A DNA stretch of 53,143 nucleotides from Deltaproteobacteria bacterium. GTDB taxonomy: Bacteria; Desulfobacterota; DSM-4660; Desulfatiglandales; Desulfatiglandaceae. The stretch's first letter is position 1. Each line of letters starts with the position of its first letter. A program made the position numbers and the translations under genes. The DNA lies in contig JAFDDR010000008.1 in the NCBI GenBank assembly GCA_019310785.1, positions 1 to 53,143 of the forward strand, read 5' to 3'. Below the pieces are notes generated by a model. That model saw only the letters and a program-made list of their open reading frames with translations, was not told the origin of the DNA and ran no database searches. Positions 1-53,143 of this stretch are shown here, piece after piece.

Positions 1-1005
1 CCGAGGTTCGTGGATGAAGTCAAGTGCATCGGGTGCAGGCAGTGCGAATATAACTGCCCCGTATACGTTTCGGATGAAGAACAGGGTGGATTCAATGCCC
101 GCAAGGCAATCTATGTCCCCTTTTCAACTGCTATTCCTCAGATTGCACTGATGGACATGGAAAACTGTACCCTGTGCGGCAAGTGCGCCAAGGTCTGCCC
201 CACGGACGCAGTTGACTATTTTCAGGAACCAAAAGATTTTGTAATTGAGGCAAAGACGGCAATCCTTTCCACCGGGTTCGAGTTGACGCCCCTTGAGAAC
301 AAGCAGCAATACGGAGAAGGGAATATTCCAAACGTGATCAGCGCCCTCCAGATGGAAAGGCTCCTGGCCCCGCACGGCCCGTACAACCGTGTTCTGAGAC
401 CATCAGACGGTATGGAGCCCGATTCCGTCGCCTACATCCAGTGCGCGGGTTCAAGAGACAAGAGCATGGGGGTTCCTTATTGCTCGCGCGTTTGCTGCAT
501 GTATGCGATCAAGCAGGCCATGCTCCTCTCGGGTGCCCTGCCGTTGGCTGATATCGCCATTTACTATATGGATATAAGGGCATTTGGAAAGGGCTACGAA
601 CAGTTCTTCCAGAATTCAATGGCCATGGGCATCGAGTTCATAAAAGGTAAGGTTGCCACTATAGATGCGGGAGAAAACGGGACCGTTAAGCTCCACTATG
701 AGGCACAGGAAGACGGCGGAGGGGTAAACATCGCAGAGCATGACCTGGTGGTCTTGTCCTTGGGCATGGTTGCAGGCTGGAATCCCGAAGGTGTCTGTTC
801 GATATCCACAGGCTCTGATGCCTTCATCGAAACGATCAAGCCCAAAATTGCGCCCACCTTAACCGATATGGACGGCGTCTTCGTGGCCGGAGTGGCGGCC
901 GGGCCAAAGGATATTGTGGATACTATCGTAGAGGCAGGCGCGGCGGCCATGGAGGCTTCAAAGTACATGGTTTCTATGGATCGTACCAGCAAGGCCGCGG
1001 CGTGA
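1..1005 (+). CDS. HdrA-like flavin/iron-sulfur protein, C-terminal part (runs off left edge)
   Basis: The reading frame is open to base 1, so the N-terminal part with the main FAD-binding fold lies outside the window. Visible in order are a [4Fe-4S] motif (CIGCRQCEYNCP), a second one (CTLCGKCAKVCP), the HdrA-type segment YCSRVCCMYAIKQAM, and a C-terminal FAD-contact region (GVFVAGVAAGPKDIVDTIVEAG). This architecture is that of HdrA/QmoA-family subunits, which pass electrons between soluble or membrane partners in heterodisulfide-reductase-like complexes. A second, full-length HdrA follows on the same strand after about 100 bp, so two HdrA paralogues are paired, as QmoA and QmoB are, though no QmoC follows. 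The assignment to the HdrA family is firm. Whether it is QmoA proper cannot be decided without the N-terminus. The protein is cytoplasmic, with no membrane segment in the visible part. Confidence 0.85.
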   Translation, partial: PRFVDEVKCIGCRQCEYNCPVYVSDEEQGGFNARKAIYVPFSTAIPQIALMDMENCTLCGKCAKVCPTDAVDYFQEPKDFVIEAKTAILSTGFELTPLENKQQYGEGNIPNVISALQMERLLAPHGPYNRVLRPSDGMEPDSVAYIQCAGSRDKSMGVPYCSRVCCMYAIKQAMLLSGALPLADIAIYYMDIRAFGKGYEQFFQNSMAMGIEFIKGKVATIDAGENGTVKLHYEAQEDGGGVNIAEHDLVVLSLGMVAGWNPEGVCSISTGSDAFIETIKPKIAPTLTDMDGVFVAGVAAGPKDIVDTIVEAGAAAMEASKYMVSMDRTSKAAA

Positions 1006-1108
1006 TACCGACTAAAAGTTTGAGAAATCTTTACGGGTTCAGGGTACAGATGTAACTCTGAACGGTGAACTTTGAACCCGTGAACGCTTATAATTGGGAG
1101 ATTCAGTA

Positions 1109-3043
1109 ATGGCGGATGAAGACAAAGCAAAAGAAACAACATCGGGGCAGAAGGTCGGCGTATATGTTTGCCATTGCGGTGGCAACATCAGCGACCATGT
1201 GGACGTGAAAAAGGTCTGCGAGAACATGAAACAAGTTCCGGGTGTCGTTTCGGTGCGAGACAACATGTTCATGTGCTCCGATCCCGGACAGGAAATGATC
1301 ATGGAGGATCTCAAAAACGGGACGATTGACCGGGTTGTAGTTGCATCCTGTGCGCCCAGCCTTCACGAAACTACCTTTCGAAACGCCATTTCCAGGGCAG
1401 GCGGAAACCCTTACGTCTATGAACATGCCAACATCCGGGAGCAGGTAAGCTGGGTCCATCATGGAGATGGCGCCACTAAGAAAGCGACCCGCTTAGTTGC
1501 CGCGGCAGCCGCAAAGGCAAAGGAACTCCAGCCCCTCGAACCCTTCAGAGTAGACGCTAAAAAGCATGCCACCGTGATCGGAGGCGGCATCGCAGGCTTA
1601 AGGGCGGCAAAAGACCTGGCGGACAGGGGGATCGAAGTGGTCCTTATTGAGAAATCCCCCTTCTTGGGAGGCTGGACGGCAAAATGGGACCATGTGTTCC
1701 CCACGGGAGATAATGTCTCGGACCTTATTATGGAGCTTGCCCAACAGGTCCTGAACAACCCGGAGATTGCAGTATATAACTGTGCCCGGGTGACATCCTT
1801 TGAAGGTTTTGTCGGCAACTTCAAGCTCGGTTTCAAGACACTATCACCTGAGAAGGGTGAATATGAAGATGAAATCAAAAAGATGAGCGAGTCAGGCAAA
1901 AAACATGGTGAGTTCATTCCCTTTGTGGGGGTCTCTCCTTCTTCCGGGATTCCCGAAGCCACTGAGGAACATACGGTACAGACCGGCGCAATTATCCTGG
2001 CAACCGGTTTCAAACCCTATACGCCTCGCACGGGGGAATATGGATATGGTGAATTCCAGGAAGTGATCACGCTGCCCGAACTGATACGGATCATAGCCGA
2101 AAACCGGGAAAATGGGCCTGGTGATACACTAAAAGTGAACGGAAGGGATATCAAGAGCATTGCCATGATCCACTGCGTTGGCAGCAGGCAGATCCCGGGC
2201 ATCCACGAGGAAGACGAAGACAAGCCACTTAATCAGTATTGTTCCAGGACGTGCTGCAGCGCTACTTTACACGCCGCCAATATGATACGAGAGACGCATC
2301 CCAAAACTCATATCTATGATTTATACCGGGATATCAGGACCTATGGCAGAGGACATGAAGAACTCTATGAAGACGCCTCCAAAAACAAGGTGGTTTTTTT
2401 CCGTTTTGAGGCCCAGGATTCGCCTGTTGTAGCTAAAAACAGCGGCCCCGGGGACCACCCACTCCTGGTTACAGTTAAAGATACCCTGACCTTTGGTGAG
2501 GAAATTCAGGTCCCTGCAGACCTGGTGGTTCTCGCAGTGGGCATGGAGCCGAATAATGTTTCAGACTTAGTGGAAATGATGAAGATATCCGAGGGCGTAG
2601 ACAAATTTCTCTTAGAGGTCCACCCAAAACTGCGGCCAGTGGAAGTGGCAGTGGCAGGCATCCTGCTTGCCGGCACCTGCCAGGCCCCTTTTGATATTGG
2701 CGAGGCATGCGCCGCCGCATCAGGCGCAGCCGTCAAGACTTCCGCTCTGCTGGGTCGTGGATATGTAGAACTTGACCCCTTTGTGGCGGAAGTGGATCTC
2801 GATAAGTGCAAAGGCACCGGGGCCTGTATGGAAGTCTGTCTTAACAAGGGCGCCTTGACCCTGATTGAAATGGAGGTCAATGGTGAAACAGTGAAACGGG
2901 CAGAGGTCAACCCGGCCATGTGTTCGGGTTGCGGCGCCTGCACCGCTGTTTGCCCGGAAAAGGCCATCAATGTCAAAGGATGGACACTTAAACAATACGA
3001 AGACATGGTGGATATGATAGTCGCTGACCGGATTGCGGCATAA
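1109..3043 (+). CDS. hdrA: HdrA, heterodisulfide-reductase-type FAD/iron-sulfur subunit
   Basis: About 644 residues starting at the ATG at 1109. An upstream TTG in the same frame has no better ribosome site. The N-terminus carries the HdrA Cys region (VYVCHCGG). A Rossmann FAD motif (VIGGGIAGLRAAKDLADRG) begins near residue 155, and the HdrA segment YCSRTCCSATLHAAN follows in the middle. The C-terminus has a ferredoxin-like tail whose last cluster motif is canonical (CSGCGACTAVCP). The preceding motif is not: it reads C-K-G-T-G-A-C-x3-C, with Thr where the second Cys is expected. In HdrABC complexes HdrA carries the FAD that bifurcates or confurcates electrons between ferredoxin and a disulfide-type acceptor. 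Genes for a small winged-helix protein, HdrC and HdrB follow on the same strand, suggesting one complex. Its physiological acceptor is not known from the sequence. Confidence 0.9.
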   Translation: MADEDKAKETTSGQKVGVYVCHCGGNISDHVDVKKVCENMKQVPGVVSVRDNMFMCSDPGQEMIMEDLKNGTIDRVVVASCAPSLHETTFRNAISRAGGNPYVYEHANIREQVSWVHHGDGATKKATRLVAAAAAKAKELQPLEPFRVDAKKHATVIGGGIAGLRAAKDLADRGIEVVLIEKSPFLGGWTAKWDHVFPTGDNVSDLIMELAQQVLNNPEIAVYNCARVTSFEGFVGNFKLGFKTLSPEKGEYEDEIKKMSESGKKHGEFIPFVGVSPSSGIPEATEEHTVQTGAIILATGFKPYTPRTGEYGYGEFQEVITLPELIRIIAENRENGPGDTLKVNGRDIKSIAMIHCVGSRQIPGIHEEDEDKPLNQYCSRTCCSATLHAANMIRETHPKTHIYDLYRDIRTYGRGHEELYEDASKNKVVFFRFEAQDSPVVAKNSGPGDHPLLVTVKDTLTFGEEIQVPADLVVLAVGMEPNNVSDLVEMMKISEGVDKFLLEVHPKLRPVEVAVAGILLAGTCQAPFDIGEACAAASGAAVKTSALLGRGYVELDPFVAEVDLDKCKGTGACMEVCLNKGALTLIEMEVNGETVKRAEVNPAMCSGCGACTAVCPEKAINVKGWTLKQYEDMVDMIVADRIAA

Positions 3044-3046
3044 TTA

Positions 3047-3125
3047 GCGCTCAGCCATCAGCTTTCGGCTTTCAGCAAAAGACATTAAAAACAAGATGTT
3101 GGCTGATTGCTGATAGCTGCTTGCT
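3047..3125. repeat. Short intergenic repeats of the AGCTATCAGC/CAGCTTTC type
   Basis: The spacer after hdrA contains several overlapping copies of short words related to CAGCTTTCAGC and GCTGATAGCTGC, some in opposite orientation. Such low-complexity clusters are frequent spacers in deltaproteobacterial genomes. No gene is visible here, and the next gene's ribosome site (AGAGGGGAAG) lies separately at about 3221-3230. Confidence 0.4.
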
Positions 3126-3234
3126 CCACCCAGAAGTGGAGGCTAATTAGTCCTCATAAATGCAGGTTTAATTAGGCGCACCGGGGATCAAAGCTATTCC
3201 ACAATAATCAATCTTCAATCAGAGGGGAAGTCCA

Positions 3235-3567
3235 ATGGGCCAGACAGATGATGATAAAAAAGGAAAGAAAGAGGCCATGAAAAAGCTGCGCAATGAACGA
3301 AAACAGTTCATTAAAGCGGCTGCAGCCAGGATGAAAGAGCAGAAAAAAGTCATAAAGGCAATAAAGGAACAGATAAAGGACAACCCCGGAACCGTACCTG
3401 AAATTGCCGAAGGAACGGGGATTCAGAGCTCCGAGGTCCTCTGGTATTTGGCTACCCTGAAGAAGTTTGGGCAGATAATGGAAGGTGAAAAGGACGGCGC
3501 TTACTTCCGGTATGAACTGGTTGAAACCGAACAGGAGGAAGCGGCGGAGACGGAGGAGGGAATATGA
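3235..3567 (+). CDS. Small winged-helix protein of the Hdr cluster
   Basis: 110 residues with a highly charged, Lys-rich N-terminal half (about residues 8-55, likely helical) and a winged-helix-like C-terminal half: TVPEIAEGTGIQSSEVLWYL as recognition helices, then the wing region up to GAYFRYELVE. The tail is acidic. It starts after a clear ribosome site and its stop overlaps the HdrC start by 4 bp (ATGA), so it is translationally coupled to HdrC. It may be a regulator of the cluster or a structural adaptor; the sequence alone cannot separate these. The tight coupling argues for a product needed in proportion to the complex. The fold call is moderately sure; no function is claimed. Confidence 0.75.
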   Translation: MGQTDDDKKGKKEAMKKLRNERKQFIKAAAARMKEQKKVIKAIKEQIKDNPGTVPEIAEGTGIQSSEVLWYLATLKKFGQIMEGEKDGAYFRYELVETEQEEAAETEEGI

Positions 3568-3866
3568 CTCTCGTAAACCCTGAATTTGCTGAGGAGCTCG
3601 AAAATTTCGGCATTGACAAGACCCTGGACTGTTTCAATTGCGGGACGTGCGCTGCAATATGCCCGCTTATTTATGAGCATTTTCCAAGAAAAATGATCCG
3701 ATATGCCCAGATTGGCGCAAAGGACCGGATCCTCGAGAATTATGAGGACCTGTGGCGTTGTTTGCACTGTGGACTTTGTATTCAAACGTGTCCGAGGGAG
3801 GCCGATCCCGGGGATCTAATCTTAGGGCTTAGGCGGTTCGTGGTAGACAATTGGAGGAGGGCGTAA
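3564..3866 (+). CDS. hdrC: HdrC, two-[4Fe-4S] electron-transfer subunit
   Basis: 100 residues, of usual length for soluble HdrC. Two complete ferredoxin motifs are visible: CFNCGTCAAICP (residues 23-34) and CLHCGLCIQTCP in the C-terminal half. HdrC relays electrons from the HdrA flavin to the CCG-domain catalytic subunit. Its ATG overlaps the stop of the winged-helix gene, and its own stop is one base from the next start with GGAGG in between, so it is the centre of a tightly coupled wHTH-hdrC-hdrB set. There is no membrane segment, so the complex is predicted to be cytoplasmic. Family assignment is confident. Confidence 0.92.
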   Translation: MTLVNPEFAEELENFGIDKTLDCFNCGTCAAICPLIYEHFPRKMIRYAQIGAKDRILENYEDLWRCLHCGLCIQTCPREADPGDLILGLRRFVVDNWRRA

Positions 3867-3867
3867 G

Positions 3868-4794
3868 ATGTATAACCCGAGGTATATTATTGATGTACTT
3901 GCTGACAATATCAGGAAGACGCGGAACCCGTTTGGTGCGTCAAATGGTACAGTCAACAAATGGTGGAAAGATACACCCATGAGCACCGAAGGAGACGCCA
4001 TGCTCTATACAGGGCTTATGTACCAGTTGGCGCCTTACATTGCAAAAACTACAAAGCAGATTGAACGGTTTGAGGACACCTTTTTTGCGAATTACGTGTG
4101 GCTCAACAAATACGCGCCGAAGTTTCTTGTGAAACTGGCATTTGCATTCATGGCGTCCAAAAAGGACAAACAGCCCTTCAACGATATCCTGAACAGTATC
4201 GTCAAGATCCTTGTAAAGTCGGACGTAGATTTTTTTTACAAGCCGAAACTCGACTATTACAGCGGTATATTGCTGTATGACCTGGGGGATAACGAGGGCT
4301 TCATCGAGCATGCAAAGTTCGTTGCCGGAAAGCTCAAGGAACAGGGTATCAAAAAACTCATTACGGTTGATCCTCATACCACTTATGCCATGAAAGTTCT
4401 CTACCCGAAGTATATCGGCGAGAGCTTTGAAGTGAAAACATATTTTGAACTGATCAATTTCAAGGCACAGGATGAAGGCAGGCAGGTCACCCTTCATGAT
4501 CCCTGCTTTTACGGGAGATACCTGGAGCTGTCGGATGTACCGAGAAAGGTCCTCGATAACCTTGGAATTGAGAACATAAATGTAAGAAATTCCGGTAAGT
4601 TTACCAGTTGTTGCGGTGGCCCTGCAGAATCTGTTTCACCTGCCCTCACCAAAGAGATCCTCAGCAAGAGATATGCGGACCTGAAAGAGACGGGCGCCCC
4701 CATAGTGGCATACTGCCCCATATGTCTTGGTAATCTCATAAAAGCCGGGGCTGACGTGGAGGACCTGTCAACACTCATTGCTCGTTATGCTTGA
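3868..4794 (+). CDS. hdrB: HdrB/HdrD-type CCG-domain subunit
   Basis: 308 residues with one complete cysteine-rich CCG domain in the C-terminal half: HDPC, then SCCGGPAES, then CPICLGNL, matching the C-xn-CCG-xn-C-x2-C pattern that binds the non-cubane [4Fe-4S] site of heterodisulfide reductases. The N-terminal half (GDAMLYTGLMYQLAPYI and following) resembles the first CCG domain of HdrD/GlpC-type proteins but lacks its cysteines, so only one active cluster site is expected rather than two. It is coupled directly behind hdrC. The likely role is disulfide, persulfide or related sulfur substrate reduction or oxidation. The substrate is unknown; the DsrE and rhodanese genes downstream point to sulfane sulfur rather than CoM-CoB. 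Confidence 0.85.
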   Translation: MYNPRYIIDVLADNIRKTRNPFGASNGTVNKWWKDTPMSTEGDAMLYTGLMYQLAPYIAKTTKQIERFEDTFFANYVWLNKYAPKFLVKLAFAFMASKKDKQPFNDILNSIVKILVKSDVDFFYKPKLDYYSGILLYDLGDNEGFIEHAKFVAGKLKEQGIKKLITVDPHTTYAMKVLYPKYIGESFEVKTYFELINFKAQDEGRQVTLHDPCFYGRYLELSDVPRKVLDNLGIENINVRNSGKFTSCCGGPAESVSPALTKEILSKRYADLKETGAPIVAYCPICLGNLIKAGADVEDLSTLIARYA

Positions 4795-4889
4795 CGCTGA
4801 TATTCAGCCATAAAAGAAGTATTCTTAACGATTTCAAATGATCATGGCCGGGAAGCCACTCCCACAACAATTATGAAAAACTGATCTAA

Positions 4890-4975
4890 GGGAGACCACT
4901 TAGGCCGACCCTACTCTCCTCCCAGGGGGAGATAGCAGAGTCTGTCCCGTACTCGATACGGGGGCGAGGGGGAAT
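4890..4975. repeat. Palindromic intergenic repeat
   Basis: Between hdrB and the dsrE-like gene lies a structured stretch. CCCGTA (4946-4951) and TACGGG (4957-4962) form a perfect hairpin with loop CTCGA, preceded by a CTCC/GGAG hairpin near 4915-4931. It resembles the C-rich/G-rich dispersed repeats seen again at 16609-16674. No T tract follows, so it is not a typical terminator. Confidence 0.4.
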
Positions 4976-5031
4976 GCACCCTGATTATTGAACTTTGCGA
5001 AACAACTAAATTTTATTAAGGAGAAACAAAA

Positions 5032-5406
5032 ATGGCGGACACAGAAACGGAAAAAATAGTATACCTGTCAACAAACGGACCGGAAAACCCGGAGAAGGCA
5101 AGTCTTCCTTTTGTACTTGCCAACGCGGCCCTGGTGATGGATGTGGAAGCGCTGATAGTGCTCCAGGGGCCGTCCGTATTTCTGGCTAAGAAGGGGATAA
5201 TCGAGCATGTCCATGCGGCAGGATTTGCGCCCTTAAAGGAACTATTGGAGTCATTTCTTGAGCAGGGCGGCAAGCTGGCTGTGTGTGTGCCCTGCATCCA
5301 GGAGAGGAAAATCGACGAGACTGACCTGATTGAAAAGGCCGAGCCAATGGCGGGTGGCACCCTGACCCTGGAGCTTTTAAGCGCAAACGCAACACTGGTT
5401 TATTAG
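5032..5406 (+). CDS. DsrE-family sulfur-carrier-like protein
   Basis: 124 residues with an AAGGAG ribosome site in front. The pattern YLSTNGPENPEKASLPFVLANAA, then an alternating hydrophobic core and LAVCVPCIQERKI, matches DsrE/DsrF-like proteins. Cys85 and Cys88 (VCVPC) sit where DsrE-type carriers hold the persulfide-binding cysteine. No signal peptide is seen, so it is cytoplasmic. Known DsrE-like proteins hand sulfane sulfur to DsrAB/DsrC or to the sulfur-oxidising Hdr-like pathway. Its position between an Hdr complex and a rhodanese suggests sulfur hand-over inside this locus, which is an inference. It is not DsrE of a DsrEFH set, since no DsrF or DsrH gene is present. Confidence 0.85.
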   Translation: MADTETEKIVYLSTNGPENPEKASLPFVLANAALVMDVEALIVLQGPSVFLAKKGIIEHVHAAGFAPLKELLESFLEQGGKLAVCVPCIQERKIDETDLIEKAEPMAGGTLTLELLSANATLVY

Positions 5407-5423
5407 GTGTAATGGAGGAGGGG

Positions 5424-5507
5424 GTGTTTGTGGTCTTTGCAGGAAGCGCTATGTTCATTTGGGGCTTGGCAAAGATGATGCCTAAATTCAAACCATTAAG
5501 GAGATGA
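5424..5507 (+). CDS. Possible 25-27 residue single-span membrane peptide
   Basis: A short frame ends 2 bp before the rhodanese start. It is preceded by a strong GGAGGAGGGG (5414-5423), and GTG codons at 5424 and 5430 are the plausible starts; an ATG at 5412 lies too close to a weaker site. The product would be one hydrophobic helix (VVFAGSAMFIWGLAKMM) with a basic tail (KFKPLRR), the look of a small membrane protein. The GGAGG could instead be chance, since the rhodanese has its own AAGGAG. Real expression is unproven. Confidence 0.3.
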   Translation: MFVVFAGSAMFIWGLAKMMPKFKPLRR

Positions 5508-5509
5508 CC

Positions 5510-6811
5510 ATGAAAAAGAAAAGGTGGTTCGCCCTGTTGAGCATCATGGTGGCAATAGGTTTTTGCCTGTCTTTCGTTCCAGTGGATCAGTCAGCGGCCG
5601 GAGATGTTTTTAAGGTAAAGGGGAAGGTCAAAGGGGTCTCCAACAGGGCAAAGACGATCTCTTTGTCTGTAAAGGGAAAGGGCGCAATGGTCTTCAAGTT
5701 CAATGACAAGACCAGGTTTATTAATGCAACGTCTGCCAGGGATATGAAAAAGGGCGAGGCAGCGGTCGTAAAATACAAGAGCGCAGGGCCTGACATGCTT
5801 GCGGTCTCCATCACCAAGGCGATTGCCAAGATGCCCGAGGGCGTGGGTGTAATAAAGACGCCGGAGGTTGCGGCCCTCGTAAAGAAGGGCCCCAAGGCGG
5901 GAAACTATTACCTCATTGATACAAGGCCGGCCAAGAGGTATAAGGCAGGGCACATCCCCACGGCCGTATCCGTTCCGCTGACGAAGCTCAAGAAAGAGGG
6001 GAAAGGGCTTCTCCCCGCAAAGGGGAAGACCCTGATCTTTTACTGCGGAGGCCCCACATGAGGCATGAGCCCGAAATCCGCCGGTCTGGCGAAGAAATGG
6101 GGCTATGAGGATGTAAGGGTCTACTCACAGGGCGCTCCGGGATGGAAAAAGGCGGGAAACTACCTGGTCTCAACAATAGATTTCGTAATGACCGGGAACA
6201 TCGTCCTGGTTGATCTCAGGAGCCACCAGGCCGTAAGTGCCGGGCATATTCCGAGGGCCGTGAACATCCCCCTGAAAGAGCTGTCCCGGGCAAAAGAGAA
6301 GTTCCCCTCTTCCAAGGTGGCGCCCATTGTATTTTACTCGGATAATATCGAAGATTCAAAGGAGGCCGTGAATCTCGCCCGGAAGTGGGGCTACAAAAAC
6401 AATATAGTGTTTCCCTTTGAAGGACCGAAAGAGTGTGTGGCAAAAGGGTATGACATCCGCACCGACGAGGTAGCTAAGGATATCCACTGGGTAAGAAAAA
6501 ATGGCCCCGGCGAGATAAATATGAAGGATTTTGACCTGGCCTTGAAAACGGACGCAATAAAGGTTATAGATGTAAGGGGCGTAGATGAATATGAAAGCGG
6601 GCATTTTCCGGGGGCCATAAATATTCCCCTTGATGCCCTCCCCCAAAGGCTGGACGAGATCCCCCAAGACAAGTTCATTGCCGTCCACTGTAAGACCGGC
6701 GTAAGGGGTGAGATGGCATACCTGCTCCTGAAAGAGAAGGGATATGCCGTGAAATACCTCAATGCCAGGTGCAAGTGCAAGCCGGACGGGACCTACTGGA
6801 TATGGGAATAG
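5510..6811 (+). CDS. Exported multi-rhodanese selenoprotein (in-frame TGA = Sec184)
   Basis: Reads as one 433-residue protein if the TGA at 6059-6061 is selenocysteine. The ATG at 5510 is chosen because AAGGAG sits 6 bp before it. Order: signal peptide (residues 1-30), a small beta-rich domain (about 34-105), rhodanese 1 (about 112-205) with active loop FYCGGPT-U-GMSPKSA (Cys179, Sec184), rhodanese 2 (about 215-315) with Ser277 in place of the catalytic Cys (IVFYSDN), and rhodanese 3 (about 325-433) with an intact loop CKTGVR at Cys394. The family usually has Cys at the TGA position (GGPTC), and the frame continues without shift through the conserved region. Rhodaneses move sulfane sulfur through a Cys persulfide; a C-x4-U pair suggests redox or persulfide chemistry in the periplasm. 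The alternative is a truncated pseudogene, but conservation downstream and the SECIS hairpin argue against it. Confidence 0.82.
6068..6104 (+). promoter_or_regulatory. Bacterial SECIS element after the Sec TGA
   Basis: Directly downstream of the TGA (6059-6061) the sequence folds into a two-part hairpin. The lower stem is AGCCC (6068-6072) with GGGCT (6100-6104), then an internal loop, and the upper stem is CGCC (6079-6082) with GGCG (6088-6091) closing the loop GGTCT (6083-6087). The apical loop begins 21 nt after the TGA, within the usual bacterial range, and starts with GG. The same GGUCU loop is found in the E. coli fdhF SECIS bound by SelB. It lies within the coding sequence. Confidence 0.75.
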
Positions 6812-6826
6812 CAGGGAACGGCGGAC

Positions 6827-6864
6827 ATCCTCTCCCCTATTGCTTCTCGTTTTTTGGAGAGGAT
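6827..6864. terminator. 9-bp inverted repeat after the rhodanese gene
   Basis: ATCCTCTCC (6827-6835) pairs with GGAGAGGAT (6856-6864). The T-rich run lies in the loop rather than after the stem, so this is a weak terminator candidate or a processing/attenuation hairpin between the rhodanese and TPR genes. Confidence 0.3.
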
Positions 6865-6926
6865 TAGGAGAGTTCTGTAACGGGGCTAAGGCCCCAAATA
6901 CAATACATTGAAAGGAGATCAATATC

Positions 6927-7412
6927 ATGCACAGGACCATACTTCCAATTTTTATGGCCTTACTCCTGGCAACGGCGTTTATAGCCCCTCAGGCCGTTTC
7001 CGCCCGGGAGGCGGGGCAGGCATCGGTGGACAAGGCCCTTTGCAAAAAGATGACCCGCTTCGGCAAACAGGCCTATGACAGGGGAAAATACCTAACCGCA
7101 AAGGAGTTTTTTCGAAAAGCGGTTCAGGCGGATCCGGATTCCGTCCTTGCCTGGCGGTATTATGACCTTTCAGTAGTCTTCGCACTGGCCGGGAAGGTGG
7201 AACAGAACATGGGAAAGAGGACCGATATGCTGGCCCCTGGCGTTTCTGTGCGCAAAGGAGCCCCCCCGGGAACGCCTAAAGGACATATAGGCGTCCCACC
7301 GCCTTCCGAGTCAGGAGGACGCATCGATTCTCCACCGCCTTCTGAACCAAAGGGGCATAGTGGTCCGCCACCGAACACTGGATTTAAGATTGAGGAAGAT
7401 GAAGGCTGTTGA
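6927..7412 (+). CDS. Small exported TPR-like protein with Pro-rich repeat tail
   Basis: 161 residues, preceded by AAAGGAGATC. Residues 1-26 form a signal peptide ending AVSA. The middle (about 35-85) fits one to two TPR helices (GKQAYDRGKYLTAKEFFRKAVQADPDSVLAWRYY, broken up here only by its repeat logic of small and aromatic positions). The tail (about 110-150) has three imperfect Pro/Ser/Gly repeats of the type PKGHIGVPPPSES and then an acidic end with a terminal Cys. It sits between the exported rhodanese and the YeeE/YedE transporter on the same strand, so a periplasmic scaffold or partner of these is plausible. No enzymatic motif is visible. I do not recognise a named family for the whole protein. 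Confidence 0.7.
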   Translation: MHRTILPIFMALLLATAFIAPQAVSAREAGQASVDKALCKKMTRFGKQAYDRGKYLTAKEFFRKAVQADPDSVLAWRYYDLSVVFALAGKVEQNMGKRTDMLAPGVSVRKGAPPGTPKGHIGVPPPSESGGRIDSPPPSEPKGHSGPPPNTGFKIEEDEGC

Positions 7413-7447
7413 TGCAAAAGATGGCTTGAAGGGAGGCTCAAATTCTT

Positions 7448-8638
7448 ATGAGTGAAAATAATGAAACAAGCGTGATGGGCGGCATCCTGAAGCGGGCTTA
7501 TTCGACCGTATTTTATGAAAACTGGCCCATATGGCTTGGGGGCATACTGATAGGCATCATGAGTGTTATCACCTTTGCCTGGGCCAGGCCGTTTGGCGTG
7601 GTAGGTGGATTGAGAAACTGGGCGGACTGGTTTTTCAATCTTATAGGGGTGTACAGCCATGCCCCGCTCTCACCGCTTATCTCCACAAATTCCATCCTGA
7701 CCCTCGGACTGCTCTGGGGGGCTTTTGGGGCCGCCCTCATGTCCAAGCAATTTGCCATTCGCATGGCCCCGGGCCGTGAACTGATAAAAGGGATCGTGGG
7801 CGGCTCTCTCCTGGGCATAGGTTCAGCAATGGCCGGGGGATGCAATGTGGGAGGCTTTTATATAGCCACGAGCGCCCTTTCATTTTCAGGGCTTGCCATG
7901 ATGGTGGGTCTCATTGTGGGTGCCTACTTAGGTCTTCGCTATCTGTACTGGGAAATGATGAACCTTCCCCATAAGCCCCCCAAAGCAGGGACCGGCAAAA
8001 AGGGACCTAATCTGCTTGTGACAGAACCATACATAGGCGCTGCCGTATTCCTGGCCGCCATTGTCGCTGCCTTGATTTACGTTTCAGAGGCATATGCACG
8101 GGTCGGAGGCCTGCTCCTTTGCGGGATAACTTTTGGCGTGATAATCCAGAGGACCCGTTTCTGTTTTGTAAGATGCTTCAGGGATCCCTTCATGACCGGA
8201 GAAGGGGACATGGTAAGGGCAGTGACCTACAGCATTATAATCAGCATCTTAGGTTTTGCCGCCCTTAAATGGACCGGGCTGAGAGGGGAAGAGGTTTATG
8301 TCACACAGACCTTCTGGTTCGGGAGCCTGGTGGGAGGCATCATCTTCGGGTTCGGCATGCTGATTGCCGGTGGCTGCGGGACCGGTTCCGTGTGGAGGGC
8401 CGGTGAGGGGCACATCAAACTCATGGTGGTTGTGGCCTGCTTTGCCCTGACCAACTCCTTGTTCAAGGCGCTGATCAAATCCTCAGAGGGCTTCAAGGCA
8501 TTGATAGGCAACAGGGTATTTCTGCCCGATTTTTTGACCTACAAATGGACCATAGTTATCCTGGTAGCAATTTTTGCCGCCTATGCCTTAATAGCTACCT
8601 GGAATGAAGAGACGGATAAGTTTACAGTTGAGATGTAA
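7448..8638 (+). CDS. YeeE/YedE-family sulfur (thiosulfate or selenium) transporter
   Basis: 396 residues, strongly hydrophobic with about nine to ten membrane segments in two homologous halves. The family's conserved Gly/Cys motifs are present: GGCNVGGFY in the first half, RTRFCFVRCFRD near the middle, and GGCGTGSVWR in the second half. TsuA (YeeE) imports thiosulfate through such a cysteine relay, and YedE homologues have been tied by comparative genomics to selenium use. It is the last gene of the locus and is followed by a strong terminator. Next to a Sec-containing rhodanese, either sulfane sulfur or selenium uptake is possible. The family is certain; the substrate is not. Confidence 0.9.
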   Translation: MSENNETSVMGGILKRAYSTVFYENWPIWLGGILIGIMSVITFAWARPFGVVGGLRNWADWFFNLIGVYSHAPLSPLISTNSILTLGLLWGAFGAALMSKQFAIRMAPGRELIKGIVGGSLLGIGSAMAGGCNVGGFYIATSALSFSGLAMMVGLIVGAYLGLRYLYWEMMNLPHKPPKAGTGKKGPNLLVTEPYIGAAVFLAAIVAALIYVSEAYARVGGLLLCGITFGVIIQRTRFCFVRCFRDPFMTGEGDMVRAVTYSIIISILGFAALKWTGLRGEEVYVTQTFWFGSLVGGIIFGFGMLIAGGCGTGSVWRAGEGHIKLMVVVACFALTNSLFKALIKSSEGFKALIGNRVFLPDFLTYKWTIVILVAIFAAYALIATWNEETDKFTVEM

Positions 8639-8659
8639 AGAAAAGTGACTAATTAACTA

Positions 8660-8693
8660 AATCCATGCCCACCGGCATGGATTCCTTTTTTTT
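8660..8693 (+). terminator. Rho-independent terminator of the sulfur locus
   Basis: A perfect 10-bp stem, AATCCATGCC (8660-8669) with GGCATGGATT (8674-8683), loop CACC, followed by CC and eight T (8686-8693). It ends the transcript from the hdr/rhodanese/transporter genes 22 bp after the transporter stop. Confidence 0.92.
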
Positions 8694-8841
8694 CTGACCC
8701 CTGTACCAGCCAGAGATTTCTCAACCGCTTAAATCCGGTATCGATCAATTCCGATAAGGAACTTCTTGACCACTGTGTTGAGATAGAACAATATAGAGCG
8801 TACAATCCTATAACACAAAAAAACAACGTGAGGTGCCAATT

Positions 8842-9789
8842 ATGAGCGATAATAACTCAATATCATCAGAGGGGCATGATCTGGTCATTATCGGAGCGGG
8901 TCCGGCCGGCCTGACCGCCGGGATCTATGCGGCCCGGGACAAACACGATGTGGTGCTGTTAGAAAAACTGAGTCCCGGTGGCCAGGTGCTCACCACGGAC
9001 TTTGTAGAAAATTATCCCGGCTTTCCCGAGGGGATCAGCGGGTTTGAACTCATGGACCACATAAAAAAACAGGCGGAACGGTTTGGTCTGACTATTGTCA
9101 GCCACGAGGTGCAGGGGGTTGATTTTACAGGCCCCGTAAAGCGCCTATCTCTTGATTCAGGGCCAATGAATGCTCGCTGTATAATTGTGGCCACAGGTGC
9201 TCAACCACGTAAAATAGGCATAGAAGGAGAAGCTCTGCTCACGGGGAAGGGCGTCTCATACTGTGGCACCTGTGATGGGCCTTTTTACAGGGAAGCGATC
9301 GTTGCAGTGATCGGTGGAGGTGATACCGCTGTACAAGAGGCTGTTTTTCTTACACGTTTTGCCAGTAAGGTCTATGTCATCCACCGGCGGGACGAATTAC
9401 GGGCCACCAAGATCATCCAGGAAAGGGCCTTTGCAAATGAAAAGGTCGAATTTATCTGGGATACGGTGCCCATCCGTATTGAAGGCGAAACCGGAGTGGA
9501 AAGGCTGCGCCTGCAAAACGTCAAGACCAGGGAAGAAAGCTCCCTAAAGGTGGAAGGGGTTTTTGTGTTGGTGGGGACCCGGCCGGTGACTGAATTCCTC
9601 AATAAGGCAGTTGCCCTGGATGAACAGGGTTTTATCAAGGTCAACCGCAGGCAGGAGACCAGTGTGCCCGGGATTTTTGCCGCCGGTGACGTGACCAGTG
9701 AAAACCCTCGTCAGATCGCCACCGCAGTCGGCGAAGGGACCTCGGCTGCTCTCTATGCGGAAAAATACCTCGAAGCCCAGGAGGGGTAA
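8842..9789 (+). CDS. trxB: Thioredoxin reductase
   Basis: 315 residues from the ATG at 8842; a GTG at 8833 overlaps the GAGG ribosome site and is rejected. The FAD motif GAGPAGLTAG is at residues 18-27. The redox pair is C141-G-T-C144 (YCGTCDGPFYR; the usual form is CATC). The NAD(P)H motif GGGDTAVQEA lies near residue 157, and the C-terminal FAD motif GIFAAGDVTSENPRQI is intact. Length is normal for the family. It reduces thioredoxin with NADPH or NADH in the cytoplasm, and two thioredoxin genes lie downstream in the window. It stands alone between a terminator and a convergent regulator gene. Confidence 0.95.
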   Translation: MSDNNSISSEGHDLVIIGAGPAGLTAGIYAARDKHDVVLLEKLSPGGQVLTTDFVENYPGFPEGISGFELMDHIKKQAERFGLTIVSHEVQGVDFTGPVKRLSLDSGPMNARCIIVATGAQPRKIGIEGEALLTGKGVSYCGTCDGPFYREAIVAVIGGGDTAVQEAVFLTRFASKVYVIHRRDELRATKIIQERAFANEKVEFIWDTVPIRIEGETGVERLRLQNVKTREESSLKVEGVFVLVGTRPVTEFLNKAVALDEQGFIKVNRRQETSVPGIFAAGDVTSENPRQIATAVGEGTSAALYAEKYLEAQEG

Positions 9790-9819
9790 CAGGAAGGCGT
9801 TGTTTTGTCCGGGATCAGG

Positions 9820-10134
9820 CCCATAGCCGTCAGGCTAATCTAAAACCCAATTGAGAGATGACAAGTTCGAGGTCTAAATTCCAAATTACAAGCACCAAAT
9901 TTCAAACAATATCCAAATCTCATATACCAATGACCAAAACAATACAGAGCCATAATAGCTCAATAGTAGCGGTTGTTATCCAAAGATGTCCACATAAATT
10001 CGGATTCCCCAAAATATTGAGGTGATAAGGCGCGTTTTGATATTGTAATTTGGAATTTATTTGGGATTTGTGATTTAGGATTTGTGATTTATTTAGTATT
10101 CCGCTTTGGTTATCTTTAGCCTGACGGCTATGGG
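9820..10134. repeat. Nested inverted-repeat element (copy 1)
   Basis: An 18-bp perfect inverted repeat, cccatagccgtcaggcta at 9820-9837 and its complement at 10117-10134, encloses a second perfect 16-bp inverted repeat, aaattccaaattacaa at 9876-9891 and its complement at 10043-10058. The inside is AT-rich, with many short ATTTG/CAAAT words and no reading frame. The right end stops one base before the stop codon of the convergent regulator gene. This looks like a non-coding mobile element (MITE-like). A related AT-rich copy is at 17112-17331. Confidence 0.65.
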
Positions 10135-10135
10135 A

Positions 10136-11542
10136 TTAGGCCGGTCCTTTAAGCGGAATATCCCACTTCTTCATATATTTCCATATTGCCGTTCTGCTCA
10201 GTCCCACCCGTCTGCCCACCTCGGCCTTGTTCCAATCGCATTCATGCAGGATCTCAACCAGAATGTCACGGGAAAGTTTTTTTCCTGGAGAACGGCTGTT
10301 TTGGGCTGAAAGGGGCGCTTTCAGGGCAACGGGTCGATACTCGAATTGCCGTATTTCAACGGGCAGGTCAAAGATATCGATATCCTTGTCAGTACAAAGT
10401 ACAAAGGCATGTTCAATCGCATTTTCCAGCTCACGCACGTTTCCGGGCCAGGTGTAATCCATCAGGATCCTCATTGTAGACTGCGAAACGCCTTTAATCC
10501 GTTTGCCTGTTTTTACATTCAGGATATCAATGAAATGGCTTATCAGAATAGGAATATCTTCTTTCCTTGTTCGTAAGGGGGGTATATTGATCGGAAACAC
10601 CTTGAGCCGATAGTACAGGTCCTCACGGAAGTTACCGTTATTGACAAGGTCATACAGATCCTTGTTCGTCGCTGCAATAATTCTGATATCGATTTTACGC
10701 TTTTTAGATTCTCCGACCCGCTCGATTTCCCGTTCCTGCAGCACACGAAGAAGCTTAACCTGAATAAAAGGATTTATTTCACCGATCTCGTCTAAGAATA
10801 TGGTCCCGCCATCAGCTTCCTCAAAACGACCGGCCCGGTCACGAACCGCCCCGGTAAAAGCTCCTTTCACATGGCCGAATAATTCGCTCTCTAACAGCGA
10901 TTCTGAAAGTGCGTTGCAGCTCACAGTGACAAATGGCATATTGTATCGATCACTGTTGTAGTGAATAGCCCCGGCAACCAACTCTTTACCGGTGCCGCTT
11001 TCACCCTGTAGAAGCACGGTTGCTTCACTTGCAGCCGCCGCTTTTATTGCCGAAAATACCTGCTGCATGGCATGGCTCTTACCTATGATGTTGTCAAACT
11101 TGTGGATTTCACCTAACCGGCGATTGGCCTCTTCTGCCTTACGCCGGGCCTTTTTCAGTTCTGTCAGGTCAGTAACGGTCTCGACAACACCCCTTACCAG
11201 GTTATCTTCATCCCTTACCAGTCTTGCATTTTTTACAACCGGAATATCATGGCCCTCTTTGTGACGTAAAAAGCACTCCCCGGAATCAACAGAGCCACGT
11301 GTGTAAATCCCGCATTCGTTAATGCCTGTGGGACAGCTTCTGGAAAAGCAGCGGGTGAAATTCAGCATCATGCAGCTTTTACCTATAGCCTCTTCGGCGG
11401 TGTAACCGGTGATATGTTCCATTGATATGTTCCATGATGTTATTTTTCCTTTGTCATCAAGGGTAAAAACACCATCAGCCATTGATTCCAACAGTAAATT
11501 CGCAAAGTAGGGATCAAATACGTTCCTGTTCTTCTCTTGCAT
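10136..11542 (-). CDS. PAS-domain sigma-54-dependent transcription activator
   Basis: 468 residues. The N-terminal PAS domain (about 14-130) includes a Cys-rich loop ([20 protein letters not shown]), a possible metal or redox sensing site. The AAA+ domain (about 150-380) has Walker A GESGTGKE, the sigma-54 contact loop GAFTGA, Walker [12 protein letters not shown] and the arginine-finger segment. The C-terminus is a Fis-type helix-turn-helix ([20 protein letters not shown]). There is no receiver domain, so it senses its signal directly. It is transcribed convergently toward trxB and away from the thioredoxin gene at 12034. A second activator of the same build is at 25636-27024, and rpoN is in the window. 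The target genes are unknown. Confidence 0.93.
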
Positions 11543-12033
11543 AGCGCAAATCTACCTTTTTGCCTTTTTCAGGGTTTCGCCTAACCGTTACTGTAACGCA
11601 ATAAAGCGTTCCCTGACATTATAGGTAACGCCGTATCCATTTGTCAAACAGTTTGGATTTTTCCTTAGCTGGATAATAATTATTTTTATCATGCCTCAAT
11701 TTCATTTAACATTCCGGCCTGTTATGCCTCGGGCAGACTGGGCAGCTATGCCGAAAACAAAATCGCTGAACTAAGTGGCATGATTATTGAGTATAGATTT
11801 AAGTTATAAAATCGCTTTTGCGATTTTATGAAACGCGGCTACGCCGCTTAAAAAATGGGTGACATTTTAGCCTTTTGAAAAATTCCTCACTCCTGCAATA
11901 GGCTAAAGTGTTACAGACATTTGCACTTATCAACGTATTTTACCTTTGTTAACAGGCAGTTAGTGCCTTTCAACCGCGAACCGTGAACGGTGAACCGATT
12001 AACCCGGGTTGTAAGTGTAAGGAAGTAAATAGA
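11543..12033. other. 490-bp intergenic region with three hairpins, no gene
   Basis: No reading frame is supported. A perfect 10-bp hairpin with loop TTTT lies at 11806-11829 (ATAAAATCGC and its complement), followed by a GCGGC-TAC-GCCGC hairpin at 11835-11847 and then the 42-nt element described separately at 11866-11907. At 11776-11791 TGGCATGATTATTGAG resembles a sigma-54 promoter but has GA instead of GC at -12, so it is not called. Confidence 0.6.
11866..11907. repeat. 42-nt hairpin element, copy 1 of a covarying pair
   Basis: TTTAGCC (11866-11872) pairs with GGCTAAA (11901-11907) around a 28-nt loop containing TTTGAAAAAT, CCTCAC and CCTGCAA. A second element of exactly the same length is at 36185-36226, with stem TTTAGCT/AGCTAAA, so the closing C-G pair is replaced by T-A. 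It lies 126 bp before a thioredoxin start. It may be a structured RNA, a protein-binding site or a dispersed repeat. Confidence 0.55.
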
Positions 12034-12351
12034 ATGGAGGTAAAAGAGATACGGTCCGCAGGGGAATTTGAAACGGCGATCATCCGTGGGGTTACGCTTA
12101 TGGATTTCAACGCTCCCTGGTGTGCGCCGTGTCACTCCCAGGAACCAATTATTGAAAAACTGGCCGGACAATTTCAGGGGAAGGCGTCCATTGTCGCCAT
12201 GAACGTTGATGAGAACCAGGACGTGGCAATGAGGTTAGGGATATATGGTATTCCCACCATAATTATTTTTAAAAACAGTAGAGAGGTACAGCGTTTTGTG
12301 GGGCTTCAGCCGGAAGCCACACTTTCCGAGGCTCTTGAAAAATTGCTGTAA
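12034..12351 (+). CDS. Thioredoxin-like protein
   Basis: 105 residues from the ATG at 12034, with AAGGAAG about 9 bp upstream; in-frame upstream codons lack a ribosome site. The active site is C30-A-P-C33 (APWCAPCHSQEP), with the thioredoxin cis-Pro region IYGIPTIIIFK. WCAPC rather than WCGPC is common in anaerobes and shifts the redox potential. No signal peptide is seen, so it is cytoplasmic. It is likely a partner of the thioredoxin reductase at 8842. It is more divergent than the second thioredoxin at 16258. Confidence 0.9.
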   Translation: MEVKEIRSAGEFETAIIRGVTLMDFNAPWCAPCHSQEPIIEKLAGQFQGKASIVAMNVDENQDVAMRLGIYGIPTIIIFKNSREVQRFVGLQPEATLSEALEKLL

Positions 12352-12745
12352 CAATGAATTGAAAAAATAATTCAGCCGTCTATTTTTTTGGACAGGATTA
12401 ACAGGATGGACTGGATTAATTTTATCCAGTAAATCATAAGATAGATCCTGTTTTTGAGGAACTTTGCTGTTAGCATTGTAGTTTTGTAAAAAGGCATTTC
12501 ATCAGTCATTACTTCGCTACTCTCGCAATGACTGCATAGGAGACTTTTAACGAAGGTAGTAATATTGTTTGTATAATAAAAACTATATGAATTTGCCCAA
12601 CTATGGCCTGAAATATCTGGGAGAATATGTATTCATTTAACACAGGATTATGATTATGGATGCACGGGACAAAAAATCTTGTTTATCCTGTAATCCCGTC
12701 TAAAAGTTTTTTAATAGGTGAACTATTACAAAAAGGAGATCAACC
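12352..12745. other. 394-bp intergenic region with GGACAGGATTAACAGGAT-type repeats
   Basis: Contains GGACAGGATTAACAGGATG and related words (about 12390-12425), a CTGGAT/ATCCAG hairpin just after them, and a partly complementary stretch near 12640-12700 (CACAGGATTATGATTATGGA; TTATCCTGTAATCCCGTC). These are commonly seen dispersed bacterial repeats. No gene is supported. An AAAAGGAGATC ribosome site for the next gene is at its end. Confidence 0.5.
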
Positions 12746-14656
12746 ATGAAAAGGATGTTCAACACATTTAGTTTGGGTAATCTGGATATTGTGAATCGAT
12801 TTGTCTTCCCCCCGATTAAATTAGGCTATGGCAACCCCGACGGCACTGTGACGGACCGCCAGTTAACTTTTTATAAACAGATCGCGAAAAAGGGACCGGG
12901 GCTAATTATTATTGAGCCTGTTTCCGTCACGGCTGGCGGCAGGGAACACCCTAAACAACCATGCGTCCATCTCCCGGAGAGCGTAACGGAACTCAAGAAA
13001 ATTGCCGATGTTATACACGGAGAAGGTCGCCTTGCCTGCCTTCACCTGAATCATGCCGGAGCAGCAGCCAACCCTAAAATTATCGGGGGGAAACCGAAGG
13101 CTCCTTCAACAATTACTTGCCCTACAACAGGCCAGGACTCCGACCCTCTAAGCAGAGAGGAGATTAAGACGATCGTTTTCGGATACCGTGATGCAGCCAA
13201 AAAGGGCGTGGAAGCAGGCTTCGACCTGGTTGAGATCCAGGCCGGTCACGGCTACCTGGTATCCCAGTTTCTCAATAGCAAAATCAACAACCGCGATGAT
13301 CTCTACGGTGAGGACCGGTTGCTTTTCGCGAGAGAAGTACTGTCAGCCGTTCGCGTAGGTGCCCCGGCCATCCCATTGATTGTGCGGATTTCCGGTAACG
13401 AGATGTCGCCGGACCTTGGCATAACCCAGGAAGACCTTATTCCCCTCCTCAAACTGGTCGAAGAAGTTGGAATCAGCGCCATACACATGGGCATGGGAAA
13501 TTCCTGCTTCAGCCCTCCATGGTATTTTCACCATACCAGCCTCCCGGATAAGCCTCAGATGGATGCCTTAGCCTGGGTGCGTGAGCACACCACGCTTCCT
13601 CTGATTGTTGCAGGCAGGATGGGCAGGAAGGAAAAGGTCCAGCAAATCCTGGATAATGGATTAGCCGATATTGTGGCACTCGGAAGACCGCTTATTGCCG
13701 ACCCCGATCTCGTGGAAAAATGGCAGACGGGAATGGATGAGGAGGTCATGTATTGCGGCTATTGCCTTCAGGGATGCCTCCATCGCCTGAAAAATGGGGA
13801 GCCATTAGGATGCAATCTAAATCCGGAGATAGGCCTGCCTCCATTGGGAAAAGCTGCAAAGCCTTTGAAAATGTTAATCGCAGGAGGAGGGCCCGCGGGC
13901 ATGAGTACGGCCCTGTATATGACCAGACGCGGTCACCAGGTTACCTTAGCCGAGAAAGCGGATCATTTAGGCGGACAATTTGCCATCGCATGGCAGGCCC
14001 CAGGAAAGGAAAAAATGAAACAGGGGCTGGATACTATCGAACGCTCTGTGAAGGCGACTGAGGCTTCTATCCTTATGAACAGGTCCGTTGACGCAGCCCT
14101 TATTCAGGAGGTTCAGCCGGACCTTCTTGTCTGGGCCACCGGAGCGGTTCAGAATATCCCGGAGATCAAAGGCCTTGATAATCAGTATGTCATGACTGCC
14201 ATAGAGTACTTCCAGGAGGAAAAGGGGGTAAAAGGGCCGAGGGTACTGGTTATCGGGGCCGGAAGAGCCGGAATCGAGATCGCCGAGAAATTAGGAAAGG
14301 AAGGGTATGAAGTAGTCGCCACAAAACGGACAGATCCCATAGGAAGCATGATGGAGATGATCACAAAAAAACTGGCCTTAATGAGGATTGGACAGATGGA
14401 CAAGGTGACCCTGATGCCCCATACAACGGTTAAAGAGTTCAAGCCTGACAGCGTTGAGGTTGAAAAGGATGGGGAGGGCATAATTCTGGAACCATTCCGG
14501 ACGGTCATCCTGTCTTCCGGCATGCTATCAGCAGCGGAACCCGATGAGGAGATCGTAAACGCTGTCCCCAAGACGGAAATCATCGGAGACGCCCGGGAGG
14601 TTAAGGACATTTTTAACGCCATCCATGCGGGGTATGATCTTGCACTCAAGTATTGA
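12746..14656 (+). CDS. NADH:flavin oxidoreductase / 2,4-dienoyl-CoA reductase family (FadH-like)
   Basis: 636 residues, normal for the FadH/trimethylamine-dehydrogenase class. Residues 1-330 form an FMN TIM barrel of the Old Yellow Enzyme type, with the His-containing HAGAAANP motif (usually HAGR) and GHGYLVSQFLN. A [4Fe-4S] site follows: CGYCLQGC and then GCNLNP near residues 335-360. The C-terminal half has a FAD motif (LIAGGGPAGMSTALY) and a second nucleotide-binding motif (VLVIGAGRAGIEIAEKLG). Such enzymes reduce activated C=C bonds or oxidise amines. A DUF1638 gene follows after about 50 bp, presumably in the same operon. The true substrate cannot be read from the sequence. Confidence 0.9.
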   Translation: MKRMFNTFSLGNLDIVNRFVFPPIKLGYGNPDGTVTDRQLTFYKQIAKKGPGLIIIEPVSVTAGGREHPKQPCVHLPESVTELKKIADVIHGEGRLACLHLNHAGAAANPKIIGGKPKAPSTITCPTTGQDSDPLSREEIKTIVFGYRDAAKKGVEAGFDLVEIQAGHGYLVSQFLNSKINNRDDLYGEDRLLFAREVLSAVRVGAPAIPLIVRISGNEMSPDLGITQEDLIPLLKLVEEVGISAIHMGMGNSCFSPPWYFHHTSLPDKPQMDALAWVREHTTLPLIVAGRMGRKEKVQQILDNGLADIVALGRPLIADPDLVEKWQTGMDEEVMYCGYCLQGCLHRLKNGEPLGCNLNPEIGLPPLGKAAKPLKMLIAGGGPAGMSTALYMTRRGHQVTLAEKADHLGGQFAIAWQAPGKEKMKQGLDTIERSVKATEASILMNRSVDAALIQEVQPDLLVWATGAVQNIPEIKGLDNQYVMTAIEYFQEEKGVKGPRVLVIGAGRAGIEIAEKLGKEGYEVVATKRTDPIGSMMEMITKKLALMRIGQMDKVTLMPHTTVKEFKPDSVEVEKDGEGIILEPFRTVILSSGMLSAAEPDEEIVNAVPKTEIIGDAREVKDIFNAIHAGYDLALKY

Positions 14657-14709
14657 AGGCCGGAGAAAGCTAAAATCTTATTTCCCATAAAATAATAAGG
14701 AGGTTGCGA

Positions 14710-15366
14710 ATGGACAAAATATCCTTTGCTGATATTGCCATTGTTTCCTGTGGCACCTTAAACCTGGAACTCAGTCATATGAAAAAGGAAGGTTTTCTTG
14801 ATGCAAAAAAGATCTATTACACAAAGCCAGGGCTCCACCAGGACTGCTATGAACTTGAACGGCAACTCATACAGCGGATAAATATGGCCAAGGAAAAGGC
14901 GGACAAGGTAATCGTGGTCTATGGGGGTAAATTCTGCTACGTTAATGTGGATGAGCCCACACGCATCATGCAAAAAATCATTGAAGAGCAGGGTCCAGGT
15001 GTTGGGAGAGTACAGGCCACACACTGTATGGACATGATAGCCAGCGAAGCAGAACGCGAACAGATCGCCCAGGAACTTGTGGGTGGGGAAAAGGTCTGGT
15101 GGATGACACCCGGTTGGATAGAATACCGGCACCAGGTGTTTGAAGGATGGGACCAGGGCATTGCCAACGAAAACTTCCCCAAACACACGGGAGGGGCCAT
15201 AGTTCTTGATGGTATCGGTTATGTCGATCAGTATATGGCGGAGCGTCCGGAAGAGTTTTTGGAGTACTCAGACTGGATGCAGATCCCAATTCAGGGGTAT
15301 GCAGTTACGCTTGACCGTTTCAAATCGCTTTTGTCAGAGCAGGCAAGGATGCTCCTTGAGAGATAA
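14710..15366 (+). CDS. DUF1638-family protein
   Basis: 218 residues from the ATG at 14710, with a perfect AAGGAGG 6 bp upstream. The pattern IVSCGTLNLEL, VIVVYGGKFCYVNVDEP, ATHCMDMIAS and WWMTPGWIEYR is that of DUF1638 proteins, often found near corrinoid or methyl-transfer genes in anaerobes. No catalytic function has been established that I can name. The Cys of SCG, KFC and HCMD could form a metal site, which is an inference. No signal peptide or membrane span is visible. It is probably co-transcribed with the flavin oxidoreductase before it. Confidence 0.75.
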   Translation: MDKISFADIAIVSCGTLNLELSHMKKEGFLDAKKIYYTKPGLHQDCYELERQLIQRINMAKEKADKVIVVYGGKFCYVNVDEPTRIMQKIIEEQGPGVGRVQATHCMDMIASEAEREQIAQELVGGEKVWWMTPGWIEYRHQVFEGWDQGIANENFPKHTGGAIVLDGIGYVDQYMAERPEEFLEYSDWMQIPIQGYAVTLDRFKSLLSEQARMLLER

Positions 15367-15386
15367 ATAGTAACCCTGAGCGGCGA

Positions 15387-15600
15387 ATCCTGTCGAAGAT
15401 CCCCGCACATAGAGCGGGGAAACCTGTAAACTGCTATGCCGCTTTAATCACTTAGGGTTTAATTCCCCGCCGCTTGCGGAGAGCGGTCATTCCGGCGAAA
15501 GCCGGGATCCAGAAAGCTAAACTGGATGCCGGATCAGGTCCGGCATGACATCTGATACCCCGTAGCTTGCTGCGGGGTAGTTCATCGCAGGACCGAGGTT
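15387..15600. repeat. Cluster of REP-like palindromes
   Basis: Several known-style dispersed repeats are adjacent: CCCCGC-ACATAGA-GCGGGG, then GTCATTCCGGCGAAAGCCGG with a partner ending CCGGCATGAC (about 15488-15550), and a hairpin TACCCCGTAGC...GCTGCGGGGTAGTTCAT at about 15556-15584. The last recurs at 30001-30034. No reading frame is supported between the DUF1638 and NifX-like genes. Confidence 0.65.
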
Positions 15601-15636
15601 TTACCAAAAGATGGCCCTGCATAAAAGGATGAAAAA

Positions 15637-16029
15637 ATGAAAATAGCTATCGGAACCGATGACAAAAAGACTATCCGCAAATGCCACTTCTGTGAAAGCA
15701 GGTATTTTCTGGTTACCGAAATATTGAACGCGCAAATTGTGGGACAAGAGCTTCGGGATAACTCCTATGCTGAAGCCGGGAAAGAAAATCAGGACCAGCC
15801 TGAGCGGGTTATTGCTCTACTTAAAGATTGTGCTATTTTTATGGCGAAAAGCATGGAAGAAAAATCGCTCATAGAGATAAGATCGCGTAATCTTGACTGC
15901 ATTATTACAAGCATTCAAGAAATTGACACAGCAATTTCCTCTTATATTGATGGGCAGATTGAAGAATTTAAATACTTCGATGCGAATACAAAAGATTTAA
16001 TTCCATGTTCGCAGAGGAATTATCTATAA
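15637..16029 (+). CDS. NifX/NafY-type dinitrogenase cofactor family protein
   Basis: 130 residues. The start MKIAIGTDDKKTIRKCHFCESRYFLVTEI matches the NifX-type fold, whose hallmark is MKIAVATDD...HFG...F (the quoted stretch is broken here only by its variation; the key positions are T-D-D and H-F). HF-C replaces the usual HF-G. The C-terminal part is longer and unlike NifX, ending QRNYL. Members bind metal clusters or act in unrelated roles outside nitrogen fixation, and no nif genes are in the window. It stands alone between repeat clusters. The family call is fairly sure; no function is claimed. Confidence 0.65.
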   Translation: MKIAIGTDDKKTIRKCHFCESRYFLVTEILNAQIVGQELRDNSYAEAGKENQDQPERVIALLKDCAIFMAKSMEEKSLIEIRSRNLDCIITSIQEIDTAISSYIDGQIEEFKYFDANTKDLIPCSQRNYL

Positions 16030-16054
16030 TGGCAGCCGTGCGCTGCATTGATAC

Positions 16055-16220
16055 AAATTTGACGGACTCGTAAAAAGTCCGTCAACAGGCCGAGGGCGAG
16101 TAAGCCCCGGCCTGGGGTAAGGGTGGAACCATTTGAATTTATTTCAAATGGCGGGGGAGGGTAGCCCTCCTCCGCCGAGAAAAAAGGCGCGAAGCGACTT
16201 TTTACGAGGTTGTCAAATTT
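16055..16220. repeat. 166-bp MITE-like palindromic element with nested hairpins
   Basis: The 25-bp ends (16055-16079 and 16196-16220) are inverted copies pairing at 22 of 25 positions: AAATTTGAC, a 3-nt mismatch, then CTCGTAAAAAGTC. Inside are further perfect hairpins: CCATTTGAA-TTTAT-TTCAAATGG (16129-16151) and GCGGGGGAGGG...CCCTCCTCCGC (about 16151-16176). There is no coding capacity. It ends 37 bp before the thioredoxin start, so a promoter or RNA structure may lie inside it. The form fits a non-autonomous mobile element. Confidence 0.7.
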
Positions 16221-16257
16221 AAGAAACCTATAAAAATTAAAAGAGGAGGAAAAACAA

Positions 16258-16575
16258 ATGGTAAAAGAAGTGACGGATCAAAATTTTGCGAACGACGTTT
16301 TAAAAGCAGAGATGCCTGTATTGATAGATTTTTGGGCGCCGTGGTGTGGCCCCTGCAATATGGTTTCTCCCGTGGTTGAAAAAGTTTCAGATGATTATGT
16401 TGATAAAATGGAGTTTTGCAAAATGAATGTTGATGAGGCGCCGGAAACTGCCCAAAGCTATGGCATCATGAGCATACCCACGTTGATGCTTTTTAAAAAT
16501 GGGGAAAAAGTTGACGAAATTATCGGGGCCGTGCCTGAATCATCCATTAAAACGATGATAGACACTGTTCTCTAA
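16258..16575 (+). CDS. trxA: Thioredoxin
   Basis: 105 residues starting at ATG, preceded by AGAGGAGGAAAA. The classical active site is DFWAPWCGPCNM (Cys30, Cys33), the cis-Pro loop is MSIPTLMLFKNG, and the C-terminal helix follows. Length and motifs are those of housekeeping TrxA. It reduces protein disulfides in the cytoplasm and is itself reduced by thioredoxin reductase. It is more canonical than the WCAPC protein at 12034. It stands alone in its transcription unit. Confidence 0.95.
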   Translation: MVKEVTDQNFANDVLKAEMPVLIDFWAPWCGPCNMVSPVVEKVSDDYVDKMEFCKMNVDEAPETAQSYGIMSIPTLMLFKNGEKVDEIIGAVPESSIKTMIDTVL

Positions 16576-16608
16576 TCGAGGTTGTAATAGCTCAATATCT
16601 TGAGGATT

Positions 16609-16674
16609 TCACCCCCACCCCGACCCTCCTCATTCAAGGGGGGGGTAGGGGGAGAGGGTTAGGGTGAGGGGGGC
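16609..16674. repeat. C-rich/G-rich palindromic repeat
   Basis: CACCCCCACCCCGACCCTCC on the left is largely complementary to GGAGAGGGTTAGGGTGAGGG on the right, with a short loop near ATTCAAGG. This is the widely dispersed CCCTCACCCTAACCCTC type of bacterial repeat. No T tract follows. Confidence 0.65.
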
Positions 16675-16789
16675 CCGCAGCAGGCCTTGAGGCGTTTAAC
16701 CTTGAACTATGAACCCGCCGGAGGCGGACAAGCCGTAAACCTAACAACCGGAGCAGTTACAATCTGCGAACCAAAAGGAGGTAGATAAA

Positions 16790-17032
16790 ATGCCGAGAGG
16801 AGACGGAACAGGGCCGGGAGGTCAGGGACCTGGAACAGGCAGAGGCATGGGTCGAGGTGGCGGTGGCCGGGGCCAGGGCGGCGGTGGTCGTGGTCAGGGA
16901 GGCGGTTTTGCGGCAGGCCCTGGAGGTTATTGCGTTTGCCCTAAGTGCGGCGAAAGAGCAACGCATGAATTGGGGACCCCCTGTTATGAGCAGAAATGCC
17001 CAAAATGTGGTACCGCCATGACACGGGAATAG
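16790..17032 (+). CDS. Glycine-rich zinc-ribbon small protein
   Basis: 80 residues, preceded by AAAGGAGG. The start MPRGDGTGPGGQGPGTGRG is the hallmark of a family of small Gly-rich proteins common in anaerobes, often near dinitrogenase-cofactor-like genes. Residues 20-45 are Gly/Arg/Gln repeats, and the C-terminus has two CxxC knuckles, CPKCGERATHE and CPKCGTAMTRE, forming a zinc ribbon. No function is established. A copy of its last ten codons occurs at 20303-20341 behind the cytochrome gene, suggesting a past duplication or rearrangement. The NifX-like gene lies about 0.8 kb upstream. Confidence 0.85.
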   Translation: MPRGDGTGPGGQGPGTGRGMGRGGGGRGQGGGGRGQGGGFAAGPGGYCVCPKCGERATHELGTPCYEQKCPKCGTAMTRE

Positions 17033-17111
17033 TAAAAATCCTAGCCCAGAGGACCAGGCTTTGGTTATTCCTATAGGGGATTTGCTTTGTTGGAGTTTCA
17101 TTGACTTATTG

Positions 17112-17331
17112 AAATTCCAAGTATCAAATCCCAAATATCAAACAAATTCCAATGACCAAAATTCGAAATAACAAACAGAAAAAAGATGAACATCGCAGAG
17201 GGCTGTTTAACGCCAAGGGAGTACTCTAATTCGACGTTGAAAGTTCAATGTTGCACGTTCGCTTTTTAGTCCGGTTTTTGTCATTGAATACTGGAATTTG
17301 AGATTTGCTTGGAATCTGGTGCTTGGAATTT
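17112..17331. repeat. AT-rich inverted-repeat element (copy 2)
   Basis: AAATTCCAAG (17112-17121) is matched by CTTGGAATTT (17322-17331), and the stretch between is rich in the same CAAAT, ATTTG and CCAAT words as the element at 9820-10134, including AAATTCCAATGACCAAAAT against TTTTTGTCATTGAATACTGG. The 436-bp gap between the zinc-ribbon and transporter genes holds this element and no supported gene. Confidence 0.55.
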
Positions 17332-17468
17332 GTACTTTTAGACACAAAAATCCAAGGTGGAGCCATATAGCTCTGACCTGCCCCAGAGGAATAGGCTTTC
17401 AATTGAATAATAAATTGGCGATTCGGGAATCACTCGCCGATAGGTATGTGCAACACGGGGCTTAACTG

Positions 17469-18521
17469 ATGGAAATGTTATTAGCTGTCTTCAAACATGC
17501 ACTTATGATTACCGTCTTTGTATTTGTCATGATGCTTCTCGTCGATTTTATCGAGGTGGCCAGCAAGGGTCGTATGTCGGGCATCATAAAAGGGGGCCTG
17601 TGGAGACAATATACACTGGCATCCTTTTTAGGTTCTACCCCTGGTTGTCTTGGCGCCTTCATGAATGTCAGCCTTTACGTACATGGTATGATCGGTTTTG
17701 GCGCCATTGTTGGTGGGATGATAGCCACATCCGGTGATGAGGCGTTTGTGATGCTTTCTCAGTTCCCGGGTACGGCGCTGGCCCTTTTTGTTCTGCTATT
17801 CGTATTTGGAATTCTTTTTGCCTGGATAAGCGATAGAATTATCCCTGTCCTGGGGATTATCCCCTGCGAATCATGTATTGATGCCCATTGTGAAGAATGC
17901 CTTCCCGGCACAGATAATCAGGAAAGGATCAGTGATATCTTTCGACCCGCAAATCTCAGTGAAAATTTCCATCCTCTTTCTTTTACCCGCTTCCTTCTCC
18001 TTATGCTTATACTACTTTTTCTGGTTTTAATTACAACGGGAAGTCTTGGACCATACACATGGGACTGGAAACGCATTACATTTATAGCCCTTTCACTGTG
18101 TACATTGTGCATTATTACGGTTTGCTCCGAACACTATCTTGAATCCCATATCTGGGACCATATCATAAAGAAGCACCTTTTTCGGGTCTTTTTGTGGAGC
18201 TTTGGAGCGCTTCTTTTTGTGCACTGGGGCCTGGCCTTCTGGAACCTGGATACCTTTATTCATGAACATATGCTCTGGGTATTGCTGATCGGAGCATTAA
18301 TGGGAATCATTCCGGAATCAGGGCCCCATCTCATATTTGTGATGATGTATGCGCAGGGGCTGGTACCCTTTTCCGTATTATTAACAACATCGTTTGTACA
18401 GGACGGGCACGGCATGCTTCCCCTGCTTTCATACAGCTTCAAGGATTCTGTGCTGATTAAGGTCTTTAATTTAATCTTCGGACTTATCGTTGGGGGGGCG
18501 CTTTTCGCTTTAGGTTTATGA
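17469..18521 (+). CDS. ArsP_2-type putative metal(loid) transporter
   Basis: 350 residues with about nine to ten membrane segments and a soluble Cys-rich loop between the halves (GIIPCESCIDAHCEECLPG). The pattern FLGSTPGCLGAFMNVSLYVHG in the first half and GIIPESGPHLIFVMMYAQG in the second is that of the ArsP_2 / putative manganese transporter family, with inverted repeated halves carrying Pro-Gly/Glu-Ser motifs. The four Cys of the loop may bind metal. Reported annotations for this family vary (manganese, arsenic efflux), so the substrate is open. The start follows a weak ribosome site. It is about 155 bp upstream of the octaheme cytochrome gene on the same strand. Confidence 0.8.
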   Translation: MEMLLAVFKHALMITVFVFVMMLLVDFIEVASKGRMSGIIKGGLWRQYTLASFLGSTPGCLGAFMNVSLYVHGMIGFGAIVGGMIATSGDEAFVMLSQFPGTALALFVLLFVFGILFAWISDRIIPVLGIIPCESCIDAHCEECLPGTDNQERISDIFRPANLSENFHPLSFTRFLLLMLILLFLVLITTGSLGPYTWDWKRITFIALSLCTLCIITVCSEHYLESHIWDHIIKKHLFRVFLWSFGALLFVHWGLAFWNLDTFIHEHMLWVLLIGALMGIIPESGPHLIFVMMYAQGLVPFSVLLTTSFVQDGHGMLPLLSYSFKDSVLIKVFNLIFGLIVGGALFALGL

Positions 18522-18676
18522 TAAAGGTATAAACGAAAGGCCTGCTCTTGCTCCTGCCTGTTCGGTGCACGCTGACAGGTGTAACGCACAGGCAGTAAGC
18601 AACCCCGCCTGCGGCCCGGCTGGAACGGTGAGCCCGGGACCTGTAAATGCCTGACATTTTTAAATGGGGATGAAAT

Positions 18677-20302
18677 ATGAAAAAGAGATTTATTGTCACA
18701 GGGTTATTGGTGGTAGCAGGTTTTTTTGCCTTTTTTGCTGTCACATGCAGTACTACCAAAAAACTTGCGAGGCCAAAAAGGCCGGTGGTGACGTTTCCTG
18801 AAAGCGAAAAGGAAGCCCGCATCGAAAAGATGCATGCCAGGGTGTTCAAGCAACTGGGCGGCTACAAGGGACCGGAGGCCTGCTATGCCTGTCACCAGAA
18901 GGAATATCTCGAGGTGAGCCATAGCTTTCATGTCCACCAGGGGCGAATTACAGCGGACGGAAAGCCCGCCTTTTGCCCTTCCAAGTCCGTGGACACAGGC
19001 ATGTACACTCGCTGGTACTCCCTTTCCAACACAGATCGTGGTAAGACCCCTGAAAACCAATGGAGACTGATGGAGGCGGCCTATTGCTCCCAGTGTCACC
19101 CTGGCGGAGGTTCCATGAAGGCATATGGAATGGACGTGGACTGTTTAATATGCCACCAGCAGAGCGGCTATAAAGGGGGAAGAGGGGTAGGAAAGTCACC
19201 GGCCGGGATCGACAGGGACGGTTTGGTAGTCCAAAGCAATGGAGCCCGCCTGGCCTCCTTGATGATGGCCGGCGCAAACGCGGACGGGGATTTCAAAAAA
19301 CTGGACCTTTCTCATATTGCTGTAAAATCCATGGAAGAGGTGGAACTGCGCATAGGAAGGCCGAGACCGGACAATTGCAATTTCTGTCACTGGAAGACAA
19401 ACAGCAAGCGTGGTACACGATACGGCGTTTACAAGGGGAAATCAACGGATGTGCATTACTCTGCCGGGATGCTTTGCCAGGATTGCCATATCACAACAAA
19501 ACACCAGATAGGCAAGGGGAAGATCGTGGACACAGCCGGGACGGCGAAGCTCAGGGGCACGATGAAGACCTGTATGGATTGCCATGGCGTAGAGCCTCAC
19601 AATGGGAAAAATGCCGAGGACCTGAATTACCACCTGGATCGGATCGCCTGTTTAACCTGCCATATCCCAAAGACGACTCCCGGCGTCAAGAAGGTTGACT
19701 GGCTCCTGGGCATGGACATGGTCAAGATGATGAAGAAATTTCATTGGATGCTTCCCATTGCAAGGCTTTTCGGAATGGCGACACCAGAGATGATGACCGA
19801 ACAGATTAACGGGATGATCGGTTGCTACAAAGAGAAAAATGTGGCCGAATTCAAGCCCGCCTACGCCTGGTACAATCCCGACACCATATGTACCGATGTC
19901 CCTCATCCAACTGGAAGCAGGGACGATGAAAAGAGCCGCATTACACCTTTTAGCATGGTTGCAACCTTGCTATTTGACGATGGGACCACACCTTCTGTCC
20001 TGAAGAACCCCAATGGTCATAAAAATGGCTACCCTGTCCCCAGGACCTTTGTGGCAAGGGCCGGCGGCAAAGGAAAGAGAGACACAACACTCAAGGAGAT
20101 GCGAAGCTGGGACAACGGCAGATATAAAAATGCCATTATAAGAAATATCCCCATGTATTTTAGCATGTTTCACAACATTGCGCCTGCCAAAGAGGCTCTA
20201 TCCTGCAACGCATGTCACACCAGGAACAATAGTCGTCTCGATTTTGCGGCCCTCGGTTATGACACCGATGAGGTAGATGAATTGGAGGAAAACAGGGAGT
20301 AG
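18677..20302 (+). CDS. Octaheme c-type cytochrome, exported
   Basis: 541 residues with eight CxxCH heme sites: CYACH, CSQCH, CLICH, CNFCH, CQDCH, CMDCH, CLTCH and CNACH. The N-terminus is a signal sequence with a Cys at its end (FFAVTCSTT), so lipid anchoring is possible though the lipobox is imperfect (Thr before Cys). The heme count and spacing, with a large heme-free stretch between the seventh and eighth sites, recall octaheme tetrathionate-reductase-type cytochromes, but I cannot confirm the active-site lysine. Electron transfer at the outer face of the inner membrane or in the periplasm is expected. No membrane quinol-oxidising partner gene is adjacent. The function may be reduction of a sulfur or nitrogen oxyanion; this is not established. 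Confidence 0.85.
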   Translation: MKKRFIVTGLLVVAGFFAFFAVTCSTTKKLARPKRPVVTFPESEKEARIEKMHARVFKQLGGYKGPEACYACHQKEYLEVSHSFHVHQGRITADGKPAFCPSKSVDTGMYTRWYSLSNTDRGKTPENQWRLMEAAYCSQCHPGGGSMKAYGMDVDCLICHQQSGYKGGRGVGKSPAGIDRDGLVVQSNGARLASLMMAGANADGDFKKLDLSHIAVKSMEEVELRIGRPRPDNCNFCHWKTNSKRGTRYGVYKGKSTDVHYSAGMLCQDCHITTKHQIGKGKIVDTAGTAKLRGTMKTCMDCHGVEPHNGKNAEDLNYHLDRIACLTCHIPKTTPGVKKVDWLLGMDMVKMMKKFHWMLPIARLFGMATPEMMTEQINGMIGCYKEKNVAEFKPAYAWYNPDTICTDVPHPTGSRDDEKSRITPFSMVATLLFDDGTTPSVLKNPNGHKNGYPVPRTFVARAGGKGKRDTTLKEMRSWDNGRYKNAIIRNIPMYFSMFHNIAPAKEALSCNACHTRNNSRLDFAALGYDTDEVDELEENRE

Positions 20303-20341
20303 TCATATCCTAAGTGCGGAACGGCCATGACTCGAGAATAG
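20303..20341 (+). pseudogene. Orphan 3' end of the zinc-ribbon gene
   Basis: Directly after the cytochrome stop, a stop-terminated frame reads SYPKCGTAMTRE, nearly the same as the last residues of the zinc-ribbon protein ending at 17032 (CPKCGTAMTRE). There is no start or upstream part. It is a relic of a second copy, probably left by a recombination or insertion event that placed the transporter and cytochrome between the copies. Confidence 0.6.
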
Positions 20342-20389
20342 GAACTTTTTCTTTGCTTGATTTTTCAGGATAGAAAGGGTTTGACGAGA

Positions 20390-20677
20390 ATGGAAATGGA
20401 CATCGAAAAGGAACATGAGGATAAAACAATTCAGGAGCGAATTGCTGAAGAGGACCTAATCAAGGAACGTATTGATGAGACGGGAAACAAATGGGAAAAG
20501 GTCTACTTCGGTGGAGGACAGCACTTTGAGAACTGGCTGGAACAATGCAAGGAGTTGGGGGAGGTTATGGTAGAAGAGGTTGATTCAACAGGATACAAGT
20601 GCTATGAGAAGGGCGGCGAAAAATTGTACAGGATATGGATGAAGATGAATGAATCAAAGGAAGATGATCTTTATTAA
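20390..20677 (+). CDS. Conserved-looking small acidic protein of unknown function
   Basis: 95 residues from the ATG at 20390 (a second ATG at 20396 is equally possible); the ribosome site is weak. The N-terminal third is highly charged (EKEHEDKTIQERIAEEDLIK), while the middle has a well-formed segment KVYFGGGQHFENWLEQCKEL and ends GYKCYEKGGEKLYRIWMK. The pattern looks like a folded alpha/beta domain with two Cys. I recognise no named family. It may be co-transcribed with the cytochrome. The codon pattern supports a real gene. Confidence 0.6.
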   Translation: MEMDIEKEHEDKTIQERIAEEDLIKERIDETGNKWEKVYFGGGQHFENWLEQCKELGEVMVEEVDSTGYKCYEKGGEKLYRIWMKMNESKEDDLY

Positions 20678-20744
20678 ATGGAAGGCTTTGTAGAGTTATG
20701 GTGAAAGAGGAAGACTTGGAAAAAGAAACAAGAAAAAGCGGTTA

Positions 20745-20918
20745 ATGGTGTCTGAAAATAATAACGGAAACAAAAAAATGACCCATAACGCTGTGGGCCC
20801 CGCAATAACTTTTTCACAAGAACAGCCGGAGAAATCCGGGTTGCTGAAGAGATTCCTGGACTGGCTAATCAGGGGAGCGAATGAAGCGAATATGGGCGGG
20901 GGATCATGCCCTACCTGA
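20745..20918 (+). CDS. Short peptide ending GGGSCPT, possible modified-peptide precursor
   Basis: 57 residues. The N-terminal part is polar and poorly conserved-looking (SENNNGNKK), and the C-terminal part is an amphipathic helix and tail, GLLKRFLDWLIRGANEAN then MGGGSCPT at the end. A short precursor with a Gly-rich, single-Cys terminus lying 128 bp before a radical SAM gene on the same strand recalls peptide-modification systems. Upstream AAAGCGGTTA gives only a weak ribosome site. No homologue can be named with certainty. It could also be a membrane-associated or regulatory peptide. Confidence 0.5.
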   Translation: MVSENNNGNKKMTHNAVGPAITFSQEQPEKSGLLKRFLDWLIRGANEANMGGGSCPT

Positions 20919-21046
20919 CGGATCAAGCATTAGAGACCCCTCCAGGTAGGCGGGGAAACCCTTTGTCGCAGGTGCGGTTTACGATGTGCTTGATGCCGGG
21001 ATGCAAAACCTGGCGCGCTAACGGTTTTTGAGAGGAATGCTAATCA

Positions 21047-22003
21047 ATGGGAAATTATAAATATCTGTTTGGCCCGGTGCCGTCCCGCAGGTTCGGGCGG
21101 TCTCTGGGTGTTGATCTTAACCCTTACAAGACATGCAGTCTGGATTGTGTCTTCTGCCAATTGGGACGAACTACGGAAAAGACAGTAATCAGGAAAGAAT
21201 ATGTCCCGACAGACGCCGTATTATTCGAGCTGGAAGAATGGCTGAAAAATGATGGCATGGCAGACTATATAACGCTTTCCGGTTCCGGGGAGCCAACGCT
21301 TCATTCCCGCTTCGGGGAGGTGCTTCAGTTTATACGTAAAAACAGTAAAATACCCGCCGTGCTTCTCACCAATGGAACGATGCTCAATCTACCCGAAGCA
21401 CGCGAGGCGGCATCTCTTGCAAACATTGTGAAGGTCTCCCTGAGCGCCTGGGATCAGGCATCATACGGGTGGGTAAACCGACCCCATAAGCAACTGAGGT
21501 TCGATCAACTTGTGGAAGATCAAAAGGCATTTCGCTCTCAATTCAAAGGAGAGTTGTGGATGGAGGTTTTTCTGGTGGGAGGAATGAACTCAATGCAGGA
21601 TGATGTCCGTAAAATAGCTACCCTTGCAAAGCAAATCGATCCGGACCGCATCCAGCTCAATACGTCTGTCCGTCCACCCGCGGAAGATTTTGCCGCGGCC
21701 CTTTCAAAGGAACATATGGAAGCATTTACCCATCTGTTTCATCCGACAGCAGAGGTTATTGCGGAGTTCAGAGCGAAGGATGCAGAACATATGCAGGCAA
21801 ACCAGGAAACAATTTTTTCTATGTTGCAGCGCCGCCCATGTACAGCGGATCAAGTAGCTGATGTATTCGATATGCATCTCAATGAGGTGTCGAAATATCT
21901 CGGGATTTTGATGCGAAGCGATCAAATCCATGTGGAACATAAAAATTCCACGGTATATTACGCAGCCAAAAACAAGAAGGAAAAAGGCTATGCCCACGTA
22001 TGA
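21047..22003 (+). CDS. Radical SAM protein with C-terminal helix-turn-helix-like domain
   Basis: 318 residues. The N-terminus (FGPVPSRRFGRSLGVDLNP) and the cluster motif C30-SLD-C34-VF-C37 are those of the COG0731-like radical SAM family, related to wyosine-synthesis proteins. SAM-binding positions LSGSGEPTLH follow. The C-terminal 70 residues (MLQRRPCTADQVADVFDMHLNEVSKYLGILM) look like a winged helix. The ribosome site AGAGGAATGC is moderate. The chemistry is presumably a radical modification of an RNA or peptide; the substrate is unknown. The short peptide gene upstream is a possible substrate, which is only context. Confidence 0.85.
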   Translation: MGNYKYLFGPVPSRRFGRSLGVDLNPYKTCSLDCVFCQLGRTTEKTVIRKEYVPTDAVLFELEEWLKNDGMADYITLSGSGEPTLHSRFGEVLQFIRKNSKIPAVLLTNGTMLNLPEAREAASLANIVKVSLSAWDQASYGWVNRPHKQLRFDQLVEDQKAFRSQFKGELWMEVFLVGGMNSMQDDVRKIATLAKQIDPDRIQLNTSVRPPAEDFAAALSKEHMEAFTHLFHPTAEVIAEFRAKDAEHMQANQETIFSMLQRRPCTADQVADVFDMHLNEVSKYLGILMRSDQIHVEHKNSTVYYAAKNKKEKGYAHV

Positions 22004-22085
22004 ATATAAGTGCAAACAATGTGGCTTGCATTTTGAGCGAATATTTAAAATAAAGATGGTTATCTATTACAACTCATTGAACTAG
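21990..22085 (+). pseudogene. Truncated FmdB-type zinc-ribbon gene
   Basis: The frame starts inside the radical SAM 3' end and reads MPTYEYKCKQCGLHFERIF, the classic start of FmdB regulatory zinc-ribbon proteins. It then leaves the family pattern and stops after 31 residues, without the second CxxC knuckle. It is a remnant, or a rearranged end of an originally overlapping gene. Confidence 0.6.
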
Positions 22086-22116
22086 TAGAGCTCTTCCGAA
22101 TTATCATTGCAATCAT

Positions 22117-22189
22117 GTCATTTCGAGCGAAGCGAAAAATCTTAACTAAAAAAGCATATTCAAAGATCTCTCCCTCCGGTCGAGATGAC
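22117..22189. repeat. Dispersed inverted repeat (GTCATTTCGAGCGAAGCG type)
   Basis: GTCATTTCGAGCGAAGCGAA on the left is imperfectly complementary to the right arm, which ends CGGTCGAGATGAC, with AAGATC/AAATCTT words between. This is a widespread intergenic repeat type in bacteria. No gene is supported in 22086-22306. Confidence 0.65.
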
Positions 22190-22306
22190 AACTTAATTAC
22201 GAAACACAACACTATCTATTAAAAACAAACCCAAGGACCACCGTCTACTGGAGTATGGCCCTCGAAGAAGAGATTATTGGACTGGATAGCTAAGGGGTGA
22301 TCAGCT

Positions 22307-22786
22307 TTGGAAAAGCAGAAGAAGGATAATGAGAAATCAGGACACAGCGATAACATAATTTTAGTTGCTTTTGATTTCTCCCCTTGTTCCATCCTGGCCC
22401 TGAGAAAAGCAAGGTCTCTTATAAGGGAAAATCAAGGCAGTATCATCTTGTTCCACGTGATTGACCATGATTTTGTGAAGAAATGTATTCGTAATCGCCT
22501 GGGAACCGAGGGGGATATTAAGAAAAAGCTATTTCTTAATGCCAAAAACAAGCTTCAAGATTTCATCGGCAAGGAGGCAATGAATGGAGTGCCTGTAGAG
22601 GTGATTATCAGTGAAGGGGCGCCCTGCGCTGAGATCAACAAGAAGGCAATCGAATACAATGCCGACATGATTGTCATGGGGAGCAAGGGTGACTCGGAGG
22701 ACATTAAAAGCATATTTTTTGGAAGTACCACAGAGCGGGTATTGAGGTTTATCAAAAGGCCCGTACTTTGTGTTCCCCCAGAGTAG
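22307..22786 (+). CDS. Universal stress protein
   Basis: 159 residues starting at a TTG (22307) preceded by AAGGGGTGA; no ATG is available before the domain. After a polar 16-residue leader, the Usp fold begins (NIILVAFDFSPCSILALRKA). The ATP-binding signature is present (MIVMGSKGDSEDIKSIFFGSTTERVLRFIKRPVLCVP). It is a cytoplasmic stress protein, likely nucleotide-binding. It precedes the corrinoid-activator gene by 80 bp on the same strand. A further Usp gene and a broken one lie at 28437 and 29098. Confidence 0.9.
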   Translation: MEKQKKDNEKSGHSDNIILVAFDFSPCSILALRKARSLIRENQGSIILFHVIDHDFVKKCIRNRLGTEGDIKKKLFLNAKNKLQDFIGKEAMNGVPVEVIISEGAPCAEINKKAIEYNADMIVMGSKGDSEDIKSIFFGSTTERVLRFIKRPVLCVPPE

Positions 22787-22867
22787 GCTCATAGATCCTG
22801 ATCTTTATACGGAAAAATATCTGGAAGTACTGAACGGCTGAACTGGAAGCGTTTGAAAGGAGATATG

Positions 22868-24787
22868 ATGAGCATGTATAAAGTAAAATTCTTACCGGAT
22901 GGGAAAGAGGTTGAAGTAGAAGATGGCGCCACGATTATGGAGGCGGCTGAAAAGGGAGAAGTTTATATCAACAGCTTGTGTGGAGGGAAAGGGGTCTGTG
23001 GCAAATGTCGCGTTCAGATTGCTGATGGAAAGTTAAGGGCAGACAAAAATTCTATCAGTTTTTTATCTAAAGACGAGATAAAGGATGGTTATGTCTTGGC
23101 CTGCCAGGCAAAGGTCAACATCGACATGGAAGTGATTGTTCCACCTGAATCCCGCTTGGAGGCTGAACAGATCCTGATGGAACAACCGGTTGTTGATTAC
23201 AGTCAACCGGAAAAGGTAGCGGTAGCGAGGGTCCCTTCCGATCCCATGACCCTTTTTGAACCTTTAGTCCAAAAGGTATACATGGAACTCAGGGAACCGT
23301 CTCAGGAAGACAATATTAGTGATATAGAACGAATTATTAGAGAGCTGAGGAAAAGGACCGACTATCAGACCTTTGAGACATCTTTGGGATGTCTCCGGGG
23401 CCTGGCCTCTAATCTCAGGGATAACGACTGGAAAGTTACGGCCACGATTGCCAAACATGGCGATCCCTGGCGAATATTACAGATAGAACCCGGAGATACT
23501 ACTGAACGGAATTACGGTCTGGCCATTGACGTGGGAACGACCACGGTCGTTGCTCAACTGGTCCACCTGAAGTCAGGGAGCGTTACTGGAATAACGGGGA
23601 GTCATAATCTCCAGGCCCATTATGGCGAGGATGTCATTTCCAGAATGGTCTATGCCTGTGGCAGGGAAAAAGGGCTCAATCCGCTTCATGAATCCGTCAT
23701 TAAAAACATCAATAACCTTATCAAGACCCTGACCGATGAAAAGGAACTAAATGTTGAAGACATAACAGCTATTGTTGCCGCCGGGAACACAACCATGAGC
23801 CATCTTCTCTTATCACTTATTCCCTGCTCCATCCGATTGGACCCTTATGTGCCCACGGCCAATATCTTTCCCCAGATACGTGCCAGGGACCTGGGCATAG
23901 ATATTAACCCGGTCGGGATACTGGAAACGATTGCAGACGTGGCCAGTTATGTGGGGGGAGATATTGTAGCCGGAATCCTTGCATGCGGTATAGCCGACAG
24001 ACCGGAAACCAGGGTTCTTATTGATGTCGGAACCAATGGGGAAATTGCCATAGGCAATAACGAATGGATGGTCTGTTGTTCGGCATCGGCCGGACCCGCG
24101 TTTGAAGGTGGCGGCATTAAAAATGGCATGAGGGCTACGCGCGGGGCCATAGAAAGAATAATGATAACGAATGGAGATATAACGTATGAAACAATCGGCA
24201 AGTCAAAACCGAGAGGAATCTGTGGGTCCGGGCTTATTGACTGTATTTATGAATTTGCCCGGAATGGAATAATTGACCATGATGGCAAGTTCAATCTCTC
24301 CACCAAAAATGAAAGGATAATCGAGAAAGACGACGTCGTCCAATTCATATTAGCCTATTCTCGGGAGACGGAGAATGGAGAAGACCTGACAATTTCAGAG
24401 TCGGATATAGACAATCTTATCAGGTCCAAGGGCGCGGTATTTGCGGCCATCAAATCCCTTATGGACTATGTAGGCCTGAAATTTGCAGACATAGACACCT
24501 TTTTTGTGGCCGGCGGATTCGGGAGTTACTTAGATATTCCTAAGGCGATCGGCATAGGTCTTTTGCCGGACATTGATCCCAAAAAGATCCGGTTTATTGG
24601 TAACAGCTCTCTTATGGGCGCCCGCCTGGCCCTGTTATCGGGTCATGCCTTTGAGCGTACCATCCATATAGCCAATAGTACGACCAATATAGAGATGTCC
24701 ACTTACCAGCCTTTTATGGATGAATATGTGGCGGCAATGTTCCTGCCACACACTGACAGAAAGCTTTTTCCTTCGGTGGATTATTAG
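22868..24787 (+). CDS. RACo-like ASKHA protein with [2Fe-2S] domain (corrinoid-protein activator)
   Basis: 639 residues; the ATG at 22868 is chosen, with AAAGGAG just upstream. Residues 1-95 form a plant-type ferredoxin domain (LCGGKGVCGKCRVQ ... LACQ). A linker follows, then the DUF4445/ASKHA ATPase with LAIDVGTTTVVAQLVHL and a second phosphate loop LIDVGTNGEIAIG, and VAGGFGSYLDIPKAI near the end. RACo uses ATP to reactivate the cobalt centre of corrinoid iron-sulfur or methyltransferase proteins. None of those partners is encoded in the window, so the target is unknown. It supports an anaerobic C1 or methyl-transfer metabolism. The gene is intact and of normal length. Confidence 0.88.
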   Translation: MSMYKVKFLPDGKEVEVEDGATIMEAAEKGEVYINSLCGGKGVCGKCRVQIADGKLRADKNSISFLSKDEIKDGYVLACQAKVNIDMEVIVPPESRLEAEQILMEQPVVDYSQPEKVAVARVPSDPMTLFEPLVQKVYMELREPSQEDNISDIERIIRELRKRTDYQTFETSLGCLRGLASNLRDNDWKVTATIAKHGDPWRILQIEPGDTTERNYGLAIDVGTTTVVAQLVHLKSGSVTGITGSHNLQAHYGEDVISRMVYACGREKGLNPLHESVIKNINNLIKTLTDEKELNVEDITAIVAAGNTTMSHLLLSLIPCSIRLDPYVPTANIFPQIRARDLGIDINPVGILETIADVASYVGGDIVAGILACGIADRPETRVLIDVGTNGEIAIGNNEWMVCCSASAGPAFEGGGIKNGMRATRGAIERIMITNGDITYETIGKSKPRGICGSGLIDCIYEFARNGIIDHDGKFNLSTKNERIIEKDDVVQFILAYSRETENGEDLTISESDIDNLIRSKGAVFAAIKSLMDYVGLKFADIDTFFVAGGFGSYLDIPKAIGIGLLPDIDPKKIRFIGNSSLMGARLALLSGHAFERTIHIANSTTNIEMSTYQPFMDEYVAAMFLPHTDRKLFPSVDY

Positions 24788-24897
24788 CAGCTTGTCAAAA
24801 TTATGGATCAGGCAGGGTTTACTGGAGAGATGAACCCGTGAAACCCCGGTCATGGTGAAGGATTTTTTGTTGTGATACGTGGACGGAAAGGACAATA

Positions 24898-25581
24898 ATG
24901 AACGTGGCAACAAATGAAAACATGTTGAGTGAAGAAGAGGCGATCAAGGACCAGCTTGAAGACCTGATGACCAGGGTTACCCAGCTTCACAAGGGTATCC
25001 CTTGCCTGAAGCAATGCTCTCATTTGAGCAGTCTCTTGCAGAAGATGTACGAAATACGGGAGGGACTCAATAAATTGGAACAGGGTCTGTTACAGACCCA
25101 CCTCAAATGCTGTATCTCCCCTAATATAAAGGTCCCGGGAGAGGTCGTCCTTGCACTTTCCAAGCTGAGTGAGAAACGTCACGGCGCTATCATAGTGATA
25201 GAGCAAGAAGACAACCTGGACGAATACCTTCAAGGAGGAGCCATTATAGAGGCTGCTGTTTGCGCACCGATTTTAGAGAACATCTTTTATCCTGGAAGTC
25301 CGCTCCATGATGGGGCGGTGATTATCCGGGATTCAAACATCCGAAAAGCGAGCGTTTTGCTTCCCTTGGCTCCGAACACCTCAGAACTGGAGGCCCTCGG
25401 TCTGGGATCCCGCCACTGTGCAGCCCTTGGCCTCAGCCAGGTTAGTGATGCCTTGATCATTGTTGTTTCTGAAGAGAAGGGCTGGATATCCATGGTCCTT
25501 GGAGGCCAGTTATACCCAAACCTTGGTACATTTGCCTTGCTCGAAAAGCTGGAAAATAGCATAGAGAAAGAAAATAAATAG
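24898..25581 (+). CDS. Diadenylate-cyclase (DAC) domain protein with RHC variant
   Basis: 227 residues. Residues 1-75 are a helical, Cys-containing N-terminal region (CLKQCSHLSSLLQKM). Residues 80-220 are the DAC fold. The first catalytic motif, DGA, is present (LHDGAVIIR, residues 138-140). The second, normally RHR, reads GSRHCAALGLSQVSDA, with Cys174 replacing the second Arg. DAC proteins make c-di-AMP from two ATP. The substitution may alter or abolish activity. There is no membrane span, so it is not CdaA-like, and no DisA C-terminal domains. It follows the RACo-like gene by about 110 bp and precedes a sigma-54 activator. Confidence 0.85.
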   Translation: MNVATNENMLSEEEAIKDQLEDLMTRVTQLHKGIPCLKQCSHLSSLLQKMYEIREGLNKLEQGLLQTHLKCCISPNIKVPGEVVLALSKLSEKRHGAIIVIEQEDNLDEYLQGGAIIEAAVCAPILENIFYPGSPLHDGAVIIRDSNIRKASVLLPLAPNTSELEALGLGSRHCAALGLSQVSDALIIVVSEEKGWISMVLGGQLYPNLGTFALLEKLENSIEKENK

Positions 25582-25635
25582 GTTACAAGATGCTTGCTAA
25601 GTACGGCAGGCTATTTATAACACGCGGTGATCCGA

Positions 25636-27024
25636 ATGAAAGACAAAAAAGGCACAAAAATCACGCCGTTTTTAAGCGAGGACTCACCGGATCGTTTTGA
25701 GGCGGTGATTCATAGTATCAGCGATGGAGTCTTTACTGTTGATAAGGATTGGCGGATTACCTGTTTCAACCGCGCTGCCGAGAGGATAACAGGCATAATG
25801 AGATCGCAGGCAATGGGACGCAAATGCCATGAAATTTTAAGATCAAATATATGTAAAGATGCCTGTGCCATACAATATACTATTGAAACCGGCAGGCCGA
25901 TCATAAACCTGGCAGTATACCTCACTGATAGAAACGGCACGCAGGTCCCGGTAAACATTTCAACCGCACTTTTCAGAAATATAGAAGGTGAATTAATCGG
26001 TGGCGTAGCGACTTTTAGGGACCTGCGGCAGGTTGAAAAATTGCGCAAAAAAATAGCGGAGAATTATTCTTTTGAGGATATTATCAGTAAGAACAAAAAA
26101 ATCAGGGAAATCCTGGATATCCTGCCCACCATCGCTGTAAACGAAAGCACTGTTTTGATCAAAGGAGAAACCGGCACAGGTAAGGAGCTTTTCGCCCGCG
26201 CGCTTCACAACTTGAGCGGGCGTGCAGGTAAAGCTTTCATTGCCGTCAATTGCGGCGGTTTTCCTGAAACACTTATCGAGTCAGAACTCTTCGGCTATGA
26301 GACTGGTGCATTCACCGGTGCTACAAAGGCAAAGCCGGGCCGTTTTGGCCTGGCCGAGGGAGGAACCCTGTTCCTTGATGAAATTGGAGATCTCCCTCCT
26401 CTTTTGCAGGTTAAGCTCTTGCGCGTACTTCAGGAAAAGACCTACGAGCCCCTCGGAGGGGTTCAGACTATGAAGGCCGATGTCCGAATTCTTGCCGCAA
26501 CAAATCGCAACTTAGAGGCAATGGTCGCTGAAGGTACCTTCAGGCAAGACCTTTATTACAGGATAAATGTGATCGAGCTAAAAATCCCGCCTCTCCGCAA
26601 TCGGATGGAAGACGTGCCACTATTGATAGACCATTTCATTGAACATTTCTCGACTCTTCACAACAAAGATGTCGATAACATTTCCCCACGGGCCTTAAAT
26701 ATCTTGATGAGCCATAATTATCCTGGAAATGTAAGGGAGTTAGACAATATTATCGAGCACGCATGCGTCCTCTGCCAGGGCAGTTTGATAACAAAAGAGC
26801 ATCTGCCGGATTGGGTACTCCCGCCAATAGAAAACCTGGGGACAGCACTGAGTTTAGAAGAAGTGGAAAAGCAATTTATAATTTCCATTTTGAAAAAGAA
26901 TAACTGGAACCGCCTCGCAACGGCTAAGGAATTAAAAATCCATAAGACCACCTTATACCGTAAGATCAAAAAGCTTGGCATTCAACTTCCCGATCAAGAT
27001 GGCCGCTCTGCCAGAAATGATTAG
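25636..27024 (+). CDS. PAS-domain sigma-54-dependent transcription activator
   Basis: 462 residues from the ATG at 25636 (GGTGAT 5 bp before); a GTG at 25627 is less likely. PAS domain about residues 20-135 with [18 protein letters not shown], a Cys cluster like that of the regulator at 10136. AAA+ domain about 150-380 with [14 protein letters not shown] and [11 protein letters not shown]. Fis-type HTH at the end ([22 protein letters not shown]). It probably acts on the sigma-54-like promoter 150 bp downstream (27172-27187), which is an inference from position. Its signal is sensed by the PAS domain rather than by phosphorylation. Confidence 0.93.
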
Positions 27025-27171
27025 AGTGGCAGATCTGCAATTAGAGATGACATGTAGGGTAGCGTTGTTGCTCCTGTCCCCTTGTTTCCACTTACTCCCC
27101 TCGTAAATTCATATCTCCTATCTCTTTGAAAAGACACACTAACTCCGCTAACTCTGCAGGATCCTTTGTTA

Positions 27172-27187
27172 TGGCATGGGTTATGCT
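27172..27187 (+). promoter_or_regulatory. Sigma-54-type -24/-12 promoter
   Basis: TGGCATGGGTTATGCT has GG at 27173-27174 and GC at 27185-27186 with exactly ten bases between, and matches TGGCAYRNNNNTTGCW except one base. It lies 58 bp before the start codon at 27246, directly after a sigma-54 activator gene. Confidence 0.6.
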
Positions 27188-27245
27188 GTTACAGAATACT
27201 GAAAGCAGCACAACCCATAAACAATAAACAAGAAAGGAGATTACC

Positions 27246-27434
27246 ATGGCTGAAAATGACGAAAGGAAACAGATGACCACCGATACCCACAAACCTGCTC
27301 GGCCAATGAAATTTTTCAAGGACAAAGAGGGATATGGCTGGCTGTGTGATAAGGGTATCGACCCTGCTAAAGATTTGAGGGAGCAGGGTTGCTGGCGGTG
27401 TGACGAGATGGCATTTCCCATGGGCGGACGCTAA
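27246..27434 (+). CDS. Small two-Cys-motif protein, probably sigma-54 controlled
   Basis: 62 residues after a strong GAAAGGAGATTACC ribosome site. A flexible start is followed by MKFFKDKEGYGWLCDKGIDP and then GCWRCDEMAFPMGG, giving three Cys in a compact C-terminal half (one WLC and one CWRC) that may bind metal. I recognise no named family, but the strong ribosome site, the preceding sigma-54-type promoter and the activator next to it support a real, regulated gene. The TPR gene that follows after about 90 bp may share its transcript. Confidence 0.7.
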   Translation: MAENDERKQMTTDTHKPARPMKFFKDKEGYGWLCDKGIDPAKDLREQGCWRCDEMAFPMGGR

Positions 27435-27522
27435 GCCGTCACACTTCGGGTACCATTTACCACCTGGCAGGTCATCCTGTTAAGGATGATCTGCCGGGAT
27501 GTGCCTCTGAGGACTGAATACC

Positions 27523-28359
27523 TTGTCGAAAAAGCTAGACAGACTAAGTCGCAAAATGGCTGAGGCAGTAACAGAACTGGGCCTGGAGTTTGCGCGAAAA
27601 GGACAGCTTGAGAAGGCCTTAGCCGCATTTAGCACGGCCATCGAAGTGGACCGCAGCCTATGGAAAACATACAGGTTCAGGGGGATTGCCTATGGTAAGT
27701 TGGCTCGACATGAATTGGCTTTAAAGGATTTTGATGTTGACATCCTGCATGATCCTGATTGTGCTGAATGTTTTTATGAACGGGGAACAATAAAAATGCT
27801 TTCCGGTCAGCTTGAGGGTGCCGTGGAAGATTTTTCCAAATGTTTAGATCTCGATTCCGAGTATGCACCGGCATATTCATCTCGTGCAGGGATCTTTATC
27901 AGGATGGGTTTTTACAGGGAAGCGCTTGAGGATATCAGGTTCGCGCTATTACTCAAGCCGCGAAATCCCGATTACCTGCACAACCGGGCCGTTATCCTGA
28001 CGGCATTAGAGCGTTATGAAGAAGCAATACTGGACTATGAACGTGTCTTAGACTTAAACCCGAAAAGCGGGGGCTCTTATAATAATTTGGCCTGGCTCCT
28101 TACCACGGCAAAGGACCCTTCACATCGGGACTGCCGAAAGGCGATCTCTTATGCCGGTAAGGCCCTGGAGATCGGAAGGAACGGGGCCTGGATGGATACC
28201 CTCGCTGCTGCTTATGCAGAGTGCGGAGACTTTGAAAAGGCGGTAAGCATAGAGACAGCGGCCTATCAATTATCCATGCCACCCAATGAAAATTTCAATA
28301 AGAGAATCAAGATCTACAAAATGGGCAAGACATATGCAGAATGGAGGGAAGCACTGTAA
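27523..28359 (+). CDS. TPR-repeat protein
   Basis: 278 residues from a TTG at 27523 (GAGG 11 bp before); an ATG at 27556 is the alternative. At least five TPR units are visible between residues 20 and 250, for example ARKGQLEKALAAFSTAIEVD and YEEAILDYERVLDLNPKSGG. No signal peptide or enzymatic domain is seen. TPR proteins act as protein-protein scaffolds. It follows the small Cys protein and precedes a Usp gene on the same strand, so one stress-related transcript is possible. Confidence 0.85.
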   Translation: MSKKLDRLSRKMAEAVTELGLEFARKGQLEKALAAFSTAIEVDRSLWKTYRFRGIAYGKLARHELALKDFDVDILHDPDCAECFYERGTIKMLSGQLEGAVEDFSKCLDLDSEYAPAYSSRAGIFIRMGFYREALEDIRFALLLKPRNPDYLHNRAVILTALERYEEAILDYERVLDLNPKSGGSYNNLAWLLTTAKDPSHRDCRKAISYAGKALEIGRNGAWMDTLAAAYAECGDFEKAVSIETAAYQLSMPPNENFNKRIKIYKMGKTYAEWREAL

Positions 28360-28436
28360 ATAGGCAACCGGAGAGCAAACCATGAAGAAATGCACGCGAA
28401 TATTTAAGGAATGGATTAAGAAAGGGGGACATAATC

Positions 28437-28901
28437 ATGTATAAAAAAATATTGTTTTGTGCCTGCCTCACTGAATTTTGTGAGCATGTATTTAAATTCA
28501 GTCTTGAAACAGCCATAGAAAACAACGCAAAGCTCTGGATATACCATGGCCTTGGGCGTCTTAACCTGAGTACAAATGAGGTAACAAAAAAAATTGAGGC
28601 TGCAGAGACACATGTGACTGAACTCTTTGGAGAGAAAATGAAGCAACGGGGGTTCGACAATTATGCAATAAATGTCTCTGATGGTGACAAAGTAAGTGAG
28701 ATTACAAAACTGGCAAGGAATGTTAACGTTGATGTTATTATTATGGGTACTTCTACTAAGGCCCCCACTGCGGCGGGAGAAAGTGCGACAATGAGCCCTT
28801 TAGGATCTGTTACAGCGCAAACGGTTCTATGGGCTCCCTGTCCGGTACTGATAGTTCCCCCTGCACTGGTACCAGGGCTTACCATGATAAGACAGCCCTA
28901 A
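28437..28901 (+). CDS. Universal stress protein
   Basis: 154 residues, preceded by AAAGGGGGAC. The Usp fold starts at once (MYKKILFCACLTEFCEHVFK) and the nucleotide-site signature is at the end (DVIIMGTSTKAPTAAGESATMSPLGSVTAQTVLWAPCPVLIVP), shown here only as a pattern with Gly-Ser-Val-Thr preceding the final strand. A 20-codon frame (28382-28444) in front overlaps its start and could be a leader, but it is not called. The protein is cytoplasmic. It is the second of three Usp genes in the region. Confidence 0.88.
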   Translation: MYKKILFCACLTEFCEHVFKFSLETAIENNAKLWIYHGLGRLNLSTNEVTKKIEAAETHVTELFGEKMKQRGFDNYAINVSDGDKVSEITKLARNVNVDVIIMGTSTKAPTAAGESATMSPLGSVTAQTVLWAPCPVLIVPPALVPGLTMIRQP

Positions 28902-29097
28902 CGTGAAGGTAATTAACTTAAGCCCAATTTCCTCTTTAGGTCTTCTCTGGCGGGAGGGGTTGGGGAGAAAGACTGGATTTTCGACAGGGGGGAGGAGTTC
29001 TGAGGCAAAAGCATCAAGCCTTGATAAACCGCTATGATTTCAGTCCCGCATCGGCGAGATAGAAATTCCGAGACATTAAGTTATGGGGGTAAGAATA

Positions 29098-29550
29098 TGG
29101 AAATAAAGAGATTGCTGTGGGCAAATGACTTGTCGAAGTGTTCCGAAGAGGCAATTCCCTTTGTCAAATCTTTGTCGGAAAAATATAATGCGGAAGTCCA
29201 TGTCCTTTATGTTTTACAGGATTTGACTAAACAAACACGAGCCCTGGTATGGGAATTTCGATGAATCCCATATCGAGAAAATTCAACAATGGGAAAAAAA
29301 GTCCGCAAGGAAACGCCAGACCGAGCTTTGCGAAAAGCATTTTGAGAATTGCAGCAAGTTTGTAAAGCACATTAGCATTGGCGATCCGGCCCAGGAAATT
29401 CTCAAGACTATTGAAGAAGAAAATATGGATATGGTGGTGATTTGCAGAAAAGGAGAAAGTGGGCGTTTTAAGATGGGTGGCGTAGCCGAAAAGATCGTAA
29501 GAAACTCTCCGGTATCAGTTTTTATCGTTTCAAATGCTGATGAGAAATAG
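29098..29550 (+). pseudogene. Universal stress protein gene with a frameshift
   Basis: The frame from 29098 gives a good Usp start (MEIKRLLWANDLSKCSEEAIPFV ... VLYVLQDLTK, broken into its parts) and then meets a stop at 29262. From about 29236 the next frame carries the rest of the same fold: HEPWYGNFDESHIEK, then MVVICRKGESGRFKMGGVAEKI and SPVSVFIVSNADEK to a stop at 29550. One extra base near ACTAAACAAACACGAG explains it. It is either a true inactivating mutation or an assembly error in an A-rich stretch. Removing one base restores a 150-residue protein of normal length. The neighbouring intact Usp makes redundancy plausible. Confidence 0.85.
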
Positions 29551-29637
29551 CATGGAGGAAGGAAATTACAAAAATAGTATTGTTTTGTGTTGTCTATAGG
29601 TTACGGTTTCTATTCCTTCATCCTCTTGTTTTTACAT

Positions 29638-29970
29638 TCATGCTCCGGTAGGAATAGTCTTCACAGAGGCGAATCCGGGCTCATGAAGCGGGAGCAGTAT
29701 ATCAGCCATATCTTTTACTTTGAGCAGAATGTCATATGCCTCATATACGTTTACAGTAGTTCCGGGTGGAATCACGTCCATCTCCATCGCCTTTATTTGA
29801 ATAGGTGGGTTAAGGTTTTCATCTATGATGCAGAATCCTGTTATGGCCGCCTTTCCTTCGGCCGTCTCGATCAATACCGTCAGCCCACCCTCCGTATGAG
29901 CAGGGGTATGAACGACACTGATTTCCGGCACAATCTCAATATCATTTTTAATCAAAAGAATTCCTCGATG
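29638..29970 (-). pseudogene. C-terminal fragment of a metallo-beta-lactamase-fold hydrolase
   Basis: The minus-strand frame reads EIVPEISVVHTPAHTEGGLTVL, then KAAITGFCIIDEN and ADILLPLHEPGFASV, the C-terminal metal-binding half (HTPAHTEGG and the late His) of a lactonase/MBL-type hydrolase. The first metal motif HxHxDH and the N-terminal half are missing; upstream the frame runs into REP-like palindromes. It is a decayed remnant rather than a working enzyme. Confidence 0.6.
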
Positions 29971-30040
29971 CTCTGCATCGGGGTTAAATGAAAATTCCTT
30001 CTGATACCTCGCAGCTCTGCTGCGGGGTAGTTCATTCTTT
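29964..30040. repeat. Tandem REP-like hairpins
   Basis: Two hairpins follow each other: CCTCGATGC-TCT-GCATCGGGG (about 29966-29986) and TACCTCGCAGC...GCTGCGGGGTAGTTCAT (about 30006-30034). The second is the same type as the palindrome near 15556-15584. Confidence 0.6.
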
Positions 30041-30063
30041 TTGCATGCCTTCCTTCTCATAGT

Positions 30064-30118
30064 GTAGCGCAGGGCTTTAGCCCTGCCAATTCAATGCAGG
30101 GCTAAAGCCCTGCGCTAC
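30064..30118. repeat. Perfect 23-bp inverted repeat
   Basis: The left arm at 30064-30086 and the right arm at 30096-30118 are exact inverted copies built around GCAGGGCTAAAGCCCTGC, with loop CAATTCAAT. It is of the TAGCGCAGGGCTTTAGCCC type common in many bacterial genomes, and could form a long hairpin in RNA. Confidence 0.85.
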
Positions 30119-30319
30119 GTACCAGGTTACACTCAATTGAAATAAAATGACAAGCTTAAATATGTTGCCCATGTATATGGTACGTTTATTTTTGTTGCTG
30201 TTGACCACGCTCCATACAAAGTGTAGGAGGGATTTCAAAGACAAGGCAGTTATGATATAAAATCAGTAGATTACCATTTAATCTGACGTTAGCGTACGGG
30301 CCAAACCAGACATCGACTG

Positions 30320-30349
30320 TTGACTAAAATGGTGGGCTGTTGTAATTAT
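30320..30349 (+). promoter_or_regulatory. Possible sigma-70 promoter of the molybdoenzyme gene
   Basis: TTGACT (30320-30325) and AATTAT (30344-30349) with an 18-bp spacer lie 83 bp before the chosen start. The -10 matches only four of six bases. The rest of 30119-30432 shows no gene. Confidence 0.3.
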
Positions 30350-30432
30350 AAAAAAGGCAAGATTATCGAGAAATGCTGTCCTTAAAAATAAAAACAGGGA
30401 ACAACTACAAAATAAATCAAAAGGGATTAGGC

Positions 30433-32535
30433 ATGAAAATGGCAGAGGATATTCGCTGGAAAAAGACGCATTGCGCAAGAATGGATCATGGGGGCTGCGC
30501 CCTGCTCGTCGGGGTAAAGGATAACAGGATCGTCAAGGTCAAGGGAGACCCGGACGGGTTTTTGAACAAGGGATACATATGTCCCAAGGGAATTGCATCC
30601 CCTGACCGTCTCACCCATCCTGACCGTCTCAAGCATCCCCTGAAAAGGGCGGGAAAAAGGGGTGAAGGAAAATGGGAGAGGATCTCATGGACCGAAGCGC
30701 TCAATGAGATTGCCGGAAATCTGAATAATATAAAAGAAAAGCATGGAGCAAGGGCGGTTGCCTTCGGCCTTGGCATGCCCAAGGGGCAGGAGCATTTTGT
30801 CCTGATCCGTTTAGCCAACCTCTTTGGCTCTCCCAATGTCGTTACGTCCCAGGATGTATGCCATGCACCCCGCGAGATAACGGGAATCCATACCTGCGGC
30901 TTTTATCCCGTGGCCGACCTGCATCAACCAAGCAAACTCGTTGTCTTATGGGCAAGCAATATCACCTCCACCAACGAGGAGGGGGAGATAAGCAGTTTGC
31001 TTCTCAAACAACTGAAAAACGGGACCGAACTGATCGTTGTTGACCCGAGAAAGATCGATCTCGTCAGGAAGTCAAGGAAATGGCTGCAAATAAGACCGGG
31101 AACGGATCACGCACTTGCATTGGGCCTTTTGAACGTAATCATCGAAGAGTCCCTTTATGATAAGGATTTTGTTGAAAACTGGACCTACGGGTTTGAAGAC
31201 TTAAGAGAGCATGTTAAAGAATACACGCCCGAAAAAGTATCCGATATAACCTGGATCCCTCCCGATTCCATTCGTGAGACAGCGCGATTGTATGCCCGAT
31301 CAAAACCCGCCACCATCCAGTGGGGAAACCCTATCGAACACAACATCCATACCTTTGATATAACACGGGTACTGATCTGCCTGATGGCCATATGCGGCAA
31401 CTTAGATGTCCCGGGCGGCAATGTGCAGGCACTTGACCCTAAGGTCATGGGATTAAGGGATTTTGTCAGGGCCGATCTTTATCCGAACAAGTGGAAGGAA
31501 ATGATCAGCACCTCGCATGGCGTTATACCCAGATTTATGACCATCCCTTCCTCCTTTTTTAGAAAGGCGGTTCTCGAAGAAATCCCTTATCCTGTTAAGG
31601 GCTTTTATGCCATGTGTTCAAATCCCATGTTGTCCTATGTCGACAGCCGGCACACATATGATGCTCTGATGAAGCTCGATTTTATAGCCGTTGCCGACCT
31701 TTTTATGACACCGACCGCTGCCATGGCCGACATTGTGCTTCCTGTTGCAAGCCAGTTTGAGATGGACGATATAGGTCACTACGGCCTTGGCCACGGTTAT
31801 ATACTTGCCAGGCCCAAGGTGGTTGATCCGCCCGAAGAGTGCTGGCCTGACATTAAGATATTGAATGAATTAGGCAAGCTGATCAGTCCTAAAGAATACT
31901 GGCATGACGACTATCGTCAGTTCCTGGAGGATTTGCTCGAACCGGCTGGCCTTACATACAGCCAGTTCGTTGAGGAAGGTTATCTGAAAGGTCCCGAGAG
32001 ATACAAGGGTTATGAAAAAAAGGGTTTTCGGACGCCCAGTGGCAAAGTGGAGCTCAAATTGAGCACTGCCGAGAAATTCAAACTCCCGCCCCTTCCCTCT
32101 TTTACCGGGCTTCCGGAGGAAGACGACCCTGACTATCCCCTTGTACTGACGAGCTCCAAGAGCCGGTACTACCTCCATTCATCCTACCGGTGGGTAAAGA
32201 GCCTGAGAGAAAAAAGGCCCGATCCAAAGGTTGAAATCCATCCGGAAACGGCCGGAAAAAACGGGATTCATGAGGGTGACGCCGTTATTATTGAAACAAA
32301 ATACGGTAAGATTAATCAGGTCGCATATATTACCGATATAATCGATCCAAGGGTTGTAAGTGCCTCCCATGGCTGGTGGTTCCCTGAGGGCAAGGCCGAA
32401 TCACAGTATGAATGGAAAAAATCCAATTTCAATATGCTCACATCCACAGATAAATTAGGGAAGCAGTTCGGCACCCCCAACCTGAAAGGGCTGGCGTGCA
32501 GGATAAGGATAAATGGAGATGGAAAAACACTATAA
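30433..32535 (+). CDS. Molybdopterin oxidoreductase (DMSO-reductase family)
   Basis: About 700 residues from the ATG at 30433; in-frame upstream ATG codons (30373) have no ribosome site. The N-terminal cluster site reads C14-ARM-D18-H19-GG-C22 and C50, so the second ligand position has Asp/His instead of Cys. Cys143 in SQDVCHAPREITG is the expected molybdenum or tungsten ligand. The MPT-binding domains follow (WASNITSTNEEGE; PTAAMADIVLPVASQFE), and the C-terminal dinucleotide-binding domain starts near residue 585. There is no Tat signal, so it is a cytoplasmic enzyme. No electron-transfer subunit is adjacent; instead a nucleotide-cyclase gene overlaps its end by 23 bp. The substrate is unknown. 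Confidence 0.9.
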   Translation: MKMAEDIRWKKTHCARMDHGGCALLVGVKDNRIVKVKGDPDGFLNKGYICPKGIASPDRLTHPDRLKHPLKRAGKRGEGKWERISWTEALNEIAGNLNNIKEKHGARAVAFGLGMPKGQEHFVLIRLANLFGSPNVVTSQDVCHAPREITGIHTCGFYPVADLHQPSKLVVLWASNITSTNEEGEISSLLLKQLKNGTELIVVDPRKIDLVRKSRKWLQIRPGTDHALALGLLNVIIEESLYDKDFVENWTYGFEDLREHVKEYTPEKVSDITWIPPDSIRETARLYARSKPATIQWGNPIEHNIHTFDITRVLICLMAICGNLDVPGGNVQALDPKVMGLRDFVRADLYPNKWKEMISTSHGVIPRFMTIPSSFFRKAVLEEIPYPVKGFYAMCSNPMLSYVDSRHTYDALMKLDFIAVADLFMTPTAAMADIVLPVASQFEMDDIGHYGLGHGYILARPKVVDPPEECWPDIKILNELGKLISPKEYWHDDYRQFLEDLLEPAGLTYSQFVEEGYLKGPERYKGYEKKGFRTPSGKVELKLSTAEKFKLPPLPSFTGLPEEDDPDYPLVLTSSKSRYYLHSSYRWVKSLREKRPDPKVEIHPETAGKNGIHEGDAVIIETKYGKINQVAYITDIIDPRVVSASHGWWFPEGKAESQYEWKKSNFNMLTSTDKLGKQFGTPNLKGLACRIRINGDGKTL

Positions 32536-33697
32536 GGAAAGATTTGAGGCCCAGCGTCGCCTGGCGGAAAAAATCGCCCCGTTTATGGAGGTCAACGACA
32601 TCCTTGAAACCATGAGGGCGGAAATCCGGGTCATTGTTCCCACGGCCATGGAGGCATGTATCCTGTTGTTAGACCCTGATGCACAGCAATATACGCGTCC
32701 CCTTCAGTGTGCCCTCTATGACAAACCGGTCAATTGTTTATCCTGCAAGAGGAACCGTTCGGCCATCCGGAAGGCGATAAATCAAAGAAAAGGGGTGGTA
32801 GTTTCCAGTAGAGACCCCATAGTGAGGCATGACGGATCAAAGGTGCAGATCGGTCCGGAAGCAGCCATACCTGTCATTGTAAACGATAAAGTTTTGGCCG
32901 CAGTGAGCGTGGTGGCAAAACCGGGAACCCGATTTACCCGCAAAGACTTTTATATGATAAGAGATTTTGCAGAAACGCTCAGGAATGTACTCGCAAACGC
33001 CAAGAACACTTGGGAAATAACCCAGGAAAAGATAAGGATCAGCCAGATGTTAACCCATCTTTCGCCGTTTGTTCCCGAGTCGGTCCGGAATATCGTGGAG
33101 AAAAACCCTGAGATGTTGAAACAGGAAAAAGAAAAGAAGGATGTGAGTGTGTTGTTCCTGGATTTAGAAGGATACACCAGGCTCAGCGCCAGCCGGTCGG
33201 AGACCGAGGTTAATGAACTCGTCGAAAAGATGTTTTCCAGTTTTGTCGATCCCATCCATAGATCACACGGAGACATAAACGAGACGGCAGGTGATGGCCT
33301 TATGATTATTTTCAAGGATCATGACAGCAAGACAAATGCCGTCAATTCGGTCAAGGCTGCTTTCGATATTTTCGAACAGAACCGGGAAATCAACCGGCAT
33401 CTTGCCTTTGATCTTGAACCTATCAATGTGAATATAGGGATTAATTCGGGTACTGCCCTCGTGGGGATGACGCGTTTTAAAGGATCTTTGGGCACACGGA
33501 TGACCTATACGGCCAGCGGGCCGGTGACCAACTTAGCAGCCCGCTTAGCCTCTCACGCCACGGGGGGCGACATCCTGATCGGAGATGAGACTAAGAACCT
33601 GATCAACGGGCTTTGGCCTTTGTATGATCGCGGGTCGGCCAAATTAAAGGGCATAGAAGAACCGCTTAGGGTTTTCTCCCTCCTCAGGAAGGAATGA
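32513..33697 (+). CDS. GAF-like sensor / class III adenylate-guanylate cyclase
   Basis: 394 residues, overlapping the molybdoenzyme gene by 23 bp, so translational coupling is likely. Residues 1-165 form a GAF-type domain with a Cys pair (NCLSCKRNRS). After a linker (about 165-205) the class III cyclase domain follows with metal Asp in LFLDLEGYTRL, NETAGDGLMIIF and the catalytic Asn/Arg segment SGPVTNLAARLASHA. The usual GDTVN reads SGPVTN, so the base-selecting position may differ from a typical adenylate cyclase. It is cytoplasmic. Coupling to a molybdoenzyme suggests a redox- or substrate-linked cyclic-nucleotide signal, which is an inference from position only. Confidence 0.85.
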   Translation: MEMEKHYKERFEAQRRLAEKIAPFMEVNDILETMRAEIRVIVPTAMEACILLLDPDAQQYTRPLQCALYDKPVNCLSCKRNRSAIRKAINQRKGVVVSSRDPIVRHDGSKVQIGPEAAIPVIVNDKVLAAVSVVAKPGTRFTRKDFYMIRDFAETLRNVLANAKNTWEITQEKIRISQMLTHLSPFVPESVRNIVEKNPEMLKQEKEKKDVSVLFLDLEGYTRLSASRSETEVNELVEKMFSSFVDPIHRSHGDINETAGDGLMIIFKDHDSKTNAVNSVKAAFDIFEQNREINRHLAFDLEPINVNIGINSGTALVGMTRFKGSLGTRMTYTASGPVTNLAARLASHATGGDILIGDETKNLINGLWPLYDRGSAKLKGIEEPLRVFSLLRKE

Positions 33698-33765
33698 GAG
33701 GTAATTTTCGAATACAAAACAGTCAACAGCAGATTTGATAACCCTTTGTCTCAGAGGAAGGTATC

Positions 33766-34884
33766 ATGGCCCTTAACAATTTCCGTGACAAAGTGGAAAG
33801 GCTGCTTTCATTTGCCGACGTCAAGATAGGAGGCGATCGCCCCTGGGATATTCAGGTCCATAACAAGGATCTTTATGTAAGATTGATGGCCAAGGGCTCA
33901 TTAGGTTTGGGAGAGTCCTATATGGACGGGTGGTGGGATTGCAAATGTCTTGACGAATTCTTCCATAGAGTTTTAAGGGCCAAACTGGATGACAAAATCA
34001 ATCCATGGTCCGGGCTTTTCAGTATCCTTAAGGCCAAGCTGTTCAATTTACAAAAACCTTCCCGCGCATTTCTTATCGGCAGGCACCATTATGATATCGG
34101 CAATAATCTTTACAGACACATGCTCGACGAACGCTTAATCTATAGTTCCGGCTACTGGAAAAACGCCTCTACTTTGGACGAATCCCAGGAGGCCAAGCTG
34201 GACTTAGTCTGCCGGAAATTAGAGCTTCAGTCGGGAATGAAAGTCATGGACATAGGTTGCGGCTGGGGGGGCACCGCCAGATTTGCGGCCGAGCGCTACC
34301 AGGTTGAGGTTGTCGGCATAACCGTTTCTGAAGAACAGGTAAAGTTTGGGAAGAAACTCTGCCAGGGGCTTCCGGTTGAAATCCGGTTGCAGGACTATCG
34401 GGGCCTAAAAGGCACTTTCGACCGGATACTGTCCCTCGGCATGTTCGAGCACGTGGGTTACAAGAATTACACCACTTTTATGCGCACAGTCAAAAGCCTC
34501 CTTAAGGATGGCGGGATATTCCTCTTGCATACCATCGGTGGAAACCGTTCTGTTACCGGGACAGACCCCTGGATAGAACGTTACATCTTTCCTAATTCCA
34601 TGCTACCGTCCTCGAGACAGATTTGCGAAGCAATCGAAGGGCTTTTCGTTCTTGAAGACTGGCATAGTTTCGGTGCAGATTACGATAAGACACTCATGCA
34701 CTGGTTTCAGAATTTCCATGACAATTGGGATGCCCTTAAAGAAGAATACGATGAGCGGTTCTACCGTATGTGGAAGTATTATCTGCTATCGTGCGCCGGC
34801 TCGTTCCGTGCGAGAACCAATCAGTTGTGGCAGATAGTCCTTTCTGCCGAGGGCATACCTGGAGGTTACCATTCTCCGCGGTGA
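33766..34884 (+). CDS. cfa: Cyclopropane-fatty-acyl-phospholipid synthase
   Basis: 372 residues with the usual pattern: N-terminal lipid-binding region (GLGESYMDGWWDCK), HYDIGNNLYRHMLDERLIYSSGYW, and SAM-binding motif VMDIGCGWGGTARFAAE. It methylates membrane phospholipid double bonds to cyclopropane with SAM. Catalytic Cys, Glu and His positions common in the family (LSLGMFEHVG, YIFPN) are present. Length is typical. It starts after AGAGGAAGG and lies about 70 bp after the cyclase gene on the same strand. Confidence 0.95.
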   Translation: MALNNFRDKVERLLSFADVKIGGDRPWDIQVHNKDLYVRLMAKGSLGLGESYMDGWWDCKCLDEFFHRVLRAKLDDKINPWSGLFSILKAKLFNLQKPSRAFLIGRHHYDIGNNLYRHMLDERLIYSSGYWKNASTLDESQEAKLDLVCRKLELQSGMKVMDIGCGWGGTARFAAERYQVEVVGITVSEEQVKFGKKLCQGLPVEIRLQDYRGLKGTFDRILSLGMFEHVGYKNYTTFMRTVKSLLKDGGIFLLHTIGGNRSVTGTDPWIERYIFPNSMLPSSRQICEAIEGLFVLEDWHSFGADYDKTLMHWFQNFHDNWDALKEEYDERFYRMWKYYLLSCAGSFRARTNQLWQIVLSAEGIPGGYHSPR

Positions 34885-34898
34885 AAAAGGCTTTTGGG

Positions 34899-36094
34899 TT
34901 AATAAGGAACCGTGGGGAGCATTTCCTGGGGTTCTGTGAGGAGGAACTCGCCTTTCTCGATCCAGCCCTTTAGGATACGGGCGATTTCAAGGGCCCGGAC
35001 ATATGAAGACAAAGGGGACGTGGGGATCTCCTGCCCGTTAAAGCGGATTGTCCCACTTTTCAGTTCCGCATAGCTTACCTGCCCCAGACTGGTCCCTTCT
35101 CCTTTTGGATAATCAACCCCATAGTCAATAATCTGGGTATGAATCTCTTCATCGGAAATGCCCGTGAAACGAGCCATTTCCTCGTTCAAGATAGGGATGG
35201 GGACGCCCACGCCCACTGCAAGAGAACAACCGTAGCCTAACATACTCACCCCTGCGACCCATCTGGGTGCCATCTCTTTCAGGTTTCCCGTAGTCATGAG
35301 TGTGCCGCCAGGTGTCAGGGGAAGACCGTTTTTGTCCCTCTTGACATTCGGATTGTGCTGGGTTCCCGGGCCGATAATGTATCCTTTGGCGCCACCCAGA
35401 AAAATCCTTGTACCCAGGCCAAGGGTAAGGAAGTAGGGATCATTAAAAAGGGGGCTCAATTGTCCGGATGTGCAATAATTTGCGTTCCCGGCGTTGGGTT
35501 TCAGGACCCCCATGTACGTATAGATGGTCTTTTTGGACAGATTATGGTCTTTTTGGACAGATTTATTGCGCAATTATAGTTCTGGTAAGCGTTTCTCGGG
35601 TCTAACAACACGGCATACGGAAGTTCCTCAAGGGTGACCCGCTTTCTGATCTCACGGTTGGGATAGCAGTCCGTGCCATAGGCCGTAGCCTTCAAATTTA
35701 CCTTTTTACCTGCCACAAGATCGTGGATAACGTGTCCGCCGCCATATTTAAATTGCCCCGGATGCACCCTGTTTAAGGGATCATCCTCTGCCGGCTCGGT
35801 TACCCCGATAAACAGGTCAACGGCTGCAATGCCCGCATACGCCGGCACGCCGTTAAGCCATGCCTTGGACGCCTTGATGGCAGGCCTGGTATGGCCGAAA
35901 TTGATAAAGGCCCCGGAAGAGCACATGGGCGAAAATGTACCCGTGGTCACCACGTCAACCTCCCGGGCGGCCTTTTTGGCCCCTTTCTTTTTGACGATTC
36001 CGGCCATCTCATCGGCCGTGACCACCACAACTTTGCCTTGTTTTATCTTGCGGTTGATTTCCTCGATTGTCCTTTTAACTTTCTTTTGCGCCAT
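34899..36094 (-). pseudogene. DUF39 homocysteine-biosynthesis gene, frameshifted by a tandem duplication
   Basis: The 5' part (36094 to about 35562) reads MAQKKVKRTIEEINRKIKQG, TTGTFSPMCSSGAFINFGH and NLKATAYGTDCYPNRE. The 3' part in another frame (35543 to 34899) reads YTYMGVLKPNAGNANYCTSG, GTRIFLGGAKGYIIGPGTQHNP and so on. Together they match the DUF39 family, which makes homocysteine from aspartate semialdehyde and sulfide in methanogens and sulfate reducers. A perfect 20-bp tandem duplication (35524-35563) separates the frames; deleting one copy joins NLSKKTI to YTYMGVL without loss. It is thus either a recent mutant, a phase-variable state or an assembly artefact. The restored protein would be about 390 residues. 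Confidence 0.85.
35524..35563. repeat. Perfect 20-bp tandem duplication inside DUF39 gene
   Basis: Two identical 20-bp units follow each other (35524-35543 and 35544-35563). Since 20 is not a multiple of three, the duplication shifts the frame of the gene on the minus strand. Confidence 0.95.
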
Positions 36095-36184
36095 TCTCAG
36101 TTGACCTCCGGAATATACGTATGGGTGGAAATAATAAGGACTCTAACTCATTATGACAAGGAAAAGTTTGTCACAATGTAATAT

Positions 36185-36226
36185 TTTAGCTGTTTGAAAA
36201 ATGCCTCACCCCTGCAAAGAGCTAAA
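36185..36226. repeat. 42-nt hairpin element, copy 2 of a covarying pair
   Basis: TTTAGCT (36185-36191) pairs with AGCTAAA (36220-36226). The loop contains TTTGAAAAAT, GCCTCACC and CCTGCAA. 35 of 42 positions equal copy 1 at 11866-11907, and the closing pair differs by a compensating change. Confidence 0.55.
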
Positions 36227-36286
36227 GTATAACCACATAACAAATATCTCCGACTTACAATAATCATGCCAAATGACCCGCCGTCC

Positions 36287-36313
36287 TTGACTTTAATTCG
36301 CCTTTCCTATAAA
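36287..36313 (+). promoter_or_regulatory. Possible sigma-70 promoter of kdsA
   Basis: TTGACT (36287-36292) and TATAAA (36308-36313) with a 15-bp spacer, shorter than the ideal 17, lie about 120 bp before kdsA. Good hexamers but suboptimal spacing. Confidence 0.35.
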
Positions 36314-36434
36314 AATAGAAATGTATGCGAAGACATGGATTGGTTCCCTCCGCTCATCCGGCTATAGGGGGATAATCAGGGAGTATTAGTAGAATGATGC
36401 CTGCCCGGGTTTTTCTCAGTTCAGGTTTAAAAAA

Positions 36435-37262
36435 ATGACACAAAGCATCAAAATTGGTCAATTTAACATCGGAACAGACGGCCCTTTATTTTTAATTTCA
36501 GGGCCTTGCGTCATTGAAAATGAAGCTGTGACCCTAAAAGTGGCACATTTTTTGAGAAAAACAGGCCAGGACCTCGATATTCCCGTTATTTTTAAGACCT
36601 CATATGACAAGGCCAACCGGACATCTTTAAATTCCTTCAGAGGACCGGGGATCGATGAAGGTCTTGAAATTATTCGGAAAGTGAAAGAGGAAACCGGGTT
36701 GCCAGTCCTGTCCGATGTTCATGATACAGGGGAGATGGAAAAGGCGGCCAAGGTCCTTGACGTAATTCAGATCCCGGCGTTCTTGTGCCGCCAGACCGAC
36801 CTGATTCAAAGTGCCGCCATGACCGGGCTCCCGGTTAATATCAAGAAGGGACAGTTTGTTTCGCCATGGGACATGGGACCGGCCATTGAAAAAGTGACTT
36901 CCATCAGCAAAAATGGCGTAATCCTTACGGAGCGGGGAGCCTCGTTTGGTTACAACAATCTGGTGGTTGATATCAGGTCCATACCTATTATGAAAAGGTT
37001 CGGGGTTCCCGTGGTATTTGACGCAACCCATAGTGTGCAGCTTCCGGGAGGAAAGGGAACCTGCTCTGGTGGCCAGAAGGAGTTCGTGGGCCACCTGTCT
37101 AAGGCTGCTGTTGCGGCCGGTGCCGACGGCGTGTTTTTGGAAATCCATCCTGACCCGGAATCCGCGCTCTGCGACGGTCCCAATTCATTACCTCTCCATG
37201 AGCTCATCCCCCTGTTGACCGTACTTAAGGAGATCCATAGCCTCGTAAGAGCCCCAATATGA
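36435..37262 (+). CDS. kdsA: 3-deoxy-8-phosphooctulonate synthase
   Basis: 275 residues of normal length. The start MTQSIKIGQFNIG is followed by LFLISGPCVIENE, SYDKANRTSLNSFRGPGI, QIPAFLCRQTDLI and VVFDATHSVQLPGG, all KdsA signatures. It condenses phosphoenolpyruvate and arabinose-5-phosphate to Kdo-8-phosphate for lipopolysaccharide core. It is the first gene of the Kdo/LPS-export/rpoN set and is cytoplasmic. The ribosome site is weak (TTCAGG). The metal-site Cys (GPCV) suggests the metal-dependent class, which is an inference. Confidence 0.97.
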   Translation: MTQSIKIGQFNIGTDGPLFLISGPCVIENEAVTLKVAHFLRKTGQDLDIPVIFKTSYDKANRTSLNSFRGPGIDEGLEIIRKVKEETGLPVLSDVHDTGEMEKAAKVLDVIQIPAFLCRQTDLIQSAAMTGLPVNIKKGQFVSPWDMGPAIEKVTSISKNGVILTERGASFGYNNLVVDIRSIPIMKRFGVPVVFDATHSVQLPGGKGTCSGGQKEFVGHLSKAAVAAGADGVFLEIHPDPESALCDGPNSLPLHELIPLLTVLKEIHSLVRAPI

Positions 37263-37359
37263 TAGCCGGTCATCGGTCAACATTCCTTTCCTGCCGTGTT
37301 GTCGGAAAAGTATGTATCAGGAGGGATGTTGTACTAAGGTATACATGGACTAACACCAT

Positions 37360-37881
37360 ATGACAGAAGAAAAGGCCGCTAAAATCAAGTTGGTTTTCCT
37401 TGACGTGGACGGCGTAATGACGGACGGGCGTATTACAATGGATGCTCAAGGAAAAGAGACCAAGTCCTTTTGCGTCAAGGATGGCCTGGGCCTGAGAATG
37501 CTCATATCCGGGGGCATGGACGTGGTCATTGTTACGGGCCGGAGTTCGCAGGTAGTGGCGCATCGTGCCAAGGACCTGGGAATTGAGGAAGTGCACCAGG
37601 GCATCACGGACAAGAATTTGTTGTGCAGACAGATAATAAAAGACAGGGGGTTTACGAAACAGGAGGTCTGTTGTATAGGAGATGACCTTGCGGATCTTCC
37701 CATGTTTTCCGAGGTAGGTTTGTGCATAGCAGTGGCAGATGCGGTCAAAGAGGTCCGCGAGGCAGCAGACTTTATTACAAGAAGCAAGGGAGGTTTTGGG
37801 GCTGTCAGAGAGGCATGCGAATGGCTCCTGAAATGTCAGGGGAAATGGCAGACCGCCCTGGCCCCTTTCGCCGGAGAATAG
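37360..37881 (+). CDS. kdsC: 3-deoxy-D-manno-octulosonate 8-phosphate phosphatase
   Basis: 173 residues, a C0-type HAD phosphatase: LVFLDVDGVMTDGRI (nucleophile Asp and acid Asp), VIVTGRSSQVVAHRAKDLGI, a Lys in the third motif, and CIGDDLADLPMFSEVG. It removes phosphate from Kdo-8-P. It lies about 100 bp after kdsA. The arabinose-5-phosphate isomerase gene kdsD, often between the two, is absent here. Family and role are confident; related tetramer-forming HADs of this class can act on other substrates, but the context decides for KdsC. Confidence 0.93.
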   Translation: MTEEKAAKIKLVFLDVDGVMTDGRITMDAQGKETKSFCVKDGLGLRMLISGGMDVVIVTGRSSQVVAHRAKDLGIEEVHQGITDKNLLCRQIIKDRGFTKQEVCCIGDDLADLPMFSEVGLCIAVADAVKEVREAADFITRSKGGFGAVREACEWLLKCQGKWQTALAPFAGE

Positions 37882-37928
37882 GCTTTACAGAATAAGTTGA
37901 GCACTGGTATAATCTAAAGTGAGCGGTG

Positions 37929-38498
37929 ATGATAAACCTCCTTAAAAAACACTGGCCCCTGATAGCAATAGTTGCACTGCTGGTCGTGGTTTCATTTTAC
38001 CTCGCAAAACCCGGCAAGGAGATTGTTCAAGGGCCCGTGGCAGAAGGTATTGCGCCGAAGGAGGGGCTCAAGCTCAAAGATATCCATTATACTCAGGATG
38101 ATCCGGATGCAAGGATCAAATGGGTCCTGGATGCAAAAGAAGTGACATTCTCCGAAGACAGGAATTTTATCATATTTCACGACTTCCGGCTTGAAGTGGC
38201 GCCGGAGGACAGGCCCTGGTTTAGGCTAAAGGGTAAGAAGGGGGAGTATTCCAGGGATTCCGGGGATATGAAACTCTGGGGAGATCTGGAAGGATCGTCC
38301 CAAAATGGGTACAGGATCACTACCGAGCTTATACGGATAAACGAAAAACAGGGACACATGAAGACAGACAAACCAGTCAAGATATTCGGCCCTTTTTTTT
38401 CAGTGAAAGGCCGGGGCCTTTTCATAGATTTGGAAAAGGAAAGCGTCGAGATACTATCGGACGTGACAACCATTATATTCGAGGAGTCTTTGACCTGA
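37929..38498 (+). CDS. lptC: LPS export protein LptC
   Basis: 189 residues from the ATG at 37929 (the GTG just before is less likely), with one N-terminal membrane helix (WPLIAIVALLVVVSFYL) and a periplasmic beta-jellyroll of the LptC type (WVLDAKEVTFSEDRNFIIF; LWGDLEGSSQNGYRITTEL). It links the LptBFG transporter to LptA for lipopolysaccharide export. Its stop overlaps the lptA start by 1 bp. The sequence is divergent, as usual for LptC, but the gene order kdsC-lptC-lptA makes the call firm. Confidence 0.88.
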   Translation: MINLLKKHWPLIAIVALLVVVSFYLAKPGKEIVQGPVAEGIAPKEGLKLKDIHYTQDDPDARIKWVLDAKEVTFSEDRNFIIFHDFRLEVAPEDRPWFRLKGKKGEYSRDSGDMKLWGDLEGSSQNGYRITTELIRINEKQGHMKTDKPVKIFGPFFSVKGRGLFIDLEKESVEILSDVTTIIFEESLT

Positions 38499-39043
38499 TG
38501 GAAGACCTGAAGTGCAAGCCTTTTTTTCTGCTGATGATCGTCCTGTTTGGGCTTCTGTTGCCATGCTTTGCCGGTTCCGAGACGTTAAAAGAAGAGCTTG
38601 GCAAGGGTGGATCCAAAGAGATGGTAATAAAATCAAACAAACTGGAAGTGGACGATAATCGGAAAGTGGTGATATTTACAGGTGATGTCGATGCCAAAAG
38701 AGAAGATTTCGTGATAAATTGTAAAAAGCTGGTCGTTTTCTACAAAAGCCTGCCCGGCAGCAAGGAACCGGGCAAGGGAAAAACCGAGGTTGACAAGATT
38801 GTTGCCACGGGACATGTAAAAATTACTCATGCACAGGGCGGGTCAGCTACTGCGGAAAAGGCCGTTTATTATCAGAGGGATGAGAAAGTGGTGCTTACGC
38901 AAAATCCGGTTGTGAAAAGGGGAAATGATTTTGTAGAAGGTGACCGCATTACTATGTATTTAAAAGAAAATCGTAGTGTTGTGGAGAGTTCCGGGGACAG
39001 GAAGGTCAGGGCCATCATCTACCCAAAATCCAAAAAGAAATAG
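38498..39043 (+). CDS. lptA: LPS transport periplasmic protein LptA
   Basis: 181 residues with a signal peptide (LLMIVLFGLLLPCFAGS) and an OstA-like beta-jellyroll: IKSNKLEVDDNRKVVIFTGD, VDKIVATGHVKITHAQGGS, and KVVLTQNPVVKRGNDFVEGD. It bridges the periplasm for LPS. Its start overlaps lptC (TGATGG). The Pro/Lys loop (SLPGSKEPGKGKTE) is longer than in enterics. The usual next gene, lptB, is missing; rpoN follows after 142 bp. Confidence 0.92.
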   Translation: MEDLKCKPFFLLMIVLFGLLLPCFAGSETLKEELGKGGSKEMVIKSNKLEVDDNRKVVIFTGDVDAKREDFVINCKKLVVFYKSLPGSKEPGKGKTEVDKIVATGHVKITHAQGGSATAEKAVYYQRDEKVVLTQNPVVKRGNDFVEGDRITMYLKENRSVVESSGDRKVRAIIYPKSKKK

Positions 39044-39185
39044 AACAACCGAAACTTGAAAGATCGGTTCCCATGTATTATTATCCAAGACCATGACCTC
39101 CGGGAAACGTTGGGTGAAGGAAAAAATTGTTTAAGGTGAAAATTGCGACTATGATGTTTCAGATTAGGTTGGCTGCCCCCTTATT

Positions 39186-40625
39186 ATGGCATTAGAATTA
39201 AGACAATCATTAGGCCTGGCCCAGCAGCTTATCATGACACCCCAGTTGCAGCAGGCCATCAAACTCCTTCAGCTTTCCAGGCTTGAACTCGTGGAAACCC
39301 TGTACGAGGAAATGGAGACCAACCCCTTACTTGAAGAACAGGTTCCGGATGAAGCCGAGGAGGACAAAACAACCGAGGATGTTGGAGATGAACCCGCACA
39401 GGAAAGTCAGGATCCCCCTGAGGTAACTGTTGAGGAACATGCCCGGGATGACGTGGACTGGGAGAATTACCTTTCCGAGTATAATACCGGGTGGGCTGAA
39501 TCGCCTGTTAAGGGAAAAGAGGCCCCCTCCTTTGAAAATATCACGGCCACCAAGCCAAACCTATCCTCCCATCTAATGTGGCAGCTCAGCGTGAGCAATC
39601 TTGATGAAAAACAGAGGGAAATCGGCATTCATGTTATCGGGAATCTGGACGATGACGGCTATCTTGACATATCCCTAAAAGAAATATCCGAAATTACCGG
39701 CCACGCTGTTGAAAAAGTGCTTGAAACACTTCGTCTTATTCAGAATTTTGATCCCGTAGGCGTGGCCGCCAGGGACACTCGGGAAACCCTACTGGTCCAG
39801 GCCAGGTTCCATGATCTCGGGGGTACTATTGTTGAGAAGATCATTATGGATCATCTCGGTGATCTGGAAAACAAAAAATACGATCAGGTTGCCAAAGACC
39901 TTAGTGTCACGCTTCAGGAGGTGCTTACTGCCGTGTCCGTGATTCAGGGACTGGAGCCAAAGCCGGGCAGGACATATTCGAACGAAGAAACCATCTATAT
40001 CACACCTGACATCTATGTTTTCAAGGTGGGCGATGATTATGAAATCGTGTTGAACGAAGACGGCCTGCCCAAACTGCGGATCAACGGATATTACAGGGAT
40101 ATTATGCGCAACAGAGACTCTGTGTCCGAGAAGGCCAGGACATACATCCAGGAGAAACTGAAATCAGCAGCCTGGTTGATTAAGAGTATTCACCAGCGGC
40201 AAAGGACCATATACCGGGTGACAGAGAGTATTATCAGGTTTCAAGGGGGTTTTTTAGCTAACGGGATCACCGGCCTCAAACCCCTTGTGCTTCGTAATGT
40301 GGCCGAAGACATTCAGATGCACGAATCTACCGTGAGCAGGGTGACGACTAATAAATACATACAAACGCCCCAAGGGCTTTTTGAGTTAAAGTTCTTTTTT
40401 AACAGCTCCATTAGCAGCGTTTACGGTGATGATGTTGCCTCTGAAAGCGTAAAAGAATACGTCCGCAATATTATTAAATCGGAGAACAAGGTCAAGCCTT
40501 TCAGTGATCAGGGTATTGCGGATATCCTGAAAAAATTGAATATAAAGGTTGCACGCCGGACCATTGCCAAATATCGGGAGTCCATGGATATATTGCCTTC
40601 AAGGAAGAGGAAAAACCTTTATTAA
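39186..40625 (+). CDS. rpoN: RNA polymerase sigma-54 factor
   Basis: 479 residues. The activator-contact region I is intact (LRQSLGLAQQLIMTPQLQQA), followed by an acidic region II, the core-binding domain, the helix-turn-helix and the RpoN box (ARRTIAKYRESMDILPS). It recognises -24/-12 promoters and needs AAA+ activators such as those at 10136 and 25636 in this window. It lies between lptA and hpf as in many proteobacteria. Length is normal. Confidence 0.97.
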   Translation: MALELRQSLGLAQQLIMTPQLQQAIKLLQLSRLELVETLYEEMETNPLLEEQVPDEAEEDKTTEDVGDEPAQESQDPPEVTVEEHARDDVDWENYLSEYNTGWAESPVKGKEAPSFENITATKPNLSSHLMWQLSVSNLDEKQREIGIHVIGNLDDDGYLDISLKEISEITGHAVEKVLETLRLIQNFDPVGVAARDTRETLLVQARFHDLGGTIVEKIIMDHLGDLENKKYDQVAKDLSVTLQEVLTAVSVIQGLEPKPGRTYSNEETIYITPDIYVFKVGDDYEIVLNEDGLPKLRINGYYRDIMRNRDSVSEKARTYIQEKLKSAAWLIKSIHQRQRTIYRVTESIIRFQGGFLANGITGLKPLVLRNVAEDIQMHESTVSRVTTNKYIQTPQGLFELKFFFNSSISSVYGDDVASESVKEYVRNIIKSENKVKPFSDQGIADILKKLNIKVARRTIAKYRESMDILPSRKRKNLY

Positions 40626-40637
40626 AAGGAGAGTTTT

Positions 40638-41183
40638 ATGGATATTATTGTTACATTCAGACACACGGAACCTATAGAAAGTCTAAAGACCTATGCTGAA
40701 GAAAAGGTCTCCAAGCTAAAGAAATATCTGGATTTTCCTGTGGAAGCCCACATTGTTTTGAGTGTTGAAAAATTCAGGCACCAAGCGGACGTGACACTCA
40801 GCTTGGATGGAACCAGGATAAAAGGTGTCGAAGAGACAGGAGACATGTACTCGGCCATTGACCAGGTAATGGATAAGATCGAAAAACAGGTCAAAAGGCA
40901 CCTGTCCAAGATAAGAGACCACCGATCAGAAAACATGAGAGGTGAAGACAAATCGATGAGTGAGGAAGCAGAAGCGGACGAAGCCTCTGAATTGGATCAA
41001 AAGGAATTGGTGATAGAAATTGAAAAAATGGTCGCCAAGCCCATGGATCCGGAGGAGGCTGCCATGCAGCTTAATCTGTCAAGGCAGGACTTTCTGGTAT
41101 TCAGAAATGCCAAATCCAGGGAAATTAACGTGATTTACAGGCGCGGGGACAATATGCTGGGACTCATTGAGCCCCAGGGATAA
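40638..41183 (+). CDS. hpf: Ribosome hibernation promoting factor, long form
   Basis: 181 residues, preceded by AAAGGAG. Residues 1-95 form the HPF/RaiA fold (MDIIVTFRHTEPIESLKTYA; HQADVTLSLDGTRIKG). A charged linker (about 100-125) and a C-terminal dimerisation domain follow (DPEEAAMQLNLSRQDFLVFRN; REINVIYRRGDNMLGLIEP), the long-form build that pairs ribosomes as 100S particles. It is 12 bp after rpoN, so co-transcribed. Confidence 0.93.
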   Translation: MDIIVTFRHTEPIESLKTYAEEKVSKLKKYLDFPVEAHIVLSVEKFRHQADVTLSLDGTRIKGVEETGDMYSAIDQVMDKIEKQVKRHLSKIRDHRSENMRGEDKSMSEEAEADEASELDQKELVIEIEKMVAKPMDPEEAAMQLNLSRQDFLVFRNAKSREINVIYRRGDNMLGLIEPQG

Positions 41184-41228
41184 TGTCCACGTCAATAACT
41201 TCAACAGACCCAAGTAGGGATCGACTTA

Positions 41229-41690
41229 ATGAAACTTTCTGAAATCTTGGAAGAAAATAATATTATCTCCGAGTTGAAAGCCAGTGACAAAAAAGGCGTT
41301 TTGGAAGAATTGACCGAAACCATATCCAGCCGTGATTCCTCCATAGACAAAGCGGCCCTTGTTAAGGTACTTGTAGAAAGAGAACGCCTTGGTAGTACAG
41401 GTATCGGAGATGGTGTGGCCATACCCCATGGAAAGCTCAGCAGCGTTATTCACCCTATTATTTCATTTGGAAGAAGTAAGCAGGGGCTTGACTTTGATTC
41501 CATGGATGGACAGCCCGCATATTTGTTCTTTCTGATCGTAGCGCCTGAAAATTCTTCTGGTTTTCATCTGCAGGTATTGGCAAGAATAGCAAAAATCCTG
41601 AAAAACAGCGCCTTTCGGAAAAAGTTGATGGGGGCTGCTAATAGAGAAGATATTTATCAAACGATCATACAGACCGATGAAGAATCTTGA
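41229..41690 (+). CDS. ptsN: PTS nitrogen-regulatory EIIA protein
   Basis: 153 residues of EIIA-fructose/Ntr type. The phosphorylated His is in GVAIPHGKLSSV, and the rest of the fold is present (FLIVAPENSSGFHLQVLARIAKILK). It takes phosphate from the PTS-Ntr chain and regulates, among others, potassium and sigma-54-linked functions. The position after hpf is the standard rpoN-cluster order. The usual next gene rapZ is not present; a mannose-type EIIA follows. Confidence 0.93.
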   Translation: MKLSEILEENNIISELKASDKKGVLEELTETISSRDSSIDKAALVKVLVERERLGSTGIGDGVAIPHGKLSSVIHPIISFGRSKQGLDFDSMDGQPAYLFFLIVAPENSSGFHLQVLARIAKILKNSAFRKKLMGAANREDIYQTIIQTDEES

Positions 41691-41717
41691 AACCTTCAAA
41701 GGACCGTGAGGAAGATT

Positions 41718-42077
41718 ATGATTGGATTGCTGATTATTTCTCACTGCGAAGTGGGTAAAGAATTCTTGAATGCTGCAGAACTCATTGTAGGACGCCTGGA
41801 GGCCGCTGACGCCATCTCCATTACCCAGTTAACGGAGAGTAAGGAGATGTTGACTTTGATTTCCAAGAAGATAAGGGTTCTTGACCGTGGTCAGGGGGTT
41901 CTTATCCTCACCGATATGTTCGGCGGAACCCCTTCCAATCTGAGCCTTTCCTTTTTGAAAGAAGAGATGGTTGAGGTTTTGACGGGTGTCAATCTTCCGA
42001 TGGTTATTGCCGTAGCCCAGGATCGAGACCGTCTTACGAGCATTGCCTTGGCCGGAAATCTTCTGAAATTGGAATGA
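41718..42077 (+). CDS. PTS mannose-family EIIA protein
   Basis: 119 residues from the ATG at 41718 with GAGGAAG upstream; a GTG at 41706 overlaps that site. The phospho-acceptor His lies in LLIISHCEVGKEF, and the family motif ILTDMFGGTPSNLSL is clear. No PTS permease gene is present, so it likely acts as a regulatory relay with PtsN, as in other deltaproteobacteria with an incomplete PTS. Its stop overlaps the rimI start. Confidence 0.88.
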   Translation: MIGLLIISHCEVGKEFLNAAELIVGRLEAADAISITQLTESKEMLTLISKKIRVLDRGQGVLILTDMFGGTPSNLSLSFLKEEMVEVLTGVNLPMVIAVAQDRDRLTSIALAGNLLKLE

Positions 42078-42592
42078 TCTCCCTCGTAGATATTACTGCA
42101 CAGAATGTTTCCCGCTTTCTGGATGACATCCTGGAAATCGAAAGGTCCTCCTTTCCATCTCCCTGGAGTTCAAAGGCATTCCGCCAAGAGACAGATCGTC
42201 GGGTTTCACACCTCTGGGCCCTCAGGGCAGAGGGTGTATTTCTCGGATACATATGCTTTTGGATGTTTTCGGGTGAGATTCACCTGATGAATATTGCCGT
42301 TCACCCGAAGAAACGTGGTAACGGTTTCGGCAGCCATCTCTTGGCCAAAATGATAGAAACAGGGAGGTCAGAAGGGGCTGACAAGGCATGGCTTGAGGTC
42401 AGGCCCTCTAACATAATGGCGAGGGTCCTGTACAAAAAAATCGGATTCAAGGAGACAGGACGCAGCCCACGGTATTATGACGACACCAATGAAGACGCGA
42501 TTGTCATGTCCATGTCTCTCTTGCCATTCCCTCCTCTACGAGCCGGAAGTCAGGCAGGGGGAGGGCTGAATTCAACGACAACCAGGAGGTGA
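42074..42592 (+). CDS. rimI: Ribosomal protein S18-alanine N-acetyltransferase family
   Basis: 172 residues of the GNAT fold: acetyl-CoA loop AVHPKKRGNGFGSHLLAKMI, then ARVLYKKIGFKETGRSPRYY and EDAIVMSMSL, matching RimI. It overlaps the EIIA gene by 4 bp. The last about 20 residues (AGSQAGGGLNSTTTRR) are beyond the usual RimI end and may come from read-through of a short repeat. It acetylates the N-terminal Ala of S18 in the model case. gap follows after 3 bp with its ribosome site inside the rimI end. Confidence 0.88.
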   Translation: MISLVDITAQNVSRFLDDILEIERSSFPSPWSSKAFRQETDRRVSHLWALRAEGVFLGYICFWMFSGEIHLMNIAVHPKKRGNGFGSHLLAKMIETGRSEGADKAWLEVRPSNIMARVLYKKIGFKETGRSPRYYDDTNEDAIVMSMSLLPFPPLRAGSQAGGGLNSTTTRR

Positions 42593-42595
42593 AAA

Positions 42596-43594
42596 ATGGC
42601 TTTAAAAGTAGCGATTAACGGTTTTGGACGCATTGGCAGAATGGTCTTCAGGGCGGGATTCAATAATGAGACAATTGAATTTGTGGCCATAAATGATCTT
42701 ACTGATCCTTCAACCCTGGCGCACCTGCTAAAATATGACTCGGTGCACGGTATCTTAGATGCGGATATCTCAAGCACTGAACATTCCCTTATCGTTAACG
42801 GGAAGGAAATTGAGATATATACGGAAAGGGAACCTGCAAAAATCCCCTGGGGGGAGCTGGGTATCGAAACAGTTATGGAATGTACGGGTCTTTTCAGGGA
42901 CAAGGAAAAGTCATCAGGCCATTTAGAGGCGGGGGCAAAAAAGGTGATCATCTCCGCACCGGCAAAGGGTCCGGATATCACGGTGGTCATGGGCGTAAAC
43001 CATCATGAATATGACCCCCGGAAACACCATATCGTTTCAAACGCCTCCTGCACGACCAATTGTCTTGCCCCCCCCTGCAAAGTCCTCTTAGACAATTTCG
43101 GTATTGAAAAAGGACTAATGACCACAACCCATTCCTACACCGGAGATCAGCGCCTGCTGGATTTCCCGCACAAGGACCTGAGAAGGGCGAGGGCCGCGGC
43201 TCTTTCAATGATCCCTACAACAACGGGAGCAGCCAAGGCCGTTTCTTTGGTCCTTCCCCAATTGGAGGGGAAGTTGAACGGAATGTCCATACGCGTGCCA
43301 ACGCCAAATGTTTCGGTCGTGGACCTGGTGGCCCAGTTAGGCAAACCCGCCACGGTGGATGAAGTCAACAATGCCATGAAAGAGGCCGCGGAAACAAATC
43401 TCAAAGGCATTCTGGCATACTGCGATGAACCCTTGGTCTCAACCGACTTCAACGGCACCTCAGCCTCGTCAACAATAGATGCGCTCTCAACAATGGCGGT
43501 TGGAGATATGATAAAGGTCCTGGCCTGGTATGATAACGAATTCGGCTATGCAAGCCGCATGGTTGATCTGGCCTTGTACATGGTGGGGAGCTGA
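42596..43594 (+). CDS. gap: Glyceraldehyde-3-phosphate dehydrogenase, type I
   Basis: 332 residues. The NAD-binding start is [14 protein letters not shown], the catalytic Cys152 is in [12 protein letters not shown], and the phosphate-site segment is [11 protein letters not shown]; near the end is [16 protein letters not shown]. It oxidises glyceraldehyde-3-P to 1,3-bisphosphoglycerate. Asn at position 34 (AINDLTD) points to NAD preference, in line with family knowledge. It is followed by tpiA, a usual glycolytic pair. Length is normal. Confidence 0.97.
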
Positions 43595-43629
43595 TTTTGA
43601 GAAAGGGGTCGCGGCTTTCTCCTGTGGGA

Positions 43630-43645
43630 GCGGCTTTCCGGCCGC
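43630..43645. repeat. Short REP-like hairpin between gap and tpiA
   Basis: GCGGC (43630-43634) and GCCGC (43641-43645) around TTTCCG, within TGTGGGAGCGGCTTTCCGG, a common dispersed bacterial repeat form. Confidence 0.55.
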
Positions 43646-43683
43646 GCATCATTGATTGTTAAAATATCGGGAGAGTGAAGAGA

Positions 43684-44451
43684 ATGGAAAGAAGACCTTT
43701 GATTGCCGGTAACTGGAAAATGAATCTGAGTCTTGATGACTCTGTCAATCTTGTCAAGGAAATCGGGGCCGGCATGAGCGGTGTTAAAGAAGTAGGGGTC
43801 CTGGTTGCGCCTCCTTTTACGGCGCTTTCTACCATAAGACAGGCCATTGGAGATTCCGGAATCTTTTTAGCCGGTCAAAATATGAGTTCTGAAATAAGCG
43901 GTGCCTATACAGGGGAAGTCTCGGGAAGGATGCTCCAGGGCGTGGGATGCACACATGTCATCTTAGGTCATTCCGAAAGGAGGGCCCTTTTCAATGAAAC
44001 CAGCGAAGTGATCGACCTGAAGGTGAAAACGGCGGTGCTCCTGGGCCTGATTCCCATTATATGTATTGGCGAGACATTAGAGGAAAGGGAGGCAGGCAGG
44101 ACCTTTGATGTGATAAAGGAGCAATTGGATTTGTCTCTTCACAACTTCAAGGCCGACGAACTCATGCTTCCCTCAAATATCCTTGCATATGAGCCTGTAT
44201 GGGCCATCGGCACCGGTCAAACCGCTACGCCCGACCAGGCACAGGAGGTGCATCAGTTTATCAGGAAGTGGATTGAGGAGACCTTTGACACAAAAACGGC
44301 AAATCAGATCCGGATTCTCTATGGCGGCAGTGTAAAGCCTGGAAATGTCGCGGATCTCATGTCACAAGCTGATATTGACGGGGCCCTCGTGGGCGGCGCC
44401 AGTCTCAAGGCGGATTCGTTTATAAAGCTGATCAGGTTTAGGGAGAGCTGA
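43684..44451 (+). CDS. tpiA: Triosephosphate isomerase
   Basis: 255 residues from the ATG at 43684, with GGGAGAG upstream; an in-frame GTG nine bases earlier is less likely. Family motifs: LIAGNWKMN, the catalytic His in VILGHSERR, the catalytic Glu in AYEPVWAIGTG, and the phosphate loop LYGGSVKPGN and GALVGGASL. It interconverts the two triose phosphates. It follows gap and precedes secG as in many bacteria. Confidence 0.97.
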   Translation: MERRPLIAGNWKMNLSLDDSVNLVKEIGAGMSGVKEVGVLVAPPFTALSTIRQAIGDSGIFLAGQNMSSEISGAYTGEVSGRMLQGVGCTHVILGHSERRALFNETSEVIDLKVKTAVLLGLIPIICIGETLEEREAGRTFDVIKEQLDLSLHNFKADELMLPSNILAYEPVWAIGTGQTATPDQAQEVHQFIRKWIEETFDTKTANQIRILYGGSVKPGNVADLMSQADIDGALVGGASLKADSFIKLIRFRES

Positions 44452-44511
44452 TCCTTCTCGATTTGCTGTTTAAGACCGATCAATAAGGCAGTAACCTGGG
44501 AAAATAATCGT

Positions 44512-44537
44512 AATTTCAGGGGTCATTGAAATTTTTT
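44512..44537 (+). terminator. Weak AT-rich terminator after tpiA
   Basis: AATTTCA (44512-44518) pairs with TGAAATT (44527-44533), followed by T residues. The stem is only 7 bp and AT-rich, so read-through into secG is likely. Confidence 0.4.
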
Positions 44538-44620
44538 ATTGCAAAATTACATGAATAGGCTTATACTAATAAATTATTTTTAACTCGAAATAATCCCCAT
44601 TAATAAAAAGAGGTTCATAA

Positions 44621-44941
44621 ATGCAGCTTATTGTTATAATCCTGCACATTGCCGTATGCATTGGGTTGATCTTTATAGTCCTCCTTCAAAAAGGCAAGGG
44701 GGCGAGCATGGGCGCGGCCTTTGGCGGGTCCAGCCAGACCGTTTTCGGAAGCTCCGGTGCAACAACGTTTCTGCACAAAGTAACAACCGCCATAGCCATT
44801 ATATTTATGTTGACTTCACTGGGCCTTTCAATCTTTTTCGGAAAAGGGATCAAATCCTCCATCATGAAGGATGTACAGACTCAGGTCCCGGCCGCTGAAA
44901 GCACTGCGGCCCCTGTCCAGCCCGGCGAACCAAATGAATAG
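44621..44941 (+). CDS. secG: Preprotein translocase subunit SecG
   Basis: 106 residues with two membrane segments (IVIILHIAVCIGLIFIVLL and a second near residues 52-70) and the conserved cytoplasmic loop LQKGKGASMGAAFGGSSQTVF. The C-terminal tail is Ala/Pro-rich. It assists SecYE in protein export. It lies 10 bp before tRNA-Leu, a very common arrangement. Confidence 0.95.
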   Translation: MQLIVIILHIAVCIGLIFIVLLQKGKGASMGAAFGGSSQTVFGSSGATTFLHKVTTAIAIIFMLTSLGLSIFFGKGIKSSIMKDVQTQVPAAESTAAPVQPGEPNE

Positions 44942-44951
44942 CCTTACCCGT

Positions 44952-45038
44952 GCCGAAGTGGTGGAACCTGGTAGACACGCTATCTTGAGGGGGTAGTGGG
45001 CTACGCCCGTGCGGGTTCAAGTCCCGCCTTCGGCACCA
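44952..45038 (+). tRNA. tRNA-Leu (anticodon GAG)
   Basis: The acceptor arm GCCGAAG (44952-44958) pairs with CTTCGGC (45028-45034), discriminator A, CCA encoded (45036-45038). The anticodon stem CTATC/GGTAG encloses TTGAGGG with anticodon GAG at 44987-44989. A long variable arm and the GGTTCAAGTCC T-loop region fit a class II Leu tRNA. Its 3' end is the target of an apparent integration. Confidence 0.96.
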
Positions 45039-45041
45039 TTT
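45022..45041 (+). other. Left attachment-site-like repeat in tRNA-Leu
   Basis: The 20 bases TCCCGCCTTCGGCACCATTT span the tRNA 3' end and recur exactly at 49280-49299. This is the layout of attL/attR for elements that insert at tRNA genes. Confidence 0.65.
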
Positions 45042-45065
45042 AAAAGCATAATTTTATCAAAGCTT

Positions 45066-45105
45066 ACAGGGAATTCGGCTTGACAGCCGGTTCCCTGTTT
45101 TCTTT
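45066..45105 (+). terminator. Terminator after tRNA-Leu
   Basis: ACAGGGAA (45066-45073) pairs with TTCCCTGT (45091-45098), with an inner CGGC/GCCG pairing, followed by a TTTTCTTT tract. Confidence 0.8.
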
Positions 45106-45199
45106 ATATCTCCTCTGCAATAAATAATTCGCTAATCAAACCTTGAACCTGACCAGTTACCTCTGGCAGTATTTTAAGCTAAGCCGGACTTTTTTTAAT

Positions 45200-45556
45200 T
45201 CAGGAGAGCCTCTCAACTTTAATGCCAAGAGATTTGGCCAATCGCTTGGCCATTGATCGTGAAATCCTTCTCTTTCCCCTTTCATAATCACTTATCATAT
45301 TCTGTCGAACATCAAGCTTGGCTGCAAGTCCCGCTTGTGTCATACCAGCTTTTAACCGGGCGCCTGCAAGAAGATTCCCGACCCTGTTTGACTGCATTTC
45401 TTTCCAGAAATCAGTATCCTCAACAGGAATGCTGTCAGATTTGTCAGCAGTTAAAATACTGACTTCAAATTTCTTACTGATCCAGGCGATAAGTTCCTCT
45501 GTATTCTCACCCTGTATTGATAATTCAATACGGGGCTTTTTCACGACTGCCAACAT
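45200..45556 (-). CDS. XRE-type antitoxin (HigA-like)
   Basis: 118 residues. The C-terminal half is a lambda-repressor-like HTH (ARLKAGMTQAGLAAKLDVRQ and NMISDYERGKRRISRSMAKR). The N-terminal part (about 1-60) is a small alpha/beta region that probably contacts the toxin. It overlaps the toxin gene upstream by 32 bp on the same strand, the toxin-first order of HigBA pairs. It should repress its own promoter; no clear operator was found. Confidence 0.85.
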   Translation of the reverse strand: MLAVVKKPRIELSIQGENTEELIAWISKKFEVSILTADKSDSIPVEDTDFWKEMQSNRVGNLLAGARLKAGMTQAGLAAKLDVRQNMISDYERGKRRISRSMAKRLAKSLGIKVERLS

Positions 45557-45791
45557 AATACACCTCGATTTCTATCTCTCCCTTGTTATAAGTCCAACAT
45601 GCAACATATCGATAGTTAAGATGGCAATGATATTGATTCTTGCCCAAAGGAGAAAAGTTTTGCCAGCTTTTTTGAATAGGCCCATCTAATTTCAGATCTT
45701 CAATAAGAAGGAAAAGAAGTCTCTTAACATCTTTGGGCAGTTTCTTTAGCCCTCGGGCCACCTTCTTTCTAAACTTAACATTGTATATCAT
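45525..45791 (-). CDS. RelE-superfamily toxin (HigB-like)
   Basis: 88 residues with the small basic RelE fold: KFRKKVARGLKKLPKDVKRL, WQNFSPLGKNQYHCHLNYRY and the end YVGSREKAPY. Basic residues near the C-terminal strand are typical for ribosome-dependent mRNA cleavage. It is paired with the XRE antitoxin that overlaps its 3' end. The pair lies just inside the left border of the tRNA-linked island, where it may stabilise it. Confidence 0.85.
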   Translation of the reverse strand: MIYNVKFRKKVARGLKKLPKDVKRLLFLLIEDLKLDGPIQKSWQNFSPLGKNQYHCHLNYRYVACWTYNKGEIEIEVYYVGSREKAPY

Positions 45792-45895
45792 GTGTTATAA
45801 TATAACCATATTCAGTAATATTCAAGTAAAAAACCGATCTCTCAAATTTCTTCTGAAAGCCCCTTTCAAAGGTGGGCATCCACAATAAAATTCGG

Positions 45896-46795
45896 TCATA
45901 TGTTCTCTGAAAGTCGTTTCAGGGAGAAGATCCCATCCAATCCCTGAACAGCCTTTGGTTTTTTCTTGTGTTTCGATGTAAAACATCCTTTGAACTGATT
46001 GTACAAGCCCGATACAAACTCCTTGCTCCCTATAATACCGCTGTCAGTAAAATATCTTGTTCGATAACGAAACCTGTCTATCTTTTTTAACTCAAATCCT
46101 TTGTTTTGTTCCTTGTCTATGCTGTTTATACCACCCTTCTTGTAAACAAATTCACGGTAATATTTCAAACGATCTTTCTTCCCCTTGACTCCAAATTCCC
46201 TCAAACCGAAATCAAGGGATAGAAAACCACCCTTGTTTTTCCATTGCACATGGTAACCCAGTGAACTCCACCGGTATTCTTCGGGCTTTTTCACAAGACC
46301 AGCACGAAAAGGGTTTAGATCAATATATGCCAGGCAGTTTATCAGGGTGTCTCCATTATCCACTATCACGCTCTTGAATCGCTCTGACCAGAAAAATCCC
46401 TTACGCCCGTGACGCTTATTGTAGAACCTCGAAAACCCCTGCTTGATTTCCTTAACGTATTCGGAAAGGCTCGACCATTTCTCCCTGAAATGAGGTAACT
46501 GCCCGTCTCTCAACATCTTTGCACGTACCTTCCCATAGTATACAGTAAACCGTTTCTTGATATCTTCATCTGAATAATTTTCTCCCGTATGCATTCGAAC
46601 AAGAAGGTGAAAGTGGTTTCCCATCACACAGAAGCCTAAGACCTCTGAAAAATATACTGAACTCAGACGTTTGATCAATTTCAGGAGATAGTCCTTTTCA
46701 ATATCTCCCAATACGAAACCATCGAGGGCGGTACGGGATATCACATGGTACACCGCCGGTTCCCCTTTGACCACCAAACGGGCTATCCTGGGCAT
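45896..46795 (-). mobile_element. REP-associated Y1 (HUH) transposase
   Basis: 299 residues. The start MPRIARLVVKGEPAVYHVISR and the HUH motif FCVMGNHFHLLVRM are those of the REP-associated tyrosine transposase family; the catalytic Tyr is likely in GFSRFYNKRHGRKG. The C-terminal about 120 residues are a family-variable region. Such single-copy enzymes process short palindromic repeats (REP) rather than move themselves. The window has many REP-like palindromes, which are possible substrates. The gene is intact. Confidence 0.9.
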
Positions 46796-46924
46796 GTCGT
46801 CGTCCTCCTTTTCTTTGTAAGCTAAAAAATCAACACCTGTTCGTCAGAATATTTTGAAAGAAAGGGCTTGTCAAGCATAATTTGCCTGTCCCCTTCTCTC
46901 CTTTGGATCTGGTTCTTATTCTTT

Positions 46925-47014
46925 CACGGCTTTTCTAATAGGTGGGTCAAATCGGTGAGCATAAATCTCTTTTGCAACCAGGTGGGTCAATTTTGATGAG
47001 CAACTGCGGGTCAG
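46925..47014. repeat. Direct repeats resembling an IS end
   Basis: AGGTGGGTCAAATCGGTGAGC (about 46939-46959, given here only by its parts AGGTGGGTCAA and GTGAGCA) recurs as AGGTGGGTCAATTTTGATGAGCA at about 46980-47002, 40 bp apart. Multiple end repeats of this type occur in IS21-like elements. No transposase gene of that family is present, so it is a relic at best. It abuts the TIR-like fragment. Confidence 0.4.
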
Positions 47015-47203
47015 CATGAACTTGGATTGTTCCAAGGCAGATTGGGGTTTCGAAAAGCTGTAATACTCCTGGAGAAAGGCACAGAGGAGTTTTCAAATAT
47101 TGAAGGGCTTCAACAGATTCGTTTCAGTAAGGGAGCAATTCTGGAAACATACGGCGAGGTGCTTGCAACAATAAAGCGGGAATTTGCCCCTAAGGATCGG
47201 TAG
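47015..47203 (+). pseudogene. C-terminal fragment of a TIR-like nucleotide-binding protein
   Basis: A stop-ended frame of 62 residues reads HELGLFQGRLGFRKAVILLE, then KGTEEFSNIEGLQQIRFSKG and ETYGEVLATIKREFAPK. This matches the end of predicted nucleotide-binding proteins with a TIR-like domain (PF10137 type), some of which are effectors in phage defence. The N-terminal part is missing and the IS-like repeats replace it. It is too short for the ordinary gene and has no start; it is a relic of a defence-type gene. Confidence 0.65.
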
Positions 47204-47222
47204 CCCCACACCAAGTTCCACC

Positions 47223-48200
47223 TCAAGTCCCATCGGCTTGTTTGTCTGGTGGTGGGTGAGGGGAGAATGAATTCAATTTCTTTTCGATTAATTCTTCAAC
47301 TGACCTACCCAAAGGTCTTTTGAAATCTTTCACTACGAACTGAAAGGATTCATCCAGAACACGATATTTCTTGAGCCATTCATCTGAAAACTCTTCTTTG
47401 TATAGTTGAAGCAAAGGAAGCAAATGTAAAACCATCCATCCCATAAAGTATGAAATGTTAAGATAAGACGCAGCTAAACCTTCATCGTATGTTGGGTAAA
47501 CGTAAAAGGCCTTTTTTTCTTTGATCAATTTTTCTAACTGCCAAAGAGTATTAAATTTAGTTTTGTGTACTGTGTTATGAAGATTTGTAAACATAACCTT
47601 GAAGTCTTTAACGGCAGCCTGACTCAGACCGCTTTTCTCACCAATCATGAATAATCGTACTTTCTGATCACCTTTAATGGTACTTGAGCGTATCAACTTC
47701 TGATTTTCTTCATCTGACAGACCCTCTTTAAAACCGTCCTTTGGTTGACCGAATATCTCGTCAGTGCTTATTACTCCGAGTCCAATAGCTGCAACTTCAA
47801 GAACATTCTCAAAAATGCCACGTAGCAGACTTAATCCTTCAGTGAAATAGCCCCTCCAAAAGAGTAGGTAGCTGGCCCTAAACCTTAAGAAGTTAGGGAC
47901 TAATATTGCCGTAATGAAAAGTTTGTCCTTCGGCCACTCCATTACTCCTTTTCTTGCGGTTAAATTGTTTAGAGTTTCAGAGTAGAAGTCAAAAAAGGAA
48001 TCCATCAGGGTCACATATCCAGTGAATTTGTTAATCATGTAAGTTTGAAGGTCATTTTCGATAGCGTTGATATTAAGGACACGCTCACCGACAATATCAT
48101 TTGGCCCTTTAAAAGTTTGCTCTATCCGTCTCTGCCATTTTGCTATACTATCTTTTTCCATATGCTTGATCTGTTTTCTTAATGGTTGAAAATCCCCCAC
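47223..48200 (-). CDS. Unknown protein of the island, about 312-325 residues
   Basis: I do not recognise the family. It is largely helical, with the segments FRASYLLFWRGYFTEGLSLL and LNISYFMGWMVLHLLPLLQL that could be membrane-associated or buried helices, and a distinct HNTVHKTKF motif in the middle. The composition is like that of uncharacterised DUF5677-type proteins, but this is a weak guess. The GTG at 48200 overlaps its own GAGG site, so the ATG at 48161 may be the true start. It is in the same orientation as the next upstream gene (48785-48237), about 37 bp away, suggesting a two-gene unit. Confidence 0.6.
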   Translation of the reverse strand: MGDFQPLRKQIKHMEKDSIAKWQRRIEQTFKGPNDIVGERVLNINAIENDLQTYMINKFTGYVTLMDSFFDFYSETLNNLTARKGVMEWPKDKLFITAILVPNFLRFRASYLLFWRGYFTEGLSLLRGIFENVLEVAAIGLGVISTDEIFGQPKDGFKEGLSDEENQKLIRSSTIKGDQKVRLFMIGEKSGLSQAAVKDFKVMFTNLHNTVHKTKFNTLWQLEKLIKEKKAFYVYPTYDEGLAASYLNISYFMGWMVLHLLPLLQLYKEEFSDEWLKKYRVLDESFQFVVKDFKRPLGRSVEELIEKKLNSFSPHPPPDKQADGT

Positions 48201-48236
48201 CTCCCTCTTGTTGACATGGGGTTGGACTTATGGTTT

Positions 48237-48785
48237 TCACCTATTGCAATAGAATATGTCTAAAACAACCTGCATGGCGTGCCTATTGATGTGTACAGCA
48301 AATATGCGAAGGAAATCGAATGAATCTTTCCCTGTTGAATAGGTATACAAAGAAGGCAGTCTCTCATCAGAAAACTTACTGGTAGGAATCCTGTACCGCC
48401 CCAAGGCGACTTCTTTAGTGTACTTTCCCCCATAAAGTGACACCCCCTTAAATATCATTGGTGGGATACTTATTTCTAAGTCCACACAATCCAATTCCTT
48501 CTCACTGCCCGTAACATCAAACTTATCCTGAACAATATCTAATACAGTAATTCTTATCTTATTATCCCATCTCAAAGAAATATCCATAAAATCCCCGACG
48601 CTAATTTTGGGTGAGAGTTGAATCAGTCCACGTTTCTTCCGAACTGCAGACTTTTGATCAGAGGACAAACTTTTTTCTTCTTTCTTATGTCGAGATTTAA
48701 ATCGGAAAAGTAGGCCAGTACCAAAAAGCAACGTAAGAAGAGCAAGCATTATGAGAATCCACTGATCAATTCCGATATTGTTCAT
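48237..48785 (-). CDS. Unknown protein with N-terminal membrane helix
   Basis: 182 residues: one membrane segment at residues 9-28 (WILIMLALLTLLFGTGLLF), a basic linker (KSRHKKEEKS), then a beta-rich soluble domain (SVGDFMDISLRWDNKIRITV; SLYGGKYTKEVALGRYRIP). PilZ-like basic linker and beta features are suggestive (RGLIQLSP) but no clear RxxxR motif is present. I do not name a family. It lies upstream of the 325-residue gene in the same unit of the island. Confidence 0.6.
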   Translation of the reverse strand: MNNIGIDQWILIMLALLTLLFGTGLLFRFKSRHKKEEKSLSSDQKSAVRKKRGLIQLSPKISVGDFMDISLRWDNKIRITVLDIVQDKFDVTGSEKELDCVDLEISIPPMIFKGVSLYGGKYTKEVALGRYRIPTSKFSDERLPSLYTYSTGKDSFDFLRIFAVHINRHAMQVVLDIFYCNR

Positions 48786-49279
48786 CTTTGAAACCTCTTT
48801 GCTTCTTTTTCAGCGGCCCTATGCATTTTTCCTGTTTCTCCAGTGACAAAACCTCTAAATCCAGTCTAATCAGGATATGATGAAGCCCTTTTCTTCGCCA
48901 GACTAATCCATCCTTTTGGTGCCGCGCAGAACAAAAAAAGCCCCACCTCAAGTTCATCCCAAGGCAGGGCTGTTGTCACGGTTACTGCATGTTTTACACC
49001 TCGTTTTCTTGAGGTTAACAGTTATTCTAACTTTAAGACTCACTAAAAATCACTGCGGGAAAGTCTACCGCCATTAAATTCAGTTTGTCAAGTTAGGCAG
49101 GGGGGGGTTGACTTAATTGTGGAATCATGATTATTAATAGCAGAGGAAGGATGTTGCATTCGTACACACTTTCCGTATACATTTCGAAGAAACTGTGGAT
49201 GGAACTGAGACTCAGTTTCCCAAGTTAAGTCGGTAGGTTACAAAGATCAGCGTTGGTGGGAAATGCGAAATTTTCCGTC
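48786..49279. other. 494-bp region without a supported gene
   Basis: Between the unknown membrane gene and the right att-like repeat no convincing frame is seen. It has an AT-rich composition, a run of G (GGCAGGGGGGGG near 49096-49107), and no obvious promoter or hairpin. It may be a decayed part of the island. Confidence 0.5.
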
Positions 49280-49299
49280 TCCCGCCTTCGGCACCATTT
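49280..49299 (+). other. Right attachment-site-like repeat
   Basis: An exact copy of 45022-45041 (tRNA-Leu 3' end plus five following bases). No tRNA-like sequence lies before it, so it is a repeat of the end only. The repeat pair bounds about 4.2 kb. Confidence 0.65.
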
Positions 49300-49344
49300 G
49301 ATAATAAGAGCTACTGAAAAGCCGAATCGATTAGGAACCGGTAT

Positions 49345-49375
49345 AAAGGGGGACCACTATTGGTCACCCCTTTTT
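49345..49375 (+). terminator. Terminator right of the island
   Basis: AAAGGGG-GACC (49345-49355) pairs with GGTC-A-CCCCTTT (49362-49373), one bulged A, then TTTTTAT. It may be the original terminator of tRNA-Leu displaced by the insertion. Confidence 0.75.
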
Positions 49376-49422
49376 ATTTCAACACGTGTGTAAGTTATTT
49401 AAATTTTCAGACCAGTTTGACA

Positions 49423-49457
49423 ACACGTAATTAATGTGTTACACGTATTTTACGTGT
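49423..49457. promoter_or_regulatory. Two operator-like palindromes upstream of vapBC
   Basis: ACACGTAATTAATGTGT (49423-49439) is a near palindrome and ACACGTATTTTACGTGT (49441-49457) a perfect 7-bp inverted repeat, centres 18 bp apart on the same face of DNA. A half-site-like ACACGTGTG is at 49382. They lie just before the antitoxin start, typical for autoregulated antitoxin operators. Confidence 0.75.
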
Positions 49458-49479
49458 AAAATTTTTGGTGGGTGAAAAA

Positions 49480-49713
49480 ATGAAACAGAATATTACCCTG
49501 AGTATCGATAAGGAAATCATCAAAAAGGGAAAGGTTCTCGCAGCCCAGAAGGACACCTCCATCAGCAAGATGCTGGGCGACCAGCTCAAGGAAATTGTCG
49601 AGCGAGAGGATCAATTTGAGGCGGCCAAAAGAGGTGCGATGCAGATTTTGAAGGAAGGGTTTCACTTAGGGGGCAAGATTGACTGGAGCCGAGAGGATCT
49701 CTACGAGAGATAA
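49480..49713 (+). CDS. Ribbon-helix-helix-like antitoxin (VapB-type)
   Basis: 77 residues from the ATG at 49480 with GGTGGGTG before it; an in-frame GTG at 49465 overlaps the ribosome site. The start KQNITLSIDKEIIKKGKVLAAQ is the DNA-binding strand and helix of a ribbon-helix-helix protein, and SISKMLGDQLKEIVE follows. The acidic C-terminus would wrap the toxin. Its end overlaps the PIN gene by 35 bp. Palindromic operators lie directly upstream. Confidence 0.82.
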   Translation: MKQNITLSIDKEIIKKGKVLAAQKDTSISKMLGDQLKEIVEREDQFEAAKRGAMQILKEGFHLGGKIDWSREDLYER

Positions 49714-50119
49714 GACCTTTTTGGATACGAATATCCTTGTCTATGCTCACGACCAGGATGCCGGACATAAGCATGAGATCGCCAGAAAGGTCATTTCTGA
49801 ATTATGGGAATCCCGTTTGGGGCTTCTCAGCACTCAGGTCCTACAGGAATTTTATTTGACACTCACTCGAAAAATACCCGTTCCCTTGGATAAGCCGACC
49901 ACCAGGAGAATATTGAAGAATTACTTCAGTTGGGAAGTTGTTATCAATGATCCTCCGGTCATCTTGCAGGCAAGCGAAATCGAAGAGACTCATAAAATAT
50001 CTTTCTGGGATGCTTTAATCGTTTCATCCGCCTTTTCGAAAAGCGCGGCCACCATCCTCACGGAAGACCTTAATCATGGTCAGATAATTGAAGGCATTGA
50101 GATCCACAATCCTTTTTAG
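49679..50119 (+). CDS. PIN-domain ribonuclease toxin (VapC-type)
   Basis: About 146 residues from a TTG at 49679 overlapping the antitoxin gene; no ATG or GTG is available nearby, so the start is uncertain. The acidic active-site residues are all present: TFLDTNILVYAHD, QVLQEFYLTLTR, HKISFWDALIVSSA and TEDLNHGQ. PIN toxins cut tRNA or rRNA when the antitoxin is degraded. It forms a toxin-antitoxin pair with the gene before it. It lies just outside the right border of the tRNA-linked island. Confidence 0.88.
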   Translation: MTGAERISTRDKTFLDTNILVYAHDQDAGHKHEIARKVISELWESRLGLLSTQVLQEFYLTLTRKIPVPLDKPTTRRILKNYFSWEVVINDPPVILQASEIEETHKISFWDALIVSSAFSKSAATILTEDLNHGQIIEGIEIHNPF

Positions 50120-50197
50120 GTTTTTTTAGACAGGATGAACATGATTTTCTGGATCATTTTGGAATCTGCATTTCTCTCTGATATCTGGTTGTGAATT

Positions 50198-50596
50198 TTA
50201 TTTACCTCCTCTGCTTAGAAGAAACCTGACCCAGATCCATCCTATCAGACAGCCGGAAACATAGTGCGGAAAATCCCACCATACGAATGTGGTCCCTATG
50301 AGCGCACTTCCCGGAAATGATGATCGAATCACCGCCAAGAACGGCGGGTGCCATAATTGGAGGAACTCAAGGATGCAGGTGATGATGAACACAGATACTG
50401 GGATTACATTTGCGGAACGTTTTGAAGGGAAGAAAAGGAAGGCTAAAAGTATCCAGAAAATCTCATAGAGTACGCCGGCCCCATAGTTGTTGAACCACAA
50501 ATTTCCCGGACCCAAATAAAATTTGAACACGAAACCGAGAGGGGTGACAACCAGGAGCGACAAGGCCACCCTTGTATGATTCGAAGACCATGTCAT
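50198..50596 (-). CDS. DUF2809-family membrane protein
   Basis: 132 residues with four membrane segments and motifs FKFYLGPGNLWFNNYGAGVL, IITCILEFLQLWHPPFL and WDFPHYVSGCLIGW, the pattern of DUF2809 proteins. Function is unknown. It stands alone, transcribed against its neighbours. The region 50597-50778 to its right holds no supported gene. Confidence 0.8.
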   Translation of the reverse strand: MTWSSNHTRVALSLLVVTPLGFVFKFYLGPGNLWFNNYGAGVLYEIFWILLAFLFFPSKRSANVIPVSVFIITCILEFLQLWHPPFLAVIRSSFPGSALIGTTFVWWDFPHYVSGCLIGWIWVRFLLSRGGK

Positions 50597-50778
50597 CTGG
50601 ACTCCAACTCCCGGCAGATCATCGGCAGAAAATTCCCTTTTTCATGGAGAGACCTCATCAATTTTATTCCCTTCTCCTCACGGTCATTCCTTATCACGTG
50701 GCCTGTATCATCCAAGTTGTATCATATGGTGGCTTATACCCGCCTATGAATTCTTTCTCGGATCGTTTATGAGCGTTC

Positions 50779-51108
50779 TCATTGATTCTGGTGTTGAGAA
50801 TGAACTTTCCGCCCCTTCTTTTTGGAAGCCACTTGCAGCAATCCACGTTCTAAAGAAATTTGTCTTGCAAGGTAGACCTTTGCCAGGCTCTGGTAAGGCA
50901 CATCTTTTTTGTTTGCAAGGGTCTTTAGTTCCGCCAGCATATCCTCCGGAAGTCGAATCGAGATGGACTTTACCGAAGGCTTTAGTTTGGGAAAGGAAGC
51001 CCCCTTAAAATTTTTAATATCATAATAATCAAGAGGAGTATGGGTTGCCCAGAACTCTCTCTCCTCATCTTCGTTCTTAAAATCTGGAATTTTTTTATCC
51101 TTTTTCAT
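50779..51108 (-). CDS. brnA: BrnA-type antitoxin
   Basis: 109 residues with an RHH-like DNA-binding part (VKSISIRLPEDMLAELKTLA; VPYQSLAKVYLARQI) and the family pattern EEREFWATHTPLDY in the N-terminal half. It overlaps the toxin gene upstream by 14 bp. BrnA neutralises BrnT and represses the shared promoter. The toxin-first order is correct. The C-terminal Lys-rich tail (KKKGRKVHSQHQ) is longer than usual. Confidence 0.85.
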   Translation of the reverse strand: MKKDKKIPDFKNEDEEREFWATHTPLDYYDIKNFKGASFPKLKPSVKSISIRLPEDMLAELKTLANKKDVPYQSLAKVYLARQISLERGLLQVASKKKGRKVHSQHQNQ

Positions 51109-51394
51109 GGTAAAATTTCCTCTCTCTTTTACTCATATCTCTGACAGAAATTATTCTAATCAAGTTATTCCTCTCGGTAAATATGATGACAAGAAAACGA
51201 TCGGCATCTGTTTTCCCAAAAGCAGCCCATCGTTTTTCAGAGACAGAATGCTTCGGATCATCAAGGACAAGAAGAGGCCTGTTAAAAAACACCTGTTCGC
51301 ATTCCCAGTTTTCGACATTATGCCTGATCAGGTTCTTATCACTATTCCCGTTATCCCACTGAAAGCCCGAAAATTGTTCAAATATCTTTTCCAT
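51095..51394 (-). CDS. brnT: BrnT-type ribonuclease toxin
   Basis: 99 residues: FQWDNGNSDKNLIRHNVENW near the start, then VLDDPKHSVSEKRWAAFGKT and ISVRDMSKRERKFYHE at the end, matching BrnT of the RelE superfamily. The start region with the W-D-xx-K-xx-N-xx-KH logic is altered (IRHNV for KHGV) but recognisable. It is translationally coupled with brnA. It is the third toxin-antitoxin pair within 6 kb. Confidence 0.87.
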   Translation of the reverse strand: MEKIFEQFSGFQWDNGNSDKNLIRHNVENWECEQVFFNRPLLVLDDPKHSVSEKRWAAFGKTDADRFLVIIFTERNNLIRIISVRDMSKRERKFYHEKG

Positions 51395-51674
51395 TGGCTC
51401 AAAGTGTATATGACAATAATATACAAGTCAAGGTGCTTTAATGACTTTCATCATCCCTGATGGTCTGAAAAAACACCTAACGTCTTTTCTGAAAACGAAA
51501 AAAGGACCGGAATGAACCGACCGGAAAAGATGATTTCTTGTTTCTCGGTCAAAGAGATGTTATGAAAGTTCAGGCAATTCACTACATCGTCAATCGATTC
51601 AATCTGTCTCTGAGGCGTGTATATTCATCGGCATTGTACAATCAGTTACATCTGATTTATAAAAGGGGGCCATT

Positions 51675-52019
51675 ATGTCAGATACTCAATTAGAACTTGA
51701 AAAAAATCGTGTAAAGCAGAGAAACAGGTTGACGCAAGTGCTTCCCGATGTGATGCAGGATGTCGGCAGTCTGACCGCCGAGGTGTATAAAGATGGTTTT
51801 CTTAGTTGCAGAATGAAGCGGCTGATGGCCTTGGCCGTGGCGCTCGGGACCGGATGCCAAAATTGCATTCTGTCCCAAACCATGGAAGCCTTAGATAATG
51901 GAGCCACAAAAGAAGAGATATTGGAAACTATCTCGGTGGTTGTGAGTATTAGGGGAACAACCGGTGTCGGCGAATCTCTGAGGGTTGTTCAGCTACTGGA
52001 TGAATTAGGGAAGCTTTGA
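51675..52019 (+). CDS. Carboxymuconolactone decarboxylase / AhpD-like protein
   Basis: 114 residues after AAAAGGGGGCC. The family helix GCQNCILSQTMEAL carries the redox pair Cys61-x2-Cys64, followed by TKEEILETISVVVSIRG. AhpD-like proteins reduce peroxides or lipoyl partners with such a pair. A nitroreductase follows after 24 bp on the same strand, so both form a small redox operon. The exact substrate is unknown. Confidence 0.88.
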   Translation: MSDTQLELEKNRVKQRNRLTQVLPDVMQDVGSLTAEVYKDGFLSCRMKRLMALAVALGTGCQNCILSQTMEALDNGATKEEILETISVVVSIRGTTGVGESLRVVQLLDELGKL

Positions 52020-52043
52020 GGGATTGGAAAGGAGCAGGAGGAT

Positions 52044-52736
52044 ATGGAGCTTTTAGAAGCCATTAAATCGCGGATGTCCGTCAGGGGGTTTAAGCCGGAC
52101 CCCGTGCCGAAAGAGATTCTGTCTGAGCTTTTAAGCGTTGCTACCCGTTCGCCTTCCGGTGTCAATTGCCAGCCCTGGGAAATCTATATCGTCATGGGGG
52201 AGGCCTTAGAAAAGCTCAGAGAGGCATATGTGGGCCAGTACCGCCTGGGGATCGCACCCCAGCCTGTAGCTTATGCCGGTCCGACGGCAAAGGGTGTGTC
52301 ACCGTCACTGAAAGGTGTTTACAGGGAACGACAGGTTCAGCTCGCTATAGACATGTTCCGACTCTTAGGCATAAAAAAGGGTGATGAAAAGAAATTGCGG
52401 GAATATTATGAGAAGATGTATCGCTTCTATGATGCACCGGCCGTCATCATAATTACTGCGGATGAAAGCCTTCTACTCACATCCGTATCACTGGACATAG
52501 GTTTGTTGACACAGACCATAGCTTTAGCCGCCCAGGAGTATGGTCTGGGCACTTGTGTTATGCGGGCAATAGTGGACTATCCGGCACAAGCCAGGGATGT
52601 CGTAAAAATTCCTTATTCCAAACGACCGATAATCGGTTTAGCCATAGGTTATCCGGATTGGGACGACCCTGTCAACAAATTGAGAACCGAAAGGGAATCC
52701 CTGGACAAAATACTCACTGTGGTCGGAAAAGTATGA
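52044..52736 (+). CDS. Nitroreductase-family FMN protein
   Basis: 230 residues, preceded by GGAGCAGGAGG. Family motifs: IKSRMSVRGFKPDPVPKEIL near the start (the FMN-phosphate Arg/Ser pattern), RSPSGVNCQPWEIYIV, and near the end GLAIGYPDWDDPVNKLRTER. It uses FMN and NAD(P)H to reduce nitro, quinone or enone compounds. The middle (about 85-120) has an insertion compared with minimal nitroreductases. It is co-transcribed with the AhpD-like gene. Confidence 0.92.
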   Translation: MELLEAIKSRMSVRGFKPDPVPKEILSELLSVATRSPSGVNCQPWEIYIVMGEALEKLREAYVGQYRLGIAPQPVAYAGPTAKGVSPSLKGVYRERQVQLAIDMFRLLGIKKGDEKKLREYYEKMYRFYDAPAVIIITADESLLLTSVSLDIGLLTQTIALAAQEYGLGTCVMRAIVDYPAQARDVVKIPYSKRPIIGLAIGYPDWDDPVNKLRTERESLDKILTVVGKV

Positions 52737-52770
52737 CAGGATGAGAGGGCGCAACCCTGTTCCAAAAAAC

Positions 52771-53142
52771 TCAACGCTCCTTTACGCCGTTACAATCCAT
52801 CAATACCGGGTTCCTCAACCCCTCGATAGTCCCAATGGCCTCAAAACACTCCTCATCAGCACTTAGCAGTTCAACCGTTACTCCCGGCGTGGTCATAACA
52901 AAGTTCAGGTCATCCACATTATCCGAATATCGATTATGGGCATCATAGTAGGCCTCCTCCGCCGCCCTCAAATTATTCAATTCGGAAATGACGGTGGTCT
53001 GATATGCCCTGTCCCTATAGGTCATGAATTGGGGGATCGCAATTGCCGCCAATATTCCGATTATCGCTATCATGAAGAAGAAGCCCGCGCATACCGCGAT
53101 TATGATTACGGCTATTGGTCCCTTTGCCGTGTATTTTTCCTG
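52771..53142 (-). CDS. Pilin-like protein with atypical N-terminus (runs off right edge)
   Basis: The frame is open at the right edge; 123 residues are visible. It has the long pilin helix MIAIIGILAAIAIPQFMTYR, followed by RAYQTTVISELNNLRAAEEA and a C-terminal domain with two Cys (DEECFEA, LMDCNG). Upstream in the same frame it continues KGPIAVIIIAVCAGFFF instead of the prepilin motif GFTLIELM, so the Glu at position 5 and the peptidase site are not visible. A methionine inside the helix is the only ATG seen. It may be a fused or unusual pilin, or a membrane protein with a pilin-like helix. Confidence 0.65.
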   Translation of the reverse strand, partial: QEKYTAKGPIAVIIIAVCAGFFFMIAIIGILAAIAIPQFMTYRDRAYQTTVISELNNLRAAEEAYYDAHNRYSDNVDDLNFVMTTPGVTVELLSADEECFEAIGTIEGLRNPVLMDCNGVKER

Positions 53143-53143
53143 A

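Follow-up and report, generated by a model that had tools for sequence, protein, structure and literature searches.

Predictions of selenocysteine (Sec)-containing rhodaneses date from 2005 (PMC1088965 and the bSECISearch work that PMC13188914 cites). A 2026 review lists five rhodanese-like selenoprotein forms, the first of which, represented by WP_010941598.1 and marked by a UxxS motif, was predicted in 2005 by bSECISearch (PMC13188914, PMC9312934). Rhodanese-related selenoproteins of COG2897 and COG0607 have also been reported from the Sargasso Sea and GOS metagenomes (PMC1088965, PMC2398784). TsoB (NF045694), a rhodanese/DsbD fusion-like selenoprotein, carries two Sec residues in a UxxxxU redox pair. 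Periplasmic sulfide dehydrogenase-rhodaneses such as Wolinella Sud (1qxn) have a single rhodanese domain and no Sec. Sud has its place beside polysulfide reductase.

We analyzed a 53,143-nucleotide stretch of a genome from the family Desulfatiglandaceae (contig JAFDDR010000008.1, here called the window) and found that its forward strand holds a gene of this kind at 5510 to 6811, which very probably encodes one exported selenoprotein, with Sec inserted at UGA 6059. The protein resembles form 1 in having a rhodanese fold and a single Sec in a UxxS motif, into which its own UGMS fits. Paralogues from the Geobacteraceae group also link form 1 to the window family, since they carry UPFS or UGMS and the same hairpin. 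WP_010941598.1 is presumably a Geobacter protein, judging from its accession series. The window family is therefore probably rhodanese-like form 1, the comparison being one of motif and description only; the reviews give no triple-domain architecture, heme variants, or operon for that form. The Sargasso Sea and GOS proteins likewise have Sec in a rhodanese fold, but by their descriptions they stand apart as other groups (COG2897/COG0607) with a UxxG motif or none.

No model in NCBIfam release 20 accepts the 433-amino-acid protein. The nearest selenoprotein model there is TsoB NF045694, which aligns with residues 112 to 216 at 63.8 bits against a cutoff of 805. The two share a rhodanese domain and a redox pair spaced by four residues, UxxxxU in TsoB and CxxxxU here, but the window protein has one Sec in place of two and no DsbD part, and we rejected its assignment to TsoB on the score, the Sec count, and the missing DsbD part. 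Closer kin are the Cys-type triple rhodaneses of Geobacteraceae (L158, L183, and L185), encoded beside Psr-like molybdoenzymes, which belong to the same family and have the same architecture but carry Cys at the Sec site and lie in another operon. The rhodanese domain of 1qxn is matched with an E value of 8e-7, and the position of Sud beside polysulfide reductase is analogous to that of the Psr-linked homologues. An earlier note on this DNA had called the gene an unannotated Sec rhodanese, which is apt with respect to a standard gene caller but not with respect to the literature, where Sec rhodaneses had already been predicted (PMC13188914, PMC9312934, PMC1088965). A Sec rhodanese as such is not new; what is added here is the breadth of the family, its repeated Sec/Cys switching, its heme c and lipoprotein variants, and its Hdr-DsrE-YedE or polysulfide-reductase-like operons.

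The frame runs from ATG 5510 to a TAG stop at 6809 to 6811 and, with TGA read through, encodes 433 amino acids; its sole internal stop is the TGA at 6059 to 6061, codon 184. Among the in-frame TGAs seen in the window, it alone connects the halves of a single conserved protein. It lies in the loop FYCGGPT-U-GMSPKSA, so that Sec184 falls five residues past Cys179 (6044 to 6046), an invariant alignment column at the catalytic-Cys position of rhodanese domain 1. Under translation table 11, the frame breaks into two open reading frames, 5504 to 6061 and 6065 to 6811. This bears out the claim in the earlier note that a standard caller would yield two broken genes, and its description of a single frame, running from a signal peptide through three rhodanese domains and split by the TGA, agrees with the read-through product, in which Pfam matches three PF00581 stretches.

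The two open reading frames would fit a true stop, in a pseudogene or through a sequencing error. We looked at the same codon in relatives. A search with the single protein as the query of a contig scan found no relatives, and a plasmid search returned nothing beyond distant generic rhodaneses; an alignment (A1) scanned against 84,980 species genomes then gave 115 relatives, of which 80 loci were kept, from Desulfobacterota, Nitrospirota, Thermodesulfobacteria, and a few Proteobacteria. The 89 distinct homologues, which come from Desulfobacterota, Nitrospirota, and other groups, had TGA at codon 184 in 70 cases and a Cys codon in 19, and no other residue was specified there. Since this very codon is always TGA or Cys in the homologues, the TGA here is not due to chance. 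In the cases read at the codon level, the TGA lay within a C-x-G-x-x-U-x-x-[ST] loop. The TGA recurs at this codon in dozens of independent genomes, some of them finished as single contigs, and the invariant rhodanese residues are kept in the downstream half, so a true stop is exceedingly improbable. Frameshift, pseudogene, sequencing error, and true stop are effectively excluded as causes of the TGA. The alignment proposed in the earlier note thus found Cys at residue 184 in 19 of the 89 distinct homologues, all TGA-free members having Cys there and none another residue, and the recurrence of TGA at one codon in relatives disposes of the sequencing error that the note had named as a way to refute it.

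The family was found in 38 of 395 sampled genomes of the phylum (about a tenth) and in many Nitrospirota. A strong match was present in 30 of 197 related genomes, where nearly all full-length matches had one internal TGA. On the tree of homologues, at least eight Sec/Cys changes fell on well-supported branches. In the family to which the Geobacteraceae genome of L158 belongs, 20 further loci had Cys without exception, and some genomes of that family had an extra TGA-containing lipoprotein paralogue. Four lipoprotein-type Sec paralogues from Geobacteraceae-group genomes (L186 to L189) had a UPFS or UGMS motif together with the same GCCGGUCUGGC hairpin. A shorter relative (L049:1489-2586, genome G072) had two in-frame TGAs, one in each rhodanese domain, with a similar stem-forming stretch after each.

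A candidate bacterial SECIS hairpin follows the TGA. Its core in the window, at 6079 to 6091, is CGCC-GGUCU-GGCG, a 4-bp stem (6079 to 6082 with 6088 to 6091) closing an apical loop at 6083 to 6087. Taken by itself it is unremarkable: its folding did not stand out from that of dinucleotide shuffles (z = −0.34 and −0.64), and 11.6% of synonymous shuffles formed the same 4-bp stem. The evidence for the hairpin accordingly comes from the family and not from the single sequence. All 70 TGA members kept a hairpin at a fixed distance after the TGA, typically C(C/T)GCC-loop-GGC(G/A)G. As a control, we made 2,000 synonymous recodings from each gene's own codons. The TGA members formed 4.80 of the 5 core pairs, versus 3.43 ± 0.09 (standard deviation) in the control, and all five were formed in 56 of the 70, against a control mean of 6.7 and a maximum of 16. 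Pair 21-33 by itself occurred as C-G, T-A, T-G, and G-C. The Cys members stayed near the control level (3.05 core pairs versus 2.81 ± 0.15 [standard deviation]), and the apical-loop G (loop position 26), which every one of the 70 TGA members has, was found in 6 of 19 Cys members. As judged from these alignments, selection acts on the hairpin of the TGA members over and above codon choice, which is a further point against a true stop.

The in-frame ATG at 6065, six bases and two codons on from the TGA, raises the alternative that translation stops at the TGA and restarts there, giving two proteins and a split rhodanese. In other TGA members, however, this codon is mostly CTC, CTG, TTG, or another codon (UVLS, URLS, and UALT loops) while the TGA and hairpin are kept, and the Cys homologues are encoded in a single frame. 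We regard a split rhodanese as very improbable, and Sec insertion at 6059 to 6061, predicted from these comparisons, as almost certain.

The genome itself (G000; 4.02 Mb in 341 contigs, 93.5% complete, 5.8% contaminated) contains the machinery that Sec insertion calls for. Profile matches identified SelA (623 bits), SelB (317 bits) with a tRNA-Sec gene just upstream, and SelD (370 bits), whose catalytic loop, AGSG-U-ASKLPPGDLDRAL, has a TGA in frame. The search for selA, selB, selC, and selD suggested in the earlier note thus turned up selA, selB, tRNA-Sec, and a Sec-encoding selD. The predicted product thereby shows the features by which bacterial selenoproteins are recognized: a TGA aligned with Cys, a SECIS hairpin, and selA, selB, selC, and selD in the genome. 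An organism-wide reassignment of TGA, to tryptophan or another residue, was also considered, and we found no point in its support. The homologues have Cys and never Trp, all four sel genes are present, and the other long open reading frames of the window are normal under table 11; the probability of this reading is close to negligible. Two different tRNA-Sec genes occur in G000, at C277:1782-1871 (L010) and C240:23975-24068 (L009); both have anticodon TCA and only one adjoins selB, which points to a second selC gene or to contamination (5.8%). A dsrA match (574 bits) fits a sulfate reducer.

SelB scored over its cutoff in 37 of the 42 carrier genomes examined; above-cutoff SelB was missing from two Cys carriers (G197 and G210) and three draft-bin Sec carriers (G041, G050, and G194). 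Co-occurrence with SelB was rejected as a discriminator between Sec and Cys members, because SelB is present in most of the Cys carriers as well.

The 433-amino-acid protein has three stretches that match Pfam Rhodanese (PF00581; E = 2e-46; 157 bits against a curated cutoff of 22.2). An AlphaFold2 model built with 24 homologues had a mean pLDDT of 89.9, with a helix at residues 4 to 19, a strand-rich domain at 33 to 103, and three rhodanese domains, and its Foldseek matches were rhodaneses (1yt8, E = 3e-14). A signal peptide read by eye (MKKKRW, a hydrophobic core, and QSAAG) occupies about residues 1 to 30 (5510 to 5599), where pLDDT is low at 18 to 30 and relatives have c-heme motifs or lipoprotein signals. 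The strand-rich domain (5606 to 5818) is preceded closely in many relatives by a CxxCH heme c motif. Rhodanese domain 1 (residues 117 to 215; 5858 to 6154), delimited by Pfam, the alignment, and the model, bears the C179/U184 pair; domain 2 (residues 223 to 313; 6176 to 6448) lacks a catalytic Cys and has VFYSDN instead; and domain 3 (residues 338 to 420; 6521 to 6769) has an intact HCKTGVR loop with Cys394 at 6689 to 6691. In domain 3, C394, T396, G397, and R399 are invariant in the alignment, and CxTGxR is present in 88 of 89 rows. By the predicted fold, the product is very probably a three-domain periplasmic rhodanese, its location following from the signal peptide and from the CxxCH motifs and lipoprotein-type signals of relatives, which point to the periplasm or its membranes.

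CxxCH occurs near the start in 47 of the 70 Sec members. Counted over the tree, 53 of 89 rows (L102, L106 to L109, and others) are heme-rhodanese fusions, with the CxxCH motif N-terminal to the first rhodanese domain. Near its C terminus the window protein has CKC (Cys421/Cys423; 6770 to 6778). Among their final 30 residues, 28 of the 70 Sec members have a CxC or CC, as do 4 of the 19 Cys members. This pair may be a reducing arm for the Cys/Sec loop.

The following neighbors of the rhodanese gene in the window lie on the forward strand. Upstream are two HdrA-like genes (10 to 3043, comprising 10 to 1005, cut by the contig end, and 1094 to 3043), a ferredoxin-like gene (3564 to 3866) with an HdrB/CCG-domain gene (3868 to 4794), and, directly before the rhodanese gene, a DsrE-family gene (5032 to 5406; PF02635, E = 1.3e-16). 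Downstream are a small exported protein that is a conserved neighbor in this clade (6927 to 7412; cluster 1, 8 loci), a YeeE/YedE-family transporter of the thiosulfate/selenium type (7448 to 8638; PF04143, E = 2.9e-47), and a thioredoxin-disulfide reductase (8833 to 9789; TIGR01292, 386.9 bits against a cutoff of 343.45). The transporter lies below all NCBIfam cutoffs, scoring 130.6 bits against selen_YedE_FdhT (cutoff, 350). The order shared within the window's clade is HdrA, HdrA, (small open reading frame), ferredoxin, HdrB, DsrE, rhodanese, small exported protein, and YedE. An apparently split HdrA in L101 proved not to be a simple in-frame TGA case. YTD gene clusters bring together yedE, tusA, dsrE, and two conserved hypothetical genes. 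Two of these, dsrE and yedE, lie near the rhodanese gene, and no neighbor matched TusA in searches that were not TusA specific.

Neighbors vary between clades. In Geobacteraceae and Proteobacteria, Cys members are encoded together with a molybdopterin oxidoreductase, an NrfD/PsrC protein, and a 4Fe-4S protein, in an operon that resembles thiosulfate/polysulfide reductase; in the Geobacteraceae loci L183, L185, L158, and L076, the rhodanese gene is directly upstream of this operon, and the L158 oxidoreductase carries a TAT signal. A PAS/sigma-54 activator lay less than 6 kb away in 25 of 80 loci (L081 to L160), mostly upstream and on the opposite strand, and a strict −24/−12 site occurred between 300 nt upstream and 100 nt downstream of the frame start in 13 of the 80, versus 0.7% of background blocks. 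The window has a regulator at 10136 to 11542 on the reverse strand; a strict sigma-54 promoter was sought in the window and not found.

We infer with moderate confidence that the likeliest function is periplasmic sulfane-sulfur transfer or reduction via the Cys/Sec pair. The C-x4-U pair singled out in the earlier note, next to a rhodanese Cys, is there as Cys179/Sec184; the sulfur or selenium transfer chemistry it proposed is suggested and not observed. Our proposals for the substrate, the electron donor, and the sulfur acceptor come from the gene neighborhood, which suggests thiosulfate or polysulfide as the substrate. SelB and tRNA-Sec almost certainly insert Sec at UGA 6059 under the direction of the hairpin at 6079 to 6091. 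In the proposed mechanism, domain 1, domain 3, or both would accept sulfane sulfur from thiosulfate or polysulfide to form a persulfide, which Sec184 would resolve, so that sulfur is released or handed on and a Cys-S-Se-Sec bond is left. An electron donor (a periplasmic heme c, the C-terminal Cys pair, or a partner) would then re-reduce this bond, and the reducing partner may differ by clade among heme, the C-terminal Cys pair, and a membrane enzyme. In the window's clade, the YedE transporter and the DsrE/Hdr module in the cytoplasm of a sulfate reducer would receive the sulfur. This sequence of persulfide formation on the rhodanese Cys, resolution by Sec as a selenenylsulfide, and reduction has, in our estimate, a little under an even chance of being correct.

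A selenoprotein for redox defense or for handling metalloids such as selenite and tellurite, rather than for sulfane-sulfur metabolism, is unlikely, with some points in its favor. Many selenoproteins are thiol oxidoreductases (PMC13188914), TrxB is encoded nearby, and in a Geobacter cluster the rhodanese-like gene extH lies next to extI, without which selenite and tellurite reduction is impaired (PMC5877670). The genes alongside, however, encode Hdr, DsrE, and YedE or Psr-like proteins, and ExtH is only a candidate orthologue. More tentatively, and with some doubt, the family may represent an undescribed selenium-dependent periplasmic sulfane-sulfur (polysulfide/persulfide) reductase or transferase supplying a YedE-DsrE-Hdr route of sulfate reducers; its heme c variants would exchange electrons directly, and it would have swapped Sec and Cys at least eight times.

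Annotation that does not model Sec cuts the gene in half and so hides a conserved family of periplasmic sulfur enzymes. The repeated exchange of Sec and Cys provides natural pairs for learning what selenium adds to rhodanese chemistry, and the operons of the Sec rhodanese family point to an uncharacterized step in anaerobic sulfur metabolism.
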